The position numbers and the translations under genes were made by a program. From Alphaproteobacteria bacterium (lineage in GTDB: Bacteria; Pseudomonadota; Alphaproteobacteria; Micavibrionales; Micavibrionaceae), in assembly GCA_009995595.1 (NCBI GenBank), contig JAACPE010000001.1, positions 372,001 through 436,000 on the forward strand: 64,000 nucleotides of DNA, read 5' to 3'. Of the stretch, positions 1-64,000 are shown piece after piece (positions within the stretch are counted from its first letter, which is position 1; each line of letters begins with the position of its first letter). Under the pieces are notes generated by a model. It ran no database searches. It saw nothing but the letters and a program-made list of their open reading frames with translations, and had not been told where the DNA came from.

Positions 1-718
1 CAATAATATAATCCGCCCAAGCGAGCATGCCGAAATAGGGGTTTTTGCTCTTGTGATCCCAAATGAAATTATAAGTTTTACCTAATTGATTTTCAATGAT
101 TTTTTGGCATTCTATGGATGTTCTTCTAGATGTTGTAATCATCAAAGAGGCTGTAATGAGTTTAAGCTGATCGCATAGGTTATGCGTTGCTTCTGGTGTT
201 AGTTTATAGCTATTGCTATCGCCGCCAATAAGCACTGCTATGCGCGGGTTTTTTAAGTCAGAAAACTGCCCGTGGAATTCGCTTTTTGCCGCGGCAAGGC
301 CAGGCATCGTGATACGGTTTGGCGCGCCATCGGTTACAATGACGTTGTTGCCCCGTGTTTTGTCGTGATGCGGTACCGCAACCAAATCAAATTGTTTTGG
401 ATTAACGCGCGGGTCTTGGATAAAAACGACAAAGCTTTTTCCTTTTGATGCTTTTTTAATGTAACGCGCTGCTGATATGGCTTTTCGCCCTGAGGCAAGG
501 ACAAGATCGGGCCAAGGGCCGTTAAATTTTGGTGAAAAAGTCGATGCACGCTCAAAACCCAAAATAGGGGAGAGTTTATTCCATGGAAATGTAAGGGATA
601 TGCGTTTAATATCTGGCGTAATACCTAGGGCTTCTGCGACCCCTAAACATTGGTTTTCCGTGCCTGCCATGCCTTCGGTCACAACCCAACAGGTTAATGA
701 ATTAATGTTTTTAGCCAT
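1..718 (-). CDS. ELM1/DUF1022 family protein (C-terminus cut by window edge)
   Basis: The minus strand is open from an ATG at 718 to the left edge, giving 239 codons of an incomplete protein. It begins MAKNINSLTCWVVTEGMAG and continues with TENQCLGVAEALG, the N-terminal signature of the ELM1/GtrOC1 family (PF06258, formerly DUF1022); farther on are PDLVLASGRK and VLIGGDSNSY, also typical. In plants ELM1 acts in mitochondrial fission; the role of bacterial members is not established, though the fold resembles sugar-nucleotide-dependent transferases. No hydrophobic segment is seen, so it is probably cytoplasmic. It diverges from the Lrp-type regulator across a 116-base gap that must hold both promoters. 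Family assignment is fairly sure; function is not. Confidence 0.8.
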   Translation of the reverse strand, partial: MAKNINSLTCWVVTEGMAGTENQCLGVAEALGITPDIKRISLTFPWNKLSPILGFERASTFSPKFNGPWPDLVLASGRKAISAARYIKKASKGKSFVVFIQDPRVNPKQFDLVAVPHHDKTRGNNVIVTDGAPNRITMPGLAAAKSEFHGQFSDLKNPRIAVLIGGDSNSYKLTPEATHNLCDQLKLITASLMITTSRRTSIECQKIIENQLGKTYNFIWDHKSKNPYFGMLAWADYII

Positions 719-834
719 AAAATAATTAACTTCCTTTATTGTGCGAAAAACGCTTGAAGTTCGCAGAATGGAACTTTATACCAATGTTTAAGCAAATCTC
801 ACAATAAAGATACTCATTTCAGAAAGAATATTTC

Positions 835-1311
835 ATGCGCCGGATTAAACTGGATAAAATTGATCGTAAAATCCTTCATGATCTTCAATCCGATGGACGT
901 ATTACAAATGTTGAGCTTTCTAAAAACGCTGGAATTTCTGCGCCGCCGTGCTTGCGTCGTGTGAAGGCGTTAGAGGAAGCGGGGTATATTAAAGGATATT
1001 TTGCGCGCCTTGATCCCCAATTAATGGGATATGGCATTACCGTTTACGCGCAAATCAAGCTGAATTCTCAATCTGAAACTGATTTGAAGAAGTTCGAAAA
1101 GCAGTGCAATGATTGGCGTCAGGTGCGCGAGTGCCATATGCTCTCAGGTGAAGTTGATTTCTTGCTTCGTGTTGTCGCCCGTGACTGGGAGGGCTATCAG
1201 GCTTTTCTGACGGAGCATTTAACAGCCGCAGATAACGTGAGCTCTGTTAAAACAATGCTCCTTATCCGTAGTTCAAAAGAGCGCCCAGGCGTGCCTGTTG
1301 ACACTGAATAA
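835..1311 (+). CDS. Lrp/AsnC family transcriptional regulator
   Basis: A 158-residue protein of normal Lrp/AsnC length. Residues 5-60 (KLDKIDRKILHDLQSDGRI onward) form the winged helix-turn-helix, with ISAPPCLRRVKALEEAGYI as the recognition helix and wing. Residues 65-150 form the RAM ligand-binding and oligomerisation domain. Members bind amino acids and control amino-acid metabolism or transport, often including their own gene. AGAAAG lies about 8 bases before the ATG as a modest ribosome binding site. It is divergent from the ELM1-family gene and convergent with greA (15 bases between stops). The divergent neighbour is a possible target, but no operator could be identified. Confidence 0.92.
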   Translation: MRRIKLDKIDRKILHDLQSDGRITNVELSKNAGISAPPCLRRVKALEEAGYIKGYFARLDPQLMGYGITVYAQIKLNSQSETDLKKFEKQCNDWRQVRECHMLSGEVDFLLRVVARDWEGYQAFLTEHLTAADNVSSVKTMLLIRSSKERPGVPVDTE

Positions 1312-1326
1312 GCGATACGAATAGCC

Positions 1327-1800
1327 TTAAACGTATTTCACATCTAAGATTTCGTAATCAACCTGACCACGCGGGGTTGTAACCTTCACGCTATCTCCTG
1401 TTGCTTTACCAATAAGGGCTTTTGCAATTGGTGATGTGATGGCAATCATGCCCTTATCCGCGTTTGATTCATACTGACCAACGATTTTTAGGGTTTTTTC
1501 TTCATCTGTTTCTTCATCAACAATTTTAACCGTTGCGCCGAACTTGATCGCGTTTCCACTAAATGTTTTGGGGTCAATCACTTGTGACGCGCCAATAGCT
1601 TGCTCTAAGTCTTTGATGCGGGCTTCGTTCATGCCTTGTTGTTCACGGGCCGCATGATATTCCGCGTTTTCTTTCAAATCACCATGCTCACGTGCCTCGG
1701 CAATCGCATCTACGATTTCAGGGCGTTTTATGGTTTTGCGCATCTTTAATTCCTCTTCAAGCGCTTTAAAACCTGCGGGCGTGATTGGAAACTTATCCAT
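1327..1800 (-). CDS. greA: Transcription elongation factor GreA
   Basis: 157 residues, the usual GreA length. GreA enters the secondary channel of stalled RNA polymerase and stimulates cleavage of backtracked transcripts. Residues 1-75 form the N-terminal coiled coil, with the acidic tip in [18 protein letters not shown]; the conserved Asp/Glu of this tip position the catalytic metal. Residues 80-157 form the FKBP-like domain ([36 protein letters not shown]). The gene has its own promoter and an attenuator-like hairpin in the leader (listed separately). The carB neighbourhood is typical of alphaproteobacteria. Confidence 0.97.
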
Positions 1801-1827
1801 TGTCTTTATCTTTTCATTTAAGGGGTA

Positions 1828-1869
1828 AAAATAATAAAGCCCGCATTGGGAAAACCCATAAGGCGGACT
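1828..1869 (-). terminator. Attenuator-like intrinsic terminator in the greA leader
   Basis: Read on the minus strand, AGTCCGC (1863-1869) pairs with GCGGGCT (1838-1844), including one G-U pair; inside it TGGG pairs with CCCA around a TTTT loop. The stem is followed by TTTATTATTTTT. It starts only about 6 bases after the predicted transcription start and ends about 30 bases before the greA ATG, so it would stop most transcripts as a leader RNA of roughly 45-50 nucleotides. Escherichia coli greA has a comparable leader terminator that yields GraL RNAs; equivalence here is inference. Confidence 0.65.
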
Positions 1870-1881
1870 TCTATTAGCCGT

Positions 1882-1910
1882 AATATAATGGATAGCGTAT
1901 TAATCGTCAA
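1882..1910 (-). promoter_or_regulatory. Predicted sigma70 promoter of greA
   Basis: On the minus strand the -35 box TTGACG (1905-1910) is separated by exactly 17 bases from the -10 box TATATT (1882-1887). The predicted start is near 1875, about 75 bases before the greA ATG and just before the leader hairpin. Confidence 0.7.
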
Positions 1911-1950
1911 GATCATGATATTCAGCCACTTAACACACTATATTTAGAGA

Positions 1951-1982
1951 AAAAGCCCCCTGAGTCATCAGAGGGCTTTTTT
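1951..1982 (-). terminator. Bidirectional intrinsic terminator
   Basis: A long A-tailed/T-tailed hairpin: the 13-base arms AAAAGCCCCCTGA and TCAGAGGGCTTTT pair around GTCA with one mismatch, flanked by A and T runs on both sides. It lies directly downstream of the minus-strand secreted NTF2-like gene (stop at 2001) and separates it from the greA promoter. Confidence 0.85.
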
Positions 1983-2000
1983 AAATATTGCCATAATAAC

Positions 2001-2522
2001 TTATTCAGCTGGCGTGAAAGGGAGTGATGAATGATGTGCATTGATACGCAGATTGCCGTTTTCATCCATCATGTACCCAAAAGTGAATTCTACTTTAGTC
2101 TCAATATCGCTATCTGCGGGTGTGAAGAAGTAGTTTCCCATTGCAATAGCTTCTGTTCCGTGAACGATGATTTGCTGCTCACCCCAACGGACTTTTTTCC
2201 ATGGTTTGATGGCAAAGCCTTTATCCTCAGGAATAATACCGCCGACAAAGTAGGAGAGCGCTTCTTCTTTTGTTTCGCGGAATTGATCTGTTGATGCCAA
2301 AGTTGGTTTAAAAAGGACTTTTGAAATATCGTAAGCATAGAGGGTATCGATATGCTCTTCTGCTGCTTTTTTATAGTCACCTTTCTCAATAAAGGTTTTA
2401 CTTATGTGTTCAATCCCTGCGCTCCATTTTGCTTGAGCCTCAAGCACTTTTGCTTCAGTAATTTCTGCATGTGCAGATGTTGACATAAGCATAGCAGCAG
2501 CTAAGAGTGTTAATATCTTTTT
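2001..2522 (-). CDS. Secreted SnoaL/NTF2-like protein
   Basis: The start at 2522 is chosen because GGAGAAAA stands about 7 bases before it and the protein then opens with a clean signal peptide (MKKILTLLAAAMLMSTSAHA); an in-frame start at 2573 would add 17 unlikely residues. The mature part, about 153 residues, looks like one cone-shaped NTF2/SnoaL domain: helices around KWSAGIEHISKTFIEKGDY, then strands ending in NLRINAHHSSLPF. The HHSSLP ending resembles CaMKII-association-type NTF2-like proteins. A ligand or catalytic role cannot be told. It lies 95 bases after carB and ends at a strong terminator; it may be its own unit. Confidence 0.7.
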   Translation of the reverse strand, partial: KKILTLLAAAMLMSTSAHAEITEAKVLEAQAKWSAGIEHISKTFIEKGDYKKAAEEHIDTLYAYDISKVLFKPTLASTDQFRETKEEALSYFVGGIIPEDKGFAIKPWKKVRWGEQQIIVHGTEAIAMGNYFFTPADSDIETKVEFTFGYMMDENGNLRINAHHSSLPFTPAE

Positions 2523-2617
2523 CATGTCTATTTTCTCCATAAAAGTTAAAATATTAAGAAATATATCACGCAATCATAATGAGAAATAGTTACAACGTTG
2601 TAAGATCAGATCCTTTT

Positions 2618-5600
2618 TTAGGCAGCTTCGGTATCCTCATTTATTTCGGCGATTGCTGGAAAATAATCCTGAATAGGGGTGACGTCCATATCGCGATTTT
2701 TCATGGAACGAATGGCCTGAACGCCTGCACGCGCAGAAGTCATTAATGTGTAATATGGGATTTTATGTGCGAGCGCTTGTCGGCGGATAGAAAAGCTATC
2801 GGCAACCGCTTGTGGCCCTTTGGTTGTGTTAATCATAAAATCTATATCTTCGTTAATGATAGCATCTACAATGTGGGGGTGACCTTCCATAACCTTGTTA
2901 ATCCGTGTTACCTCAAGGCCAGCCTCTTGAAGAGAAGCGCAAGTCCCACCCGTTGCAACAAGGGTAAAGCCCATATCTTTTAGATCTTTGGCAAGCGGTA
3001 TGAGCGACTCTTTATCACTGTCTTTAACAGATAAGAACACCTTTCCGCTTGTGGGTAAAACAACACGCGCCGCAAGCTGCGATTTTGCAAACGCTTGCGC
3101 AACATCTTTATCAATGCCCATGACTTCACCAGTTGATTTCATTTCTGGCCCTAAGATTGTATCTGTGCCCGGAAAACGGTCAAATGGGAAAACGGGCGCT
3201 TTAACGGCAGTGTGCTCAGCACTCATACCAATCAGCAAGTCTTTAAAGTCAGAGAGTTTTTCACCTGCCATGACGCGCGCGGCGATTTTGGCGACTGGCA
3301 CATTAGTGGCTTTTGCAACAAAAGGGACGGTACGTGATGCACGCGGGTTCACCTCGATGATAAAGACATCATATTCACCTGTTTGTTTGTTCCGTTTTAA
3401 GGCAAATTGCACATTCATCAATCCCTTCACCTTCAGCGCTTTGGCGAGCATGATGGTTTGACGTTCGAGCTCTTTGACGGTTTTAAACGGAATAGAGTGC
3501 GGCGGCAGGACAGAGGCGCTATCGCCAGAATGCACGCCTGCTTCTTCGATATGTTCCATGATCCCAGCCACATAGACCTCTTTGCCATCGCAAATAGCAT
3601 CAACGTCCATCTCAATCGCGCCCTTAAGATATTTATCAAGTAGCACAGGGTTTTTACCCGAAACATTCATGGCGCGGCCCATATACCGTTCAAGCTCCTC
3701 CATGTTTTGCACAATCTCCATGCCTTGCCCGCCCAAAACGTAAGACGGGCGAATAACGAGCGGAAAGCCGATATCTTCAGCCATGTCGAGCGCTTCTTGT
3801 TTAGAATGAGCAAGTCCATTTTTAGGCTGGCGGAGTTTTAGTTTCTTAAGCAGTTTTTGGAAACGCTCACGATCTTCGGCGAGATCAATGGCATCAGGAT
3901 CAGTGCCCAAAATACGCACGCCGTTATCTTTAAGATAATTTGCAAGCTTAAGCGGCGTTTGCCCGCCAAGCTGAACAATAACGCCATAAACTTCACCATT
4001 TTCACTTTCGGCGCGGATAATTTCAAGGACGTCTTCCGCGGTTAGTGGTTCGAAGTATAAACGATCTGCAGTGTCGTAATCAGTGGATACCGTCTCAGGA
4101 TTACAATTGACCATGATGGTTTCATAACCAGCCTCTTGCAGGGCATAACATGCATGAACGCAGCAATAGTCAAATTCAATACCCTGACCAATGCGGTTTG
4201 GGCCACCGCCAAGGATGATCACTTTTTTCTTATCTGTTGGCTCGCATTCGCTCTCTGCGGGGTTCATGCCGTTGCCTTCGTAACAGCTATACATATAAGG
4301 CGTTTCAGAGGGGATTTCTGCCGCGCAACTATCAACGCGTTTATAGACAGGATGAATATTATGCTTAAGGCGCGCCAGTTTAACGCTTTCCTCATCGCTC
4401 CCAACAATCTTGGCAAGGCGGGCATCAGAAAAGCCCATTTTCTTGATCTCCAGCCATTTTTGTGGTGTTTTGGGCAGGCCGCTTTCACGGATTTCTGCCT
4501 CTTTGTTAATGATGTTCTCAATACGCTGTAAAAACCACATATCAATTTTACAGGCGGCGTGAATGTCCTTAAGGCTCATACCAAAACGCATGGCTTGGGC
4601 GACATAAAGAATGCGGCGCGGCGTAGGGACAGAGATCGCGGCGCGTATTTGGTCTATATGTGGTGCAACACCTTTTTTTGTGTCGCCAATTTTAATTTCG
4701 TCAAAGCCAGTGAGGCCTTCTTCCATGGAGCGCAATGCTTTTTGGAATGACTCTTCAAATGATCGTCCAAAAGACATAGCTTCACCAACAGATTTCATAG
4801 ACGTGGTGAGGCGTTTTTCTGATCCTTTGAATTTTTCAAAGTTAAAGCGCGGCATTTTCGTAACCACATAATCAATTGTCGGTTCAAACGAGGCCGGTGT
4901 TTTGCCGCCTGTGATATCATTTCCAAGCTCATCAAGCGTGTAACCAACGGCAAGTTTTGCTGCAACTTTTGCAATTGGAAAACCCGTAGCTTTTGACGCC
5001 AAAGCCGATGAGCGTGACACACGGGGGTTCATTTCAATAACAATCAATCGTCCGTCGGCGGGGTTAACGGCAAATTGAACATTTGATCCCCCTGTTTCAA
5101 CGCCAATACCGCGCAACACAGCCAGAGAGGCATTACGCATGATCTGGTATTCTTTATCTGTGAGCGTGAGTGCAGGGGCAACAGTAATTGAGTCTCCTGT
5201 ATGAACACCCATTGGGTCTACGTTTTCAATGGAGCAGACAATAATGCAGTTGTCATTTTTATCACGCACAACTTCCATTTCATATTCTTTCCAACCGAGC
5301 AGAGATTCTTCGACCAAAATTTGATTAATAGGTGAAGCGTCAATACCTTCGGTGGTGATTTGTAAAAATTGGTCTTTATTATATGCAATACCGCCCCCTG
5401 TACCACCCATGGTGAAAGCGGGACGGATGATCGCAGGGAGGCCAATTGTTTCAAGGGCAAGGTCGGCTTCTTCGCGATTATGGGCGAGCATTGATTTGGC
5501 AGATTCCAAACCCAACTTATCCATTTCTTTTTTGAAAAGATCGCGATCTTCGGCCTTGGCGATAGCTTCTTCATTGGCGCCAATAAGCTCAATACCCAGT

Positions 5601-5929
5601 CTTTTCAGTGTTCCATTTTCAGACAGTGCAAGCGCCGTGTTGAGGGCCGTTTGTCCGCCCATGGTCGGAAGAAGGGCATCAGGACGCTCTTTTTCCAAAA
5701 TCTTCGCAACAATAGCGGGTGTGATAGGTTCGATATAGGTTGCATCGGCCATTTCAGGGTCGGTCATAATGGTGGCTGGGTTGGAGTTTACCAAAATAAC
5801 GCGGTAACCTTCTTCTCGAAGGGCTTTACAGGCTTGCGTTCCTGAATAATCAAACTCACATGCTTGGCCAATAATAATTGGCCCTGCGCCAATGATGCAG
5901 ATGGATTTGATGTCGGTACGTTTTGGCAT
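2618..5929 (-). CDS. carB: Carbamoyl-phosphate synthase large subunit
   Basis: 1103 residues, full CarB length. It makes carbamoyl phosphate for arginine and pyrimidine synthesis from bicarbonate, ATP and ammonia delivered by CarA. Two homologous ATP-grasp halves are present: residues about 1-400 ([37 protein letters not shown]) phosphorylate bicarbonate, and residues about 560-940 ([37 protein letters not shown]) phosphorylate carbamate. The oligomerisation domain lies between them. Residues about 950-1103 form the MGS-like allosteric domain ([18 protein letters not shown]), where UMP and ornithine act in E. coli. AGAGAG before the ATG is a good ribosome binding site. It follows the spermidine-synthase-like gene by 9 bases and is not adjacent to carA. 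Confidence 0.98.
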
Positions 5930-5938
5930 TTTTCTCTC

Positions 5939-8137
5939 TTACTTTTCTTCGCTATGATTTTCTGACTTGTTTATATTCAATATCTTCATTGTTGCAATAA
6001 AATTGCTGTAATCATCAGTCCATGGTTTTGTATTGGTTTCAAAGCTTTGCCAATTTTTGGCCTGTAATTTTTGTGCAAGGGTAATATTGTCTGTGATAAT
6101 CGCCCATTCGCTGGATAGATCATAAGGATTTTTGTTTTCTTCCCAATGGTGGCGTTTTGTTAAGAATATATCACTGTTATGATCGGCAAGCGCAGATAAG
6201 GGGCCGCGCAAGTCAAGATGCCTGTTTGAGATATTGATGACGATGGAGCCATTATCAGTAAGCTTACTTTTATAGATGTCAAATGCTTCAACCGTTAATA
6301 AATGCGCCGGTATAGAATCAGAGCTAAAGACATCAAGAAAGATAATGTCATATATGTTTTTATCTTTTTCAAACGCCAAACGGGCATCGCCAATAACAAC
6401 CTCGTTATCCCCGCATTTTTCCAAGTACGTGAAATACTCACGTGCTACTTTTTCTACATGGGGATCAATCTCATATGAAACGGTCTTTGTTCCGCTTGAG
6501 TTGTAACAAATCAGTTGTCCTGCACCTAATCCTAAAACAGCGGTCAGTTTTGGTTTGACGATATTCATTACATCGCCAACAGGCCCATTTGCGGTATAAT
6601 ATCCCCATGGTTGATGTGCGGTTTGTTCATCAAGAGGCTGAAAACCGTGCAAAGTTGTCCCATGAAAAAACATGCGCGCTTTTGATTCAACATCAGCATA
6701 AAGTGAATGGTTCTGTACTTTTGTTACGCCAAAGAAGTTTCGATGGATATGTAAGTAATCTGAGGTGTTTAAGAGCGTAAAAACAAAGGCAATCGCGCTT
6801 ATCAAAAATAGTATTCTTGTGTTCACTGATGCAAAGAATAAAAGAACAGCAAGGATTAAAAACGGAACAGATCCAAAGGGTCCAAATCCTATATGCGCTG
6901 CTGCGACTATGGCGGCAATAACCGGTAGCGCCAAAAGTATTTTTGAAAGAGAGCGTGGAATTTTATCTTTGAATGACGGACTAAGCAGAAGGGATAAAAT
7001 AAGGATCGCCTGAAACTCATACACATCATTAAACAATGTCGGGGCGATAAAAGCATTAAAGCCGCCGCCTATTGCACCGCCCAAGGCCATAAATAAATAA
7101 AATTCAGTGAGTTTATTTGTAGAGGGTCGATCATTTGCAAGCTCGCTATGCAATAACATTGCGCTGATGGTAAAAATAATCAAATATAGGAGGGCGACAC
7201 CTAAAGAAATCAGCGTGCTTTCCCCTTGAATATTCGCCATGCCATGCACAAGGATAAGCACAACACCAATCGCGTGCATCGCCGCTAATTTTGATGTCTT
7301 AATCTGCCCCCGTTTTGCAAAAGCAATGATGTTGGTTAGCAAATAAAGACTAAGCGGTATGACCCATATCATAGGGGCAGAGGCAATATCTGTTGTAATT
7401 TCTGTTGTCACACCAAGCATAAGGCTTGATGGGATGGCAGCTAGCATGAGCCATCTCAAGCGGCGCTTCCATGAAACGGGATTAGTTTTATCTGTTGTCT
7501 CAGATTTTGGCTTACCAAAGAGTTTTAGGGTGAAAACACTTTTGTTCGTCTTTAAAATTAAAAGAGCGCAGGCAATAACGCAGAAAAATAAAACACCATA
7601 ACTCACCATCCAAAAATAGCTTTGGGCGCTTAAGCCTATAAGGGGTTCAAAAATGAGCGGATAGGCAAGTAAGCCTGTAAAACTACCTACGTTACTGGCG
7701 GCATATAGATAATAAGGGTCATTTGCAGTTTTGTGCTGGCTGAATGAAAAGAGGCGTTGTAATCCGGGTGCCAAAGTTGAAAGCGCCAGAAACGGAAGCG
7801 CAGCGGAGAGGGCTAATTGCACGAATATAATGAGAGGGGTAATCGCCTCATGCGCGCCACTTTTGTATAAAATAGGTAAAAATAAAGCGCCTGGGATAAA
7901 GACGCTTAAAATAGCTAGAGCATTCCACAGGGGCGTGAGCTTGGAAAAGATGTAAGCAAGTCCATAGCCAACAAGCAAACAGACCTGAAAGAAAAACATC
8001 GCCACAACCCAGCCAGCAGGTGAGCCTCCCACATGCGGGAGCATCATTTTACCAATCATAGGCTGTACAGAAAAAACAAGAGTAGCGGAAAGAAAGAGCG
8101 TAAACGCAAAGAGGTAAGGGGCTATTTTTGTTAACAC
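5939..8137 (-). CDS. Membrane-integrated spermidine synthase-like protein
   Basis: 732 residues. Residues 1 to about 460 hold many hydrophobic segments (for example FAFTLFLSATLVFSVQPMIG near the start), like the transporter-like N-terminal half of fused MFS/spermidine-synthase proteins. Residues about 480-720 form a Rossmann methyltransferase-type fold: AVLGLGAGQLICY as the nucleotide loop, SYEIDPHVEKVA as the acidic strand end, VVIGDARLAF and DIIFLDVFSSDSIPAHLLT. Whether such proteins make polyamines is unproven. The start is GTG at 8137; a six-codon ORF (MKAEQC) begins at 8151 and overlaps it. It lies 9 bases upstream of carB, so the two are probably cotranscribed. Confidence 0.82.
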   Translation of the reverse strand: MLTKIAPYLFAFTLFLSATLVFSVQPMIGKMMLPHVGGSPAGWVVAMFFFQVCLLVGYGLAYIFSKLTPLWNALAILSVFIPGALFLPILYKSGAHEAITPLIIFVQLALSAALPFLALSTLAPGLQRLFSFSQHKTANDPYYLYAASNVGSFTGLLAYPLIFEPLIGLSAQSYFWMVSYGVLFFCVIACALLILKTNKSVFTLKLFGKPKSETTDKTNPVSWKRRLRWLMLAAIPSSLMLGVTTEITTDIASAPMIWVIPLSLYLLTNIIAFAKRGQIKTSKLAAMHAIGVVLILVHGMANIQGESTLISLGVALLYLIIFTISAMLLHSELANDRPSTNKLTEFYLFMALGGAIGGGFNAFIAPTLFNDVYEFQAILILSLLLSPSFKDKIPRSLSKILLALPVIAAIVAAAHIGFGPFGSVPFLILAVLLFFASVNTRILFLISAIAFVFTLLNTSDYLHIHRNFFGVTKVQNHSLYADVESKARMFFHGTTLHGFQPLDEQTAHQPWGYYTANGPVGDVMNIVKPKLTAVLGLGAGQLICYNSSGTKTVSYEIDPHVEKVAREYFTYLEKCGDNEVVIGDARLAFEKDKNIYDIIFLDVFSSDSIPAHLLTVEAFDIYKSKLTDNGSIVINISNRHLDLRGPLSALADHNSDIFLTKRHHWEENKNPYDLSSEWAIITDNITLAQKLQAKNWQSFETNTKPWTDDYSNFIATMKILNINKSENHSEEK

Positions 8138-8317
8138 TGTTCGGCTTTCATAATTTGTTTTACCGAAGATGACTAATTAAGCCATTAACCGCACTATATC
8201 AATGCTAAATGCTTAAAAAAGCCAATCCGTTCGCAATTATTTCATGATAGGGCTTATTTTATGGCCTCATTTTAAATTTTCTACTTTTTTTAACGCTTTT
8301 GTATTATGATTTTTTCC

Positions 8318-8632
8318 ATGACACATAAAGCAAAAAAGATTGTTATTATTACCGAAAAATTGATTGTTGAGAAAGTGACGAAGCTTATTGAACAGTGCGG
8401 GGCAACAGGATACACGATTTTTTCAGCAGGCGGTAAAGGCAGTCGTGGTGTGCGCTCTGAAGAGCGCGGGGGCGTGTCAGAAGCCTATGCCAATATAAAA
8501 ATAGAGGTGATTGTCACCAACGAAGAGTTGGCGCACGAAATCATCAATAAAGTCACTGAAAAGTACTTTTCCAATTATTCAGGCATCACATACATTGAAA
8601 ATGTTGAGATTGTCCGTCCTCAAAAATTCTAA
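8318..8632 (+). CDS. sbtB: SbtB-like PII family protein (bicarbonate transport regulator)
   Basis: 104 residues of the PII fold. The stretch IVIITEKLIVEKVTKLIE, then GATGYTIFSAGGKGSRGVRS, matches SbtB, the trimeric PII-like partner of bicarbonate transporter SbtA; GGKGSRGVR is the nucleotide-loop region. The C-terminus ends VRPQKF, lacking the CGPEGC-type redox tail of some SbtB. ATG at 8318 is preferred over 8306 because TATGAT (8305-8310) sits 7 bases before it as a -10 box and neither start has a ribosome binding site; the first is possible. It is convergent with sbtA (10 bases between stops), unlike the same-strand arrangement usual in cyanobacteria. In cyanobacteria SbtB senses adenine nucleotides and inhibits SbtA. 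Confidence 0.87.
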   Translation: MTHKAKKIVIITEKLIVEKVTKLIEQCGATGYTIFSAGGKGSRGVRSEERGGVSEAYANIKIEVIVTNEELAHEIINKVTEKYFSNYSGITYIENVEIVRPQKF

Positions 8633-8642
8633 CCCTTAAGCC

Positions 8643-9656
8643 TTAAAAGACAGCTTCGGCCATCGCGATAAATAGCGGAATACACACTGCAATCGCAATC
8701 GGTGTCCCGATACTTGTTGATGCACCGATATAGCAAGAAGGGTTGGCAGTCGGTATGCCTGCTCTCAATGTTGGCGGGCCAGAGACGTCAGAGCTTGAGG
8801 CCGCTAATATTGATAAAATCACTACGCCGCCCGGACTAAACCCAACTGTGACATGGGCAATGTACCCAAGGCCAAAGCCAATTAAACCATGGATTATAGG
8901 GGCACAAAGTGCATAAACGGCAAACCAATGCGCAACTTTCCGTAGCTCTTTCAGACGGGTATAAGCTTCCATACCCATTGTTAACATGAGTATCGAGAGT
9001 AGCCCCTTAAAGAGCGGGTCGTAAAACCCTTCAAATACTTTTTCCGTGTTGGCAAAAAGCCCGAGCGCCATACCGAGCAATAGCGCAGAAAGGGCGGCGC
9101 TTCTTAAGCTATCTGTAATAATTGACCACGCGGTAACTGGCGTTTCACTCTCTTTGCCTTCAGCAGCGTTTTTCTTGGACAGATAGAGGTTGGCAAGAAC
9201 AATAGCCAAAATCAGCGCTGGGATATCCATAAACGGATAAAGTGCAGGCGCCCATGCTTCATACGTCATACTGTGTTCTTCTAAAATCGACATGGCGGCG
9301 GCTAAGGTTGAGGCGCTGACCGCGCCAAACAGGCCTGCCGTTGCAAGGCCGTCTTCTTTTTTGATACTTTTAATTCTGGAAAATAAAAATGCGCCAAGAA
9401 CTACAATCACAACGCCGATAATAATTGTCATCAATGCGGGCAAAAGCATATCAATCAGATTGGCATCTTTAATTTCCATGCCGCCGCTAATGCCGATACG
9501 CATAAGAAGCATGAAGACTGCGAATTGATATATTGCATTGGGAATTTGTAGTTTAGAGCCAAGGGCGGCGATCAGCATTCCACCAATCAAAAACGCTAAG
9601 GCAGGCGATTGAAATTGCGTTATGAATTTTATGGCAAAATCTAAAATAATATCCAT
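8643..9656 (-). CDS. sbtA: Sodium-dependent bicarbonate transporter SbtA
   Basis: 337 residues, close to the usual SbtA length, with about ten hydrophobic helices in two inverted halves. The opening DFAIKFITQFQSPALAFLIG, LGSKLQIPNAIYQFAVFMLL and MRIGISGGMEI are family hallmarks, as is SSDVSGPPTLRAGIPTANPS near the C-terminus. SbtA imports bicarbonate with sodium across the inner membrane. AGGAAG lies before the ATG. It is 9 bases downstream of the carbonic anhydrase gene in the carA operon and tail-to-tail with sbtB, its presumed regulator. The hydrophilic loop ahead of the second half (SKKNAAEGKESETPVTA) is where regulation occurs in cyanobacterial proteins. Confidence 0.93.
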   Translation of the reverse strand: MDIILDFAIKFITQFQSPALAFLIGGMLIAALGSKLQIPNAIYQFAVFMLLMRIGISGGMEIKDANLIDMLLPALMTIIIGVVIVVLGAFLFSRIKSIKKEDGLATAGLFGAVSASTLAAAMSILEEHSMTYEAWAPALYPFMDIPALILAIVLANLYLSKKNAAEGKESETPVTAWSIITDSLRSAALSALLLGMALGLFANTEKVFEGFYDPLFKGLLSILMLTMGMEAYTRLKELRKVAHWFAVYALCAPIIHGLIGFGLGYIAHVTVGFSPGGVVILSILAASSSDVSGPPTLRAGIPTANPSCYIGASTSIGTPIAIAVCIPLFIAMAEAVF

Positions 9657-9665
9657 GAGGACTTC

Positions 9666-10304
9666 CTATTTTGTTTGTCTGCTATCTAGAACATTTTCTT
9701 CAATGCTCATAAGGGTAAAGCCATTTTTATCCGCGTTGTACTCAAACAAATCGCCTGATTTCATATCAAACTGCCATGCTTTTATGCTAATCCGTTCTTC
9801 TTTAAGGGCTTTTTTGACGGAAGGATAGTTTTTTAAGTTTTCCATACTCTCCAAAATTACGCCTTGTTCGGTATGGGCGATAATATCATCTTGATTATTG
9901 CAACATGAAACGGCCTTTGTATGGGCATGGCGTGCCACTTCAATAAAGCTTGAGATTTCAGGATCATCAAGCTTTTCGGCTAGCGCCTTGATAGCGCCGC
10001 ATCCCGTATGACCCATGATAATAACATTTTCGATATTATTATATTCAAGCGCGAATTGAAGCGCCGCAGAGAGCGCTGTCCCTTGGCGATAGGGGCGGAC
10101 AATCGCGCCCATGGCCTTATGCGTAAAGAAAATACCGGGCTGCGCCCGAAAGATCGTGACGGGGTTACAGCGTGAATCAATACAGGAAATAATGAAATAC
10201 TTTGGGTCTTGCCCCAACTCCGCGAGCATCTGCATCCGCGAATTTTCTGTATCATAATGATACTTCTTAAATTCTTGCAGTCCTTTAAGCAGGTCTTGGG
10301 TCAT
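9666..10304 (-). CDS. Beta-class carbonic anhydrase
   Basis: 212 residues, normal for beta carbonic anhydrases. It interconverts carbon dioxide and bicarbonate. Zinc ligands are visible: Cys in SCIDSRCNP (with the Asp-Arg dyad), then His and Cys in MGHTGCGAIKAL. THKAMGAIVRPY is the second conserved core strand. No signal peptide is seen, so the enzyme is cytoplasmic. ATG at 10304 follows the stop of the helical gene by one base and sbtA follows by 9 bases, so carA, this gene and sbtA share one transcript. The enzyme could balance the bicarbonate imported by SbtA and used by carbamoyl-phosphate synthase. Confidence 0.95.
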   Translation of the reverse strand: MTQDLLKGLQEFKKYHYDTENSRMQMLAELGQDPKYFIISCIDSRCNPVTIFRAQPGIFFTHKAMGAIVRPYRQGTALSAALQFALEYNNIENVIIMGHTGCGAIKALAEKLDDPEISSFIEVARHAHTKAVSCCNNQDDIIAHTEQGVILESMENLKNYPSVKKALKEERISIKAWQFDMKSGDLFEYNADKNGFTLMSIEENVLDSRQTK

Positions 10305-10305
10305 T

Positions 10306-10737
10306 TTACAAAATTTCTTGATTTGTATGAGTATCTATAAAATCGTGAAAACTAGAGGGCCACTTTCTTTCGACACTAAATTCTTCATAATAGCTCTTAT
10401 AGTTTATCAATGTCGCTAAAATATAACTTCTAGCAACATCTTTGATTTCTAATTCAAAATTGCCGCCTAATTTTTCAAGTTCTTCATACTTAAAACCATG
10501 TTTTAGAATATTTTTCACATAACGAACTTGCTTAAGGATTGCTTCAACTTCTCCTACTTTATATAACTGGAGAAGATTCTTTTTCATTATATTAAATGCT
10601 TGGTTTTCTTTTTTTAAAATTTTGTTCAAATATTCTTCTGCGGCACCCGCTAAAGTAACTGAAGGAATATATATTTCCTTATTGTAAAAATCGATAGCAT
10701 AGTAAAGCTGTGTTTTAGCTATGTGATCATATTCCAT
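10306..10737 (-). CDS. Small all-helical protein, HEPN-like, coupled to carA
   Basis: About 143 residues, predicted almost wholly helical. The N-terminal pattern AKTQLYYAIDFYNKEIYIPS followed by VTLAGAAEEYLNKIL resembles a widespread group of uncharacterised HEPN-like proteins, in which a small helix-rich domain often opens with a similar LAGAAEE box. The RxxxxH motif of nuclease HEPN proteins is not visible, so no RNase activity is claimed. The ATG at 10737 overlaps the last base of the carA stop codon (a GTG at 10740 is alternative), and the stop is one base before the carbonic anhydrase ATG. It is more AT-rich than its neighbours, which could mean later acquisition. Confidence 0.6.
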   Translation of the reverse strand: MEYDHIAKTQLYYAIDFYNKEIYIPSVTLAGAAEEYLNKILKKENQAFNIMKKNLLQLYKVGEVEAILKQVRYVKNILKHGFKYEELEKLGGNFELEIKDVARSYILATLINYKSYYEEFSVERKWPSSFHDFIDTHTNQEIL

Positions 10738-11924
10738 CACGCCGCTTTTTTCTCGTTGATCATATCAATGAAGCGCTGGAAGAGATAATGGCTGTCTTGC
10801 GGGCCGGGGGAAGCTTCGGGGTGGTATTGAACACTAAAGACTGGTTTTGTTTTATGGCGGATCCCTTCGTTTGTGCCATCAAACAAGCTCACATGTGTGA
10901 CCTCTGTATCTTCAGGTAAGCTCTCAGGGATTACCTTAAAGCCATGGTTTTGTGAGGTGATTTCTACCTTACCCGTTGTGTTGTCTTTAACTGGGTGGTT
11001 CGCGCCGCGATGGCCTAAATGCATTTTCTCCGTCTTTGCGCCAAGGGCAAGTGCGGTAAGTTGATGACCCAGACAAATACCAAAAATTGGCATATTTTGA
11101 TCAATTAGCGCTTTAATCGTCGGCACGGCATAAATACCAGTCGCCGCAGGATCTCCCGGACCGTTGGATAAAAACACACCATCGGGTTTATGATTCATAA
11201 TATCTTCGGCAGTGGCGTTGGCAGGAACAACCGTGACTTTACAGCCAGCAGAAGCTAGGCATCGCAAGATATTGCGTTTCGCACCAAAATCCATGGCGAC
11301 AACATGCAGCGTTGGGTTTTCTTGTTTGCCGTGACCCTTACTCATATCCCACAATGTTTCATCCCATGAATAAGTTTGCGTGCAGGACACTTCTTTAGCC
11401 AGATCAAGCCCTTCAAGGCCGCCCCAAGCGGCGGCTCTGGCTTTCAGGTCTTCAATATCGAACTTTCCATCTTGGCGGTGGCATAAGATACCGTTTGGCG
11501 CGCCGCTGTCACGGATGCGTCGGGTTATTGCGCGTGTGTCAAGGCCGCAAATACCCGGCAGGTCATGGCTTTTGAGCCATTTATCAAAATGTTGTGTGCT
11601 TCTATAATTCGATGGGTCTGTGATGTCTTCGCGGATAATCGCGCCGCATGAGGCCACATTGATTGTTTCAATATCATCACTATTTGTGCCAACATTGCCG
11701 ATATGGGGGAAAGTGAAAGTGATGATCTGCCCTGCATAAGAGGGGTCAGTCAAAATTTCTTGATAGCCTGTGAGTGAGGTATTAAAGCAAATCTCGCCAA
11801 TTTTCTCTACTTCTGCTCCAACGCCACGACCATAAAAAACGCTGCCATCGGCTAAAACGAGGGCGGCAGTCGCATTATCGGGTATGTCAGTGGAGGAGGC
11901 TTGCTTTGAGGCGTTTTTTAGCAT
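10737..11924 (-). CDS. carA: Carbamoyl-phosphate synthase small subunit
   Basis: 395 residues from the ATG at 11924, chosen because GGAAAGA stands 7-8 bases before it; an in-frame start at 12020 would add 32 unlike-family residues and run into the divergent gene. CarA is the glutaminase that supplies ammonia to CarB. The N-terminal CPSase domain (ALVLADGSVFYGRGVG, CFNTSLTGYQEILTDPSYAG) spans about residues 15-160. The class I glutamine amidotransferase domain follows, with nucleophile Cys in IFGICLGHQLTALALG and the His-Glu pair in VQYHPEASPGPQD. It heads an operon with the helical gene, carbonic anhydrase and sbtA, and diverges from the yqeY-like gene. Confidence 0.97.
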   Translation of the reverse strand: MLKNASKQASSTDIPDNATAALVLADGSVFYGRGVGAEVEKIGEICFNTSLTGYQEILTDPSYAGQIITFTFPHIGNVGTNSDDIETINVASCGAIIREDITDPSNYRSTQHFDKWLKSHDLPGICGLDTRAITRRIRDSGAPNGILCHRQDGKFDIEDLKARAAAWGGLEGLDLAKEVSCTQTYSWDETLWDMSKGHGKQENPTLHVVAMDFGAKRNILRCLASAGCKVTVVPANATAEDIMNHKPDGVFLSNGPGDPAATGIYAVPTIKALIDQNMPIFGICLGHQLTALALGAKTEKMHLGHRGANHPVKDNTTGKVEITSQNHGFKVIPESLPEDTEVTHVSLFDGTNEGIRHKTKPVFSVQYHPEASPGPQDSHYLFQRFIDMINEKKAA

Positions 11925-12013
11925 AAAAAATCTTTCCAGTATTGGGGCTTGAGGATTCAGTCTCACTGGAAGAAGATTTAGTACATACTTTAGCCAAAGA
12001 TTGGAAGAAAAAA

Positions 12014-12472
12014 GTGACAAAAAGAGAAGATTTCAACAGCGCGCTCAAAGAAGCCCTTAAAAGTAAAGACCAAGTCGCCCTGTCAACCATACGTCTGATT
12101 ATGGCCGCTTTGAAAGATCGTGACATCAGCGCGCGCGGTAAAGGGCAGGCTGAAGGTATTGATGACGCGGAAATTCTCTCAATGATGCAGTCTATGGTTA
12201 AACAGCGCCAAGAATCTGCAAAAACCTATAGTGACAATGGCCGCCCAGAGCTTGCGATGCGTGAAGAAGCAGAAATTATGGTTATCCAAAAATTCTTACC
12301 CATTCAAATGAGTGATGATGAAGCGGGCGCTGCAATTGAAGAAATTATCGCCGAAACAGGCGCCGACAACATCAAAGATATGGGCAAAGTCATGGCCGTC
12401 CTAAAAACCAAATACGCTGGCCAACTCGATATGGCTAAAGCAGGTGCTATGGTAAAGGTAAAATTGGGTTAA
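12014..12472 (+). CDS. GatB/YqeY domain-containing protein
   Basis: 152 residues from a GTG at 12014; GGAAGAAAAAA precedes it as the ribosome binding site, and this start matches the family opening (TKREDFNSALKEALKSKD), while an ATG at 11942 would add 24 residues in the carA promoter zone. YqeY proteins share the C-terminal domain of GatB, the amidotransferase subunit that recognises tRNA, and are thought to affect aminoacyl-tRNA handling; the exact role is unsettled. Visible markers: STIRLIMAALKDRDISARGK, EEAEIMVIQKFLPIQMSDDE, DMGKVMAVLKTKYAGQLDM. Its place between carA and dnaG is a common alphaproteobacterial arrangement. Confidence 0.92.
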   Translation: MTKREDFNSALKEALKSKDQVALSTIRLIMAALKDRDISARGKGQAEGIDDAEILSMMQSMVKQRQESAKTYSDNGRPELAMREEAEIMVIQKFLPIQMSDDEAGAAIEEIIAETGADNIKDMGKVMAVLKTKYAGQLDMAKAGAMVKVKLG

Positions 12473-12532
12473 ATCGCAAATAAGCCAATCTTTCCGCTAT
12501 ATTCTGGTAAATTCTTTTGCTAAACATTGTAA

Positions 12533-14329
12533 ATGAGTATTCCTGCGCGTTTTTTAGATGAGCTGCGTACGCGTCTCAATATCTCTGATATTGTGGGGCG
12601 AAAGGTTCGTATTACGCGGGCAGGACGTGAATTTAAGGGCTGTTGCCCTTTCCATCATGAAAAAACACCCTCTTTTTATGTAAATGATGATAAGCAGTTC
12701 TATCATTGTTTTGGCTGTGGGGCGCATGGGGATATCATTGGCTTTAGCATGCAGCACGATAATCTGTCTTTTATTGAGGCCGTTGAAGTGCTTGCCCAAG
12801 AAGCAGGCATGCAAGTGCCAGAGCAAACCCCCCAAGCACGGGAGCAAGCTAAGAAAGAGAAGGGTCTTCATGCCCTTATGGAAGATGCCACGCGCTGGAT
12901 GGAGGCGCAATTACGCGCTCCTGAAAATGCGCAGGCCTATCGTTATATTGTTGAGCGCGGTCTTCCTGATGAGCTTTTAAGCGCTTTTCGTGTGGGATAT
13001 GCCCCTGCAGAACGTCAAGCGCTTCGCAATTTCCTAAAATCACAAGACTACACCGATAAACAAATGATAGAGGCCGGCGTTTTACGCCCCGCAGGTCAAA
13101 ATGGTGAGCCTTATGCATTTTTCCGTGAGCGCATCATGTTTCCCGTTATGGATCGCCGTGGGCGCGTTATCGCCTTTGGCGGGCGTATCCTGCCCGATAA
13201 TCTGCGTCCGCCTGACCAAGGGGATTATGTTCCCGCCAAATACATGAACTCTAGCGATACGCCACTTTTTTTCAAAGGCGCTATGCTCTATGGCGAACCG
13301 CACGCCCGCCAAGCCGCAATTGATGGGCAAGATATTATTGTTGTCGAGGGCTATATGGACGCGATTGCCTGTTTTAAAGCAGGGTTTCGCGGCGCAGTTG
13401 CCCCAATGGGAACCGCGTTAACCGAAGAGCAAATTATGGTCCTATGGAAGATGATCCCATCAGAGATCAAAGTGCCGATTTTATGTTTTGATGGCGATAA
13501 TGCAGGACGTAGAGCCGCGCAAAGAGCAGCAGATCGCCTGTTGCCCCACCTAAAAGCCAATCACAGCGCCCGTTTTGCTTTCCTCCCCGATGGGCAAGAC
13601 CCTGACACATTGGTTAATAGTGGGGGTAAAAAAGCTCTGGAAGGGATTTTAAAAGCCGCCATGCCGCTTATTGATTTTTTATGGCTCACCCATACGCAAG
13701 GCAAAGATTTTTCAACGCCTGAGGCACGGGCTGGGCTCACCAAAACCTTGGAAGACGAAGTACTACGTATTGCTGATCGCGATGTGCAGCATTATTATCG
13801 CCAGGCGTTTCGTGATCGTATCCGACAGGCATTTAATAGCTATGGGGTCAATGCTAATAACGTCGGAGCCAGCTATGCAAAAAAAACTAACACTAAATAC
13901 CTAAGAACTGGCGTTCAAAGCGCCCCTGTGACCAATTTACGACGCCCCTCATTTCAAAAGGCGCAAAGCATCAAGCTGCCCCTTTTGGCCTGTGTCATCA
14001 ATCATCCTCACATCTTTGACTATGTTGAAGAACGTCTTGGGGTGTTGGATATGGGCGAGGTGCGTTTGAACGCTGTCCGTCAATGTGTTTTGAATGTGAT
14101 TATCGAAAATAACCCAATAGATCGCGCCAATCTTATTTCGAATATAGAAGACGCGGGCTTTAGTGATGTCCTTCGCAGTGTTTTAAACTCTTCTGTTTAC
14201 ACTCATGCTGGTTTTTGCGCTCCGACAGCAGATGAGGACGATATTATTTCTGGCTGGGATAGAGCGTGGAGCGCATTATCGCAAATGGAGGCAGAGCAAG
14301 AGGATAAAAAGCGCAACATAATAACTTAG
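12533..14329 (+). CDS. dnaG: DNA primase DnaG
   Basis: 598 residues, normal for DnaG. It makes RNA primers at the replication fork. The N-terminal zinc-binding domain has the CHCC ligands in CCPFHHEKTPSFYV and YHCFGCGAHGD (residues about 38-66). The Toprim domain is centred on IIVVEGYMDAIACFKAG with the acidic LCFDGDNAGRRAA about residues 325-335. The C-terminal third, which recruits the DnaB helicase, is poorly conserved as usual. No strong ribosome binding site precedes the ATG. It lies 60 bases after the yqeY-like gene and 157 bases before rpoD. Confidence 0.97.
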   Translation: MSIPARFLDELRTRLNISDIVGRKVRITRAGREFKGCCPFHHEKTPSFYVNDDKQFYHCFGCGAHGDIIGFSMQHDNLSFIEAVEVLAQEAGMQVPEQTPQAREQAKKEKGLHALMEDATRWMEAQLRAPENAQAYRYIVERGLPDELLSAFRVGYAPAERQALRNFLKSQDYTDKQMIEAGVLRPAGQNGEPYAFFRERIMFPVMDRRGRVIAFGGRILPDNLRPPDQGDYVPAKYMNSSDTPLFFKGAMLYGEPHARQAAIDGQDIIVVEGYMDAIACFKAGFRGAVAPMGTALTEEQIMVLWKMIPSEIKVPILCFDGDNAGRRAAQRAADRLLPHLKANHSARFAFLPDGQDPDTLVNSGGKKALEGILKAAMPLIDFLWLTHTQGKDFSTPEARAGLTKTLEDEVLRIADRDVQHYYRQAFRDRIRQAFNSYGVNANNVGASYAKKTNTKYLRTGVQSAPVTNLRRPSFQKAQSIKLPLLACVINHPHIFDYVEERLGVLDMGEVRLNAVRQCVLNVIIENNPIDRANLISNIEDAGFSDVLRSVLNSSVYTHAGFCAPTADEDDIISGWDRAWSALSQMEAEQEDKKRNIIT

Positions 14330-14414
14330 GGTTGGTGCTCTGATTATTTTCCAATATCAATAAGACTTGCAAATTAGGTCACCCATCGTTACAAAGGCTT
14401 TGATTTTAAAAGAT

Positions 14415-14444
14415 TTTACGCATTTTTAGCGAATCAGGTATAAA
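14415..14444 (+). promoter_or_regulatory. Predicted promoter of rpoD
   Basis: TTTACG (14415-14420), an 18-base spacer and TATAAA (14439-14444). The -10 region lies in GGTATAAAAGGAAC; nearly the same string, GGTACAAAAGGGAC, recurs at 27735-27748 before a small gene. A leader of about 35 bases to the rpoD start would result. Confidence 0.5.
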
Positions 14445-14486
14445 AGGAACTCACCGAAATTTTAAGGATGAGAATCGGTAAAGAAT

Positions 14487-16814
14487 TTGGCAGTTAAGAA
14501 AAAACCAGTAGCAAAAAAAGCCGATAAAAAGACTGTGACAAAGTCGGCTAAAAAAGCGGTGGCTAAAGCACCAGCTAAAAAAGTTGCTGTAAAGAAAAAA
14601 GCTCCTGAAAAAAAAACAACAACAAAAGTGGTTAAAAAGTCACGCGTAAAAGATGTTAAAAAGGCGACAACAAAAAAGACTCCTGCTAAAAAAACGCCAA
14701 TAAAAAAACAACCTGAAAAAAAACAGGTAAAAAAAGAAGCAATAAAAGCTCCTAAAAAAGAAACAAAAACTAAAGACGACACAAAAGCGGTAAAGAAAAT
14801 AAAAATGGTCAAGACGGCAATAAAACAAGCCCCTGTAAAAAAAGCAGAAGCAAATAAAGCACCTGCAAAAAAATCTGTTGCAAAGAAGGAAGCACCGGCA
14901 AACGTCGACCCTGAAGAATCTTCTGACGATTCTGGTGATGAGGAAATAAAGCCTAAAGTAAAGGGCACATTGGCGCAGATTGTTAAAAAACTTGTCAAAA
15001 AAGGCAAGGATAAAGGTTACGTCACTTATGACGAACTTAACAAAATGCTGCCTGCAGAAGAATTTACTTCTGAGCAAATTGAAGATGCAATGTCGACTCT
15101 CTCTGATGTCGGTATTCAAATGACAGAAGGCGATGATTCAGAGGACGAAGAGGAAGAAGACAAATACGAATCTGGCGGTAATATTGCCTCTGACGACACC
15201 GGACGTACCGATGACCCTGTTCGAATGTACCTACGTGAAATGGGTACTGTTGAGCTTCTATCACGCGAAGGTGAGATTGCAATTGCCAAGCGTATCGAAG
15301 CAGGGCGTGACATGATGATTGGCGGGATTTGTGAGAGTCCGCTCGCTATTGAATCTGTTATTGCATGGTACGAATCTCTTGAAAAAGGTGATATTCTTCT
15401 TCGTGAGATTATCGACCTAGATGCGACCTATAGCGGCGAAGAAGTTGATCATTCTGAACGCGCTCTTGCTGTTGAGCGTGGTGAAGAAGTCCCTGAAAAA
15501 CAAGAAGACAGAGAAGAAGATAAGGAAGAAGAAGAAACTGACGAAGAGAACATGTCTTTGGCAGCGATGGAAGAAGAGCTTAAGCCTCAGGTCTTCAAAG
15601 TATTTTCTAAGATCAAAAAGACTTATAAAAAAATTCAGGCTGTTCAAAAAGAACGAATTGACGCCATCGTTCAGGGCAATGATCCTGATGAGGCGACCAA
15701 CAAAAAATACAGAAAATTAAATGCCGAGATGGTTGACCTCATGGAAGAGGTTAAGCTGAATAACGCGCGTATCGAACAACTTGTCGAGGCACTTTATAAA
15801 GTAAATCGTGAGCTTGTTATGGTGGAGGGTAAGCTCCTTAGGATGGCAGTGGACGCAAAGATTAATCGTGAGAAATTCTTGGAAGAATATTACGGTTCAG
15901 AAATGGATCCAACATGGTTGGACCGCGTTCGTAAGATTGATGCAAAATGGGAAAAATTTGCAGAGAAAAACGAAGATAAAATTATAAAAATTAAAGAGCA
16001 GATTGCTCTTGTGGCTGAAGACTCGGCACTGCCCATCAAAGAGTTTCGCCGTATTGTTGCGACAACACAAAAAGGCGAGCGCGAAGCTGCACGTGCCAAA
16101 AAAGAAATGGTTGAAGCAAACTTGCGCCTTGTTATTTCTATCGCTAAAAAATATACAAACCGCGGGCTTCAATTCTTGGATTTGATCCAAGAAGGTAATA
16201 TTGGTTTGATGAAAGCCGTCGATAAATTTGAATATCGCCGTGGTTATAAATTCTCGACCTATGCAACATGGTGGATTAGACAGGCGATCACGCGTTCTAT
16301 TGCTGACCAAGCCAGAACAATTCGTATTCCTGTTCACATGATTGAAACAATAAATAAGCTTGTGCGTACAAGCCGTCAGATGATGCACGAAATTGGCCGT
16401 GAGCCAACCCCGGAAGAGCTTGCAGAGCGTCTTCACATGCCGCTTGATAAAGTGCGTAAAGTCATGAAAATCGCCAAAGAGCCCGTATCATTAGAAACGC
16501 CAATTGGTGATGAAGAAGATTCATCCTTGGGTGATTTTATCGAAGATAAAAATGCAATTTTGCCGGTGGAAAGTGCGATTCATTCAAATTTGCGCGAAAC
16601 GACAACACGTGTTTTGGCATCCTTAACACCGCGTGAAGAACGTGTGCTTCGTATGCGTTTTGGTATCGGTATGAACACGGATCACACTCTCGAAGAAGTG
16701 GGGCAGCAGTTTAACGTGACACGTGAGCGTATTCGTCAGATCGAGGCAAAAGCGCTGCGTAAACTCAAACACCCCAGCCGTTCAAGAAAACTCCGCAGTT
16801 TCCTCGATACGTAA
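14487..16814 (+). CDS. rpoD: Primary sigma factor RpoD with lysine-rich N-terminal extension
   Basis: 775 residues, about 100-150 more than usual. It directs RNA polymerase to housekeeping promoters. Residues 1-137 are a histone-H1-like tail of Lys, Ala, Pro and Thr ([17 protein letters not shown] and similar); by direct count 52 of the first 140 residues are Lys. Then come region 1.1 (about 160-215), an acidic stretch ([12 protein letters not shown]), region 1.2 ([19 protein letters not shown]), an enlarged non-conserved region, region 2 ([38 protein letters not shown]), region 3 and region 4 ([20 protein letters not shown]). The start is a TTG at 14487, since no in-frame ATG is upstream; the exact N-terminus is therefore uncertain. 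Confidence 0.95.
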
Positions 16815-16835
16815 ACGTATAAAAGGGACTTTGTT

Positions 16836-18029
16836 TTGTTTTATCAAAAACTCTGGAATATTGCTGTTCTTGGGCCTTTATTGTTTGTACCTATACTTGC
16901 AGTAGAGTTTCCGCGTATTCTTGCTTATCTGCCGATTTTGCCAACATTAATCGGCGGCTTTATTGTTTTTAAAACTAAGCAAAAAATAACTTTTCCTAAA
17001 ACACCTCTTTTATTGATGATCCTATTTTTTGGTTATGCTGTATTTCAATCCATTATGTTTGCCGTTTATGGTGATGAATCTTTAGAACGCCTCATAAAAT
17101 TACTTCCCATCTTTCTTGTTGGTTATTTGTTTTTATGCGTTTTATATGCGGGGTCACACTTTACTTCAAAACACTTCTTAAAATACCTGCTGTTTGCTTG
17201 TGCTATTGGCGCTGTTTTTACAGTCATTGAAATACTATCGCGTGGGTTTTTCTATGAGTTCAGTAGAGAGACTTTTCAGGGGAATTTTGTTTATAATCGC
17301 GGGGCGGTAACCATCACATTTTTAACATTGTGCGCGTTCTTTTTGACGAAAAATAAACAGTCAAAACTCGTTGTTTTACTATTAGTGCCGCTTGTTACGA
17401 TGTTGTTTTTTGTGGAAAGCCAGTCCTCTCAAATCGCACTCATTATCGGCATTTTCTTATATTTTCTATATCCCGTGTCTAAAAAAATATTTTGGGTTCT
17501 TTCTTATGTTTTTATTGCGGTGTGCATACTGGCGGCGCCTTATTTGGTGACACTTGGCTTTGATGCCTTACCGGATAATATTTATGATTATGAACCACTC
17601 CAACAATCGTTTGTGGGCCATCGCGCCGAAATTTGGAACTTTATATCCGCGCAAGTATTACAAAATCCATTATTTGGCCACGGATTAGAATTTACAAAGT
17701 TTTTTGATGGCTTTGAGTCTGAGCAACGCTTTTTGAAATCCAGTAGCGTGCTCCATCCTCATAATTTTATTATCCAGATATGGATTGAGTTTGGTCTTGT
17801 GGGGATTTTAATGGCGATTGGGTTTCTTGGCGTTCTGATGAGGGCGCTCTTTTCAATAGAGGATCTATTTTTTCGCCGTGCTGCCTTTACCTCAACGATG
17901 TTGATCTTGCTGGTCTCTTGTTTTTCATATGGCATGTGGCAAAGCTGGTGGTTGGGGCTTTTCTTCATCGTAGCAGCTGTTTATTGCGCTGTTGCTCAAA
18001 CGGGGGATGAGAAAACGAAAAGCGCTTGA
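16836..18029 (+). CDS. O-antigen ligase/polymerase family membrane protein
   Basis: 397 residues with about ten to twelve hydrophobic segments, consistent with the Wzy_C/WaaL superfamily of inner-membrane enzymes that polymerise or ligate O-antigen or other glycans. The diagnostic region is the long periplasmic loop near residues 265-320: GHRAEIWNFISAQVLQNPLF, GHGLEFTKFF and LHPHNFIIQIWIEFGLVG; the HPHN motif followed by an aromatic helix is typical. It starts at a TTG (16836) with AAGGGAC 6-9 bases upstream. It lies 21 bases after rpoD, so it may be partly cotranscribed, although no functional link to RpoD is known. Ligase cannot be told from polymerase. Confidence 0.8.
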   Translation: MFYQKLWNIAVLGPLLFVPILAVEFPRILAYLPILPTLIGGFIVFKTKQKITFPKTPLLLMILFFGYAVFQSIMFAVYGDESLERLIKLLPIFLVGYLFLCVLYAGSHFTSKHFLKYLLFACAIGAVFTVIEILSRGFFYEFSRETFQGNFVYNRGAVTITFLTLCAFFLTKNKQSKLVVLLLVPLVTMLFFVESQSSQIALIIGIFLYFLYPVSKKIFWVLSYVFIAVCILAAPYLVTLGFDALPDNIYDYEPLQQSFVGHRAEIWNFISAQVLQNPLFGHGLEFTKFFDGFESEQRFLKSSSVLHPHNFIIQIWIEFGLVGILMAIGFLGVLMRALFSIEDLFFRRAAFTSTMLILLVSCFSYGMWQSWWLGLFFIVAAVYCAVAQTGDEKTKSA

Positions 18030-18064
18030 TTTCTATGCCTTAATCTAGGATAAGAGTGCGTAAT

Positions 18065-18141
18065 GGGCCTGTAGCTCAGCTGGTTAGAGCAGTCCGCTCA
18101 TAACGGATTGGTCGGCGGTTCAAGTCCGCCCGGGCCCACCA
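18065..18141 (+). tRNA. tRNA with CAU anticodon, probably tRNA-Ile2
   Basis: A 77-base cloverleaf with encoded CCA. Acceptor arms GGGCCTG/CGGGCCC pair (one G-U), the anticodon stem is GTCCG/CGGAT with loop CTCATAA, and the T arm is GGCGG-TTCAAGT-CCGCC. The anticodon is CAU, so it is elongator Met or the lysidine-modified Ile2 decoding AUA. The GGTCG variable region and overall pattern resemble Ile2 of E. coli and Bacillus more than elongator Met, so Ile2 is preferred. Confidence 0.93.
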
Positions 18142-18176
18142 TTATCCTTAATAAAAATATAGAAGAGCTAATAGAC

Positions 18177-19016
18177 ATGGTAGAGCCAGATCTAAAACCT
18201 GCAATACAAGGAAAACGACGCGCTGTGAGCGATTTTGTAGAGGGCACAGCGTTTGTAAGATTCATTGTTGTGCTTATTCTGATTAATGCCGTGACCTTAG
18301 GTTTGGAAACAAATAAAGATATTATGGCAAGTTATGGCTCTATTGTTTATGTTATAGATAAATCAATTTTGGCAGTTTTTGTCTTTGAGTTGCTGCTCAA
18401 ATTTTATGCTTATCGTTTGGGATTTTTCAAATCTGGCTGGAATGTATTTGACTTTATTATTGTTGGAATTGCCGTTCTGCCAGCAAGTGGCTCATTTGCC
18501 GTTCTTCGTTCTTTGAGGATTTTGCGTGTTTTACGTTTATTGTCAGTTGTGCCGCAAATGCGCCGTGTTATCAGTGCGATTGGCTATTCAATACCTGGAA
18601 TGATGTCGGTTATCAGCGTTCTTCTTATCATCTTTTATGTATCCGCAGTTTTAGCGACAAAGCTTTTCGGCATGCACCCAGACCCACAAATGCAAGAATG
18701 GTTTGGAACAATAGGGGCCTCTGGTTACACCTTGTTCCAAATTATGACATTAGAGAGTTGGTCGATGGGGATTGTGCGCCCAACTATGGAAATATATCCG
18801 TTGGCTTGGATATTCTTTGTTCCTTTTATCATTATCACCAGCTTTGCTGTGCTTAACTTATTCATTGGTATTATAGTTGATGCCATGCAAATGGTTCAGG
18901 TAGAGCCCCGTGAGCAAGACAAAGCAGAGATTAAAGAGTTTACCCGCGACGAATTACAAGAGATTCATAAGCGTTTTGACCTCTTGCAAAAGGAAATACA
19001 AGACCTTAAGAAGTAG
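18177..19016 (+). CDS. Voltage-gated sodium channel, NaChBac/NavAb type
   Basis: 279 residues from the ATG at 18177; the open frame reaches back into the tRNA, which cannot be coding. One subunit of six transmembrane segments: S1-S3 at about residues 25-110, S4 with repeated arginines (VLRSLRILRVLRLLSVVPQM), S5, pore loop, S6 (IITSFAVLNLFIGIIVDAMQ). The selectivity filter reads TLESWSM, identical to that of the structurally solved NavAb and very close to NaChBac, which marks sodium selectivity. The C-terminal tail (EPREQDKAEIKEF onward) is a probable four-helix coiled coil. It works as a homotetramer in the inner membrane. The CHAP lipoprotein begins 5 bases after its stop. Confidence 0.93.
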   Translation: MVEPDLKPAIQGKRRAVSDFVEGTAFVRFIVVLILINAVTLGLETNKDIMASYGSIVYVIDKSILAVFVFELLLKFYAYRLGFFKSGWNVFDFIIVGIAVLPASGSFAVLRSLRILRVLRLLSVVPQMRRVISAIGYSIPGMMSVISVLLIIFYVSAVLATKLFGMHPDPQMQEWFGTIGASGYTLFQIMTLESWSMGIVRPTMEIYPLAWIFFVPFIIITSFAVLNLFIGIIVDAMQMVQVEPREQDKAEIKEFTRDELQEIHKRFDLLQKEIQDLKK

Positions 19017-19021
19017 TTTCT

Positions 19022-19525
19022 ATGAAAACATATATTTTTAGCGCCCTGTTAGCGCCTATCATTTTGCTATCAGCATGTAGTACCGTTGAGCAAGCAGGAT
19101 CACAAAAGTCATTTTATAAAATTTCCGAACAAATGCAGTGTGTTCCTTACGCACGGGAAGTATCAGGGATTTCAATCTACGGTGATGCCCATACATGGTG
19201 GGGACAAGCCGCAGGTAAATATAGCCGTGGGGCGCTCCCAAAAGTTGGGTCTGTCATGGTTTTATCCAAAACATCCCGTCTCAAACATGGTCATTTAGCG
19301 GTTGTCAAACGCGTTGTGAATAGCCGCAAAATTGAGGTTGAACATGTCAATTGGGGCGATGATATGAAAACACGCAAAATGATTTATAAGGCCATGCCTG
19401 TGATTGACGCCTCCGATAATAATGATTGGTCTTCGGCCCGCTTTTGGCATTACCCAACGAGCACGTTTGGGAGCGCTTATCCCGTTAGTGGTTTTATTTA
19501 TAAACCGATGAATAATGAAACCTAA
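19022..19525 (+). CDS. CHAP-domain lipoprotein (probable peptidoglycan amidase/peptidase)
   Basis: 167 residues. MKTYIFSALLAPIILLSAC is a lipoprotein signal with lipobox LSAC, so the protein is tethered to the cell envelope. The rest fits a CHAP (NlpC/P60-like) domain: the putative nucleophile Cys in MQCVPYAREVSG, the conserved DAHTWWGQAAGKY, and the catalytic His in LKHGHLAVVKRVVNSRKIEV followed by EHVNWG. CHAP enzymes cleave peptide bonds in peptidoglycan or glutathionylspermidine. It follows the sodium channel by 5 bases, and the GST gene starts inside its last codons (11-base overlap), so the three may be one operon. Confidence 0.82.
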   Translation: MKTYIFSALLAPIILLSACSTVEQAGSQKSFYKISEQMQCVPYAREVSGISIYGDAHTWWGQAAGKYSRGALPKVGSVMVLSKTSRLKHGHLAVVKRVVNSRKIEVEHVNWGDDMKTRKMIYKAMPVIDASDNNDWSSARFWHYPTSTFGSAYPVSGFIYKPMNNET

Positions 19526-20141
19526 TCCGCTTTTATATAGTTACCGCCGATGCCCCTACGCGATGCGGGCGCGGCTGTGCCTTGTGAGTGCACAAATTCA
19601 ATGTGATGTAATTGACGTTGATTTCAAAAATAAACCTGCACATATGCTCAGTATATCACCCAAAGGCACTGTTCCTGTTTTACAAACCCCTACGGGTGAG
19701 GTGATTGATGAAAGCCGCGCCATTATCATCTGGGCGCTCTCACAGCATAATCCAGAAAACTGGTTTGATTGTGATAAACATCTGGCGGATTCACTTATTG
19801 ATCAAAATGATGGGGCGTTTAAGGCCGCGCTTGATCGGTATAAATACCCTAATCGTTTTCCTGATGAAGATTGCTTCAATGCGCGCGAGAGAGGCTTAGA
19901 GTTTCTATCAATCCTTAATGACCATCTTTCAACGCAAGCTCAGTTAATGGGCGATAAGGTTACAGTTGTTGACATTTGTATCTTCCCGTTTATTCGTCAA
20001 TTTGCAAATGTTGATATATCATGGTTTGAAAGCCTTGATTTAAAACCATTGCAGGCTTGGCTCAATGGCCACCTAAACAGCGCTCGTTTTAAATTTATCA
20101 TGAAAAAACAGACACAAAACCCTTCCTTATTGTTGCCATAG
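19515..20141 (+). CDS. Glutathione S-transferase family protein
   Basis: 208 residues in the standard GST layout. The N-terminal thioredoxin-like domain (residues 1-80) holds YSYRRCPYAMRARLCL, with a CPYA motif in the active-site position, and the cis-Pro region KGTVPVLQTPTGEVIDESRA. The all-helical C-terminal domain follows (VTVVDICIFPFIRQFANVDI). The CPYA motif suggests a Cys-type class (omega- or beta-like, with thiol transfer or deglutathionylation) rather than a Tyr/Ser conjugating class. The start overlaps the lipoprotein gene by 11 bases. The substrate is unknown. Confidence 0.88.
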   Translation: MKPNPLLYSYRRCPYAMRARLCLVSAQIQCDVIDVDFKNKPAHMLSISPKGTVPVLQTPTGEVIDESRAIIIWALSQHNPENWFDCDKHLADSLIDQNDGAFKAALDRYKYPNRFPDEDCFNARERGLEFLSILNDHLSTQAQLMGDKVTVVDICIFPFIRQFANVDISWFESLDLKPLQAWLNGHLNSARFKFIMKKQTQNPSLLLP

Positions 20142-20211
20142 CCGTAGTAACTTTTTCGTGTCTAAGACGAATAATAGGTGCTTAGATAATAAAGCAGGAA
20201 GGCAGTTTTAA

Positions 20212-20910
20212 ATGATCAAAATTCACGATAGAGATTTACGCGGCAAAACCCAAATTGGTTGGCTGGATAGTGCGCATGCATTCTCATTTGGTCATTTTCA
20301 AGATCCTGCGCGGATGGGTTTCAAATCGCTGCGCGTATTTAACGATGACCGCGTTATCGGCGGCGCGGGGTTTTCACCACATAGCCACGCTAACATGGAA
20401 ATCATAAGCTATGTTCTTGACGGGGCGCTCGCGCATAAAGACAGCACAGGGACGCAAGGCGTTATTAAGCCCGGCGATATTCAGCGCATGAGCGCAGGAT
20501 CAGGTATAGAGCATTCAGAATATAATGCGTCAAACGATAATCCTGTTCATTTCCTGCAAATTTGGATTTTGCCAGAGGAGAAAAATATTACGCCTAGCTA
20601 CGAGCAAAAGAATGTCACTGATAAAATAAAGCGTAATCAGTTTGTTCTTGTCGGTGACCGTCATGGTACGGACGGCGCTGTGACTATTCATCAGGATGTA
20701 AAAATGTTTGTCGCCCATATTGATGCGGGTGCAGAGATTAAGCATTCTTTTGAAAAAGGGCGCGGTGGATATATGCATCTTGCGCGCGGCCAAATCACCC
20801 TTAATGGAGAAACCCTTAAAGAAGGCGATAGTGCTGAGATAACTGAAAAAGACTTTGTAACTATCAAAGGCGCGGCCAATTCTGAAATCATTTTGTTTGA
20901 TATGATTTAA
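20212..20910 (+). CDS. Pirin family protein (bicupin)
   Basis: 232 residues of pirin/YhaK type with two cupin barrels. The N-terminal cupin has the metal-ligand pattern FSPHSHANMEIISYVLDG and a later conserved HSEYN in AGSGIEHSEYNAS; LRVFNDDRVIGGAGF is a family marker. The second cupin, with HSFEKGRGGYMHLARG, is more divergent. E. coli YhaK and YhhW are iron-binding relatives, YhhW with quercetinase activity in vitro; the physiological role is unclear. The stop codon interlocks with that of the convergent DUF4197 gene in a shared TTAA (20907-20910). Confidence 0.9.
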   Translation: MIKIHDRDLRGKTQIGWLDSAHAFSFGHFQDPARMGFKSLRVFNDDRVIGGAGFSPHSHANMEIISYVLDGALAHKDSTGTQGVIKPGDIQRMSAGSGIEHSEYNASNDNPVHFLQIWILPEEKNITPSYEQKNVTDKIKRNQFVLVGDRHGTDGAVTIHQDVKMFVAHIDAGAEIKHSFEKGRGGYMHLARGQITLNGETLKEGDSAEITEKDFVTIKGAANSEIILFDMI

Positions 20911-21731
20911 GAGTTTTTTGAACCAAATACTTTCTTCAATAAATCCGTCGTGTGCCTTACGGGGTCGCGGCGGATTTCTCTTTCCTGCTCCCCAAGGTAA
21001 AAGAAAATACCATCAATGCTTTTATCTAAAACATAGTTTGTCAAATCGCCTTTGATATCGGGGGCGAGGGCGGTCGCAAAGGGAATATTGCTATAGCTTG
21101 CGACCATTTTATCATAAGATTGCACTACGCCTGCCTGCGCTATGGCGTTATTAATGAAGGGGCGCATTTTGTCGGCTAAAAGGGCTGACGTTTTACCTTC
21201 GAAATACTGCGTTGCTGAATTATCAGGACCTTTATAGATACTCATGACATCGTTAAAACTCATATCCGAAATGGCCGTTAAAAAAAGCTCTTTGGCATGC
21301 GGCGTTGCGATTTCGGCGGCGCGATTAAGGCGCGTCTCTAAGTCATCCATCAAATGCGACATGCCGACTTTTTTCATCAGGCTCTGCACTTTGGCTAGGT
21401 TTTCTGGCAAAGGGATTTTAATTTTTGGGTCTGCAAGAAAGCCATTTGTTTTCCCTAATTGCCCAACGACTTCATTTGTTCCTATGCTCAACGCTTGTTT
21501 GAAGGCCGAGGATATTTCTTGATTGGTCAGTCCCGCGACGTTACTTGATCCAAAATCAAATATTTTACCAATAGAAACGCCAATGTCTGAGCCACCAGAA
21601 CCTATAGAGCCTCCAACGCTGCCAATAACAGATTTGCTACTTTGTACCACTTTTGCGCCCGTTTCGGACATCTGACAACTGCTCAGCGTTATAAGGGCAA
21701 AAGTGGGGAGGAGGGCTACAAAATATCTCAT
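20907..21731 (-). CDS. DUF4197 family lipoprotein
   Basis: 274 residues from the ATG at 21731, which gives a lipoprotein signal (MRYFVALLPTFALITLSSC, lipobox LSSC); an upstream in-frame start at 21791 would bury it. The body matches DUF4197: LTNQEISSAFKQALSIGTNE, KIPLPENLAKVQSLMKKVGM, ATQYFEGKTSALLADKMRP, and a C-terminal GDLTNYVLDKSIDGIFFYLG plus EREIRRDPVRHTTDLLKKVFG. Function is unknown; members are widespread in Proteobacteria as probable outer-membrane lipoproteins. A low-complexity Gly/Ser stretch (GSVGGSIGSGGSDIGVS) follows the lipid anchor. Convergent with pirin through a 4-base TTAA overlap. Confidence 0.87.
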   Translation of the reverse strand: MRYFVALLPTFALITLSSCQMSETGAKVVQSSKSVIGSVGGSIGSGGSDIGVSIGKIFDFGSSNVAGLTNQEISSAFKQALSIGTNEVVGQLGKTNGFLADPKIKIPLPENLAKVQSLMKKVGMSHLMDDLETRLNRAAEIATPHAKELFLTAISDMSFNDVMSIYKGPDNSATQYFEGKTSALLADKMRPFINNAIAQAGVVQSYDKMVASYSNIPFATALAPDIKGDLTNYVLDKSIDGIFFYLGEQEREIRRDPVRHTTDLLKKVFGSKNS

Positions 21732-21913
21732 AACCGCAAAATACACCCCAACAGCGCTAAAAAGCGATAAGTGATTGACAAATACCCCCAAATCCTTATA
21801 AATCCGCGTATTCCTATGAAAAGAGTTGCGACTCTTGTTGTAGCAGGCCTTTAAGCCTTCTCAATCCATAACGGCAATTAGGACAATAAACGAACCTTAA
21901 AAAGGACTATAAA

Positions 21914-22531
21914 ATGAGTGAGAAACGCCCAAAATCCAAATATAAAATCGACCGCCGTTTAGGCTGTAACCTATGGGGTCGTCCAAAATCACCTTATAAC
22001 TTGCGTCAAACGGCCCCTGGTATGCATGGTGCGCGCCGTGCAAAGCCGACAGATTATGGTATCCAGCTTTTTGCCAAGCAAAAACTTAAGTTTTACTATG
22101 GTAACATCGGCGAGCGTAAATTCCGCCGCTATTTTGCTGAGGCAAACCGTATGCGCGGTGATACAGGTCAAAACCTTATTGGTCTTCTTGAACGTCGTTT
22201 AGATGCCGTTATTTACCGTGCCAAATTTGTTCCTACTGTTTTTGCAGCGCGCCAAGTCGTTAGCCACAAACACATCACAGTGAACGGCAAAATTATCAAT
22301 ATCCCATCTTATCTAGTTAAAGAAGGTGATGTGATCGAAGTGCGTGAAGTTGGTAAGAAAATGGCCCTTATTGTTGGTGCTGCTGATCTCCCTGAACGCG
22401 ATGTTCCTGAATATATTGATGTAGATCACAAAGCGCTTAAGGCGACGTTCCTTCGCACGCCGCAGCTAGAAGATGTACCATATCCATCAGAAATGCAGCC
22501 ACAGCTTATCGTCGAGTTTTACTCACGATAA
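21914..22531 (+). CDS. rpsD: 30S ribosomal protein S4
   Basis: 205 residues, normal for S4. It nucleates 30S assembly by binding 16S rRNA and takes part in decoding fidelity; in enterobacteria it is also a translational repressor. The N-terminal domain has [20 protein letters not shown] without a zinc-binding Cys cluster. The S4 RNA-binding domain is clear: [58 protein letters not shown] precedes the ATG. A small stem (AAGAGT/ACTCTT, 21821-21836) lies about 80 bases upstream; a regulatory role is only possible. The gene stands alone, with a terminator directly after. Confidence 0.97.
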
Positions 22532-22585
22532 AAAAGCTTTATTTCATGGGTTTAGCCCTGATATTTTCAAAAAATTAACAAAAAG

Positions 22586-22607
22586 CCGCCCAAAGGGGCG
22601 GTTTTTT
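22586..22607 (+). terminator. Intrinsic terminator of rpsD
   Basis: A GC-rich hairpin CCGCCC (22586-22591) and GGGCGG (22596-22601) around AAAG, followed by TTTTTT and preceded by A-rich sequence, 55 bases after the rpsD stop. Confidence 0.92.
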
Positions 22608-22650
22608 ATGGTGTGAGTGGTATAAAAGCAAATAAAATCAATGCGTTAAT

Positions 22651-22680
22651 TTGTTTTTAATAGTCATAATCTATTATAAT
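22651..22680 (+). promoter_or_regulatory. Predicted promoter placing transcription start at the protease ATG
   Basis: TTGTTT (22651-22656), an 18-base spacer and a perfect TATAAT (22675-22680). Only six bases separate the -10 box from ATG at 22687, so transcription should start at or within two bases of the start codon. GTTAATTTGTT at the -35 side recurs before the paralogous protease at 24012. Confidence 0.6.
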
Positions 22681-22686
22681 GGAATT

Positions 22687-23967
22687 ATGGCAGGGCACGA
22701 TGAAATTACCATAGATAGACCCGATGTTGTGACATCTGATATGGCTGTGGAACAATCACGTGCAGGCTTTAACATTCTTGACCAAATTGTTAAAAACCCC
22801 CAAGGGCAAATATCCCCCGAAGATGTTGAATCAAATTTAGGAACTAAAGATTCTCGCGTGCTTATTACAGAAAGCATGGAGATATTTGAGTCAGTTTTGA
22901 GTCTTAATGAAAATTGCACGGCTACAATTGTTCAGATTGAAGGATATGCGGTTGAAAATGGCGGAACAATTGCTGTAACGGCTGCGCATTGTGTTGATGA
23001 ATACGCGGGCGATGAGCTCACTTTATATGGCAGTTTTGTTAATGATGACGGTGCAGTTGAGAGGTTCACAAGGCAATCTAGTCAAGTTTGGGTTCATCCT
23101 TTTCATGGTGATTTTAATCGGGCGTTTGATCCTGGAACGGTTAATTCTAGTGCCGATGTCGCCTTTATATATTTTGATGAACAAACGCCGCCTTTAGTCA
23201 CGCCAGCAGAATTTGTGCCAATAGACGTTGATGGCGTTGTCATTGACTTGGCCCAAGCCATAGAAACTGAAGCTGAGTTAGGAAATTTAACCGTTGAAGA
23301 ACTGATAAATAAATATGAACAAGGTTTTATAAGAGACTATGAAGACCTTGTTGTTCCATCAGAAGGTTTTTCAGGTGACCAAGTAGGGCTTACTGCCGAC
23401 CCAAGAGCAATGATTCTGGGAATGAACGGTTCTCAGACTATTACTACAGATGCCGACTATGCCCAAGGAGCCAGTGGTGGGCCTAACTACTTAGGTGTAA
23501 CAGCTGATGATGGCGTTGTTGAGATTCAAAGAAATGCTGAGGGCCAACCGCGAATTTTTGCTGTTAATAGTGCGGGACAGGGGGCATCCAGCGAAAACCC
23601 CAACCCAGATGAGGCCTATGTCACGGCTCTAAAACCAGAATTTCTGAATACCGTGCCTTTCTTAAATCCTGTATATGATGATGGAGCAGTGTGTGAAACG
23701 CAAACAGGTATTATTAATAACCCAAATGGGGCAAATATCCGATATGGTGATGGGGAGATTTTTCAGACTTTAATACCTGATCGTAACGGCCCCTCAGCAT
23801 TGCCTTGGGGGGTAGAAGTTGATATTCACTCGGTAACCGAAAATTATTTAGGGGAGCAGTGGGCTCTCGTTACAGGGCCGAATGGTCGTACAGGCTATGT
23901 GAACTCTGATTTAATTAACGCTAACGAACAACGATGTTCTATTCCACTAAATGCGCCGTCTCCATAG
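22687..23967 (+). CDS. Trypsin-like serine protease with C-terminal SH3-like domain
   Basis: 426 residues from the ATG at 22687. The chymotrypsin-type triad is complete: His in VTAAHCVDEY (about residue 100), Asp in SSADVAFIYF (about residue 157), Ser in YAQGASGGPN (about residue 263). After residue 335 a bacterial SH3-like domain is likely (GANIRYGDGEIFQTL, GEQWALVTGPNGRTGYVNS), which in other enzymes binds cell-wall peptides. No signal peptide is seen from this start; a TTG at 22651 would add a short hydrophobic lead but lies in the promoter. No ribosome binding site is present, so a leaderless mRNA is predicted. It is followed 44 bases later by a paralogous protease. Substrate unknown. Confidence 0.8.
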   Translation: MAGHDEITIDRPDVVTSDMAVEQSRAGFNILDQIVKNPQGQISPEDVESNLGTKDSRVLITESMEIFESVLSLNENCTATIVQIEGYAVENGGTIAVTAAHCVDEYAGDELTLYGSFVNDDGAVERFTRQSSQVWVHPFHGDFNRAFDPGTVNSSADVAFIYFDEQTPPLVTPAEFVPIDVDGVVIDLAQAIETEAELGNLTVEELINKYEQGFIRDYEDLVVPSEGFSGDQVGLTADPRAMILGMNGSQTITTDADYAQGASGGPNYLGVTADDGVVEIQRNAEGQPRIFAVNSAGQGASSENPNPDEAYVTALKPEFLNTVPFLNPVYDDGAVCETQTGIINNPNGANIRYGDGEIFQTLIPDRNGPSALPWGVEVDIHSVTENYLGEQWALVTGPNGRTGYVNSDLINANEQRCSIPLNAPSP

Positions 23968-23977
23968 TGCAATTTTA

Positions 23978-24006
23978 TTTACATAAATATGTTAATTTGT
24001 TATAGT
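23978..24006 (+). promoter_or_regulatory. Predicted leaderless promoter of the second protease
   Basis: TTTACA (23978-23983), a 17-base spacer and TATAGT (24001-24006), five bases before ATG at 24012. GTTAATTTGTT (23991-24001) overlaps the -10 region and matches the box upstream of the first protease. Confidence 0.6.
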
Positions 24007-24011
24007 CTTTC

Positions 24012-25160
24012 ATGAATTTTAAAAGTAGATGGAATAATATGTTAATATATGACAAGGCGTCCATTGTCATCAACATTGGTATTACCCTTCCCACTGCTAT
24101 TTATCTTGCACATATGATCATGAGTGATTCTTTAATGGGCTCAGGTGATACCAATATTCGTCTTGCCTCAAGTGTAGGGCCACATGATAATCGCGTCGAA
24201 GTCGACCCATTAAATGATATTTTTGATACAGTAGGGCGCTTATTAGCTTCAGGCTCAGCATGTACATTTACTAAGATAGATATGGCTCATTTTACACCGC
24301 TGAATGGAGGTAATGTTCTTTTGACGGCGATGCATTGTTTGCCAAAGAATGACAGCACGTCAATAAGTGTTCAGGGTGAATATGTTGACGATTTAGGTAA
24401 TGAAGTTACCTACCAAGCAAGCGTGACAGAGGTTTGGAAACATCCATTTTATAACGACTATAGGCAAATTGTTGGAGCAGAAGATTCACTCTATACGCCT
24501 TATGATATTGCTCTTTTATATGTCCCTGCAGGAACTCCGCTTGATAATGTAGAGCCCGCAATCTTTCATCCCTATAATTTTGAACAAAGTGAATATAACA
24601 ACCGCGCAGGGATGCGTGTGGCTTCAGTGGGATATTCTGCAGATTTTAATGCGCTTGCATGGGATCCTGATTGCCAAATCGAAGTAGATCGATACCAAGA
24701 TGTTATATCAAATTGTGATATTACATCAGGTGCCAGCGGCGGGCCAGTAGCAGACATTTTAACGCAGGCTTCTACGAAACTAAATGTTCACTTTGTAAAT
24801 GGTGGAGCTTCAACGGGGACAGACAGTGCTCTCCATTCTTATCTTGATGAACGCTTTGTAAATACTGTGGAATTTGTAACCTCAGATAGGGACAATACGC
24901 TTACCTGTGCAACAGTTAATACGATGACGTCACAACGTCGTTACATGGGCCCTGGGACAGAGTATCAAGTCTTGCGAGCGCGTGATAATTTCAACACTGC
25001 AGCCCCGTTATATCCGAACCATTTTGTTGTCACATATGGTGAGGTGAACATAGGCGGGCAGTCTTGGACAATGACGGGCGCTATTGATAATGTGGGAGCA
25101 ACTGAGTTTAGAATGGGATATGTTCCAACACGTGCTTTAGTGCCAGCGGCATGCCCTTAA
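24012..25160 (+). CDS. Trypsin-like serine protease, paralogue, membrane-anchored or secreted
   Basis: 382 residues. An N-terminal hydrophobic segment (ASIVINIGITLPTAIYLAHM, about residues 16-35) may be a signal anchor. The triad is complete: His in LLTAMHCLPK (about residue 109), Asp in YTPYDIALLYV (about residue 165), Ser in TSGASGGPVA (about residue 243). The C-terminal part (RRYMGPGTEYQVLRARDN, then MGYVPTRALVPAACP) looks like the same SH3-like tail as in the upstream paralogue. The shared VWxHPFxxD stretch (VWVHPFHGD and VWKHPFYND) also supports common descent. There is no ribosome binding site and a -10 box lies five bases upstream. The stop abuts that of the convergent M48 gene with no spacer. 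Confidence 0.82.
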   Translation: MNFKSRWNNMLIYDKASIVINIGITLPTAIYLAHMIMSDSLMGSGDTNIRLASSVGPHDNRVEVDPLNDIFDTVGRLLASGSACTFTKIDMAHFTPLNGGNVLLTAMHCLPKNDSTSISVQGEYVDDLGNEVTYQASVTEVWKHPFYNDYRQIVGAEDSLYTPYDIALLYVPAGTPLDNVEPAIFHPYNFEQSEYNNRAGMRVASVGYSADFNALAWDPDCQIEVDRYQDVISNCDITSGASGGPVADILTQASTKLNVHFVNGGASTGTDSALHSYLDERFVNTVEFVTSDRDNTLTCATVNTMTSQRRYMGPGTEYQVLRARDNFNTAAPLYPNHFVVTYGEVNIGGQSWTMTGAIDNVGATEFRMGYVPTRALVPAACP

Positions 25161-26027
25161 TTATAATTTGTCGGGAGCTTTAAATTGTTGAATAGATTTT
25201 GTTTCTAACACTTCAAGGTTTCTTTGTTTTATAATTTCTTTCAGCACATTAATACGCTTTTCGCTATCGGGATGCGTGGACATGATGGTTGGAATATAAT
25301 CAGTAATACCATTATCCAAAGCCATGATCGCCTCAAAGAATTCTGTTGCACCGCCAGCGTGGCCATAAACGCCTATCAATGCTTCAAGGCCAGTATAGTC
25401 AGCCTCTTGTTCGTGGTGGCGGGAATAGCTCAGCTCCCCCAATCCAAAGACACCAGATAAAGTGGTAAGCACCCCTTGATCTTGCCCCGCAAGTAAAGCA
25501 GAGATTGCAAGTCCTGCAAAACCAAAACCCATGCCGCGCAAATGATCACGGTTTTTAAAATGCCCCAACTCATGTCCGAGAACAAAAACGAGGGCGTTTT
25601 CGGTTTTTAAACTATCCAAAAGTCCCCGTGTGACAACGATAGTGCCACCTGGAAGTGCAAAGGCATTGGGATCAGCTTCATTACTCAGCAGGACACGAAA
25701 ATCATATCCCTCAGGTTTAATTTCATCAGGAATTTTATTAAACAAACGCTGCACATATTGTTGAGCAGGGTCTTTATTTTTTCCCTTTGCATCTATGCTG
25801 ATGTCACGGCTAACGTATTGCTGTGTTATGCCTAATTTATTCCACAGCCATATTTCACGCTCTACTGACATGCGCGTAATAAAAAATTCAAGAGTGATAC
25901 CGATGATGAGATAAATCGCTCCAATAATAAGAAGCGTTTTTGTAAGGAGAACAAAAAATTCTTTCAGTGGATGCTCGTCTGATAAATTTACAGTGTCATC
26001 AAAATGTGTAGGCTGGAATTTGCTCAT
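25161..26027 (-). CDS. M48 family metalloprotease
   Basis: About 288 residues from ATG 26027; ATG 26051 or TTG 26054 are possible and none has a clear ribosome binding site. A transmembrane segment (LLIIGAIYLIIGITLEFFIT) lies near residues 25-45. The zinc site HExxH is in FVLGHELGHFKNRDHLRGMG, and the third ligand is probably the Glu in HHEQEADYTGLEALIG. The region PNAFALPGGTIVVTRGLLDS is typical of the HtpX/BepA/Oma1 superfamily. Such enzymes act in envelope or membrane protein quality control. It is the last of four minus-strand genes after the trmJ-like and two YbjQ-family genes, overlapping the preceding one by about 29 bases. Confidence 0.88.
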   Translation of the reverse strand: MSKFQPTHFDDTVNLSDEHPLKEFFVLLTKTLLIIGAIYLIIGITLEFFITRMSVEREIWLWNKLGITQQYVSRDISIDAKGKNKDPAQQYVQRLFNKIPDEIKPEGYDFRVLLSNEADPNAFALPGGTIVVTRGLLDSLKTENALVFVLGHELGHFKNRDHLRGMGFGFAGLAISALLAGQDQGVLTTLSGVFGLGELSYSRHHEQEADYTGLEALIGVYGHAGGATEFFEAIMALDNGITDYIPTIMSTHPDSEKRINVLKEIIKQRNLEVLETKSIQQFKAPDKL

Positions 26028-26481
26028 TTGAATTTGTGACGACGCTTTCATCAAAACTGTTTAAATAAATGGCTGTCCCATAGGCAATAGACTCAACTTG
26101 TGTTTTACCGATTTTGGAAAATTGTATTCGTGTACATACAACCATGTCGGCGCCAATAGCTTGTTCGCGCATGCGGATGATTGCTTCGCGGCGGGCTCGA
26201 TCAGTTAAGCTTTCGAAGGCGGAAATCCGTCCCCCAAAGATAGAGAGAACACCGCCTAAAAACATTTTAAAACGATCTGCCGCAATTACGCAGCTACCAT
26301 GCACAAACTCAGTGCGCTGTGCTTTTGATAAATCCATTGTTTTAAACTGATCGACAACGTAAGGTTGATTAATTAACGCTGCCTCACGGGCACGAATGCG
26401 CTTGAAGTGGTTTTTTTCTGCAATAGAGCCAGTGATGTAGGCTATAAATAAAAAACCAAATATAATAATAAGATCAATCAT
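25999..26481 (-). CDS. Membrane-anchored YbjQ-like (DUF74) protein
   Basis: 160 residues. MIDLIIIFGFLFIAYITGSI is an N-terminal membrane segment. Residues about 60-145 resemble the YbjQ/DUF74 fold: GSCVIAADRFKMFLGGVLSI, FGGRISAFESLTDRARREAI, and GADMVVCTRIQFSKIG. It is more divergent than the small YbjQ gene just upstream, which starts and stops next to it (2-base gap). The YbjQ family is often called heavy-metal binding, but this rests on weak evidence; a pentameric fold is known. The tandem of one soluble and one membrane-anchored version ahead of an M48 protease suggests a membrane-associated function. Confidence 0.68.
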   Translation of the reverse strand: MIDLIIIFGFLFIAYITGSIAEKNHFKRIRAREAALINQPYVVDQFKTMDLSKAQRTEFVHGSCVIAADRFKMFLGGVLSIFGGRISAFESLTDRARREAIIRMREQAIGADMVVCTRIQFSKIGKTQVESIAYGTAIYLNSFDESVVTNSNEQIPAYTF

Positions 26482-26483
26482 CC

Positions 26484-26798
26484 CTATATCACCTTAACAG
26501 CAGTGCCATAGGCAAAGACTTCGGCGGCGCCAGCGGCAACGGACGAAGTGGCAAGACGCACATTTACAATTGCGTTCGCACCGCTTTTTTGTGCTTGTTC
26601 CACCATGCGACGCATAGCTTCTTGGCGTGATTCCTCTAATAATTGTGTGTAGCCCTTAAGCTCTCCACCGAAAATATTTTTAAGGCCAGCCATAAAATCG
26701 CGCCCTGCATTTTTTGCACGCACTGTACTGCCTGTGACAACGCCATAATGAATTTCGATTTGTTTACCTGGAACGGCTTCTAAAGTAGTGATGATCAT
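26484..26798 (-). CDS. YbjQ family protein
   Basis: 104 residues from the ATG at 26798, preceded by GGGGA at 5-6 bases. It is a standard stand-alone YbjQ (PF01906): MIITTLEAVPGKQIEIHYGV, GRDFMAGLKNIFGGELKGYT, then RQEAMRRMVEQAQKSGANAI and FAYGTAVKV at the end. The frame stays open to 27161, but that part runs antisense inside the methyltransferase gene and is not believed to be coding. Its function is unknown. It sits 70 bases after the trmJ-like gene and 2 bases before its membrane-anchored relative. Confidence 0.88.
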   Translation of the reverse strand: MIITTLEAVPGKQIEIHYGVVTGSTVRAKNAGRDFMAGLKNIFGGELKGYTQLLEESRQEAMRRMVEQAQKSGANAIVNVRLATSSVAAGAAEVFAYGTAVKVI

Positions 26799-26868
26799 AA
26801 TTTCCCCAATATTAAAATTAATAACGTTATTATAATCCCCTATAATAATAGTGCTGTCGATAAAATAA

Positions 26869-27612
26869 TTATTGGAGTTTATTGCCAATGAGCGCAGAGA
26901 GAATCCCTTGAAGTGTTTTGATTTCTTGATCTGTTGGTTCGGCGCGGGAATAAAGGCTACGAATGTTTCTAATAAGTGTTGGGCGCAAATCCGGGTTGCG
27001 AAAGAAATGATGTTTTTCCAGTTCGTCTTCAAGGCGCGATAAATACCGATCAAATTCCTCATGTAAAACGGGAATACTGTCGCCAGTGGGTAAAAATTTT
27101 TCAGGCGCTGAATATTGGCTCTTTGACCATTCATACGCACAAAGCAAAACACCTTGTGCAAGGTTGAGCGAGGCGAATTCTGGATTAAGCGGAATTGTGA
27201 TAATGGCGTCTGCCTGGGCGAGTTCTTCGTTTGTTAAACCTGTGCGCTCTGCTCCAAACAAAATGGCGGTTTTTTGTTTTGTTGTATGACGCTTACGCAT
27301 GTCTTCTATGGCACTTTGCGCTGTAAAGACGGGCTTGACCATGTCACGGGGGCGCGCCGTTGTTGCATAGACATAGTTGAATTCTTTTAGCGCATCAGAC
27401 ACAGTACCAAAAACCTGAACAGGAAACATTTTGTCAAAAGCCCCAACACCGTTGGCGATTGCTCTCTCATTTGGCCAGCCGTCACGCGGGTTGACAAGGC
27501 GCATATCGGTGAGGCCACAATTTAGCATTGCCCGCGCACTTGCCCCAATATTTTCACCCATTTGCGGGTTTACAAGAATGATAGCAGGTTGGACGTGAGG
27601 TGATTTGGGCAT
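26869..27612 (-). CDS. trmJ: TrmJ-like tRNA/rRNA 2'-O-methyltransferase
   Basis: 247 residues of the SPOUT (SpoU) superfamily. The opening PAIILVNPQMGENIGASARA and then LTDMRLVNPRDGWPN, AILFGAERTGLTNEELAQAD and IPLNPEFASLNLAQGVLLCA are the knotted SAM-binding motifs of TrmJ/LasT proteins. TrmJ methylates the 2'-hydroxyl of nucleotide 32 in several tRNAs; another target RNA cannot be excluded. The C-terminal helical extension is normal for TrmJ. It heads a minus-strand group with the two YbjQ genes and the M48 protease. A 7-base inverted repeat lies 46 bases before the start. Confidence 0.87.
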   Translation of the reverse strand: MPKSPHVQPAIILVNPQMGENIGASARAMLNCGLTDMRLVNPRDGWPNERAIANGVGAFDKMFPVQVFGTVSDALKEFNYVYATTARPRDMVKPVFTAQSAIEDMRKRHTTKQKTAILFGAERTGLTNEELAQADAIITIPLNPEFASLNLAQGVLLCAYEWSKSQYSAPEKFLPTGDSIPVLHEEFDRYLSRLEDELEKHHFFRNPDLRPTLIRNIRSLYSRAEPTDQEIKTLQGILSALIGNKLQ

Positions 27613-27657
27613 AAAGATAGCTTATTATTTAGAGAATCGAGTGTTTTGTGTCAAGTT

Positions 27658-27675
27658 GATATACCTCCGTATATC
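27658..27675. promoter_or_regulatory. Inverted repeat, possible operator
   Basis: GATATAC (27658-27664) and GTATATC (27669-27675) form a perfect 7-base inverted repeat around CTCC. It stands between the divergent trmJ-like gene (46 bases away) and the small gene at 27785. Too short and AT-rich for a terminator, it fits a dimeric repressor site; no regulator is assigned. Confidence 0.4.
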
Positions 27676-27714
27676 CAATTTTAATAACTAAATCAATAGG
27701 TTATTATAAACTTC

Positions 27715-27742
27715 TTTACATTTAACTCAGCTCAGGTACAAA
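27715..27742 (+). promoter_or_regulatory. Predicted promoter of the small gene pair at 27785
   Basis: TTTACA (27715-27720), a 16-base spacer and TACAAA (27737-27742), within GGTACAAAAGGGAC, which closely resembles the rpoD promoter segment at 14437-14450. The leader would be about 36 bases. Confidence 0.45.
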
Positions 27743-27784
27743 AGGGACAATCATTAATAAAGTGTTAACAAATAGGAGTGAAAG

Positions 27785-28018
27785 ATGAAGTCTTTCCGTC
27801 ATATGAAGATTACTGGTATCAAAAATGCTGGTTTCGATGTTATGGGTGCATTCTCCGAATTAGATGGCCCGCGTAAGATGGCTCTTTTTGATCGTTTAAA
27901 CGATTCAAGAAAGACATTTTATAAAACAGTGACATTGTTTTGGCCTCAGGCACAACCTAAAGATTGTCGTGAGTTAGAGCGTTTCATAGTACAGCGCCTT
28001 GCTGCCAATGACCTTTAA
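27785..28018 (+). CDS. Small conserved-looking hypothetical protein
   Basis: 77 residues with no family I recognise. AGGAGTG lies 6-8 bases before the ATG, one of the best ribosome binding sites in the window, and codon use is like the neighbouring genes, so the gene is believed. The sequence (MKSFRHMKITGIKNAGFDVM, LDGPRKMALFDRLNDSRKTF, DCRELERFIVQRLAAND) is basic at the start and helical afterwards, without membrane segment or signal. It precedes another small gene by 29 bases, and that gene ends at a terminator, so the two form a short bicistronic unit. Confidence 0.62.
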   Translation: MKSFRHMKITGIKNAGFDVMGAFSELDGPRKMALFDRLNDSRKTFYKTVTLFWPQAQPKDCRELERFIVQRLAANDL

Positions 28019-28047
28019 CCTGTGCTTACAACCAAGGAGATTATAAT

Positions 28048-28251
28048 ATGCCTTACGTAAGACGAAGCTCACGCCACATGAGCACAGAAAAGAAAGCAGC
28101 CTTTTTTGGCTTGTTTCTTTTAACAATTCTTTGTGTGTCAATTATTATGGCTGCGGCAAATGCCTCACCTTTTGTTTTGGGAACAGAAATGAATGGTGAT
28201 GGCAGTGTTGAATATCTCTGCCTTGGTATGGGATGCGATAGCGTCTTTTAA
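28048..28251 (+). CDS. Small single-pass membrane or secreted protein
   Basis: 67 residues, no recognised family. AAGGAGA stands 7 bases before the ATG. A basic N-terminus (PYVRRSSRHMSTEKK) is followed by one hydrophobic segment (AAFFGLFLLTILCVSIIMAA) and a small 24-residue tail containing two Cys (YLCLGMGCDSVF). The ANA/S end of the hydrophobic stretch could be a signal peptidase site, leaving a tiny periplasmic peptide with a possible disulfide; otherwise it is a one-pass membrane protein. It is the second gene of the pair beginning at 27785. Confidence 0.55.
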   Translation: MPYVRRSSRHMSTEKKAAFFGLFLLTILCVSIIMAAANASPFVLGTEMNGDGSVEYLCLGMGCDSVF

Positions 28252-28279
28252 ATTTAGGCTTATAAACCAATAAAATAAT

Positions 28280-28302
28280 GCGGCTGATCCAGCCGCTTTT
28301 TT
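28280..28302 (+). terminator. Intrinsic terminator after the small gene pair
   Basis: Perfect stem GCGGCTG (28280-28286) and CAGCCGC (28290-28296) with a 3-base loop and TTTTTT after it. It also lies 14-36 bases past the gltX stop on the other strand, but has no T-run in that direction. Confidence 0.9.
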
Positions 28303-28315
28303 ATTTTTTAATGCT

Positions 28316-29656
28316 TTATGCGTTTAAACGCGCTTTGGTTTTTTCTTCGCCAAGAAGTGGCATAAGATTAGGCAGCTCTGGTCCGTGTTCCATGCCCGTT
28401 AATGCTTTACGAATGGGCATAAATAATGTTTTGCCTTTGCGTCCGCTTTCTTCTTTAACTTGGTCAATCCATGTCTTGAATGTGTTTTCATCCCACGGAG
28501 CAGGGGGCAAAAGAGTTGAGGCTTGCGCAGTGAAATCTTTATCCTCTGCATCAATGATAGGGGTAACATTACCATGTACCATGTCCCACCATTCTTTTGC
28601 ATTTTCCAGCTTTTCAAGGTTCGGGCGAATAGCATTCCAAAACGCCTCATCCATTTCTTGAAGGCCCATTTCACTCAGGCGCTCTTGAACGGCGCTAAAC
28701 TCTGTTGCGTGCAAGATTTTTGCATTCAAACGCAAAAGCTCTTCTGAATCAAATTTGGGTGTACTACGTGAAAATTTTGAAAAATCGAAACTTTCAATAA
28801 GAGGCTCAACACTTGTGAATGCTTCAATCGGATCAGATGACCCCAAGCGTGCCATGAGTGATACAACAGACATAGGCTCAAGGCCTTCTTTATTTTGAAT
28901 GTCGCGAATGCTTAATGAACCCATACGCTTGGATAATTTTCCACCTTCGGCATCAGCAATAAGTGATAAATGGGCAAAGTGCGGAAATTGACCATGAATG
29001 GCTTTAAACATTTGGACGTGCGTTGCCGTATTAGAGACGTGGTCTTCACCGCGTACAACATGAGTGATTTCAAAATCAACATCATCAATGACGGAGCAAA
29101 GATGATAGAGCGGCGTGCCATCTTCACGAAGAACAACAGGGTCTGATAAATCAGACGGGTTAAATTTAACGGGGCCGCGAATAAGATCGTCCCATTCAAT
29201 CGCTTCTTCATCCATTTTAAAGCGCCAATGCGGTTTACGCCCTTGCTCTTCATATTTGGCTTTTTGCTCATCGGTTAAGCTAAGGCCTGCACGATCATAG
29301 GTTGGTGGCACGCCCCGATTAAGCTGTGTTTTGCGTTTCAAGCCAAGCTCTTCTGGTGTTTCATAACAGGCGTAAATACGGCCATCCGCTTTTAGCTTTT
29401 CAATCACCGTGTTGTAGCGTTCCAAACGGAATTTTTGATTTTCTTTTTGATCCCAATTTAGACCGAGCCATGTCAGACCTTCTTCAATCGCAATTTCGCA
29501 TTCATCACGTGACCGCTCACGGTCAGTGTCATCAATCCGAAGAAGGAAATGTCCATTTTGCTGGCGACAAAAAAGCCATGTGATAACTGCGGTACGCGCG
29601 TTACCAGCATGCAAAAAACCAGTAGGAGACGGGGCAAAACGAACTTTGACGAACAT
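28316..29656 (-). CDS. gltX: Glutamate-tRNA ligase (GluRS)
   Basis: 446 residues, slightly shorter than canonical GluRS. It charges glutamate onto tRNA(Glu), and in many alphaproteobacteria also onto tRNA(Gln) before amidation. The class I signatures are VRFAPSPTGFLHAGNARTAV (HAGN in place of HIGH) and GGKLSKRMGSLSIRDI (the KMSKS equivalent). The HAGN form is common in one of the two GluRS types of alphaproteobacteria. The C-terminal anticodon-binding part (residues about 320-446) ends KTLFMPIRKALTGMEHGPEL as expected. AGAAAG precedes the ATG weakly. It is a single minus-strand gene. Confidence 0.95.
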   Translation of the reverse strand: MFVKVRFAPSPTGFLHAGNARTAVITWLFCRQQNGHFLLRIDDTDRERSRDECEIAIEEGLTWLGLNWDQKENQKFRLERYNTVIEKLKADGRIYACYETPEELGLKRKTQLNRGVPPTYDRAGLSLTDEQKAKYEEQGRKPHWRFKMDEEAIEWDDLIRGPVKFNPSDLSDPVVLREDGTPLYHLCSVIDDVDFEITHVVRGEDHVSNTATHVQMFKAIHGQFPHFAHLSLIADAEGGKLSKRMGSLSIRDIQNKEGLEPMSVVSLMARLGSSDPIEAFTSVEPLIESFDFSKFSRSTPKFDSEELLRLNAKILHATEFSAVQERLSEMGLQEMDEAFWNAIRPNLEKLENAKEWWDMVHGNVTPIIDAEDKDFTAQASTLLPPAPWDENTFKTWIDQVKEESGRKGKTLFMPIRKALTGMEHGPELPNLMPLLGEEKTKARLNA

Positions 29657-29734
29657 TATAAAACTTTCTTATATTAAGTCATATTAATTATCTTGTTTGG
29701 CAATTTTTTTCAATAGGATAGGTTTTATTTTGCA

Positions 29735-29762
29735 TTGACATAATTTTATTATTTTTTATAAC
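29735..29762 (+). promoter_or_regulatory. Predicted leaderless promoter of the gene at 29770
   Basis: A perfect -35 TTGACA (29735-29740), a 16-base spacer and TATAAC (29757-29762). Seven bases separate it from the ATG at 29770, so transcription should begin at or one base before the start codon. Confidence 0.65.
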
Positions 29763-29769
29763 TAGTTTC

Positions 29770-30114
29770 ATGTCGAAGAATAAAAAACCCAAAATGTCTG
29801 CAGATTCCTACGTTAAACATGAGGCAGCCCCGATTATCTTTCATGTTGATGTGGATAGAGAGCTAACAAATATAGAGGCTCACGCTGTAGTGTTTCAATT
29901 AGGCGGTATCTTAAGCCGTAACTTTAGACTGTCTGCAGAGGAGGCTATGACTAGAGTAGACGAGGCATTTTCTGGTTTAAGGCCCTCTCTGAGAGAAGAT
30001 TTGCCAGAAGCGGCTGATACAAGAATTATAAAATCTAACTATGATATCGCGATGAGTAGAAGATCGAGTCCTTTACTGCATGGCATTTCAATACATTTCT
30101 ATCAAAGGTATTAA
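29770..30114 (+). CDS. Hypothetical protein, probably translated from leaderless mRNA
   Basis: 114 residues without a recognised family. It opens with a basic run (MSKNKKPKMSADSYVKHEAA) and then a mixed strand/helix pattern (PIIFHVDVDRELTNIEAHAV, LSRNFRLSAEEAMTRVDEAF), and ends ISIHFYQRY. No signal, membrane segment or metal-binding cluster is seen; it is probably cytoplasmic. There is no ribosome binding site, while a consensus promoter lies directly before the ATG. The stop TAA shares TTAA with the stop of the convergent nadE gene. The strong promoter and the tight packing against nadE argue that it is real. Confidence 0.6.
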   Translation: MSKNKKPKMSADSYVKHEAAPIIFHVDVDRELTNIEAHAVVFQLGGILSRNFRLSAEEAMTRVDEAFSGLRPSLREDLPEAADTRIIKSNYDIAMSRRSSPLLHGISIHFYQRY

Positions 30115-31697
30115 CCCCTAAATTTATTCGTGATCGGATATCGCCTATTGCGGCCAAAGGCTTTGGGGGTGATCTTTACCCCGGGCGGCGCTTGGCGGCG
30201 CTTATATTCAGCCATATCCAGCATGCGCCATACACGTTGCACAAGCTCTTTGGGATGTTTGATATCATCGGGGCCTAAATCTTTTTCAATAAGGCATTCA
30301 AGGATATCGTCTAAAATATCATAAGGGGGCAGACTGTCTTGATCTGTTTGATTAGGCTTAAGCTCGGCACTTGGGGCTTTGGTGATAATACGTTTAGGGA
30401 TCACCAATGATTGCTTATTACGCCATTCAGATAATGCATAAACTTGTCCCTTATAAAGATCTTTAAGCGCATTAAAACCGCCGCACATGTCGCCATATAA
30501 GGTCGCATAGCCAACTGCCATTTCAGATTTATTACCAGTAGAGAGCACCATTTTACCATTTGCGTTAGAGAGCGCCATTAAAGTCATGCCGCGTGCGCGT
30601 GATTGAATATTTTCAAATGTTGTTCCTGCCTTTGTGCTATCCACATGCCCATGAAGCATCGCCTCGTATGCCTTCATCGCGGGTTCTATCGCGATGGTAT
30701 CAAGGCGAACCCCTAAAAGCGCCGCGCACTGGGCCGCATCATCTCGGCTCTCTTGCGATGTATATGGGGAGGGCATCATGACACAATGCACATTTTCCGC
30801 ACCCAATGCATCAACAGCAATTGCCGCCGAGAGCGCGCTATCAATGCCACCAGATAAGCCAATCAAAACGCCGGGAAAGCCATTTTTTGTCACATAATCC
30901 TTAAGGCCTAATGTGACGGCGCTGTAAATTGCTCGGAGTTCCGTTGTTTTCGATCTTAAAATTGGTGCATCGACAGTGCTTAAAAGGGCTTCTTCAAACA
31001 ATGGAAGCTCATGCGTTATAGCGCCTGTAGCGTCCATAATAAATGATCCTCCATCAAAAACGAGTTCATCCTGGCCGCCAACTTGGTTGACATAGATCAT
31101 GGGCAGACCTGTATCTTGATTGCGAATTTTTGCGTGCATCAGACGTTGTTCATGTACTTGTGTGTGATATGGACTGGCATTGGGCACAACCAGAATTTCC
31201 GCGCCCATGGACGCTAAATGATTGGATACATGGGGATGCCACATATCTTCACATGTCATAATGCCAATTTTTGTGTCACGGAAAACATAAGGTTTGGGCA
31301 AGGGGCCTGCATCAAAGACACGCTTTTCATCAAAAACCCCATCATTAGGCAAAATATGCTTATAGGTTTTAAATTGTATTTTCCCATTACCGATAACAAG
31401 CGCCGCATTACGCAATGCTCTACCATCACGCCATGGCGTTGAGACGATAAGGTAAGGGCGATGATTGCTGCTTTCAACAACAAGCTTACCAATCATGCTT
31501 TCAATACTATCTATAAAATCAGGCTTTAAGACAAGATCATCGGCGGGATAGCCGCATGTCATAAGCTCTGGAAAAACGATGATATCTGTATCTTGCGGCG
31601 CGTTGTCACGCACCGCACGCATTTTATCAAGATTACCGCCAAGATCCCCAACCGTAGGGTTGAGTTGAGCAAGGAGAATATGCGGTAATTGGGACAT
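30111..31697 (-). CDS. nadE: Glutamine-dependent NAD+ synthetase
   Basis: 528 residues, the two-domain form. The N-terminal nitrilase-type glutaminase (residues 1-260) has Glu in DIIVFPELMTCGYPADDLVL, a Lys in KTYKHILPN and nucleophile Cys in KIGIMTCEDMWHPH. The C-terminal synthetase (residues about 270-528) has the PP-loop GVLIGLSGGIDSALSAAIAV and KMVLSTGNKSEMAVGYATLY. It converts nicotinic acid adenine dinucleotide, ATP and glutamine to NAD+ in the cytoplasm. The first residues (SQLPHILLAQLNPTVGDLGG) fit the family. The stop interlocks with the convergent small gene. Confidence 0.97.
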   Translation of the reverse strand: MSQLPHILLAQLNPTVGDLGGNLDKMRAVRDNAPQDTDIIVFPELMTCGYPADDLVLKPDFIDSIESMIGKLVVESSNHRPYLIVSTPWRDGRALRNAALVIGNGKIQFKTYKHILPNDGVFDEKRVFDAGPLPKPYVFRDTKIGIMTCEDMWHPHVSNHLASMGAEILVVPNASPYHTQVHEQRLMHAKIRNQDTGLPMIYVNQVGGQDELVFDGGSFIMDATGAITHELPLFEEALLSTVDAPILRSKTTELRAIYSAVTLGLKDYVTKNGFPGVLIGLSGGIDSALSAAIAVDALGAENVHCVMMPSPYTSQESRDDAAQCAALLGVRLDTIAIEPAMKAYEAMLHGHVDSTKAGTTFENIQSRARGMTLMALSNANGKMVLSTGNKSEMAVGYATLYGDMCGGFNALKDLYKGQVYALSEWRNKQSLVIPKRIITKAPSAELKPNQTDQDSLPPYDILDDILECLIEKDLGPDDIKHPKELVQRVWRMLDMAEYKRRQAPPGVKITPKAFGRNRRYPITNKFRG

Positions 31698-31722
31698 AGA
31701 TTATTTTATAATAGAGCCTTGA

Positions 31723-32223
31723 TTAAAGAGCAAGCACAGGATGTTTTAAAGCTTGTAAGGGCTGTTGCACCGTTGAGGCTGATATAACTTCGCCTTCCTC
31801 TAAATCGGTTGTTTTGGGGGCTTCACCATTTTCGGCACTCTTAATCATAGATTCTATATCATCTAAGCATAAGCCTTCACTTTTTGGGTCTTTCATAACT
31901 GTTTCTAGCTTATCCTGTAAATCAGGCAGTTCTGTACCTTTTTCTTGAAGCTTGGCTAAGCGATTTTGTAAGTCTTGAACTTTATCAATCATGGTTGTCA
32001 TAGCAACTTGAGCATCTTGCCAATGGCCAAGCATACGAAGATGAAATGTGCTTTCACCAAAGGCGCTGTCAAGAATGGCATCATGTCGAGCCTGAAGAAG
32101 AGCAGCAGCTTCAGCAGCTAAATCTTTAGCTATAGCTTCTGCGGCACTAAGAACACCAGAAGATTGAAGTAACGGAGCGCCTGCTGCAGCGACAACTGAC
32201 TTTAAAAATGCTCTTCTATGCAT
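31723..32223 (-). CDS. Tat-exported hypothetical protein with coiled-coil
   Basis: 166 residues from the ATG at 32223, preceded by AAGG at about 8 bases; a GTG at 32229 adds two residues. MHRRAFLKSVVAAAGAPLL is a twin-arginine signal (RRAFLK), so the protein is probably exported folded through Tat. The mature part is Ala-rich and helical (ALLQARHDAILDSAF), then a likely coiled coil (MIDKVQDLQNRLAKLQEKG, LPDLQDKLETVMKD), and an acidic tail. No cofactor-binding motif is visible, and the single Cys is in GLCLDDIES. Function unknown. It is 25 bases upstream of nadE, so cotranscription is possible. Confidence 0.62.
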   Translation of the reverse strand: MHRRAFLKSVVAAAGAPLLQSSGVLSAAEAIAKDLAAEAAALLQARHDAILDSAFGESTFHLRMLGHWQDAQVAMTTMIDKVQDLQNRLAKLQEKGTELPDLQDKLETVMKDPKSEGLCLDDIESMIKSAENGEAPKTTDLEEGEVISASTVQQPLQALKHPVLAL

Positions 32224-32301
32224 ATACACACCCTTAATTTAGATTTCATTATGGATAACATATGACCTTACGCATGTCCATAATTATTTACATAACAAAA
32301 A

Positions 32302-33687
32302 CTATTTCCTCAACGCTTTCAACTCATCAGATACTAAAAAGGCTAGTTCGAGCGCTTGGTTGGCGTTAAGGCGCGGGTCGCAAGCGGTGTGATAACGGCT
32401 TGAGAGGTCTTCATCTGTGATATCATCTGCACCGCCGACGCATTCTGTCACGTTCTGCCCTGTCATTTCAAAATGAACGCCTCCCGGATGTGTTCCTTCA
32501 TTTCGGTGAACTTCAAAGAAGCCTTTAACTTCTTTTAATATGTTATCAAAACGTCGGGTTTTATAACCGCTTGAGGATTTTTCGATATTGCCGTGCATTG
32601 GGTCGCAAATCCAGACAACATTGCGGCCTTCTTCTTTAACGCGGCGCACGAGTGGGGTCAGCTTTTCAACAACCTGATTACAACCCATACGGGCAATCAG
32701 CGATAGGCGGCCTTCTTCGTTATTGGGGTTGAGCTTATCAATGAGCTTAATGAGAGTATCTGCATCAAGCTCCGGTGGGACTTTCATGCCAATTGGGTTA
32801 TTGATACCGCGGACAAATTCAATCTGCGCGCCGTCTGTGTCTTGTGTCCTTGCTCCAATCCATAGGAAATGGGCTGAAGTGTCGTACCATGTATCCGTCG
32901 TACTATCGACGCGTGTCATGGCTTGTTCATAGGGGAGCAAAAGCGCTTCATGACAGGTGTAAAAATCTGTTTCGCGCATACTGGGTACGTTTTCCCCTGT
33001 TATACCGCATGCGCGCATAAAGGTGAGGGCGCGGTCAATATCGGCCGCCACCTGCTCATAGCGTGCGCTCAGGGCACTTCCCGCAACAAAATCAAGGTTC
33101 CAACGGTGAACCTCATTCAGGTCAGCATAGCCCCCTTGGGCAAAAGCACGCAAAAGGTTTAATGTTGCTGCCGATTGATTATAGGCGCGGATCATACGTT
33201 GTGGATCAGGCTCACGCCCTTCTGCTGTGAACTCTAAACGATTGACGATATCCCCGCGGTAACTGGGTAATGTCACATTGCCTTGCGTTTCATCATCGCT
33301 AGAACGTGGCTTGGCAAATTGCCCAGCAATACGGCCCATTTTCACAATCGGCATTGCCCCGCCAAAAGTCATCACTACAGACATTTGAAGCAACACACGA
33401 AAAGTGTCGCGAATTTTATTTGCGCCAAACTCGCTAAAGCTCTCAGCGCAATCACCGCCCTGAAGAACAAAGGCTTCACCGCGACAAGCCGCCGCAAGCT
33501 GCTTCTTAAGATTACGCGCTTCGCCAGCGAAAACGAGGGGTGGCAATTCCCCGATAATTTCCTCAACACGCTCAAGCGCAGCTTGATCTTTATAATTGGG
33601 TAATTGTTTTGCAGGCTTGTTACGCCATGTGTCGGGTGTCCAAGGCTCTGGCTGCTTTTTTACTGTTTTTAGGTCTGGTTTTGTCAT
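32302..33687 (-). CDS. Class II 3-deoxy-7-phosphoheptulonate (DAHP) synthase
   Basis: 461 residues of the plant-like class II DAHP synthase family. It condenses phosphoenolpyruvate and erythrose 4-phosphate, the first step of the shikimate pathway. Recognisable blocks: [35 protein letters not shown] (metal-ligand Cys), [49 protein letters not shown], and near the end [11 protein letters not shown] and [20 protein letters not shown] with metal ligands His and Glu. The allosteric N-terminal part is about 50 residues, shorter than in the mycobacterial enzyme. No ribosome binding site is evident before the ATG. Confidence 0.96.
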
Positions 33688-33747
33688 GCACGATTTTTAC
33701 GGTAATTCGGCACGCTTCGCAACAAATAAGCGTGTTTATTGGATGTT

Positions 33748-35094
33748 TTAGCTCCGCATTGTGACGAATTCTTCCGCGCTTGTGGGGTGAATGCCAATTG
33801 TGCGATCAAAATCGGCTTTTGTGGCTTTGCAATTAACCGCAATCCCTATGGCTTGCATCATCTCTGGGGCGTCACGCCCACAAATATGGGCGCCGACCAC
33901 AATATCTGTATCCTGATCCACAACAAGCTTCATAAAAGTGCGCTCATCACGTCCTGATAGCGTATGAATCATGGGTTTAAAGTTGGCGGTAAAGCATCTG
34001 ATATTGCTGTATTTTTTGCGGGCATTCTCTTCCGTAAGGCCCACATTGCCAATCGGCGGATTTGAAAAAACGGCTGTGGCAATATTATTATAAGAAACCA
34101 TCCGCTCTGGCTGATTATTAAATAATCTATCGGCTAAAACATGACCCTCAGCAATCGCCACAGGGGTCAGCTGAACACGATCTGTCACATCCCCAACAGC
34201 ATAGATATGGGGGATATTGGTCTGATAATCCTCATTCACTATAATTTGGCCATTTTCTTTATGGGCAATTTTAGCGTTATCAAGGCCTAAATTTTGCGTA
34301 TAAGGCACGCGGCCAATTGCGGAAAGCACTAAATCGCACTCAATTACATCATTATGATCTGTTTTTACGTGTTTTTTTTCATTTTTTTGCGTTATTTCAT
34401 CAATATTTGTATCTAAAATGATTTTTATTCCCTGTTTTTTGATTTCTAATGCTAAAAAATCACGTATTTCTTGGTCAAAACCGCGTAAAATCTGATCGCC
34501 GCGGTGGATTAAGGTGACTTTAGATCCCATGCCATGAAAAATATGGGCAAACTCAACGCCAATATACCCTGCGCCCTCTATGACGACATGTTTGGGAAGT
34601 TCTTTCAGGTAGAATGCATCATCAGAGACAATAGCGTGTTCAGCGCCCTTGTAGCTTGGCTTACGAGGTTTGCCCCCTGTTGCAATCATAATCTTATCTG
34701 CCGTGACAATCTTCCCATCGATATCCAATTTATGGGCGTCAACAAATTTTGCATAGCCACGTATGAGGTCAACCCCAGCATTTTTAAGTATTGTTTCATA
34801 AATACCGTTTAAACGACTGATTTCTATATCTTTATTGGCTATTAGTGTACCCCAATCAAAGGTCACATTATCTATCTTCCATCCAAACCCTTTGGCATCT
34901 TGGATAGCAGGGCCAAAGTCTGAGGCATAGGCCAATAATTTTTTGGGCACGCAGCCAACATTCACGCATGTGCCCCCTAAATTTGCGGCTTCGGCAATCC
35001 CAACTTTGACGCCATGGCCAGCCGCAATTCTTGAGGAACGGACGCCGCCAGATCCTGCGCCGATAACGAAATAGTCGTAGTCATAAGATGTCAT
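33748..35094 (-). CDS. gor: Glutathione-disulfide reductase
   Basis: 448 residues, usual length. It reduces oxidised glutathione with NADPH and FAD. FAD-binding loop: FVIGAGSGGVRSSRIAAGHG; redox disulfide: GGTCVNVGCVPKKLLAYAS (CVNVGC); NADPH-binding loop: HVVIEGAGYIGVEFAHIFHG, followed by KVTLIHRGDQI with the arginine expected for NADPH; second FAD motif: IYAVGDVTDRVQLTPVAIAE; the C-terminal His-Glu pair is in IGIHPTSAEEFVT. The GR-specific SGGVRSSR segment separates it from lipoamide dehydrogenase. It is tightly followed upstream by the acyltransferase gene (6-base gap). A CACGCTT/AAGCGTG inverted repeat lies just beyond its stop. Confidence 0.94.
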   Translation of the reverse strand: MTSYDYDYFVIGAGSGGVRSSRIAAGHGVKVGIAEAANLGGTCVNVGCVPKKLLAYASDFGPAIQDAKGFGWKIDNVTFDWGTLIANKDIEISRLNGIYETILKNAGVDLIRGYAKFVDAHKLDIDGKIVTADKIMIATGGKPRKPSYKGAEHAIVSDDAFYLKELPKHVVIEGAGYIGVEFAHIFHGMGSKVTLIHRGDQILRGFDQEIRDFLALEIKKQGIKIILDTNIDEITQKNEKKHVKTDHNDVIECDLVLSAIGRVPYTQNLGLDNAKIAHKENGQIIVNEDYQTNIPHIYAVGDVTDRVQLTPVAIAEGHVLADRLFNNQPERMVSYNNIATAVFSNPPIGNVGLTEENARKKYSNIRCFTANFKPMIHTLSGRDERTFMKLVVDQDTDIVVGAHICGRDAPEMMQAIGIAVNCKATKADFDRTIGIHPTSAEEFVTMRS

Positions 35095-35100
35095 GTCTTT

Positions 35101-35952
35101 TTAATCCTTTAATTGTGCCGAATCCCATCGGCGATGAAGCCAGAGCCATTGTGCGGGGCGTTGTTTGATCCAATCCTCTAGTAAATGATGCGTTTGAGCA
35201 AAAAGTTCTGCCTCACTCACACCTTTTGTTCGTAGGGGCGGGTGAATGGTTACTTTAAATGATGCGCCTTTAACCCGCTCAATTTGCGCGGGAATAAGCG
35301 GGCAATCAAATTTTTGTGCAAGCTGTATATAGGCCGGGCTGGTCATTGCAGGAGCATGAAAGAAATCGACAGGCACACCCTCATTGTATTTCTGGTCAAT
35401 CAAAAAACCTAAATGCTCTTTATTACTCAGGCGCTTTACAATCTGCCGCGTACCGCTTTTGGATTTTGGGATCGGCTGTAAAAGACCGCCCAGATTGCGG
35501 CATTTCATTAGCAATTTATCAGCAAGCGGGTTATTGGGCGCGCGGTAAATGGAATGTGTGATATAATTTTCCTGAAGCGCTGCGGCGAGGGGGCATATCT
35601 CCCAATTCCCTAAATGCGCGGCAAAGATAATGCTGGCGCTGTCTTTCGAAGCCTGTAAATGCTCCACACCGACCAATTGAGTGTGGTTCTTGGCGAGTGT
35701 CTTTAGATGCGGGTATTCGGCAAAAGTGCGCCCCAAATTATCCCACATACCAATCAATATATCTTGATGGTTTTCCTCAGGTAGAGCGTTTTGAATATTG
35801 CGAAGCGCTTTACGCGATGCTGCCAAATGCGGGCCAATTGCCCGCCCAAAAAAACCGCCAATGGCAGAAGCCCAAGACGCAGGCATGACTTTAAATAATC
35901 CAAAAAGGATTAAAATGAATAATGCCTCAAGAGTATAACGCGCGTTCTTCAT
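35101..35952 (-). CDS. Lysophospholipid/lipid A acyltransferase (LpxL/HtrB family)
   Basis: 283 residues of the lipid A late-acyltransferase family. A membrane anchor lies at the N-terminus (LEALFILILFGLFKVMPASW). The active-site block is IIFAAHLGNWEICPLAAALQ with the HxxxxE-type dyad, followed by IYRAPNNPLADKLLMKCR, GFLIDQKYNEGVPVDFFHAP and WLWLHRRWD at the end. It transfers a second acyl chain to the lipid A precursor at the inner membrane. It overlaps lpxK by 4 bases and lies in the run waaA, lpxK, acyltransferase, gor on the minus strand, a lipid A maturation block. Confidence 0.9.
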   Translation of the reverse strand: MKNARYTLEALFILILFGLFKVMPASWASAIGGFFGRAIGPHLAASRKALRNIQNALPEENHQDILIGMWDNLGRTFAEYPHLKTLAKNHTQLVGVEHLQASKDSASIIFAAHLGNWEICPLAAALQENYITHSIYRAPNNPLADKLLMKCRNLGGLLQPIPKSKSGTRQIVKRLSNKEHLGFLIDQKYNEGVPVDFFHAPAMTSPAYIQLAQKFDCPLIPAQIERVKGASFKVTIHPPLRTKGVSEAELFAQTHHLLEDWIKQRPAQWLWLHRRWDSAQLKD

Positions 35953-36935
35953 GATCGGTTTTTGTGCAAATTAACGATTTTTTGAATAAAAGTCACAATG
36001 ATATCCTCATTACGAAAGCGTAACTCAATGGGCAGCGTTAATATCGTCTCGTGAAATTCTTTTGGAATACGCATTAAGTCTTTCTCGGTTGTTATCACCA
36101 TCGCTTTTTTGGATTTTGCCTCAGCCATGATTGCCTCTATTTCCTCTAATTTATAAGGATGGTGATCGGCAAAAGGATGCCAGCCGATAACATCATAATT
36201 TAATCGCTCTAAGGTTTTTTTAAATTTCTCAGGACGACCAAGGCCAGCAAAGGCAATATATTGTCTGTTTTTATCGTGATCAGGCTCAAGAGGATAAATA
36301 AAAGCAGGATATTCCAACAGCTTCGTTTTTAGACTGCCGCCAATGCTTATAATACCGTCACAGCGCTTCATCGCCGCGCCTATTGGCTCACGCAAAGGTC
36401 CTGCTGGGAAGATCTGCCCATTGCCAAAGGGCTTTTCGGTATCAATCACAAGAAGCTTAATATCTTTGTGAATACTTGGGTTTTGAAATCCATCATCCAT
36501 GATAATAAGATCCGCGCCTTGCTTTTCGGCGACTTTTGCGCCTTGCGGGCGGCTGATGGAGGCAACAGTAATTCCTTTACGTGCGAGCAAGAGAGCCTCA
36601 TCGCCTACATCTGTATAACTATGCTTGTTTACATCAACAAGCGTACCGTTCACGCAGTCTCCACCATAGCCGCGTGTTAAAAAGACAGGCTTTTCAGCAA
36701 TTTTCTTTTTAATGACCAAATCATAAAGCGCAAGCGCAGTTGGTGTTTTACCACTGCCGCCCATGACAAGATTACCAAGGCAAATAACAGGGACAGAGGA
36801 TTCATAAGGCGCTGTTTTTTTTGCCAAGAACTGATAAAGGCGATGCATTATTAAATACACAACGGAGAGCGGGTAAAGCATATTGCTTAAAGAACCTGAT
36901 GACTCGTACCAAAATTTGGGTGTTCTTAATGGCAT
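35949..36935 (-). CDS. lpxK: Tetraacyldisaccharide 4'-kinase
   Basis: 328 residues, normal LpxK. It phosphorylates the 4' position of the lipid A disaccharide at the inner membrane. The N-terminus includes the membrane-associating segment (LYPLSVVYLIMHRLYQFLAK); the Walker A motif is VICLGNLVMGGSGKTPTALA; DDGFQNPSIHKDIKLLVID is the catalytic/Walker B-like block, and RQYIAFAGLGRPEKF is conserved. It starts 3 bases after waaA ends and overlaps the next acyltransferase by 4 bases, so the three are translationally coupled. Confidence 0.96.
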   Translation of the reverse strand: MPLRTPKFWYESSGSLSNMLYPLSVVYLIMHRLYQFLAKKTAPYESSVPVICLGNLVMGGSGKTPTALALYDLVIKKKIAEKPVFLTRGYGGDCVNGTLVDVNKHSYTDVGDEALLLARKGITVASISRPQGAKVAEKQGADLIIMDDGFQNPSIHKDIKLLVIDTEKPFGNGQIFPAGPLREPIGAAMKRCDGIISIGGSLKTKLLEYPAFIYPLEPDHDKNRQYIAFAGLGRPEKFKKTLERLNYDVIGWHPFADHHPYKLEEIEAIMAEAKSKKAMVITTEKDLMRIPKEFHETILTLPIELRFRNEDIIVTFIQKIVNLHKNRS

Positions 36936-36938
36936 GGT

Positions 36939-38213
36939 TTACTTTTTCATCACTTTATTTAGAAGGGGTGTAATATGTCCCATCACATCATCAATCATCG
37001 AAAGCTGGCGCTGTGTGTACTCAAAGGCATTTTCTTGCGCTTTCTTTAAGACAGTTTCATCACCAAGCAGTGTTGTGAGAGCCTGAACCAATTCCTGCTC
37101 ATCTTGGACACGCCTTACAGCGTGCGCCTCGATCATATCATCAAAAATTTCTTGCTGATACTGCACATTTGGCCCAGTGAGCACAGCGCAGTGTAATTGC
37201 GCGGCCTCTAAAGGGTTATGACCACCGCCGCCATCATCACTAAAAGACCTTCCAATCATGGCAATAGGGGCTGCTTTATAAAAGAGTCCCAATTCCCCCA
37301 ATGTATCGGCAACATAAATCTCATCCTTTACGCTCGGCATAGCCTTGTCAGCACCACGCAGGATTAGGCGCTCACACCCAAGCTGTTTTTTAAGCGCATC
37401 CCGCCGTTCAGGGTGGCGCGGGACAATAATAGTGAGGATATGGGTAAAGTGTTGTTTAAGTGTATGATGTACGCGGGTAGCAAGCTTTTCTTCGCCGTCA
37501 TGCGTGCTGGCATATACCCAAAAAGGACGATCGCCAATCGCTTGTATGAGGGCGTTATAATCATTTTCATCATAAGGGAGCGCCAGCGCGCAGTGTTTGA
37601 TGTTGCCAACATGATGAACTGTTTTGGCGTCAAGCTTTTCAAAGCGGCGCTGATCTTTTTGAGTTTGCGTCAGGATGATTTTAAACGCCGATAAAATTGT
37701 CTTTGCTGTACCTTTAAAAAACTGCCAGCGCCGAAAAGAGGAATCAGATAATCGCGCATTGATTAAAATGGCGGGAATTTTCTTCTTTTTAATAAGCCCA
37801 AGCATGTTGGGCCATAACTCAGATTCAAGCCAGAGGGCGGCGCTTGGCTTCCAATAGGCGATAAAGGATTTAATCCATTTTGGATGATCAAGCGGGCAAA
37901 ATTGATGAATTGCGCGTAAAGGCAGACGCCGCGCCATAAGATCAGCAGACGTTACCGTGCCCGTTGTAATCAATACATGAATACCGGGGTAGGCTTCTAA
38001 AAGACGGTCAATCAGAATAAGGGCAGATTGTGCCTCTCCAACACTTGCGGCATGGATCCAGATTATATGACCATCTGGACGCGCTATTGCTGAAATACCA
38101 CGTTTTTCGATAACACGTTCAGGGTCTTCTTTGCCCATTTTCACACGTTTTTTTAACAGCAAAATTAATACTGGCGCGGAAAAACGTGTTATTATGTTAT
38201 ATATAAAAAGCAT
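36939..38213 (-). CDS. waaA: 3-deoxy-D-manno-octulosonic acid (Kdo) transferase
   Basis: 424 residues, GT30 family. It adds Kdo residues to lipid IVA. Conserved blocks: RPDGHIIWIHAASVGEAQSA, LITTGTVTSADLMARRLP, ALWLESELWPNMLG, PAILINARLSDSSFRRWQF, FWVYASTHDGEEKL, and MIGRSFSDDGGGGHNPLEAA for the sugar-nucleotide site. An N-terminal hydrophobic stretch (YNIITRFSAPVLILLL) anchors it. A TATAAT on the minus strand (38225-38230) lies 11 bases before the ATG as a likely -10 box; its -35 partner is poor. It heads the lipid A operon with lpxK and the acyltransferase. Confidence 0.95.
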   Translation of the reverse strand: MLFIYNIITRFSAPVLILLLKKRVKMGKEDPERVIEKRGISAIARPDGHIIWIHAASVGEAQSALILIDRLLEAYPGIHVLITTGTVTSADLMARRLPLRAIHQFCPLDHPKWIKSFIAYWKPSAALWLESELWPNMLGLIKKKKIPAILINARLSDSSFRRWQFFKGTAKTILSAFKIILTQTQKDQRRFEKLDAKTVHHVGNIKHCALALPYDENDYNALIQAIGDRPFWVYASTHDGEEKLATRVHHTLKQHFTHILTIIVPRHPERRDALKKQLGCERLILRGADKAMPSVKDEIYVADTLGELGLFYKAAPIAMIGRSFSDDGGGGHNPLEAAQLHCAVLTGPNVQYQQEIFDDMIEAHAVRRVQDEQELVQALTTLLGDETVLKKAQENAFEYTQRQLSMIDDVMGHITPLLNKVMKK

Positions 38214-38321
38214 GCGGCCTATTCATTATATGGTTTATTTTGTGATAATGGCCTTGTTTGTAAGCCCTTTAAAGGGAAAAAGTAAATAATTTCAACTTAT
38301 TAAGAAAGAGGCTTTTTTCTC

Positions 38322-38744
38322 ATGCGTCGCATATTCACCCGTCCCAAAGGACCAAAGCAAAGCCGCGAGGAAATTGAGAAAGAGGCTTTCGCTGCCATGC
38401 GTAAAGCAAAGGCAGCGATTGACCCAAATGTGCTTGCGCGGATTAAAAAGGCGATTGAAAATAGCCCGATGGGTGAGCAACTTATGGGCGGCTTAAGCAA
38501 AGGAAAAAGCGCAGTAAAAAAGAATACTCAGCAAGACAGCGCGGACGAAAAAAAGAAAAAAGCAATGGAGGCCGCTCGTAAAGCCCATGAAAGTGTTGTT
38601 GCACAACAGGCAAAGCTAGAGAAAGAAGTTGAGACTGTAGATCAGGCAAAAATTCTTGATATTGTTGCCAAAACCTTAGAATTAAACCCGCATAAAAGCG
38701 GGCTTAAAAAGGGTGTTAAAGAAATTTTGTTAGGCAAAAATTAG
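38322..38744 (+). CDS. Hypothetical charged helical protein
   Basis: 140 residues, no recognised family. It is very rich in Lys, Glu and Ala and predicted helical: MRRIFTRPKGPKQSREEIEK, then AFAAMRKAKAAIDPNVLARI, then a long charged helix (KKKAMEAARKAHESVVAQQA) and a final ILDIVAKTLELNPHKSGLKK. No signal or membrane segment. AAAGAGG lies about 10 bases before the ATG. It diverges from waaA, and its TAG interlocks with the TAA of the convergent secreted gene (TTAG at 38741-38744). A nucleic-acid or envelope-scaffold role could fit the charge, but nothing specific can be said. Confidence 0.6.
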   Translation: MRRIFTRPKGPKQSREEIEKEAFAAMRKAKAAIDPNVLARIKKAIENSPMGEQLMGGLSKGKSAVKKNTQQDSADEKKKKAMEAARKAHESVVAQQAKLEKEVETVDQAKILDIVAKTLELNPHKSGLKKGVKEILLGKN

Positions 38745-39721
38745 TTCATTGTGCATCCAGTACCTTTAACATAGGTGCATCCTGGATTTGAACAAACACC
38801 GTCTTCATGTGTTGTTCCATCGGCAGCAGCTACCGTAACTCCAGTTAAAATAGCTGGGCCCGTTGGTTCAGGTATATCTGGATCGCTTGGGGTAGCTCCA
38901 GGAGTATACCCACATTGCCCTGCGCGTGTTTTGTGTCCGACATCTTTAAATATATTTGTTACAGGTGGACGTGTTACAGCATTGTAGAAGCCAGCAAGAG
39001 CATTGTGAGATACGTTCCAGTTCGAATAAAGAGCTGAGCTAGGGCCACCACAAGACATACTTGCGGGGAATTGGCGCGTATCACGATTTAACCTGTATCC
39101 TGTTATAGCAGGAGAACCATTAAAAGCGACAAGAGTATCTAACGGATAAAAACCATCTGTACTTTCAAAGTTTGAATTGTCTACAAAGTTAGCGCATTTG
39201 GATGTCCTCCAAATACCAGCCATCATGTTACAAGTGCCATAGCTTCCTGAATACAGTGTGCCACTTAAATTCATATTCGTATCAGCAGGTGTCGAGCTCA
39301 TTAATCCAGCGCGCCCCCCCAAATACGTATGATCAAAATTGCCACTTAAATAGACTTTAAGCGCGTCATAAACGGCCCGCCCCATGACGGCTGTTAGGCC
39401 CATTGTTGTAGAGCCTGGGTCAATAATCGGTGCGCCGAAATAACCAGTATGGCTAAAGATTTGTCCGCCATTAATCGCCGTATGAGACAAGAGGCGGTCA
39501 AAGCATGTGTACTCCATGACGCTGTCGGGTTTGAAGATCAAGTTTTGATTCATCATGATTTCTCGTTCAGCCTCTTGCCAACCGCGGGTTTCTAGAACGC
39601 GCCAATAATTTGAATCACATGGTTGTGGCGCAATCACGGGTTGCGCGAAGGATGGAGCTGATACGGCACACAAAGTGAGTGAGCCGAGCGCCGCATATTT
39701 TAATTGTTTTAAAATTTTCAT
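38741..39721 (-). CDS. Secreted cysteine-containing protein (domain A + domain B)
   Basis: 326 residues from the ATG at 39721, which has AGGA seven bases upstream; ATG 39730 is alternative. MKILKQLKYAALGSLTLC, ending at the SFAQ site, is a signal peptide. Residues about 25-215 form a domain (A) that recurs in the M23 protein two genes upstream: KPDSVMEYTCFD, YLSGNFDHTYLGG, CNMMAGIWRTSKCANF and QFPASMSCGG match KADSVLTYTCFD, YLSGNFSHGLLGE, CNVMRNVWQAAKCNNL and EYPASMACGP there. The last about 45 residues (domain B, GPAILTGVTVAA and DGVCSNPGCTY) recur in the 118-residue neighbour. Family and function are not recognised; conserved Cys suggest a disulfide-bonded periplasmic or surface protein. 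Confidence 0.65.
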   Translation of the reverse strand: MKILKQLKYAALGSLTLCAVSAPSFAQPVIAPQPCDSNYWRVLETRGWQEAEREIMMNQNLIFKPDSVMEYTCFDRLLSHTAINGGQIFSHTGYFGAPIIDPGSTTMGLTAVMGRAVYDALKVYLSGNFDHTYLGGRAGLMSSTPADTNMNLSGTLYSGSYGTCNMMAGIWRTSKCANFVDNSNFESTDGFYPLDTLVAFNGSPAITGYRLNRDTRQFPASMSCGGPSSALYSNWNVSHNALAGFYNAVTRPPVTNIFKDVGHKTRAGQCGYTPGATPSDPDIPEPTGPAILTGVTVAAADGTTHEDGVCSNPGCTYVKGTGCTMN

Positions 39722-39781
39722 TTTCATCATCCTATATTTATTTTACCTGATTTAGGGGCACTTTAGCAAAAACTCTTTTTC

Positions 39782-40138
39782 TTATTCACATTTTGGGCTG
39801 GTTATCCCTGTTGCATTAACATTTGTTTTGAATGAACATCCTGGCAAAGTACAAAAACCATCAGGGCCATTTACCCATCGACCATCTTTATCGCTAGCAA
39901 ACCATAAATATGTTCTCACGCCTGTCATAATCGCAGGCTTAGAGTTACACGCAGCAGTAGGGTTAAGGGCGTCGTAATGCGTATCTATTGGATCCCATGT
40001 GATATTTTTCCCCTCGGCCAAATCAATCATCGCGCCGCTAATGCATGTCGGGTTTGCGCATTGGGCAAAAGCCGTGTTAATCGCCCCAAAGAGGGGAGAG
40101 AGTACAAGCGCCGCTGTGAGTAGTATTTTTTTATTCAT
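39782..40138 (-). CDS. Small secreted protein (domain B paralogue)
   Basis: 118 residues. MNKKILLTAALVLSPLFGAI ending at TAFAQ is a signal peptide. The mature part has six Cys (QCANPTCISG, TAACNSKP, GFCTLPGCSF and SPKCE). Its C-terminal half (KPAIMTGVRTYLW, DGFCTLPGCSF) aligns with the tail of the next secreted protein (GPAILTGVTVAA, DGVCSNPGCTY). A -10 box TATAAT lies five bases before the ATG and no ribosome binding site is seen, so it is probably transcribed on its own as leaderless mRNA although it sits between its two paralogues. Function unknown. Confidence 0.62.
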   Translation of the reverse strand: MNKKILLTAALVLSPLFGAINTAFAQCANPTCISGAMIDLAEGKNITWDPIDTHYDALNPTAACNSKPAIMTGVRTYLWFASDKDGRWVNGPDGFCTLPGCSFKTNVNATGITSPKCE

Positions 40139-40143
40139 TTTTA

Positions 40144-40173
40144 ATTATATACCATAACATCTTTTTCTTGCAA
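40144..40173 (-). promoter_or_regulatory. Predicted leaderless promoter of the 118-residue secreted protein
   Basis: On the minus strand, TTGCAA (40168-40173), an 18-base spacer and a perfect TATAAT (40144-40149), five bases before ATG at 40138. It begins right after the stop of the M23 gene. Confidence 0.6.
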
Positions 40174-41691
40174 TTAAGGCCCGCACGCCATACTTGCAGG
40201 GTACTCGCGGGGGTCAAAACTGATTAAATCATCAAATCGATAAAAAGGTGTGTTCAGATTATTACATTTTGCTGCTTGCCAAACGTTCCTCATGACGTTG
40301 CACCCACCACTTGGCGCGCTAACGGCGGCTGTTTCACCTAATAACCCATGACTAAAATTCCCAGAAAGGTAAGAGGCAGCGGCAAGGCTGACAACAGTTG
40401 ATAAAGATCCATCTAGTGACGTTGAGCCCAAACTGACATTCACAGTGACTGTTTTCCCAAGAATATCAATCGTACGCCCTGCCCAAAAATCAGTTGCGCT
40501 AAATAAAGGCCCTGCTTGCGCGCCAACATTGGCTACATATTGATCAAAGCATGTGTAGGTGAGAACACTATCTGCTTTTGCTATAAGGCGTTGGTTAACA
40601 ATGTTTTCACGGCGTGCTTCAAGCACACCTTGGTTGACCATGGCAATCCACGTGTCATTGGCACAGCCAGAAGATGGTTTTGGTGCAGATGCAGCGGATG
40701 TTGTTGGTGGAATAGCGGCTTCCGAACCTGGCGTGCCATTTGGCTCTGTCCCATTTGGATCAGGCGGGAAAGTCATTATTGCACCAGGGTATGTGACAGG
40801 CACAGGGGTGTTTCCTGAATCTTCTACTGTAATGTCGGGTGTTGGAACTGGCCCTCCACCTGATGGTGTAGCAGGGGTCGCAGGCGGGGTGGAGCCATCA
40901 CATGTATCTGCGTCCGTTGGGTTATATTGACCGGGGGGGACCTGGAACGGGTCGATCCCTTGGGTGAGAGACATGGATGTATAGCCATTCGGAGGACTAT
41001 TGGCTGAACCGCCAGTTGCTCTGGCATCATGGTTTTGTGATAGTTGTTGAAGTACAGTTGGGTTACACATATCGGCGGGACCATTACCGAGCAAACAAGG
41101 GCCAGAAACCCCCTGACAACACTTACTCGTGTCGCTTGTTCCCCAGACACATTCTGGGTCCATGGCACGTGGACCTGATCCAGCGTCAGCATAGACTTCA
41201 TAGTGTATGTGGGGCGGGGTTGTCTGGGCGGCGCCTGTTCTGCCGTTTATAACCATTTGTCTATCTGCGTCATATCCATTTAAGTGTGTAAAACGAACCT
41301 CGACATTATCATTACATCTGTACCGTGTGTAATAACCATAACCCGTTGGCGCCTGTCGCCCCCACAAAGGAGAATTTCCGTTCATAACAATATGACAGCC
41401 AAGCTGGTTGCTTACTGGGGTACAGAGAGGAAGCATAATATCAACACCTAAGTGCTGTCTGCCTCCTGGCCTAGGCTCAAGCCATGCTAAAACTTCTGCG
41501 CCTTCTGCGGGGTTTAAAATTTCACAAACATTGGGGTTTTGGGCGCTAGCGATATTAAAAGGTGTAAATATTAAGAAGAATCCTATGAGTATCACCCATA
41601 AGATCGTGTTTTTTATCAATATGTTCTGTTTTTGAATCAAATGCACATTCCCACTTCTATAATAATAGCCTGAATGTGGGTTGGAGCGCAA
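40174..41691 (-). CDS. Secreted M23 peptidase with C-terminal repeated domain
   Basis: 505 residues from a TTG at 41691; GTG 41646 is also possible and no start has a clear ribosome binding site. A hydrophobic signal (NTILWVILIGFFLIFTPFNI, then ASAQ) spans about residues 28-51. Residues 65-190 are an M23/LytM-like zinc endopeptidase: ligands His80 and Asp84 in QHLGVDIMLPLC, and His161/His163 in PPHIHYEVYADAG; M23 enzymes cut peptidoglycan cross-bridges. A Pro/Thr/Gly linker (about residues 230-340) leads to a domain shared with the secreted protein at 38741-39721 (KADSVLTYTCFD and following). The protein ends abruptly in EYPASMACGP, where the paralogue continues into its domain B. Confidence 0.77.
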   Translation of the reverse strand: MRSNPHSGYYYRSGNVHLIQKQNILIKNTILWVILIGFFLIFTPFNIASAQNPNVCEILNPAEGAEVLAWLEPRPGGRQHLGVDIMLPLCTPVSNQLGCHIVMNGNSPLWGRQAPTGYGYYTRYRCNDNVEVRFTHLNGYDADRQMVINGRTGAAQTTPPHIHYEVYADAGSGPRAMDPECVWGTSDTSKCCQGVSGPCLLGNGPADMCNPTVLQQLSQNHDARATGGSANSPPNGYTSMSLTQGIDPFQVPPGQYNPTDADTCDGSTPPATPATPSGGGPVPTPDITVEDSGNTPVPVTYPGAIMTFPPDPNGTEPNGTPGSEAAIPPTTSAASAPKPSSGCANDTWIAMVNQGVLEARRENIVNQRLIAKADSVLTYTCFDQYVANVGAQAGPLFSATDFWAGRTIDILGKTVTVNVSLGSTSLDGSLSTVVSLAAASYLSGNFSHGLLGETAAVSAPSGGCNVMRNVWQAAKCNNLNTPFYRFDDLISFDPREYPASMACGP

Positions 41692-41706
41692 AGTTTTAGA
41701 GGGAAA

Positions 41707-42228
41707 TTAGAATTCTTTTTGTTCATAACGATAGGAGTAAGGGTTCCAGCCGAAATTTTTGCTTAGAAAATCGTTATGTTTTTGATTATAAATGATTAAA
41801 TCCAAAATACCGTAAGTTGTCTTATCGGATAGTTTGATTTTATAAGCAATGATGTCCAAAAGAAGAATAGGTTGCCTATTTTTAAAAGCCACTATGTGGT
41901 GCGGACACATCGTTTTTATGCTGCAACGTGATGGTTTAACAATGTACTCATCCAAAGCATCATCGTTAAGATCGACCTTCGCAAGGGTGAAGTCACTGTT
42001 TTGTCCCTGTAATTGCGAAACAAACTGGATAATCTGGTTTTCTTTGTAAGTTATAGCCGCGCCAAATACGGGGGTCTGCTGCGCTGAAGCCTCAAAAGGG
42101 ATGAGCGCAATAACGCAAAATATTGATAAATATAGATGTTTTGCTGTTAAATCAGGCTTATTTTTCTGGAAGGTCGATATCCAAAATGGCCATGTTAAAG
42201 TCATATGATACTTCGCCTTCGTCTTCAT
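41707..42228 (-). CDS. Hypothetical exported protein
   Basis: 173 residues as drawn. An unusually long N-terminal region precedes a hydrophobic signal (LYLSIFCVIALIPFEASA) ending near residue 49. The mature 120 residues contain FTLAKVDLNDDALDEYIVKP, whose DLNDDALDE resembles calcium-binding FG-GAP/EF-hand-like loops, plus Cys in SRCSIKTMCPHHI. No family is recognised. The first 71 bases overlap the 3' end of the DUF3126 gene in another frame; an internal ATG at 42204 would reduce this to 47 bases, and no start codon lies nearer the signal. Its real N-terminus is uncertain. It lies 15 bases upstream of the M23 gene. Confidence 0.58.
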   Translation of the reverse strand: MKTKAKYHMTLTWPFWISTFQKNKPDLTAKHLYLSIFCVIALIPFEASAQQTPVFGAAITYKENQIIQFVSQLQGQNSDFTLAKVDLNDDALDEYIVKPSRCSIKTMCPHHIVAFKNRQPILLLDIIAYKIKLSDKTTYGILDLIIYNQKHNDFLSKNFGWNPYSYRYEQKEF

Positions 42229-42403
42229 CTTTATAGACTACACCAATAAATTCACCATTTAAAATAACTTCAATAGAATCGGGTGTTTGTGCACGCGGGC
42301 GAACAGCAAGGCCTTCATTACCAAACTTACTGCGAAGGTAGGCTTGAATTCGAATAAGTTCATCGGGCGTTATTTCCATTTTGTTCTCCGCAAGTGCTGG
42401 CAT
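42158..42403 (-). CDS. DUF3126 family protein
   Basis: 81 residues matching DUF3126, a small family largely confined to alphaproteobacteria. MEITPDELIRIQAYLRSKFG, LAVRPRAQTPDSIEVILNGE and FIGVVYKDEDEGEVSYDFNM are characteristic; the protein looks like a compact alpha/beta fold and is cytoplasmic. Function unknown. The start at 42403 gives MPALAENKMEITP; an internal Met (NKMEITP) is also possible. Its end is overlapped by the exported protein gene on the same strand. It lies 86 bases after the PlsC-type gene. Confidence 0.85.
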   Translation of the reverse strand: MPALAENKMEITPDELIRIQAYLRSKFGNEGLAVRPRAQTPDSIEVILNGEFIGVVYKDEDEGEVSYDFNMAILDIDLPEK

Positions 42404-42489
42404 GATTATGTCTCTATCTCGTTAATGTTCATTTGTTTTAGAAGGCTTTGGGCACAGAATCAAGGAAGAATAACGCCCAATTCAGTATT

Positions 42490-43269
42490 CTACCGCTCAC
42501 CTTGATGCATCAAACCGCTTACAACCCGTTCATAACAAGATTTAGACAATATTTTTCTGTTGTCATAGGAGCTGATATCTATAGGGCTGTGAAAAGTTAT
42601 TTCTAAATCAGCGCCTTTACTTTTGGCGATCGCCCATAAATGCGGTGTCAAATCCATCTCTCCATACCATGCATATTGATTTCGGTCTTTGAGTGATTGG
42701 ATAGGGCGCGTATCAACTTTAACTAAATTGGTCGTAAAAGGTTGGATAATCATATTATTCTTTGAGTCTTCTTTTAAAAAAATATCAAAAAGGCTTGATT
42801 TAAAAGGAAGAACAGCCTCTCCCGAGCTGGAGGTCCCCTCAGGAAAGACGATTAAAGAGGTGCCGTTATGAATCGACTCTTTCATTTGCTGTAATGCCTT
42901 TGCTGCCTTGGCTGGGGCGCGGCTGATAAAAATTGTTTTTGCAATTGTCGCCAGAAGGCCAAGCATAGGCCATTTTTGAACTTCTTCTTTTGAAATAAAC
43001 GTCGCGCTTAAAACGCTGCCGAGCAGCGGGATGTCCAAGTAAGACAAGTGATTGCCGATGAACAGAACCTGTTTGCCTTTAACAATCTCACCTTTGATTT
43101 TTTTACGAATACCAAAGATAAGGCAGATTGACCCATGAAAAAGCTTTGGCACAACGTAACGAAAGCGTGTTTTCATGAAAAACAGACGCGTTAGCCCCAA
43201 AAGCGGCAAGGTAATAAGGCAGATAATCGCCAAAAGAAATAATTTTATGCTTGCGATAATTATACGCAT
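42490..43269 (-). CDS. PlsC-type 1-acyl-sn-glycerol-3-phosphate / lyso-ornithine lipid acyltransferase
   Basis: 259 residues from the ATG at 43269 (AAGG eight bases upstream; a TTG at 43272 is adjacent). An N-terminal membrane segment (IKLFLLAIICLITLPLLGLT) is followed by the PlsC motifs: VLFIGNHLSYLDIPLLG (HxxxxD), IFISRAPAKAAKALQQMK, and LIVFPEGTSSSGEAVLPFKS (motif III). It acylates a lyso-lipid with acyl-ACP at the inner membrane. Directly upstream (19 bases) is an OlsB-like gene, so the likely role is OlsA, the second step of ornithine lipid synthesis; phosphatidic acid synthesis is the alternative. Confidence 0.85.
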   Translation of the reverse strand: MRIIIASIKLFLLAIICLITLPLLGLTRLFFMKTRFRYVVPKLFHGSICLIFGIRKKIKGEIVKGKQVLFIGNHLSYLDIPLLGSVLSATFISKEEVQKWPMLGLLATIAKTIFISRAPAKAAKALQQMKESIHNGTSLIVFPEGTSSSGEAVLPFKSSLFDIFLKEDSKNNMIIQPFTTNLVKVDTRPIQSLKDRNQYAWYGEMDLTPHLWAIAKSKGADLEITFHSPIDISSYDNRKILSKSCYERVVSGLMHQGER

Positions 43270-43291
43270 CAAAATACCTTTTTTATCAATG

Positions 43292-44104
43292 CTATAAGGC
43301 TGCTTTTTGATCTGTTGGCATAACTTTGTTTGTTATGCGCTCATAATGCTTGAGGTATTTTTGTGTGATGTTGGCCGTTGGCATGACAATACAGACATCA
43401 GTTGTATTGAACTGCTTATCAATAACCGCTCCATCTCCAATAGAGGCCCCAAGGCGGATATAGCCCTTTATGAGCGGGGGCAGGGACACAAAAACACGTT
43501 TTGCGTCTAGTGATTCTTTTGGGTGGATATTCATATCTAAAAACCGCTCTGGAATGGCTTTTGGGCGCACATTCTTATCGGCCAAATGAAAATGATATAA
43601 ATAAGACAGTTGCTCTGACAGCGCATTAACATCCGTACCGTGAAGGCTTGCGCACCCAAACATCATGCCAATATCATGATCTGCGACATAATGGGCAATA
43701 CCTTCCCACATTTTTTGTAAAACGGGGCGCGTTCGATAGGCAGGCAAAACGCAAGAACGTCCAAGCTCTAAAAGTGTTGTGCCACTATTTATAAGGGGCT
43801 GAATGTCGTATTCGTCACTGGTATAAAAGCGGCCATGCTTTTGGGCGACAGATTGCCTTAAAAGGCGATATGTCCCGATAATCTGGTTTGATTTTGGAAG
43901 GCCCTTATCGACAACAACAAGATGGTCGGCAATCGCATCATATTCATCAATATCACGCTTTTCTCTCAGCATTTCTTCATTGGGTTGTGCGCCGTATTCA
44001 TCATAAAAGACAGTATAACGAAGGGCCTGCGCCGCGCGGACCTCACCATCATTAATAGACAGTCGAATTTCAATATTTTCAGGATCGTAAGGAAATAAGC
44101 TCAT
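43292..44104 (-). CDS. OlsB-like N-acyltransferase (ornithine lipid synthesis / hemolysin family)
   Basis: 270 residues of the GNAT-like OlsB/hemolysin family. Visible features: IEIRLSINDGEVRAAQALRY, then VFYDEYGA, RDIDEYDAIADHLVVVD, IIGTYRLLRQSVAQKHGRFY, LLELGRSCVLPAYRTRPVLQ and MMFGCASLHGTD, all typical of L-ornithine N(alpha)-acyltransferases. OlsB transfers a 3-hydroxyacyl chain from ACP to ornithine. With the PlsC-type gene 19 bases downstream it forms an olsBA-like pair making phosphate-free membrane lipids, often used under phosphate limitation. No Pho-box was found. It diverges from the tyrosine phosphatase gene. Confidence 0.85.
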   Translation of the reverse strand: MSLFPYDPENIEIRLSINDGEVRAAQALRYTVFYDEYGAQPNEEMLREKRDIDEYDAIADHLVVVDKGLPKSNQIIGTYRLLRQSVAQKHGRFYTSDEYDIQPLINSGTTLLELGRSCVLPAYRTRPVLQKMWEGIAHYVADHDIGMMFGCASLHGTDVNALSEQLSYLYHFHLADKNVRPKAIPERFLDMNIHPKESLDAKRVFVSLPPLIKGYIRLGASIGDGAVIDKQFNTTDVCIVMPTANITQKYLKHYERITNKVMPTDQKAAL

Positions 44105-44200
44105 ATTGGTAGATTAAGCATTCCGCGAATTGGGTCAAGCGCTATAAGCGCGGCATAAGAGGTTATAGACATCGCTCGTCTCACAAAGTAAAACACAATC

Positions 44201-44659
44201 ATGAAGCATGTTTTATTTGTATGTACGGGAAATATCTGCCGCTCGCCTAGTGCCGAGGCTGTGTTGCAACATTATGTTGATATGCAAGGTCAATCGGCGG
44301 CATATTTTATTGATTCTGCGGGAACTCACGGTTATCACGTTGGCGATCCGCCTGATAGTCGGGCGATAAACGCCGCCGCCATGCGCGGTATTGCCATGGA
44401 TGATCTGTATGCCCGCAAAGTAAAGATTTCTGATTTTCATGATTTTGATCTTATCGTTGCGATGGATAGGGGGCATCTCAAGATTTTAAATGATCTAAAG
44501 CCTCAGGGAGCAAAAGCGGCACTGAAGCTTTTTTGTGATTATTTACCCCATAGCAAAGTTCAAGACGTGCCCGACCCTTATTATGGGACAGAACAAGGGT
44601 TTGAAGTTGTGCTCGATATGCTCGAAGAGGGGTGTCAGATTATGATGGACGCGCTTTAA
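44201..44659 (+). CDS. Low molecular weight protein-tyrosine phosphatase
   Basis: 152 residues, standard length. The P-loop VLFVCTGNICRSPSAEAVL contains the CX5R signature with nucleophile Cys and Arg; YFIDSAGTHGYHVGDPPDSR is the conserved second block, and the general acid Asp is in VQDVPDPYYGTEQGFE. Members dephosphorylate tyrosine kinases of exopolysaccharide export or, by relation, arsenate. No tyrosine kinase or polysaccharide export gene is nearby, so the partner is unknown. No ribosome binding site is evident. The stop interlocks with the convergent gene through TTAA (44656-44659). Confidence 0.93.
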   Translation: MKHVLFVCTGNICRSPSAEAVLQHYVDMQGQSAAYFIDSAGTHGYHVGDPPDSRAINAAAMRGIAMDDLYARKVKISDFHDFDLIVAMDRGHLKILNDLKPQGAKAALKLFCDYLPHSKVQDVPDPYYGTEQGFEVVLDMLEEGCQIMMDAL

Positions 44660-45156
44660 GGGTTGGTTTTAGCCTTATTGTTTTCCTGCACCTGTTTAAT
44701 CAAATCACGGATTTCGCCCTGATCATCCAGATATTTAATAAAGGGCATTTGCGTAGCACCATCCAGACCCAAAATAAGACGGTCATACCCACCACCATCT
44801 TTCATAATAATCGTTGGCGAATCTTTTTGACCATAAAGGCGGGTTAAATACCGTAGTTGATTTTGCCGATCATGGAGGCCAAATAAAGTTTGACCTTTTT
44901 CCGCGCCTGAACCATACGCCCCCATCTGAGCCGCCGTTTTACCCTCTTGATCAAAAAGGAATAGGCCGCCTGATTCTTGATAATTACCTATAAAAGCAAC
45001 CCGTTTGTCGGCGTTGTTAAAAAACTGCGCGGTTGTGAAATCTTTGTTGTAAAGTGTGGCTTTGACTTGTGCCTGTACTGCAGGGATTTGCAAGATCAAC
45101 GCGCCACTTAGGCCCCCAAGGAAACTAAAAAGAGCAATTAAGACGACATTTTTCAT
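44656..45156 (-). CDS. Hypothetical exported or membrane-anchored protein
   Basis: 166 residues, no recognised family. MKNVVLIALFSFLGGLSGAL leads into a signal peptide or anchor ending near AVQAQ. The rest is strand-rich with repeated Gly-containing hairpins: NADKRVAFIGNYQESGGLFL, GKTAAQMGAYGSGAEKGQTL, GGGYDRLILGLDGATQMPFI, suggesting a beta-propeller-like or beta-sheet domain. The end (IRDLIKQVQENNKAKTNP) is helical. AAGGAAA precedes the ATG. It is the last gene of a three-gene minus-strand operon with the Cys-repeat protein (35 bases away) and the OmpA-like protein. Confidence 0.6.
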   Translation of the reverse strand: MKNVVLIALFSFLGGLSGALILQIPAVQAQVKATLYNKDFTTAQFFNNADKRVAFIGNYQESGGLFLFDQEGKTAAQMGAYGSGAEKGQTLFGLHDRQNQLRYLTRLYGQKDSPTIIMKDGGGYDRLILGLDGATQMPFIKYLDDQGEIRDLIKQVQENNKAKTNP

Positions 45157-45191
45157 TTTGTTTCCTTTTGGGATAGTGCAGTTTGAAAGAA

Positions 45192-46448
45192 TTATTGGCT
45201 CGATAAGGGCTGAATACCAAGTAAGATATAAGGGTCAACCATTTGTAGTGGCGGCGGCGCGTTGAAATCAGATAGATAAGGGTCAGCGCCGCATGCGCTT
45301 GGTTCTGCGCCACCACAACTTCCAGCCGCATCACTGTCGCCGCCACAAGAGCCGGCAGAATCGCCGCCGCCACATGAGCCGGCGCTTTCTGCGCCACAGC
45401 TTCCCGCCGAGGCACTCGCACCACAGGCCCCTGCAGAATCTTCAGGGGGAAGTTCATTGGCTTGGGCACGGGTTGATTGTTTGCCTGTTATATCGCCTTC
45501 ATCAATATTCGCCGCGGCAACTGCAGCGTTTGTTATTGCTTGGGCGTCTGCAACACACTGCGCTGCATTTTCTATACTATTGGCTATGTCCGCCGCTGCG
45601 CTCTCAATGGCTGCTTTCATACGCGCCTCGAATAAGATAGATCCAGACGGCGCATTGATATCTTGAATAGAAACCGTTGGGATGATTGTATTTTCTTGCA
45701 ACGCGTCATCGGGGTTTAAAATCACCAAATCTGTTGTCATAACGGAGATAGGCGCTTCAAAAAAGCGATTATCATTGAGCGTTGTGTCCACAGCAGTCTT
45801 ATTGAGTAATAAAGTATCAGCAGAGGAAAAAATCACTGGTTTTTTGTCTTTATCAATGGGGGTAACCCGCCACACATAAGTATCGCCGTTTTCATCTTTG
45901 CGAACGGCGCTTAAGGGGAGGCGCTTCAACGCATAAGTTTCTTTTGTGATGATTGTTGCTATATCGCCAAGCTGCTCTTTATCGAGCGCGCCATCAAAAT
46001 TAAGGCCAGCGCTAATAAATCCATTTTGATCCGTCTCACCAATAAAGCCAATTTCCACATCCCTCAGATGTATGCTGCCATCTTTGTTCATTAAGATAAC
46101 TTTGTTTTTTAACGCAATCTTCTCTGAGGATGGGGTGTTTCTTGAAAATTGAATGATTTGATTGATTGGATCAAGCTTGGCGTTAACTGTTGTGATTAGT
46201 GGCCCAACGCTGGGATGACCTGCAACATAAGAAGTATCTCTTAAGTATTTATAATCTATGGCGTTTTCAGTTTGGATAGCTGTATCGGATGTCTCTTCTG
46301 TTTTATCGTGAGACGGAGTTTCTTTAGGCGCGATTGGCTGTTGTTGTGTAGAATCAGTCTGGTAAAAGCTACGCCCAAAAACAAAACCGCCAATCGCTAT
46401 AACAACAAGTATAAAAATTATAAGAGCTTTGTTTTTAAAGGGCTTCAC
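45192..46448 (-). CDS. Membrane-anchored protein with Gly/Ser/Cys repeat tail
   Basis: 418 residues from a GTG at 46448 with AAGGAAA upstream. One N-terminal membrane segment (ALIIFILVVIAIGGFVFG) leaves the rest in the periplasm. Residues about 80-250 are strand-rich (VGPLITTVNAKLDPINQIIQ, GSIHLRDVEIGFIGETDQNG). Residues 338-387 form a low-complexity repeat with six Cys at 342, 351, 359, 368, 378 and 386, in units like SAGSCGG. The end is LQMVDPYILLGIQPLSSQ. Evenly spaced Cys in a Gly/Ser setting could bind metal, be modified or cross-link; none is shown. The start lies 9 bases past the OmpA-like stop, so they are cotranscribed. No known family. Confidence 0.6.
   Translation of the reverse strand: MKPFKNKALIIFILVVIAIGGFVFGRSFYQTDSTQQQPIAPKETPSHDKTEETSDTAIQTENAIDYKYLRDTSYVAGHPSVGPLITTVNAKLDPINQIIQFSRNTPSSEKIALKNKVILMNKDGSIHLRDVEIGFIGETDQNGFISAGLNFDGALDKEQLGDIATIITKETYALKRLPLSAVRKDENGDTYVWRVTPIDKDKKPVIFSSADTLLLNKTAVDTTLNDNRFFEAPISVMTTDLVILNPDDALQENTIIPTVSIQDINAPSGSILFEARMKAAIESAAADIANSIENAAQCVADAQAITNAAVAAANIDEGDITGKQSTRAQANELPPEDSAGACGASASAGSCGAESAGSCGGGDSAGSCGGDSDAAGSCGGAEPSACGADPYLSDFNAPPPLQMVDPYILLGIQPLSSQ
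45288..45437 (-). repeat. In-gene tandem repeat encoding Ser-Cys-Gly units
   Basis: The DNA carries several imperfect copies of a roughly 27-base unit built on GCCGCCACAAGAGCCGGC and close variants (plus-strand reading), coding for SAGSCGG-like units on the minus strand. Copies differ mainly by short in-frame length changes, as expected for replication slippage. Confidence 0.7.
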
Positions 46449-46457
46449 GAGATTTCC

Positions 46458-47684
46458 TTAGCGGATGTAAACGTGAACTTCGCTCGTCCGTGCATCCGCA
46501 CTTGGGGCATATGATAGATTGATTTGATCCATCGTAAGACCCATTTGTTGAAGCTCACGCAATACTTGTTCTGCATTACGACGTGCCTTTGTGCTCTCGA
46601 TAGCTACCTGCGCGGCGTTACCGTTTGTCGGGTTCACAGCAATAAGGTCAAATTTTGCATTTGGATATTTCTGCAACGCATCTTGAACAGCAACATAAAG
46701 GGGCTGTTTGTATTCAACATCTGACTTGTCAAAACGAATTTTGGCAAGTGGGCGAGGCTCGCTTATTTCTGGTGCGACTATTGGGGCAGGCGCAACCATT
46801 TGAAGAGGCTCTTCATAATAAGGCGCCTCGAGCGGCATTGAAGCAATAGGAGCAGGAGCAAATGTAGCAGGAACCATCAGATCACTGACTTGGGCCGTTG
46901 CATAAGGGTTTCTGGCAAGCGTGCGGCCAAATAAATTGCCGCTGGATACAGCAAGGGCGAGTGTACGAATATTGTTCTTTTCAGAATTTATATAGGCCGT
47001 CGTACGAGAAATATTGCTGTTTACTTCATTAAGAAGGCGTTCAATAGTGATGATTGAGTTGTTAATTTGGTCTTCAAGTTCTGATAAACGGGCGTGATCT
47101 TCTTCAATAGCACCAGAGAGAGAATAAGTCTGGCGTGCCATTTCAAGCAAGAATGACCCTGCAGATGCCGCATCGGCTGTTTCAACACCTAGGGCATTCA
47201 TCATAGAAAGGTTTTGCGACAGTGTTTCAAGGCTGCCTTGCGCTGTATCAAGGCGGCGAATAAGCCGAGGATTCCCCGGCGTTGTACCCACTTGAAGTTG
47301 TGTATTAATTGTTGCAACACTCGCGTAATACTCCGCAGCCATACTACGAGCTTTACCTTCTAGCTCTTTTAATCTGTTTGTCAGGTTACCTGCACGTGCT
47401 TGAAGGGCAAATAGATCCTTGCTTATCATTTCAACTTTGCCGCCAACAACAGTATTACGCTCATCAAAAAAATCAGCGCCAGAGATTTGATTTGCTGTGA
47501 TTTCTGGCATTCTAACGGGGCCATTACTAAACTGCATCGGGTCGGACGCGGGCATCACTTCGTTTGTAATGACTAGGACTGGCTTTTGCGCCATATTCTG
47601 AGCCATAGTAGGCATCGCGACCATAAGTGTCGGTATGCTGAGGAGGGCGGCGTTAAGGAGTGTACGATACATGTCTTTTTTCAT
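46458..47684 (-). CDS. OmpA-like periplasmic/outer-membrane protein with coiled-coil
   Basis: 408 residues from ATG 47684 (an ATG at 47672 is possible; 47744 is rejected as it would bury the signal). A signal peptide (TLLNAALLSIPTLMVAMPTM, then AQ) opens the protein. Residues about 80-240 are helical and probably coiled coil (LFALQARAGNLTNRLKELEG, ARLSELEDQINNSIITIERL). A Pro/Ala-rich linker follows. The last 105 residues resemble an OmpA-type peptidoglycan-binding fold: LAKIRFDKSDVEYKQPLYVA, FDLIAVNPTNGNAAQV, then STKARRNAEQVLRELQQMG and ending VHVYIR; the canonical Asp/Arg pair is only partly clear. It heads an operon with the Cys-repeat protein and an exported protein, suggesting an envelope structure. 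Confidence 0.68.
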   Translation of the reverse strand: MKKDMYRTLLNAALLSIPTLMVAMPTMAQNMAQKPVLVITNEVMPASDPMQFSNGPVRMPEITANQISGADFFDERNTVVGGKVEMISKDLFALQARAGNLTNRLKELEGKARSMAAEYYASVATINTQLQVGTTPGNPRLIRRLDTAQGSLETLSQNLSMMNALGVETADAASAGSFLLEMARQTYSLSGAIEEDHARLSELEDQINNSIITIERLLNEVNSNISRTTAYINSEKNNIRTLALAVSSGNLFGRTLARNPYATAQVSDLMVPATFAPAPIASMPLEAPYYEEPLQMVAPAPIVAPEISEPRPLAKIRFDKSDVEYKQPLYVAVQDALQKYPNAKFDLIAVNPTNGNAAQVAIESTKARRNAEQVLRELQQMGLTMDQINLSYAPSADARTSEVHVYIR

Positions 47685-47941
47685 AACTTTATATGTTTTA
47701 AGTGATAGTCGGATAAGCGAAATAAAAGCAGATTCCATCGACAATGTAAACTTTTCATACGGTATAAACAGAGAAAAGGGTACTTTATTGTAAGTTGTCC
47801 TGATATATTTTTGGTAATTGCGGGTTTTTAAGCCTCCTTAAGGTTAGCCAAAAAATTTGAAAGCCTGTGGTTTTAACACTTGCAATCATTTTGCGCCTTC
47901 GGTAGTGTCCGCACGTTCTTAAGGTTATATGCTAATCTTAT

Positions 47942-48018
47942 GCACCCGTAGCTCAACTGGATAGAGTACCTGACTACGAATCAGGCGGTTAGAGGTTCGA
48001 ATCCTCTCGGGTGCACCA
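47942..48018 (+). tRNA. tRNA-Arg (ACG)
   Basis: A 77-base cloverleaf with encoded CCA. Acceptor GCACCCG/CGGGTGC, anticodon stem CCTGA/TCAGG with loop CTACGAA (anticodon ACG, presumably A34 converted to inosine by TadA), T arm AGAGG-TTCGAAT-CCTCT. It stands between the OmpA-like gene and the pilus cluster; the 257 bases before it show no other feature I can name, and 193 bases follow before the pilus ATPase gene. Confidence 0.96.
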
Positions 48019-48211
48019 TTTTCTCCTTTATAATTAATGATTTACATGGCTGTTTCTGTTATCTTTTTATTAACGGTTTTGCCTTACTCTATGTCTTGTT
48101 GGTAGAGTATTTCCTGTGTAATCAATTTGTTAACTATTTCCTGCAATTCTGTTGTTTCAAATCATTTTTCTATGGTTTGAGCAAATTTATATAGGGTAAG
48201 CGATCAACTTA

Positions 48212-50128
48212 ATGGCTGGTAATTCCGACGATAACAATACAACTCTTGTTTTAGAAGACGATGAGATGAAGGATATTGAGCACACATCCATTGACGATGT
48301 CGTGGTTGAGGTTCTGTCTATGGAAGAAATGGACATGAACCCGGATATCAGCATGAATCCCGATGCCATGAAAAATAAATCTACTGGGAGGGCGGTTGAG
48401 GCCGTCGGTGGTCGCGGCTTAGATTTAGCAGATGGAAAGAATAAAGAAGGCAAACTCCCTTTAGGTGAGCAAATGGTTCAAATGGGGCTTATTGATGCCG
48501 ACCAATTGAACGTAGCCCTGCAAGAGAAAAAATTATCAAACAAGATGGTGGGGGAAATCCTTGTTGATCTTGGTTTTATTGATTCAGAGACTTTGGCGTC
48601 GTTTTTGGCAAAAGCCGCAGGTTTTGAAGTTTTTGACCCTAAAGCAGCTATTATTGATGGCGAAGCGCTCGCTGTTTTGCAAAAGAAATTATCCTTAAAG
48701 CATCTTGTGCTTCCTTATATGATGGATAAGGAAAACATCTATGTTGCGATGGCTGACCCTTACGATGTTGTTGCGCTTGATATGCTCAAACGCTTTATAC
48801 CTAAGGGTTTAAAAATCAAGCAGACAGTAACAACGGCAAGTATTCTCGAAGATGCGATTGATGCAGCCTATGGTTATGCAAGCTCAATCAAGGTTATTTT
48901 AAAAGAGCTTGAAGAATCTGGCGTTAAAGACGTTGATGTCGCTGATCTTGATGAAAGCGATGCTTATTCACACCCTATTGTCCGTCTTGTGAATGCACTT
49001 ATTTATGACGCTGTGAAGCTCGGCGCCTCTGACCTTCACTTTGAGCCAGAAGAAAACTTTGTGCGTTTGCGTTATCGTGTTGATGGTTCACTCTATACAG
49101 CGCAAATTCTTCATAAACAACACTGGGATGGGATCGGGCAACGCCTTAAGATTATGGCATCGCTCAATATTGCCGATAAGCTTGCTCCACAGGATGGTCG
49201 TATAGAAATGGATATGGGCGGACGCCGCGTCGATTTCCGTGTGTCTTCATTGCCAACCGTGTTTGGCGAAAACATTGTTTTACGTGTTTTGGATAAACAA
49301 TCGAGCATTATGCCTCTAAAAGTTCTTGGTTTTAGTGAGGTTAATAAAGAGCGTATTATAATGGCGCAAAAACGTCCCGAGGGGATTATTATTGTGACGG
49401 GGCCAACGGGCTCTGGGAAAACAACAACGCTTTATTCAATGCTCAATGAAATTAACGATGTTCAAGTAAATATTCAAACGCTTGAAGATCCTGTTGAATA
49501 CTCTTTGCCGATGATACGTCAAACCGCGGTGCGTGAAGGTGTGCTTAGTTTTGCAGATGGTATTCGTGCGCTCTTAAGGCAAGACCCAGATATTATCTTT
49601 ATCGGAGAGGTGCGTGATCCAACTACGGCTGAAATGGCATTACAGGCAGCGATGACAGGTCACCAAGTTTATACATCGCTTCACACAAATGATTCTTTTG
49701 GCGCAATTCCCCGTCTTTTTGATCTAGGGATGAAGCCTGGGATGATTGCAGGTAATATTGTTTCTATCTTTGCTCAACGTCTTGCGAGAACGCTGTGTAA
49801 AACCTGTAAAGAAGAATACAGGCCGACAGATGAAGAATGTAAGATTCTTGGTGTCACAGACATTCCTGATCTTTTTAAGGCCAAGCAAGGAGGCTGTGAT
49901 CAGTGTGGCGGCGTTGGTTATAAAGGCCGTGTCGCCGTCGCCGAAGTCTTGTTGTTTAACGAAGCGATGGATGAAGTTTTGGCTAAGGGTGGTATGAAAG
50001 CGGAATTAAAAGACCTTGCCATCGAAAATGGTTTTAAATCCATGAAAGATGATGGTATCTTAAAGATCCTCGAAGGTAAGACCGATTTCGCTGGTCTTGC
50101 AAAAGTTGTTGATGTCACCAAAGATTAA
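48212..50128 (+). CDS. Type IV pilus/type II secretion assembly ATPase (PilB/GspE/MshE)
   Basis: 638 residues. It powers pilus extension at the inner-membrane platform. After an acidic N-terminal region (residues 1-75), the MshEN/GspE N-terminal domain covers about 80-200 (KLPLGEQMVQMGLIDADQLN, GEILVDLGFIDSETLASFLA). The ATPase core has Walker A GPTGSGKTT (397-405), the Asp box LEDPVEYSLP, Walker B DPDIIFIGEVRDPTTAEMA and the His box MTGHQVYTSLHTND. A tetracysteine zinc site follows: CKTCKEEYRP and GGCDQCGGVGYKGR. The N-terminal domain in related MshE binds cyclic-di-GMP; the key residues could not be checked here. It opens the long plus-strand pilus cluster. Confidence 0.94.
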   Translation: MAGNSDDNNTTLVLEDDEMKDIEHTSIDDVVVEVLSMEEMDMNPDISMNPDAMKNKSTGRAVEAVGGRGLDLADGKNKEGKLPLGEQMVQMGLIDADQLNVALQEKKLSNKMVGEILVDLGFIDSETLASFLAKAAGFEVFDPKAAIIDGEALAVLQKKLSLKHLVLPYMMDKENIYVAMADPYDVVALDMLKRFIPKGLKIKQTVTTASILEDAIDAAYGYASSIKVILKELEESGVKDVDVADLDESDAYSHPIVRLVNALIYDAVKLGASDLHFEPEENFVRLRYRVDGSLYTAQILHKQHWDGIGQRLKIMASLNIADKLAPQDGRIEMDMGGRRVDFRVSSLPTVFGENIVLRVLDKQSSIMPLKVLGFSEVNKERIIMAQKRPEGIIIVTGPTGSGKTTTLYSMLNEINDVQVNIQTLEDPVEYSLPMIRQTAVREGVLSFADGIRALLRQDPDIIFIGEVRDPTTAEMALQAAMTGHQVYTSLHTNDSFGAIPRLFDLGMKPGMIAGNIVSIFAQRLARTLCKTCKEEYRPTDEECKILGVTDIPDLFKAKQGGCDQCGGVGYKGRVAVAEVLLFNEAMDEVLAKGGMKAELKDLAIENGFKSMKDDGILKILEGKTDFAGLAKVVDVTKD

Positions 50129-50148
50129 AATCATAAAACGGAGAAACT

Positions 50149-51363
50149 GTGGAAAGATATAAGTACAGAGCAACAAGCCGGAACGGAAGACCCATAAAAG
50201 GTGTTCTTGCAGCAGCGAGTGAAGCTGACCTTTTTCACCAGCTTCAGGCAGCGGGCATGGAGCTTGTGCAGTGTTCTGCTATATCATCTAAGGCCGCTGG
50301 TGGATTTTCACTAGGTCGACAAAAAGTCAAATTGCGCGATGTAATCCAATTTTACGTGCAACTTAGGCAGATGCAAGGGGCGGGTATTCCTCTCCTTGAT
50401 GCGTTATCTGATATCCGTGATACGGCGGATAACAGTACTTTTCGTGATATTATAGCAGAGTGCCATCGTGACGTATCCGAGGGGAGTTCTTTTTCTGAGG
50501 CAATGTCTAGACATCCTAAGGTTTTCAATGGCTTACAAGTTTCTCTTATGAACGCGGGTGAGCAAAGTGGGGATGTAACGTCATCATGTGATGAATTAAT
50601 AGTCTTTTTAAAATGGGTTGATGGGATGCAATCGCGTGTTCGAAAAGCAACGCGCTACCCTATGATCCTGATGGGAGCAGTTATTTTAACAGTTGTAGTT
50701 ATGATGGCATTTGTTGTCCCCCAGATTGTAGAGTTTTTGGACGAGTTGGGGCAGGAGCTGCCATTACCTACGCGCGCATTGATGGGTACTTCTGACTTCT
50801 TTGTTAATTATTGGCAGTATGCTCTATTTGGCCCAATAGGTTTTGTGGTTTTTTTGGTCACCTTGCGAAAAATGTCTGATTGGTTTTCATATCAGGTTGA
50901 TAGTGTGATGTTAAAGGCGCCAGTTATGGGGCCATTGATTCGTAAAATTAACATTGCACGCTTCACTCAGACTTTTGGTGCGTTATTCAGTGGCGGTATC
51001 GACGTGCTTTCTGCACTCGAGGCGAGTTCGGAAACTGTGGGTAATAAAGTTCTAAAAGAAGGTCTTATGAATGTTCATGGCTTTGTTAAAGCTGGTGTTC
51101 CTCTGTCCGAAGCACTCAACAGAAGTGGCGAGTTTCCTAGCCTTGTCGTGCGCATGGTGCGTGTAGGAGAGGAGTCTGGAAACTTGACAGAAGTGCTCAG
51201 TCAGGTATCGGAGTTTTATACAAACGACGTTGATGAAGAGGTTCAAAAAGTTATTACGATGATTGAGCCTTCCCTTACCCTTATTCTTGGTGCTATGATA
51301 TTGTGGATTGCTGTTGGTGTATTCGGACCAATTTACGCAAGTTTTGGAACTATGGACTTTTAA
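50149..51363 (+). CDS. Type IV pilus platform protein (PilC/GspF)
   Basis: 404 residues from a GTG at 50149 with CGGAGAAA upstream. It is the inner-membrane platform on which the assembly ATPase acts. Two homologous GspF domains are seen: residues about 65-190 (FYVQLRQMQGAGIPLLDALS, SFSEAMSRHPKVFNGLQVSL) and 270-395 (FTQTFGALFSGGIDVLSALE, MVRVGEESGNLTEVLSQVSE). Membrane segments lie near 170-195 (MILMGAVILTVVVMMAFVVP), 220-240 and 375-395 (ILGAMILWIAVGVFGPIYAS). It lies 20 bases after the ATPase gene, and the PilM-PilN gene follows 25 bases after it. Confidence 0.94.
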   Translation: MERYKYRATSRNGRPIKGVLAAASEADLFHQLQAAGMELVQCSAISSKAAGGFSLGRQKVKLRDVIQFYVQLRQMQGAGIPLLDALSDIRDTADNSTFRDIIAECHRDVSEGSSFSEAMSRHPKVFNGLQVSLMNAGEQSGDVTSSCDELIVFLKWVDGMQSRVRKATRYPMILMGAVILTVVVMMAFVVPQIVEFLDELGQELPLPTRALMGTSDFFVNYWQYALFGPIGFVVFLVTLRKMSDWFSYQVDSVMLKAPVMGPLIRKINIARFTQTFGALFSGGIDVLSALEASSETVGNKVLKEGLMNVHGFVKAGVPLSEALNRSGEFPSLVVRMVRVGEESGNLTEVLSQVSEFYTNDVDEEVQKVITMIEPSLTLILGAMILWIAVGVFGPIYASFGTMDF

Positions 51364-51388
51364 ACTACTCATTCGAAGGGCCCTCGCC

Positions 51389-52999
51389 GTGTCTTTATTA
51401 TCATCCTCCCGAACCGTTCTTCTTATGGGCGATGAGGGGCTTCATATTTATAAAATTTCCAGTAAGACCGCACAATTTGTGCGCAGTGTTGCATGGGATA
51501 TTGCAACGTTTGAAGTTGATGTAAAAAACGCCCTCATTAAACAATGTGGCAAGTCGTCTGTGTTAATTTTGAACGATATGGTGGAGCAGCACTACCGCAA
51601 AGAAGAGCTGCCTAAAATCAGTATTTTGGATAAATCGAGCGTAGTAAAAAGACGACTCAGTATAGCGTTCCCCAATTATCCGATTCGCGCCGCGTTAAAA
51701 TTAAAAGCAACAACAACAAACTCTACATCTGGTGGAACGTATTTATTTGCTGCAATGCCCCTTTCAAGTGCTTATTCTAAGACCTTGGCGGCCATTCGTA
51801 TGGCGGGGGTTGCAATATCTGGATTTACGCTTTTGCCCGTCGAGGGGGCAGCTTTTGTTAAAACGCTCTCACAAAAGTTGGCAAAAAAAGGCGAAATTAA
51901 ATCTAAATGGTCTATTTTTGTGGGTCAGCATCAGGGTGGGGGTGTGCGTCAAATTGTAACGCGCAATGGCGAGCTTGCATTAACTCGTATGACACCCGTT
52001 GTTGATACAGATGTTGAGCCTGACTTATGGGTAAAAGAAATAGCCTCAGAATTGCAATCTACTATGAGTTATCTCGGTCGTTTTGGCTACAAGCCAATTG
52101 ATGGTCTTGATATCTTTATCGTATCAGGTGAGGAATCAAAAGATCTTCTTGAGCGTTCAATCAACATCGAAGCTAACATACATTGTTTGACATCTGTTGA
52201 AGTTGGAAAAGTCCTCGGTGTTAAGTTAGCACAACCTGATGATTTGAGATACGCAGATTCTATTTATGCTGCGGCAATCGCATCTCAGCGCGCTTATATT
52301 TTGCCAATGCAAAATCCTGCTTTGGAAAAGGAAATGATGCCCCGCCGCATCGCGATGGGAGCTTCTGGCTTGTTGTTTCTAGGGGCGCTTTTTTTAGGGT
52401 ACCAATCCTTTAAAGGATGGAGCTCTATTGAAGAAGGAAAAAATAAGCTTGCTCTTCTAAAGCAAGAAAAAAGCAATCTTCAAATTGAATATGATAAGAC
52501 ACTGAGGGATACAAAAATCCCCGGTTATGATCTTTTATTGGTAAAAAATACAATTGATATCTATAAGGGTCTACCTCAAACAAAAGATAGTATTTTGCAA
52601 GTCATCAAAAATATAAGTGATTCTCTTGGGGGTGATTTGAAGCTAAGTGAACTGGTGGTTAAGACTAGACAAGCAGAAAGAACTGTTGTTATTGATCCGT
52701 ATGCTTATGTTACAGATGATAAAGTCGAACATCAGAGTAATCGGTTGGTCGAAGCTTTTGCCGAATTGACCTTTTCCTACAAAGTGGACACTGAAGAAGC
52801 GCTTATCGCAGTTAACAAACTGCGAGATGACTTATCGAGACGTTTTACAAATTATGATGTGACGGTCATTAAACAAGTTGGAAATCTGAGTTACACTGGA
52901 AGCATTGTCGGCGAGACAAAGACTAAGTTTGAGGGTAATCCAGACACATCTGTTAAAACAGACTACACCGCAGAAATTTTGATCAAAGAGAAATTGTAG
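51389..52999 (+). CDS. PilM-PilN fusion protein (GspL-like)
   Basis: 536 residues from a GTG at 51389 (GAAGGG upstream); the frame is open further back, but that part lies within the platform gene. The N-terminal about 310 residues resemble the cytoplasmic actin-like PilM part (RTVLLMGDEGLHIYKISSKT, GFTLLPVEGAAFVKTLSQKL, ELQSTMSYLGRFGYKPIDGL). One membrane segment follows near 322-341 (MGASGLLFLGALFLGYQSF). The periplasmic C-terminal third (coiled coil LALLKQEKSNLQIEYDKTLR, then a ferredoxin-like domain) corresponds to PilN. In T2SS the same fusion is GspL; in most type IVa pili the two are separate. It links the ATPase to the periplasmic PilO/PilP proteins encoded next. Confidence 0.75.
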   Translation: MSLLSSSRTVLLMGDEGLHIYKISSKTAQFVRSVAWDIATFEVDVKNALIKQCGKSSVLILNDMVEQHYRKEELPKISILDKSSVVKRRLSIAFPNYPIRAALKLKATTTNSTSGGTYLFAAMPLSSAYSKTLAAIRMAGVAISGFTLLPVEGAAFVKTLSQKLAKKGEIKSKWSIFVGQHQGGGVRQIVTRNGELALTRMTPVVDTDVEPDLWVKEIASELQSTMSYLGRFGYKPIDGLDIFIVSGEESKDLLERSINIEANIHCLTSVEVGKVLGVKLAQPDDLRYADSIYAAAIASQRAYILPMQNPALEKEMMPRRIAMGASGLLFLGALFLGYQSFKGWSSIEEGKNKLALLKQEKSNLQIEYDKTLRDTKIPGYDLLLVKNTIDIYKGLPQTKDSILQVIKNISDSLGGDLKLSELVVKTRQAERTVVIDPYAYVTDDKVEHQSNRLVEAFAELTFSYKVDTEEALIAVNKLRDDLSRRFTNYDVTVIKQVGNLSYTGSIVGETKTKFEGNPDTSVKTDYTAEILIKEKL

Positions 53000-53001
53000 A
53001 G

Positions 53002-53637
53002 ATGAACGGCATAAGCTTTAAACAAATTTTATTATTTATAGTTCTGGCGACCTCAGTGGGTTGCGGGTATTACTATTCTTATATTTATTTAGCGCCAGCA
53101 AAGCTTGCAGCGCAGAGAGAAGCAGGCGCTGAGCAAGGAGCAATTTCTTCTATGCGCCAAGAGATGGTTGATCTTCAGGCAGGTTATGACAAGTTTGTTG
53201 ACATTAAGGATGAGTTTGATCAAATCCAATCCTTAGGTTTTTTCGATGATCAAAATAGATTAGAGGCGCAAAATTTAATTCGCATCATACAAGAGCAGAG
53301 TCGTGTTATTTCAGCAAAATACTCTATTAAACCATTAAATGAGGAACAAAACGAGGCTGCAAAGGTGGCTGGTAAAATTCTTGTTGCTACTAATGCCGAT
53401 TTTATTATTCAAGCTGTTGAAGATGCGGATATATACAACTTTGTTTTTATGCTGACAGAGGGGTTTCCGGGGCATATAGACATTCAGGAATTTAATATTA
53501 AGAAATTAAAAGACGTTACACAGCCACTTCTAAGACAAATCGGGTCAGGCGACGCGGTTCCTCTTGTTGAGGCAACGATGAAGTTAACTTGGCGTACTTT
53601 AAAAGATGACCCTCAAGCAGTGCAGGGGAGAGAATAA
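53002..53637 (+). CDS. PilO/GspM-like pilus alignment protein
   Basis: 211 residues. One N-terminal membrane segment (QILLFIVLATSVGCGYYYSY) is followed by a coiled coil (AGAEQGAISSMRQEMVDLQA, then GYDKFVDIKDEFDQI) and a C-terminal alpha/beta domain (DFIIQAVEDADIYNFVFMLT, GHIDIQEFNIKKLKDV). This bitopic layout and place directly after the PilN-like part fit PilO/GspM, which dimerises with PilN. Sequence signatures are weak, so the assignment rests mostly on order and architecture. It begins 2 bases after the previous stop, and its own stop overlaps the next ATG by one base. Confidence 0.68.
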   Translation: MNGISFKQILLFIVLATSVGCGYYYSYIYLAPAKLAAQREAGAEQGAISSMRQEMVDLQAGYDKFVDIKDEFDQIQSLGFFDDQNRLEAQNLIRIIQEQSRVISAKYSIKPLNEEQNEAAKVAGKILVATNADFIIQAVEDADIYNFVFMLTEGFPGHIDIQEFNIKKLKDVTQPLLRQIGSGDAVPLVEATMKLTWRTLKDDPQAVQGRE

Positions 53638-54158
53638 TGTTTAAAATATTTGCCACGCTCGCTGTTTTTTTGTCTGTTCTTGCGCTCCCTCAATCAGTAC
53701 TTGCGCAAGCTAGCGCATCGAAAGAGGTTTTGTTTGAAAGACTAAAACAACGCATTTCTGAACGTAATCCTGGTGTCGTGCCAAGCACTATTGGCCCTGT
53801 CTTTTTTACAGATTCTGAAATAGAACTTGTTCGTAATGCAAGAAAAGGTCTTGTGACGCGTGCGCCTACGCCTGCAGAACTAAATGAATTGACTGGCGAA
53901 GAGACCGCAATTCCGTTAGGTCCACGTAATATTAAATTAGGCGGTATTGTCTACACAGGTGAAAAAGACTGGACTATTTGGCTCAATAATCAACAAGTGC
54001 GACCTAATGCAATTCCTTCAGAGGTCTTGGATCTAAATGTATATAAAGAGTACATTGAAATCGAATGGTTCGATGAATACACAAACAAAATCTTCCCCAT
54101 TCGGATGCGTCCCAATCAAACATTCAACATTGATTCTCGCATTTTTATTCCGGGTTAA
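53637..54158 (+). CDS. PilP/GspC-like periplasmic pilus protein
   Basis: 173 residues. MFKIFATLAVFLSVLALPQS ending at VLAQA is a signal peptide without lipobox, unlike the lipoprotein PilP of Pseudomonas. The C-terminal half (LGPRNIKLGGIVYTGEKDWT, IWLNNQQVRPNAIPSEVLDL) resembles the HR domain of PilP/GspC and the MSHA proteins that dock to the secretin; NIEWFDEY-like strands (EIEWFDEYTNKIFPIRMRPN) complete it. The gene overlaps the PilO-like stop by one base. The order PilMN, PilO, this protein supports the role. It would connect the inner-membrane complex to the secretin. Confidence 0.65.
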   Translation: MFKIFATLAVFLSVLALPQSVLAQASASKEVLFERLKQRISERNPGVVPSTIGPVFFTDSEIELVRNARKGLVTRAPTPAELNELTGEETAIPLGPRNIKLGGIVYTGEKDWTIWLNNQQVRPNAIPSEVLDLNVYKEYIEIEWFDEYTNKIFPIRMRPNQTFNIDSRIFIPG

Positions 54159-54163
54159 AACAA

Positions 54164-54904
54164 ATGGATAAACAACCAATCCTCTCTGTAAAAGACCTGT
54201 CTTCTGGTTATAAAGATCGCGTCATTTTTGAAGATCTTTCGTTTAATATTAACCCTAGAGAGGTCTATGGCCTTGTTGGCTTGAATGGTATTGGTAAGAC
54301 AACACTTATTAAAACAATATTGGGATTAAAAGACCCGATTAAAGGAGATGTTATCGTATCTTCTATGCATGAGGGTAAAGCGTTTAATAAAAGCGATATT
54401 GCCTATTTGCCTGAGCGTTTTGACCCACCATGGTTTTTATCAGGGTATGAGTTTTTGAAATTCTCTCTTTCTCTCTATGGGAAAAAAATTACTTTTGATG
54501 AGGCTGCCCATGCCGCAACGGGCATCTCTCTTGATCCAAATTATCTAAAAAAACGTGTTAATGCCTATTCTAAAGGGATGCGCCAAAAGCTTGGTTTGCT
54601 GGCAACTGTTCTCACGCAATGCCCTATCATGATTCTTGATGAGCCCATGAGTGGTTTAGACCCAAAAGCGCGTAGTGAAGTTAAAGCTCTTATTAAAACA
54701 GTGAGGGAGCAGGGGCGCTCAATTTTAATGAGTTCCCATATTCTGGCAGATATTCGTGAGCTTTGTGATCGTGTTGCTGTCTTTGATAGCGGTGTTTTTG
54801 TTTTTGAAGGCACGCCCGCAGAGATGTCAACTAAGGGCAAAGATCAGAATTTAGAGACTGCCTTTTTAAATATTTTACAAAATAACAACCTTAAAGCGGC
54901 TTAA
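54164..54904 (+). CDS. ABC transporter ATP-binding protein (PilH-like position)
   Basis: 246 residues of the ABC-2/NatA type. Walker A VYGLVGLNGIGKTTLIKTIL, Q-loop region DIAYLPERFDPPWFLSG, signature NAYSKGMRQKLGLLATVLT (YSKGM in place of LSGGQ), Walker B CPIMILDEPMSGLDPKARSE and switch His in ILMSSHILADIREL are all present. No permease is adjacent; a fitting permease lies about 6 kb downstream at 60977. It is embedded in the pilus operon, 5 bases after the PilP-like gene. In Myxococcus xanthus the PilGHI ABC transporter is needed for type IV pili; this gene could be the PilH counterpart. Confidence 0.85.
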   Translation: MDKQPILSVKDLSSGYKDRVIFEDLSFNINPREVYGLVGLNGIGKTTLIKTILGLKDPIKGDVIVSSMHEGKAFNKSDIAYLPERFDPPWFLSGYEFLKFSLSLYGKKITFDEAAHAATGISLDPNYLKKRVNAYSKGMRQKLGLLATVLTQCPIMILDEPMSGLDPKARSEVKALIKTVREQGRSILMSSHILADIRELCDRVAVFDSGVFVFEGTPAEMSTKGKDQNLETAFLNILQNNNLKAA

Positions 54905-55015
54905 TCGCTTGTAACCCTTTTCTTGTTTGAATTTTTACTATATTATCACTGTAAGATTTTTAAAATTCCTTCCCGTTTTACGCCCTGTAAAACAACAAAT
55001 GAAAAAGTCATAAGC

Positions 55016-56104
55016 ATGAAAAATACGCACCTAAAACACTTTTCTCGAATTCTAACTTTGACAGCGTCCGTTGCTGTTATTTCCTATGCATTACCATCAC
55101 ACGCTCAAAACTATGATAGCGGTGAAGTCATCCAATTGGATGTGGATCAACTGGACATGCCAGACGTTCAGGTGAATGCAGAAGTGGCACCGATTGACTC
55201 TTCCGTTGAGACAATTGTGTCAGAAATGCCTGTTGTTCCAGAAGTTACAACAAATGACTTAATGCCTGAGGTTGCTGTTACCGCGCCGCCCGAAGTTGTT
55301 TTGGGAGATGTTGTGCAGCCTGTCGTCGATACGGCGCAAGAGGTAAGTGGCCTTACTGATGCACTAAACACAGATTTTCAAGATGTTGAATCATCTGATA
55401 ACAACCAATATTTTGACTCTTTTTCAACAAATGACGATAAATTAGGCAATACAGCGCCGCGCCGCGTTGATCCAAGGTTTGAGCCAGGTTCTAAATACAT
55501 CGTTGTTGAAAGAAATGCCTCTGCAGGTTCGCAACAATCTATGATGACTGCGGCTAATCGTGCACTATCCTTACGTCGTTATTCTGCAGCTTTGGAAATG
55601 TTCCAGGAACTAAGAAAGCGCAACCCTAACGATAGAAATATTCTTTTAGGTCTTGGTATAGCGCAGCAGAACTTAGGCTTTAATGATTCTGCTATCGCAA
55701 CCTATCGCTCCCTTCTTAAAATAGACCCGCGCAATGTTGATGCGCGCGTTAACATGCTTGGAATTTTGCAAACACAAAATCCAGAGCTTGCATACCAAGA
55801 GCTAAAAGCACTTTGGGAAGATAATCCAAGAGATTCAGGTATTGCCGCCCAACTAGGTATGGTGAGCGCTGAGCTAGGGAATACAGATGACGCCGTCCGT
55901 TATTTAGGTATTGCATCAAGCATAGATCCAACAAATCCTGCCCACTACTATAATATGGCTGTGATCTATGATCGTGCTGGCGCTAAAAAAGATGCTGTAA
56001 CGCTCTATGAGCGAGCATTAGAAGTAGATTCTCTCAGCTCAAGTGCTAAAGGATTATCGCGCGATACAGTCTATGACCGTTTGGCAACGTTACGACGTCT
56101 CTAA
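55016..56104 (+). CDS. Exported TPR-repeat protein of the pilus cluster
   Basis: 362 residues from ATG 55016, which opens a signal peptide (LKHFSRILTLTASVAVISYA, then LPSHAQ); an in-frame ATG at 54923 would bury it. Residues about 30-150 are acidic, rich in Val, Asp, Pro and Thr, and probably disordered. From residue about 180 tetratricopeptide repeats follow: AANRALSLRRYSAALEMFQE, NILLGLGIAQQNLGFNDSAI, VDARVNMLGILQTQNPELA and GNTDDAVRYLGIASSIDPTN. Type IV pilus loci often encode a TPR pilotin (PilF/PilW/Tgl) for the secretin, but those are lipoproteins; this one has no lipobox. It may act in secretin assembly or at the periplasmic face. Confidence 0.75.
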   Translation: MKNTHLKHFSRILTLTASVAVISYALPSHAQNYDSGEVIQLDVDQLDMPDVQVNAEVAPIDSSVETIVSEMPVVPEVTTNDLMPEVAVTAPPEVVLGDVVQPVVDTAQEVSGLTDALNTDFQDVESSDNNQYFDSFSTNDDKLGNTAPRRVDPRFEPGSKYIVVERNASAGSQQSMMTAANRALSLRRYSAALEMFQELRKRNPNDRNILLGLGIAQQNLGFNDSAIATYRSLLKIDPRNVDARVNMLGILQTQNPELAYQELKALWEDNPRDSGIAAQLGMVSAELGNTDDAVRYLGIASSIDPTNPAHYYNMAVIYDRAGAKKDAVTLYERALEVDSLSSSAKGLSRDTVYDRLATLRRL

Positions 56105-56110
56105 ACGACT

Positions 56111-56569
56111 TTGTTTTTAGATATCTTTATCTTTGTTCTTCTTGGGCTAGCCTTAGGAAGTTTTGCTACGGCTGTAACGCATCGTGAATTAAGTGGCCAA
56201 TCGTGGTGGGCAATTGGAAGAAGCAATAAACATCAGACTCACTCACAATGCCCAACATGTGGCCATAGGCTTGGTTTAAAAGATTTAATTCCTTTTTTTT
56301 CATGGATATTACAACGTGGAAAATGTCGTTATTGCAATGCGCCAATTTCAAAATTTTATATTCTGACAGAAACATTATTTGCTCTAATTTGTGGTCTTAT
56401 CGGCGCTGTGCTTAGCATCAATGCAATTTCTTTGTTAATTTCTGCCCTTCTTCCTTTTTCCTACGCTTTTTGTTTATTTTTTTATAAAAAGAAAGCGTTT
56501 TCCTTTAGGCTTTTGTTAATTATTCTAGGTCTATTATGTATGGTGATAGGGGCAGGTATCGTCTCATAA
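56111..56569 (+). CDS. Prepilin peptidase N-terminal domain protein lacking the protease half
   Basis: 152 residues from a TTG at 56111. The first 90 residues match the N-terminal domain of PilD/GspO-type prepilin peptidases: LGLALGSFATAVTHRELSG, then SQCPTCGHRLGLKDLIPFFS and RGKCRYCNAPISKFYILTE, with both CxxC zinc motifs. The remaining 60 residues form about three membrane segments and end. The A24 catalytic aspartates (the GxGD motif) are absent, and the following 146 bases are too short and not open enough to supply them, so a simple frameshift is unlikely. It may methylate pilins or stabilise another peptidase; a separate A24 enzyme elsewhere is expected. Confidence 0.78.
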   Translation: MFLDIFIFVLLGLALGSFATAVTHRELSGQSWWAIGRSNKHQTHSQCPTCGHRLGLKDLIPFFSWILQRGKCRYCNAPISKFYILTETLFALICGLIGAVLSINAISLLISALLPFSYAFCLFFYKKKAFSFRLLLIILGLLCMVIGAGIVS

Positions 56570-56715
56570 TTATGTTCATGCATGATTTTGGAGAGTATCA
56601 TATCTGTTAGTCTAAATAGTAATTCCGGCGTACTACTTTAAAAATTGAAATTTTAGATATTGTTTTGCGACTGCTTTAATGAAGGGCGCGGATATATTAT
56701 TTTAGGAGACAACCA

Positions 56716-57840
56716 GTGGACTTAACTCAACTTCTTGCTTTTACAATGCAAAACGACGCTTCAGATTTACATTTAAGCGCAGATAATCCGCCTATCATAC
56801 GTAAAAATGGGCAAATGAAACGTGTTCAATCTGATGTTTTGTCCAGTGAAGATATTCGCCAAATGCTCTATTCCGTAATGACAGAAGAACAGCGCGCAGA
56901 ATATGAACGAAATTATGAGATCGACTTGGCTATCTCTTTTGGTGAAAAAGCTCGTTTTCGTGTGAACGCCTTTACTGTGCGCCGCGGAACAGCAGCCGTT
57001 TTTCGTACTATTCCATCCGACATTCCGACAATGGCTGATCTTGATTTGCCAGCGGCAATGAAAAAATTTGCTGACTTGCATAAGGGTATTGTGATTGTTA
57101 CAGGGGCAACAGGCTCTGGTAAATCAACAACACTGGCGGCGATGATTAATCATATTAATACCAATCACTCCAAGCATATTCTTACGATTGAAGATCCCGT
57201 GGAATTTTTCCACACTTCTAAAAAATCACTCGTGAATCACCGCGAACTTGGTCAAGACACACATTCATTTAAAGCCGCCCTGAAAAGCGCATTGCGTGAA
57301 GACCCCGATGTTATTTTGGTGGGGGAGATGCGTGACCACGAAACGATTTCGTTGGCGCTAACGGCTGCGGAAACAGGTCACTTGGTTTTTGGTACATTGC
57401 ACGCCAATACGGCTGCAAAAACCGTTGACCGTATCATTGACGTGTTCCCTGGCGGAGACAAAGAAATGGTGCGTGCCATGCTTTCAGGCTCTCTAGAGGG
57501 TGTTATTGCCCAAAGACTTCTTCGCCGCGCCGATGGATCGGGGCGTGTAGGTTGTTTTGAGATTTTAGTTGGAACAAATGCGGTGCGTAACCTTATTCGT
57601 GAAAACCAAATTCCTCAAATTTTCTCCATGATGCAAACAGGGTCGCGTTACGGTATGCAAACGATGGAAGATGCCGTGAATGCACTTTTAGAACAAGGTG
57701 TTATCAGCCCGCAAGAAGCAAAATCTGCCCTTATTAAAGCCGAAGACGAAGGCATGGGGCTTGAAGAATACGATGAAGATGAGGCAGATAATACAAGTGG
57801 TAAAAAAGAAGAGAAAGAAGATGGGGGCTATTCCTTCTAA
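56716..57840 (+). CDS. pilT: Type IV pilus retraction ATPase PilT
   Basis: 374 residues from a GTG at 56716, with TAGGAGAC eight bases upstream. PilT disassembles the pilus fibre for retraction. N-terminal PAS-like domain: DASDLHLSADNPPIIRKNGQ. ATPase core: Walker A VTGATGSGKSTTLAAMI, Asp box ILTIEDPVEFFHTSKKSLVN, Walker B DPDVILVGEMRDHETISLAL, His box AETGHLVFGTLHANTAAKTV. The TNAVRNLIREN stretch corresponds to the AIRNLIRE motif required for retraction. An acidic tail (EEYDEDEADNTSGKKEEKED) ends the protein. The stop overlaps the start of the second PilT-type gene by one base. Confidence 0.94.
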   Translation: MDLTQLLAFTMQNDASDLHLSADNPPIIRKNGQMKRVQSDVLSSEDIRQMLYSVMTEEQRAEYERNYEIDLAISFGEKARFRVNAFTVRRGTAAVFRTIPSDIPTMADLDLPAAMKKFADLHKGIVIVTGATGSGKSTTLAAMINHINTNHSKHILTIEDPVEFFHTSKKSLVNHRELGQDTHSFKAALKSALREDPDVILVGEMRDHETISLALTAAETGHLVFGTLHANTAAKTVDRIIDVFPGGDKEMVRAMLSGSLEGVIAQRLLRRADGSGRVGCFEILVGTNAVRNLIRENQIPQIFSMMQTGSRYGMQTMEDAVNALLEQGVISPQEAKSALIKAEDEGMGLEEYDEDEADNTSGKKEEKEDGGYSF

Positions 57841-58967
57841 TGGACACATCAACAATTTTTTCTTTTTTAACGCAAATGAATACAGTGGGCGCAAGCGATC
57901 TGTATTTAACTGTCGGTCGTGCCCCAGTTCTGCGTGTCGAGGACGCTTTTCAGACTGTCGATGCGCCGTCACTAGACCCAGAGTCAGTGCAGGAAATCAT
58001 CTATAGTATTCTCACAGCAAAGCAGCGGCGGGAATTTGATGTTAACTGGGAACTCAATACCTCTTTAGATATGGGCAAGCATGGTCGTTTTCGTATCAAT
58101 GTGATGCGCCAACGCCAAAATCCAAGCTTAGTTATACGCCGTATTGTGTCAAAAATTCCGACAATTGCGGAATTGAACTTACCGCCGATTTTACAAAATT
58201 TAGCCATGGAACGCCGTGGCCTTGTTTTAGTAACGGGGATGACTGGCTCTGGTAAATCAACATCGCTTGCCTCAATGCTCAATTACCGTAATCAGCATAA
58301 AGAAGGGCATATCATCACAATCGAAGACCCTATTGAATATTATCACGAGCATAGTAAAAGCATTATAACACAGCGTGAAATAGGTATTGATACTGAATCT
58401 TATAGGACAGCGCTTAAAAATTCTTTGCGACAGCGCCCAGACGTTATTTTAATTGGTGAGATACGCGATAAAGAGGTAATGGAGCAAGCCCTAACGATTG
58501 CAGAAACAGGGCATTTATGTCTGGCCACTTTGCACACAAATAACGCCTATCAGGCAATTGAACGCGTTGTAAACTTCTTTCCTGAAGAACAGGGGCAACA
58601 AATACGCCTTAATTTGTCGATGAACTTAAAAGCAATTGTCTCACAGCGCTTAATACCGAGTATAGAGGGGGCCCTTGTGCCAGCTATTGAGATTATGATT
58701 AATGAGGCACTGGTCCGTGAACTCATCGCTGAAGGGCGTTATGAAAAAGTAACCGAAGTGATGGAGAAGAATACAAATATAGGTATGCAAACTTTTGATC
58801 AGTCCATATTGGCGCTTTATAAGTCAGGACTAATAACAGAGGAAACAGTTCTTAACCAATCCGACAAAGTTAGTGATATTAAGGTCAAACTTCAGCAAAT
58901 CAAAATGGGTCAGAATTCGGGAAGTTTACAGAATATGGATACTTCTTTGCTCAAAGTGTCAGATTAA
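57840..58967 (+). CDS. pilU: PilT-type retraction ATPase PilU
   Basis: 375 residues, a paralogue of the preceding gene. N-terminal domain ASDLYLTVGRAPVLRVED; Walker A VTGMTGSGKSTSLASML; Asp box IITIEDPIEYYHEHSKSIIT; Walker B RPDVILIGEIRDKEVMEQAL; His box AETGHLCLATLHTNNAYQAI. In the AIRNLIRE position it reads EALVRELIAEGRYEKVTEVM, as in PilU rather than PilT. PilU supports PilT-dependent retraction under load. ATG at 57840 shares its A with the TAA of pilT, a typical coupled start. Confidence 0.92.
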   Translation: MDTSTIFSFLTQMNTVGASDLYLTVGRAPVLRVEDAFQTVDAPSLDPESVQEIIYSILTAKQRREFDVNWELNTSLDMGKHGRFRINVMRQRQNPSLVIRRIVSKIPTIAELNLPPILQNLAMERRGLVLVTGMTGSGKSTSLASMLNYRNQHKEGHIITIEDPIEYYHEHSKSIITQREIGIDTESYRTALKNSLRQRPDVILIGEIRDKEVMEQALTIAETGHLCLATLHTNNAYQAIERVVNFFPEEQGQQIRLNLSMNLKAIVSQRLIPSIEGALVPAIEIMINEALVRELIAEGRYEKVTEVMEKNTNIGMQTFDQSILALYKSGLITEETVLNQSDKVSDIKVKLQQIKMGQNSGSLQNMDTSLLKVSD

Positions 58968-58984
58968 CAGCTTTAAATTACTCT

Positions 58985-58998
58985 AAAGACTAGTCTTT
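58985..58998. promoter_or_regulatory. 14-base perfect palindrome upstream of the secretin gene
   Basis: AAAGACTAGTCTTT at 58985-58998, with no loop, 18 bases after pilU and 94 bases before the secretin ATG. Without spacer it cannot form a good RNA hairpin, so a DNA-binding site for a dimeric regulator is more likely than a terminator. Confidence 0.4.
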
Positions 58999-59091
58999 TA
59001 TTTAAAATTTAGATATCTTAATAGGGTGATTCTTATCGCAATACCCTTTGTGATATATTCAACTTCAAATTAGCACGAAAGACGTTCTGTC

Positions 59092-60951
59092 ATGTCATCT
59101 TATGAAATAACACCTTTACTCCCTAGTTTTAAAAAGATATCGGGCGTCTCAATGGCCGCCTTATGTTCTGTTTTTATTTTAACGGGTTGCGAGCTTGCCA
59201 ATAGCTACACCAAGCAAGATCGTGAAAAAGGCATGGAGTTTCAAGATTACCGCGATGCGCTAGCGCCTCGCTTGCCGGAAGTTGATACGGCTGATTTAAA
59301 TGATCAAAATGATATTCCACCCTTAAAGCCTTACGTATCATCACCTGATGGCAATTTACGTTCTATGCCAATTGTTTCTGTGTCTTTGAACCAGACTGTA
59401 CCGCTTAAAGACGCACTCTATGAGATTGCAGAGCAGGCTGAATATGACGTGGAAATCGACCCGCGTATTCGTGGCTCTATTATCTTTACCGCGCGCAATA
59501 AGCCACTCGATGTTGTGATGGAGCGCATTTCTGATATTGCTGGTCTTCGTTATAAGATGGAAGAAGACTTTATGCGTATCGAACTAGATACGCCTTACCA
59601 TAAAATTTATAGAATTAATTATCTTAACATAATCCGTGAAAATTCAGGTTCTGTTGGGAACGATATATCTGTTGTGTCAGGGGAAGGGGGAGATACAGGG
59701 TCTAATTTTAGAGCAAATAACACAAGTAAATCAGACTTTTGGGCAGAGTTAAACGGGAACTTAACCCAAATTTTAGAATCAAACCGTGATGCCAATAGGC
59801 TCTTAAGCTCTAGAACGCCTCAGGTCACTGCTGTTACAGCTGTTGATCAAGGTCAAATTCAGCCTGTCCTTATCACCGAAGGTGACGTTACAACGGGCGA
59901 AGGGGCTGAGGTTCAGGTTCAGGCACCTAATGTTCAGCTTCAGGTTGGTGTTATGGATGATGAGGAGGATACAGAAACAACTCCAACAAATGATCCTTTT
60001 GCTGCGCGTTTTTCTATTAACCAGCAGGCAGGCGTGGTCTCTGTTTTTGCACCACAGCGTTTACATAAACAAGTTGCTGATTATTTGAATGAAATTGAGC
60101 AATCTGTTAGTTCACAAGTTTTAATAGAAGCAAAGGTTCTGGAAGTAACACTGGATGACCGTTTTGCAGCTGGTATTGACTGGTCTCAGGCTTTTTCTGG
60201 GGCAAAGGGTGTTATTGGTTTTGATACACCTGGCGCGCTTGTCCGCGGTGTAATTGATCCTTTACCTACGCCAAACTCAAACTTTAATGCGTCGTTTGAT
60301 TTTGGAGATATCCAGCCTGTTGTTGATGCTATCTCAAGATTTGGAACAGTGTCTGCTTTATCTAGTCCTCGTTTGACGGTATTAAATAATCAAACTGCTG
60401 TTATGAACGTCGCTGAGAACGTTGTTTACTTTGAAATTGAATCTGAACTTGAAACTGGTGATGTTGGTGGGCCGCAAAGAACATTTTCAACGACCGCTAA
60501 GACTATTCCTGAAGGTGTTCTTATTAATGTCCAACCCTCTGTTGATAGGGACCGTCAGGTCATATCACTTGCATTAAGACCAACGGTTACAACAGTTACT
60601 GATTTTGTTGAAGACCCTAACCCTGATTTGGCTTTAGCAGGTGTGATATCGCTTGTTCCACAGGTGAATGTCCAAGAAATAGATTCAGTTGTGAATTTGA
60701 ACAATGGCCAGGCCATTATTATGGGTGGCTTGATGCAAGACAAGACAACTGCGGGGCAGGGTGGTGTCCCGATTGTTTCAGAAATCCCTATTTTTGGAAG
60801 TCTTTTCAAAAATAAGTCTGACGAGATTGAAAAAACAGAACTCGTTATTTTGTTAAAAGCTACGATTGTCGAAGGCGGAAACACCGTTCATAACACCGAC
60901 AAAGATTTGTACCGTGAATTTTCACGTGATCGTCGTCCTTTTAAACTTTAA
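59092..60951 (+). CDS. Type IV pilus (MSHA-type) secretin MshL/PilQ
   Basis: 619 residues. The N-terminus (SGVSMAALCSVFILTGCELA) has a lipoprotein-like signal with lipobox LTGC near residue 36, as in MshL; the start is about 15 residues earlier than usual and lacks a good ribosome binding site. An STN/N0-like domain is at about 100-165 (LKDALYEIAEQAEYDVEIDP). An insertion rich in Gln, Asp and Thr precedes the secretin domain: VLIEAKVLEVTLDDRFAAGI, VSALSSPRLTVLNNQTAVMN and IIMGGLMQDKTTAGQGGVPI, then SEIPIFGSLFKNKSDEIE. It forms the outer-membrane channel for the pilus. Confidence 0.92.
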   Translation: MSSYEITPLLPSFKKISGVSMAALCSVFILTGCELANSYTKQDREKGMEFQDYRDALAPRLPEVDTADLNDQNDIPPLKPYVSSPDGNLRSMPIVSVSLNQTVPLKDALYEIAEQAEYDVEIDPRIRGSIIFTARNKPLDVVMERISDIAGLRYKMEEDFMRIELDTPYHKIYRINYLNIIRENSGSVGNDISVVSGEGGDTGSNFRANNTSKSDFWAELNGNLTQILESNRDANRLLSSRTPQVTAVTAVDQGQIQPVLITEGDVTTGEGAEVQVQAPNVQLQVGVMDDEEDTETTPTNDPFAARFSINQQAGVVSVFAPQRLHKQVADYLNEIEQSVSSQVLIEAKVLEVTLDDRFAAGIDWSQAFSGAKGVIGFDTPGALVRGVIDPLPTPNSNFNASFDFGDIQPVVDAISRFGTVSALSSPRLTVLNNQTAVMNVAENVVYFEIESELETGDVGGPQRTFSTTAKTIPEGVLINVQPSVDRDRQVISLALRPTVTTVTDFVEDPNPDLALAGVISLVPQVNVQEIDSVVNLNNGQAIIMGGLMQDKTTAGQGGVPIVSEIPIFGSLFKNKSDEIEKTELVILLKATIVEGGNTVHNTDKDLYREFSRDRRPFKL

Positions 60952-60976
60952 GTGATAAAAAGAAATAGTATTAGTA

Positions 60977-61753
60977 ATGTCCAAAAACCTTATCCTCTAT
61001 GTCTTAACGGCAGCTTTACGAGATAAGGTTTTTATTTCTTTTGCTCTTATGGCGGCGGTGAGTGTCAGTCTTTCTATATTTTTGGGAAGTTCCGCCGTTT
61101 TGGAAAAAGATCAATTTTCCGCTGTTTTTGCGGCAAGTGGTTTACGCTTTGCTTCAGTGCTCGCCCTTATCCTTTTTGTTGTCTTTTATGTCCGTCGTTC
61201 ATTTGAGACCCGTGATGTTGAATACATGCTGACAAAGCCTGTATCACGTTTGGGTTTTGTTATGTCTCATACTGTTGCTTTCATTATCTTGTGCCTTTTT
61301 GCAACAATCCTTGTGTCAGGATCTTTGTATTTTATGATCCCCTCGGTGACGGAGGGGGTTGGTAGCTTGAGCGGCTATATATTTTGGTGCATGAGCTTGC
61401 TTATTGAGCTATGCATCATGACCAGCGTCGCCTTATTTTTTGCATTAGTCTTAAACAGCGCGGTATCCGCCTCTCTCATTACAATTGCCTTTTATGTCCT
61501 CGCGCGTTTAATGGGGCAGATATTAGGAATTATTGAAGCCGTAGGTCAGGGCGGCATTTATAAGCTTCTTGAGCAGGTCATGCTCGTGATTTCTATGTTT
61601 ATTCCGCGCCTTGATTTGATGGGGCAATCCTCATGGATATTATATGGGCTTGATGAGAATGTTAATCTGGCGTTTATACTGATACAGGGCGCTGTTTTTT
61701 GTTTCCTAATTTTTGCCGCAACAATGGTTGATTTTGTCCGTAAGCAGTTCTGA
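60977..61753 (+). CDS. ABC-2 type transporter permease (PilI-like position)
   Basis: 258 residues with six hydrophobic segments: VFISFALMAAVSVSLSIFLG, FASVLALILFVVFYVRRSF, VMSHTVAFIILCLFATILVS, FWCMSLLIELCIMTSVALFF, SLITIAFYVLARLMGQILGI and LIQGAVFCFLIFAATMVDF. The layout, with FETRDVEYMLTKPVSRLGFV after the second segment, fits ABC-2/GldF/NosY permeases. It has no ATPase next to it; the ATPase at 54164 in the same cluster is the natural partner. The next gene starts inside its stop codon (TGATG). The substrate is unknown. Confidence 0.78.
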   Translation: MSKNLILYVLTAALRDKVFISFALMAAVSVSLSIFLGSSAVLEKDQFSAVFAASGLRFASVLALILFVVFYVRRSFETRDVEYMLTKPVSRLGFVMSHTVAFIILCLFATILVSGSLYFMIPSVTEGVGSLSGYIFWCMSLLIELCIMTSVALFFALVLNSAVSASLITIAFYVLARLMGQILGIIEAVGQGGIYKLLEQVMLVISMFIPRLDLMGQSSWILYGLDENVNLAFILIQGAVFCFLIFAATMVDFVRKQF

Positions 61754-62481
61754 TGCAAAAAAATCACAAGACACTTTATTATCTCATATTTGTTTTTGCT
61801 TTGTTTTTGAATGTCAGCTTTTGGGTCTATTCAAAAACAGTTCAGACAAAATGGGCCAACGTGCCGCCCGTCCCAAAATCGGAAAGCGCCACCATGATGG
61901 CATTATCTGATAAGCAGCTTGCATATCGTGGGTATAATACGATGCTTCAAAATATAGGGAGCACAGGGGGGTATGTCGCATCACTTTTGGACTATAATTA
62001 TGCTGATCTAAAGCAGTGGTTTTTTCTGCTCGATCATCTCGACCCTGTCTCTGATGTGACACCTTTTCTTGCTTCTTATTATTATGGCGCTGTAAAGGAT
62101 AGTAAAAAACTTGACCATGTTCTGGATTATCTTGCGATTGTAGGAACGCGTGATTTTGGCAATAAATGGCGCTGGCTAGGGCATGGTGTATTTATTGCCC
62201 GCCATATTCAAAAAGATAATGTGCGGGCTTTAGAGCTGGCCAATATATTGGCTGCAAACCAAAACCCTGATATTGGTATTTGGGCAAAACAAATGCCCGC
62301 AATTATTCAGCAATCAGAAGGTAATACTGAAGAAGCTTATAAGATCATGATTAATCTGATCCAAGATAGCTCAGAAACCCTCCATCCTAATGAAATCAAC
62401 TACATGGTCGATTACATCTGTAATACCATTTTAAAAGAGGACACGACCCTTCAAAAGCCTGATTTTTGTGATAATCTATAA
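61753..62481 (+). CDS. Membrane-anchored helical-repeat protein of the pilus cluster
   Basis: 242 residues. One N-terminal membrane segment (LYYLIFVFALFLNVSFWVYS) leaves about 210 residues in the periplasm. These are helical and probably form TPR-like hairpins: QLAYRGYNTMLQNIGSTGGY, GNKWRWLGHGVFIARHIQKD and NVRALELANILAANQNP with GNTEEAYKIMINLIQ. Two Cys lie at the end (DYICNTILKEDTTLQKPDFC) and could form a disulfide. No family recognised. Its start overlaps the permease stop (TGATG), so the two are coupled; a periplasmic partner of the ABC transporter, comparable in position to PilG of M. xanthus, is possible but unproven. Confidence 0.62.
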   Translation: MQKNHKTLYYLIFVFALFLNVSFWVYSKTVQTKWANVPPVPKSESATMMALSDKQLAYRGYNTMLQNIGSTGGYVASLLDYNYADLKQWFFLLDHLDPVSDVTPFLASYYYGAVKDSKKLDHVLDYLAIVGTRDFGNKWRWLGHGVFIARHIQKDNVRALELANILAANQNPDIGIWAKQMPAIIQQSEGNTEEAYKIMINLIQDSSETLHPNEINYMVDYICNTILKEDTTLQKPDFCDNL

Positions 62482-62483
62482 AA

Positions 62484-63563
62484 ATGTTTGAGTTTTTAAA
62501 CACGGTTAATGTTCAATTCACGGGGCGTGAAATTCTCTCTTTAATTGGTTTATCACAATGCGTGTATATTTTGGTCTATATGCTGTCGCGCGTAGGTCAT
62601 AAAATTCAGGCGTTAATTCCTATTTTATTCTTCTTTTCCCTTGGCGCGGCTTTCTTCCTTGATGTGGCAGAGCGGTATTGGGGACCCTATTTATCTTATT
62701 ATGGCGATCTTAATTGGTTTTTTTGGTCTTCTTTACCACCGCTCAGCGTTTTATTAATTGTTCAGATTGCAAATATGCGAAAATTACCAAGCTGGCCCTT
62801 TTTTTTAATCCTCGCCTTTTTGCCAATCGGCTATATTGCCGCAAAATCTATGGTTACGGCGGAATCTGAATGCGTTGATGATGTGTGTTTGGCATTTTTT
62901 GAATGGCTGATGATTGGCTCTGTTATTATTGGATCTATTTGCTTACTGTCAATTTGGCTAAAAAGAGGCTTACTCGCTACTATTCAAAAGCAAAAACGCG
63001 GTAAAGAGCGTTTATGGCTGACAATATTTTTAATTATTCTCAATGTCATCTTACTAACGAGCGTGAGTGCTAATGCCTATGGTTTAATTATTTTGTCAGA
63101 ATTGGTGAGTATTCGCACGATTTTAGGGTTTGCGTTTGTTTATTTAGCATCCACTTCGCTCTTTCGGATTTATCCGCTCACTCTTAATTTTAAAAAGGTA
63201 AATATGAGTGGCAGTTTGAATGAATCAGAGATTGCCTATGCCAAAAAAATTATGGATTTATTGGAGATAGAAAAAATTTACCAAGAACCCAGCTATGGAC
63301 GATCCCATTTAGCAGCAGAAATTGGGGTGACAGAATCATCTTTATCCAAAATTGTGAACGGATATTTCGAAAAAACAGTCCCGCAACTTTTAAACACTTA
63401 CAGAATAAAAGATGCAAAGCAATTATTGCTTCAAACTGATGCTGATTTAGGTGTCATAAGCAAAGAAGCTGGCTTTAACTCCATATCAACTTTTAATAGA
63501 TATTTCAAAGAGTTAGAAGGCGTTTCTCCCAGCGTTTATCGTCAATCAAAACAGGGGCAATAG
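62484..63563 (+). CDS. Membrane-bound AraC-family transcriptional regulator
   Basis: 359 residues. The first 230 hold about seven membrane segments: EILSLIGLSQCVYILVYML, LIPILFFFSLGAAFFLDV, FFWSSLPPLSVLLIVQIA, FFLILAFLPIGYIAAKSM, WLMIGSVIIGSICLLSIW, LTIFLIILNVILLTSVSANA and TILGFAFVYLASTSLFRI. The C-terminal 110 residues are an AraC-type double helix-turn-helix: YGRSHLAAEIGVTESSLSKI as the first and ADLGVISKEAGFNSISTFNR as the second, then YFKELEGVSPSVYRQ. It would sense a membrane or periplasmic signal and bind DNA directly. It lies 240 bases before the pilin gene, an obvious candidate target. Confidence 0.85.
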   Translation: MFEFLNTVNVQFTGREILSLIGLSQCVYILVYMLSRVGHKIQALIPILFFFSLGAAFFLDVAERYWGPYLSYYGDLNWFFWSSLPPLSVLLIVQIANMRKLPSWPFFLILAFLPIGYIAAKSMVTAESECVDDVCLAFFEWLMIGSVIIGSICLLSIWLKRGLLATIQKQKRGKERLWLTIFLIILNVILLTSVSANAYGLIILSELVSIRTILGFAFVYLASTSLFRIYPLTLNFKKVNMSGSLNESEIAYAKKIMDLLEIEKIYQEPSYGRSHLAAEIGVTESSLSKIVNGYFEKTVPQLLNTYRIKDAKQLLLQTDADLGVISKEAGFNSISTFNRYFKELEGVSPSVYRQSKQGQ

Positions 63564-63803
63564 TCACTGCGTTATTCTGGCTGCTCAAAACGTCATTTTG
63601 ACCAAACAGCCCTAAAAACTTCATATTCCGTTAAGATTTAAAACGATATGATTGAATTTGGAAGAAAAAATTAAAGCTTTGTAATTTGGTGGTTTACCTG
63701 TATTTTGTTCGCAGAGTTATTCTACTCAATCTTTCCAAACTATTTAGGCTTTAAATTCTAATCTGGGTCTAATTTAATCTTTTATTAACTTTAGGAGAAA
63801 ACT

Positions 63804-64000
63804 ATGAATACATTACAACCAAGAAAAAGCGAGGCAGGTTTTACACTCGTGGAATTGGCTATCGTTATGGTTATTATCGGTCTGTTGATCGGTGGTATCT
63901 TAAAAGGGCAAGAACTTATCGGTAACGCCAAAATCACATCCCAAATTGCTCAGGTCAACGCTATTGAAGGATCAATGTCTGGATTTAGAGATAAATACGG
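63804..64000 (+). CDS. Type IV pilin (C-terminus cut by window edge)
   Basis: 65 codons are visible from the ATG at 63804, with TAGGAGAAA six bases upstream. The leader MNTLQPRKSEAG ends in Gly, with cleavage expected before Phe, and the mature protein opens FTLVELAIVMVIIGLLIGGI: Phe at +1 and Glu at +5 as required for type IV pilins. KGQELIGNAKITSQIAQVNA then follows, typical of MSHA/PilA-like major or minor pilins. The 240 bases upstream contain no other feature I can support; TTGACC at 63598 has only a poor -10 partner. A prepilin peptidase with an intact A24 domain is needed to process it but is not in the window. Confidence 0.93.
   Translation, partial: MNTLQPRKSEAGFTLVELAIVMVIIGLLIGGILKGQELIGNAKITSQIAQVNAIEGSMSGFRDKY

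Follow-up and report, generated by a model that had tools for sequence, protein, structure and literature searches.

Introduction

Carbamoyl-phosphate synthetase, encoded by carA and carB, uses HCO3- as the substrate of its first step, and the locus considered here raises the question of why genes for a carbonic anhydrase and a bicarbonate importer should be set between the two. The locus lies within a 64,000-nucleotide stretch of DNA from a member of the Micavibrionaceae (the window), in which a sequence-only reading had proposed a bicarbonate supply unit for arginine and pyrimidine synthesis. The need of heterotrophs for carbonic anhydrase, and the question of which carboxylation is limiting, have so far been argued from mutants.

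Gene organization of the locus

Gene identities in the window were assigned by Pfam and NCBIfam profile matches, and the junctions were taken from the sequence letters (Table 1). carA, a small ORF, a beta-carbonic anhydrase (beta-CA) gene and sbtA had been described as a single minus-strand run, with an SbtB-like PII gene tail-to-tail with sbtA and carB past one further gene, and this layout is borne out. The carA stop and the small-ORF ATG overlap by 1 base (junction -1), spacings of 1 bp and 9 bp follow between the small ORF and beta-CA and between beta-CA and sbtA, and 10 bp separate the convergent ends of sbtA and sbtB. The window carB lies outside the uninterrupted run, and because the opposite-strand sbtB and another gene separate it from the others, a single car transcript in the window is doubtful. 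Positions 7900-12200 contain 15 promoter-like patterns versus 8.4 expected and 8 terminator-like patterns versus 4.8 expected, mostly within genes.

Table 1. Features of the carA-carB locus, in window positions.
Feature	Position	Strand	Basis and remarks
carA, carbamoyl-phosphate synthetase small subunit	10737..11924	-	TIGR01368 467.5 bits, cut-off 307; ATG at 11924
Small helical ORF	10306..10740	-	144 aa from GTG, 143 from ATG at 10737; no assigned family
Beta-carbonic anhydrase (beta-CA)	9666..10304	-	PF00484 9.7e-33
SbtA, Na+/HCO3- symporter family	8643..9656	-	PF05982 1.2e-88, 297.9 bits
SbtB, PII-like regulator	8306..8632	+	PF00543 4.7e-20; likely start ATG at 8318
Fused MFS/spermidine-synthase-like membrane protein, between sbtB and carB	5939..8137	-	NF037959 57.7 bits, cut-off 40
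carB, carbamoyl-phosphate synthetase large subunit	2618..5929	-	NF003671 1712.7 bits

The small ORF matches no Pfam or NCBIfam family at 0.001, is not matched by tblastn (1e-4/1e-5) in any other locus of the comparison, and yields a helical structure model of low confidence (mean pLDDT 46.5). It thus appears, on sequence comparison, to be confined to the window among the loci compared and to stand apart from the conserved arrangement. Its identification as a known defence protein was rejected, as the PADLOC matches (E 0.0027 and 0.0063) were weak; its Pfam matches were weak too. A viral origin of either the CA or the small ORF was rejected after viral-contig scans gave no relative.

Carbonic anhydrase, SbtA and SbtB proteins

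The window beta-CA is the sole PF00484 match in its own genome. It retains both Cys41-Asp43-Arg45 and His99-x-x-Cys102, motifs that we take to be the Zn ligands and the Asp-Arg pair of beta-CAs. Both motifs are kept in 19 of 21 car-linked CA rows, the exceptions being G047, which has neither, and a second G034 copy, which is without CxDxR. The same Cys-Asp-Arg and His-x-x-Cys motifs are shared with Can and CynT of Escherichia coli, from which the window enzyme differs in its position between carA and carB and in forming its own lineage; against PRK10437 it scores 50.2 bits (cut-off 251). One study reports that E. coli without Can is missing its internal HCO3- supply in air (PMC4275256). A gamma-CA-like protein was found in G000, G001 and G440, so that the absence of a beta-CA does not equate to the absence of any CA.

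The SbtA match to PF05982 covers positions 1-307 of 308, and the protein is closely related to the SbtA of Synechocystis (slr1512; PDB 7cye, E 7.5e-128), with homology nearly end to end. In Synechocystis the Na+ site is composed of F110, G111, A112, A320 and S322, and the HCO3- site, which was docked and is backed by mutants, of S114, Y140, S324 and S327 (PMC8352866); in the alignment to 7cye all nine residues are identical in the window protein. The stretch at chain residues 166-204 differs, with about 4 residues in the window SbtA versus 39. Full-length homology thus places the protein in the SbtA family (TC 2.A.83), and Na+-dependent HCO3- uptake is its putative activity. An SbtA-like protein of Labrenzia gave no uptake in E. 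coli, according to PMC4275256.

The window SbtB belongs to the PII family, as does its cyanobacterial counterpart (slr1513 in Synechocystis), and its best structure matches are the SbtB structures 6mm2 and 6n4a (E 8-9e-29). Unlike slr1513, it is without the C-terminal CGPxGC redox loop in the alignment and ends in RPQKF. This loop is kept in some SbtBs only (PMC8352866) and, because it is not obligatory, SbtB membership stands. As a pair, the window proteins differ further from the cyanobacterial system in that sbtB is convergent with sbtA, both are set in a carA-carB locus, and the genome is without RuBisCO.

This last difference bears on the proposal that SbtA and the CA serve autotrophic or anaplerotic carbon fixation. 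SbtA and SbtB are indeed best known from cyanobacteria (PMC8352866), but no RuBisCO large subunit was found in the window's own genome, which is 99.97% complete, by a search whose control matched in 5 of 14 named genomes. The sequence-only reading had held that RuBisCO genes elsewhere in the genome would account for the module better, and none came to light genome-wide. Autotrophy via RuBisCO is rejected on this ground, and carbon fixation at large is a most improbable role. The own genome also encodes two OTCace_N (aspartate/ornithine carbamoyltransferase family) matches.

Carbonic anhydrase at the car site among relatives

When carA-carB loci were surveyed for CA and sbtA neighbours, the tie seen in the window was found to recur. 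Among the 51 genomes with a placed carA in an order survey of 58, a beta-CA lies at most 1.2 kb downstream of carA on the same strand in 20, with carB further on in all 20; the other 31 have no adjacent CA. Across the family, a single CA lineage adjoins carA, carB or both in 53 of the 104 genomes, which represent 22 of 39 genera. This lineage seldom occurs elsewhere: 21 of its 23 rows are at this site, and one of the remaining two is by carB. The pairing is not a general feature of the class. Of 385 genomes searched for CA, 216 matched outside the order, the best 80 of these 216 were screened for carA, and it was present in 62; among the CA matches listed, none lay within 10 kb of carA in these 62 other alphaproteobacteria, and a carA-CA pair common across the class was rejected accordingly. 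No report of a carA-CA-carB order, or of SbtA in a car locus, was found in the titles and abstract openings of open-licence papers.

The CA lies between carA and carB, always co-directional, in 48 of the 62 loci that contain both car genes by script, or in 49 when G497 is added, which the script overlooked. It is the only gene of the gap in G004, G005, G012, G016, G019, G030 and G035. Opposite-strand ORFs in the gap, which formed a broad cluster of 19 rows, were discounted because all of them overlap the CA gene, 14 with more than 90% of their length and the remaining 5 to a lesser extent.

These counts must be weighed against the view that the carA-carB gap is an insertion-tolerant housekeeping site, in which a CA and later sbtAB, as general bicarbonate or pH genes, were inherited without any special tie to CarAB. 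Several unrelated genes do occupy the same gap, namely GNAT, phospholipid-methyltransferase-like and MFS/spermidine-synthase-like genes (the last also in G006, G008 and G050) and one that we take to be GxxExxY-like, and a CA serves all carboxylases. Yet the next most frequent families reach only 6 and 5 of the 62 loci. Although that set is enriched, with 29 loci chosen for having a CA and 2 for having sbtA, a CA is present in 20 of the 31 loci chosen for neither. Moreover, the CA stays beside carB in G032, where carA is elsewhere, and a second HCO3- gene, sbtA, has reached the same gap. A merely tolerant gap is accordingly rather unlikely, if still a serious contender.

The gene order is tight, and in G002, G004, G005 and G016 the CA ORF runs 8 bases past the inferred carB start. 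This could also be read as a sign of physical channelling, with the anhydrase bound to CarAB and releasing HCO3- on the spot while SbtA adds import. No CA-car gene fusion was found in the loci examined, however, and in relatives such as G003 and G020 carA adjoins carB while a CA of another lineage is located elsewhere; channelling is hence improbable.

SbtA at and away from the car site

sbtA is found at the car site in 5 genomes from two genera, the window's own and a neighbouring one, and these SbtAs form one clade (98/94). SbtA/SbtB is a later addition to the site, and carA-beta-CA-carB is the older arrangement in the family. In G439 and G440, the two genomes of one genus, the order is carA-GNAT-sbtA-(sbtB)-carB and neither genome has a PF00484 match; in this genus, bicarbonate import apparently stands in for CO2 hydration.

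SbtA is not exclusive to car loci. G041 has sbtAB without a car gene within the 20 kb examined, and G052 has sbtAB with no carA match in its genome; therefore, SbtA can serve other carboxylases. The sbtAB neighbours listed in other lineages are likewise not car genes, which would suit an insertion-tolerant gap. Neither beta-CA nor SbtA is indispensable, because G001, G028 and G036 have neither. SbtA as a general substitute for an absent beta-CA was rejected, with SbtA present in 3 of 10 beta-CA-less genomes versus 4 of 48 others (p 0.09, not significant; 58 genomes).

A probable bicarbonate source for carbamoyl-phosphate synthetase

The most probable explanation, at roughly 60%, is that a bicarbonate source is expressed from this locus together with carbamoyl-phosphate synthetase, a putative function suggested by gene order and retained residues. 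In the older form, carA-beta-CA-carB, the anhydrase would turn CO2 into HCO3- for CarAB, such that HCO3- supply may rise with the demand for carbamoyl phosphate in arginine and pyrimidine synthesis. The sbtA-sbtB pair would then have entered the car site before the window's genus split from its neighbour. SbtA would bring in HCO3- together with Na+, and SbtB would attach to it and control its gating in response to adenyl nucleotides. In one genus, sbtA occupies the site and a beta-CA was not detected. As a CA often lies between the car genes, and in a few members an importer lies there too or instead, the bicarbonate is probably meant for biosynthesis and not for carbon fixation.

Gene identities, retained catalytic and binding residues, positions, recurrence and phylogeny are established, and from them we infer co-transcription, transport and hydration activity, and control by SbtB. 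CarAB is only the presumed main beneficiary because the cytosolic HCO3- pool is open to other carboxylases, and conserved synteny may simply be inherited and does not prove a functional link. The proposed supply unit for arginine and pyrimidine synthesis is thus upheld in part. The car tie, its recurrence and the lack of RuBisCO favour it, but the conserved core is the beta-CA, SbtA/SbtB being younger, and sbtAB also occurs without car genes nearby. A stronger version, in which carA-CA-carB is a dedicated substrate-supply operon, SbtB-controlled SbtA its natural drop-in replacement and carbamoyl-phosphate synthetase the growth-limiting carboxylation for HCO3-, is tentative and on balance doubtful.

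A study of engineered E. coli indicates that either a CA or transport of inorganic carbon (DAB, SbtA) can satisfy the HCO3- need of lipid, nucleotide and arginine synthesis, and that SbtA together with a cytosolic CA risks a futile cycle (PMC9894237). Both SbtA and beta-CA are encoded in the window. Import or hydration would meet an anabolic need here as in those strains, but here the swap appears to be natural and lies among the genes of a single enzyme that consumes HCO3-.

A CA that is often found between carA and carB, with an importer replacing it in one genus, amounts to a natural experiment, and carbamoyl-phosphate synthetase is the enzyme to which it points. SbtA and SbtB also gain a non-photosynthetic setting, in which the SbtB signal could be read against nitrogen or nucleotide demand.

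Architecture of the carA-carB locus

The arrangement described in the sequence-only reading is real, and its gene content and positions were confirmed in the window by profile matches, with the junctions taken from the sequence. carA, a small helical ORF, the beta-carbonic anhydrase (CA; PF00484) gene and sbtA form one run with junctions of -1, 1 and 9 bp, and sbtB lies tail-to-tail with sbtA at a separation of 10 bp. Because sbtB and a fused MFS/spermidine-synthase-like membrane gene intervene, carB is outside this uninterrupted minus-strand run. The 168-bp divergent gap from the sbtB ORF to the membrane gene could provide room for a promoter driving the latter together with carB.

Coordinates of the genes at the carA-carB locus of the window
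Feature	Coordinates	Strand	Context
carA	10737-11924	-	heads the minus-strand run
Small helical ORF	ATG 10737, stop 10306	-	between carA and CA
Beta-carbonic anhydrase	9666-10304	-	3' of the small helical ORF
SbtA	8643-9656	-	3' of beta-CA
Fused MFS/spermidine-synthase-like membrane gene	5939-8137		between sbtB and carB
carB	2618-5929		9 bp past the MFS/spermidine-synthase-like gene

The small ORF (10306-10740) is AT-rich and helical, was found in the window alone among the compared loci, and contains a KNILKH stretch that we take to be reminiscent of HEPN proteins, a putative likeness. The MFS/spermidine-synthase-like gene is also found in the carA-carB gap of two relatives (G006 and G008), with three tandem copies in a further genome (G050).

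Features of the encoded proteins

SbtA of the window aligns over nearly its full length with Synechocystis SbtA (7cye; E 7.5e-128), and the residues named for Na+ (F110, G111, A112, A320, S322) and HCO3- (S114, Y140, S324, S327) in the latter (PMC8352866) are each identical. The nearest structures to the window SbtB are those of SbtB, and the CGPxGC loop was not found in its alignment. The CA carries the motifs CIDSR and HTGC and is the only PF00484 match in the window's genome, where OTCace_N, the family of aspartate and ornithine carbamoyltransferases, is matched twice. RuBisCO had been named as a possible counter-explanation for the locus; its large subunit was not matched in this genome.

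Recurrence of CA between carA and carB

The 58 genomes of the order (G000-G057) were searched for SbtA, beta-CA and carA. Beta-CA was found in 48 and SbtA in seven, and carA was located, whole or in part, in 51 (all except G009, G039, G041, G045, G049, G052 and G055; G054 by one short piece, G010 as two pieces). The survey of carA-carB loci for CA and sbtA neighbours proposed in the sequence-only reading revealed that CA recurs: a same-strand beta-CA lies within 1.2 kb downstream of carA in 20 of the 51, some having one further ORF between the two, like the window, and carB comes after beta-CA in all 20. In the other 31, no CA adjoins carA. CA is the sole gene between carA and carB in seven genomes of this first set, and in four loci (G002, G004, G005, G016) the CA ORF extends 8 bases past the inferred carB start; carA and carB are directly adjacent, with an empty gap, in G003, G020 and G053.

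A family-wide search of 104 genomes yielded 34 additional genomes with a CA of the same type, which adjoins carA and/or carB in 33 (exception G472). These include G441 and G464, where only carB is seen beside CA and little sequence extends toward carA, G480, where only carA is seen before the contig ends, and G502, with carA, carB being missing in the available 5 kb. CA is thus beside carA and/or carB in 53 of the 104 genomes and 22 of 39 genera, a count comprising the 33, 19 first-set genomes from this family (G047 belongs to a different family of the order) and G032, where CA occurs together with carB and carA is located elsewhere. It leaves out G472 and G027, which have a CA of this lineage with no car gene seen alongside; the G027 contig stops ~200 bp beyond the CA match.

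Among 62 loci where a single stretch covers both carA and carB, a census biased by 29 loci chosen for having CA and two for sbtA, CA occupied the gap in 48 by script (49 counting G497, whose CA ORF the script overlooked), and in 20 of the 31 first-set loci. The gap also held proteins of what is presumably a GxxExxY-like family (six loci), SbtA, SbtB and phospholipid-methyltransferase-like proteins (five each), and MFS/spermidine-synthase-like and GNAT proteins (four each). The GNAT acetyltransferase gene lies immediately 3' of carA in loci L020, L027, L123 and L124 (G001, G008, G439, G440); three of these proteins were checked against Pfam. The carA of G010 (L028) is matched as two pieces of 65% and 72% identity in one 424-aa open frame, perhaps owing to an internal insertion.

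Among the CA matches listed for 62 alphaproteobacteria outside the order (from the best 80 of 216), none lies within 10 kb of carA; 20/51 versus 0/62 gives a Fisher p of 1e-8, with shared ancestry ignored. In the CA tree, which contains several very long branches, 21 car-linked rows and two others, one of them G032, form one group (97/82). The carB tree (quick method) fits an ancient presence of CA and several losses. Diverged CA copies occur at the car site in L046, L050 and L055 (G030, G034, G047); G034 has a second, tandem copy without CxDxR, and the G047 CA is without both motifs.

Distribution and probable origin of SbtA and SbtB

SbtA is found at the carA-carB site in five genomes: those of the window, G007 and G008, which represent one genus and also have CA there (82% identity), and G439 and G440 of a second genus (73% identity). 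The latter two have the order carA-GNAT-sbtA, sbtB on the opposite strand, then carB, with an additional small ORF in G440; PF00484 had no match in G439 (90% complete) or G440 (8 contigs, 100% complete). The SbtAs of all five genomes group in a single clade (98/94), neighboured by G052 of the same order (80/89), with Haliea, Rhodobacteraceae and G041 sequences outside it. In the simplest account, sbtAB entered the gap once, in a common ancestor of the two genera, with losses afterwards; sbtAB was not found in seven of ten searched genus members (G009 is only 77% complete). Transfer between relatives is a possible alternative.

Distant Sbt proteins (25-28% identity) occur in five more family genomes (G011, G462, G493, G494, G505) with no car gene seen in the flanking sequence, which spans only ~1.5 kb on each side in G462, G493 and G494. 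G041, a 73% complete genome where carA was not found, has sbtAB with no car gene within the 20 kb examined; in G052, sbtAB is on a 3.3-kb contig. No true carA match was obtained in G049 (97% complete) or G052 (100%); their best matches (4e-7 and 8e-9) are likely other amidotransferases, and both organisms are perhaps unable to make carbamoyl phosphate via CarAB (carbamoyl-phosphate synthetase).

Probable bicarbonate supply for carbamoyl phosphate

HCO3- is a substrate used by CarAB. CO2 arrives by diffusion, and at air CO2 its uncatalysed hydration may limit anabolic HCO3-, a shortage relievable by CA or by HCO3- import, as outlined in PMC9894237. With CA encoded in the carA-carB gap, HCO3- supply would follow the demand for carbamoyl phosphate, and SbtA may add to or replace this supply by Na+-driven import, gated by SbtB. 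According to PMC8352866, the exit tunnel of SbtA is partly obstructed by the SbtB T-loop, uptake in E. coli is inhibited by SbtB, and the in vivo role of SbtB is termed unsolved. CA and SbtA together may let CO2 leak back out, a cost of combining CA with HCO3- import that is discussed in PMC9894237.

Several observations count against this reading. Of the 51 genomes of the order with a placed carA, 31 have no adjoining CA. Beta-CA and SbtA are both missing from G001, G028 and G036, their mutual exclusion over the 58 genomes is non-significant (p 0.09), and sbtAB occurs away from car genes (G041) or without a carA match (G052). PMC4275256 describes an SbtA-like protein of Labrenzia that showed no activity in E. 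coli. Gamma-CA-like proteins also exist: the window's genome encodes a 168-aa hexapeptide protein, by eye similar to its G440 and G001 homologues. Against a gamma-CA model with a cut-off of 250 bits, these homologues reach 171 and 165 bits, respectively, and the G440 protein also matches gamma-CA and YrdA structures. All three are putative anhydrases.

The sequence-only reading, a bicarbonate-supply module for CarAB, was right in direction; its core is the recurrent carA-CA-carB arrangement, to which SbtA/SbtB is an add-on or replacement. No description of this arrangement with SbtA/SbtB was found in titles and abstract openings of the open-licence literature. Judged from sequence, carA-CA-carB with SbtA/SbtB probably supplies HCO3- for carbamoyl phosphate, with activity and co-expression putative. 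A benefit exclusive to CarAB is not claimed; HCO3- is a shared cytosolic pool, and other carboxylases would therefore be expected to benefit.
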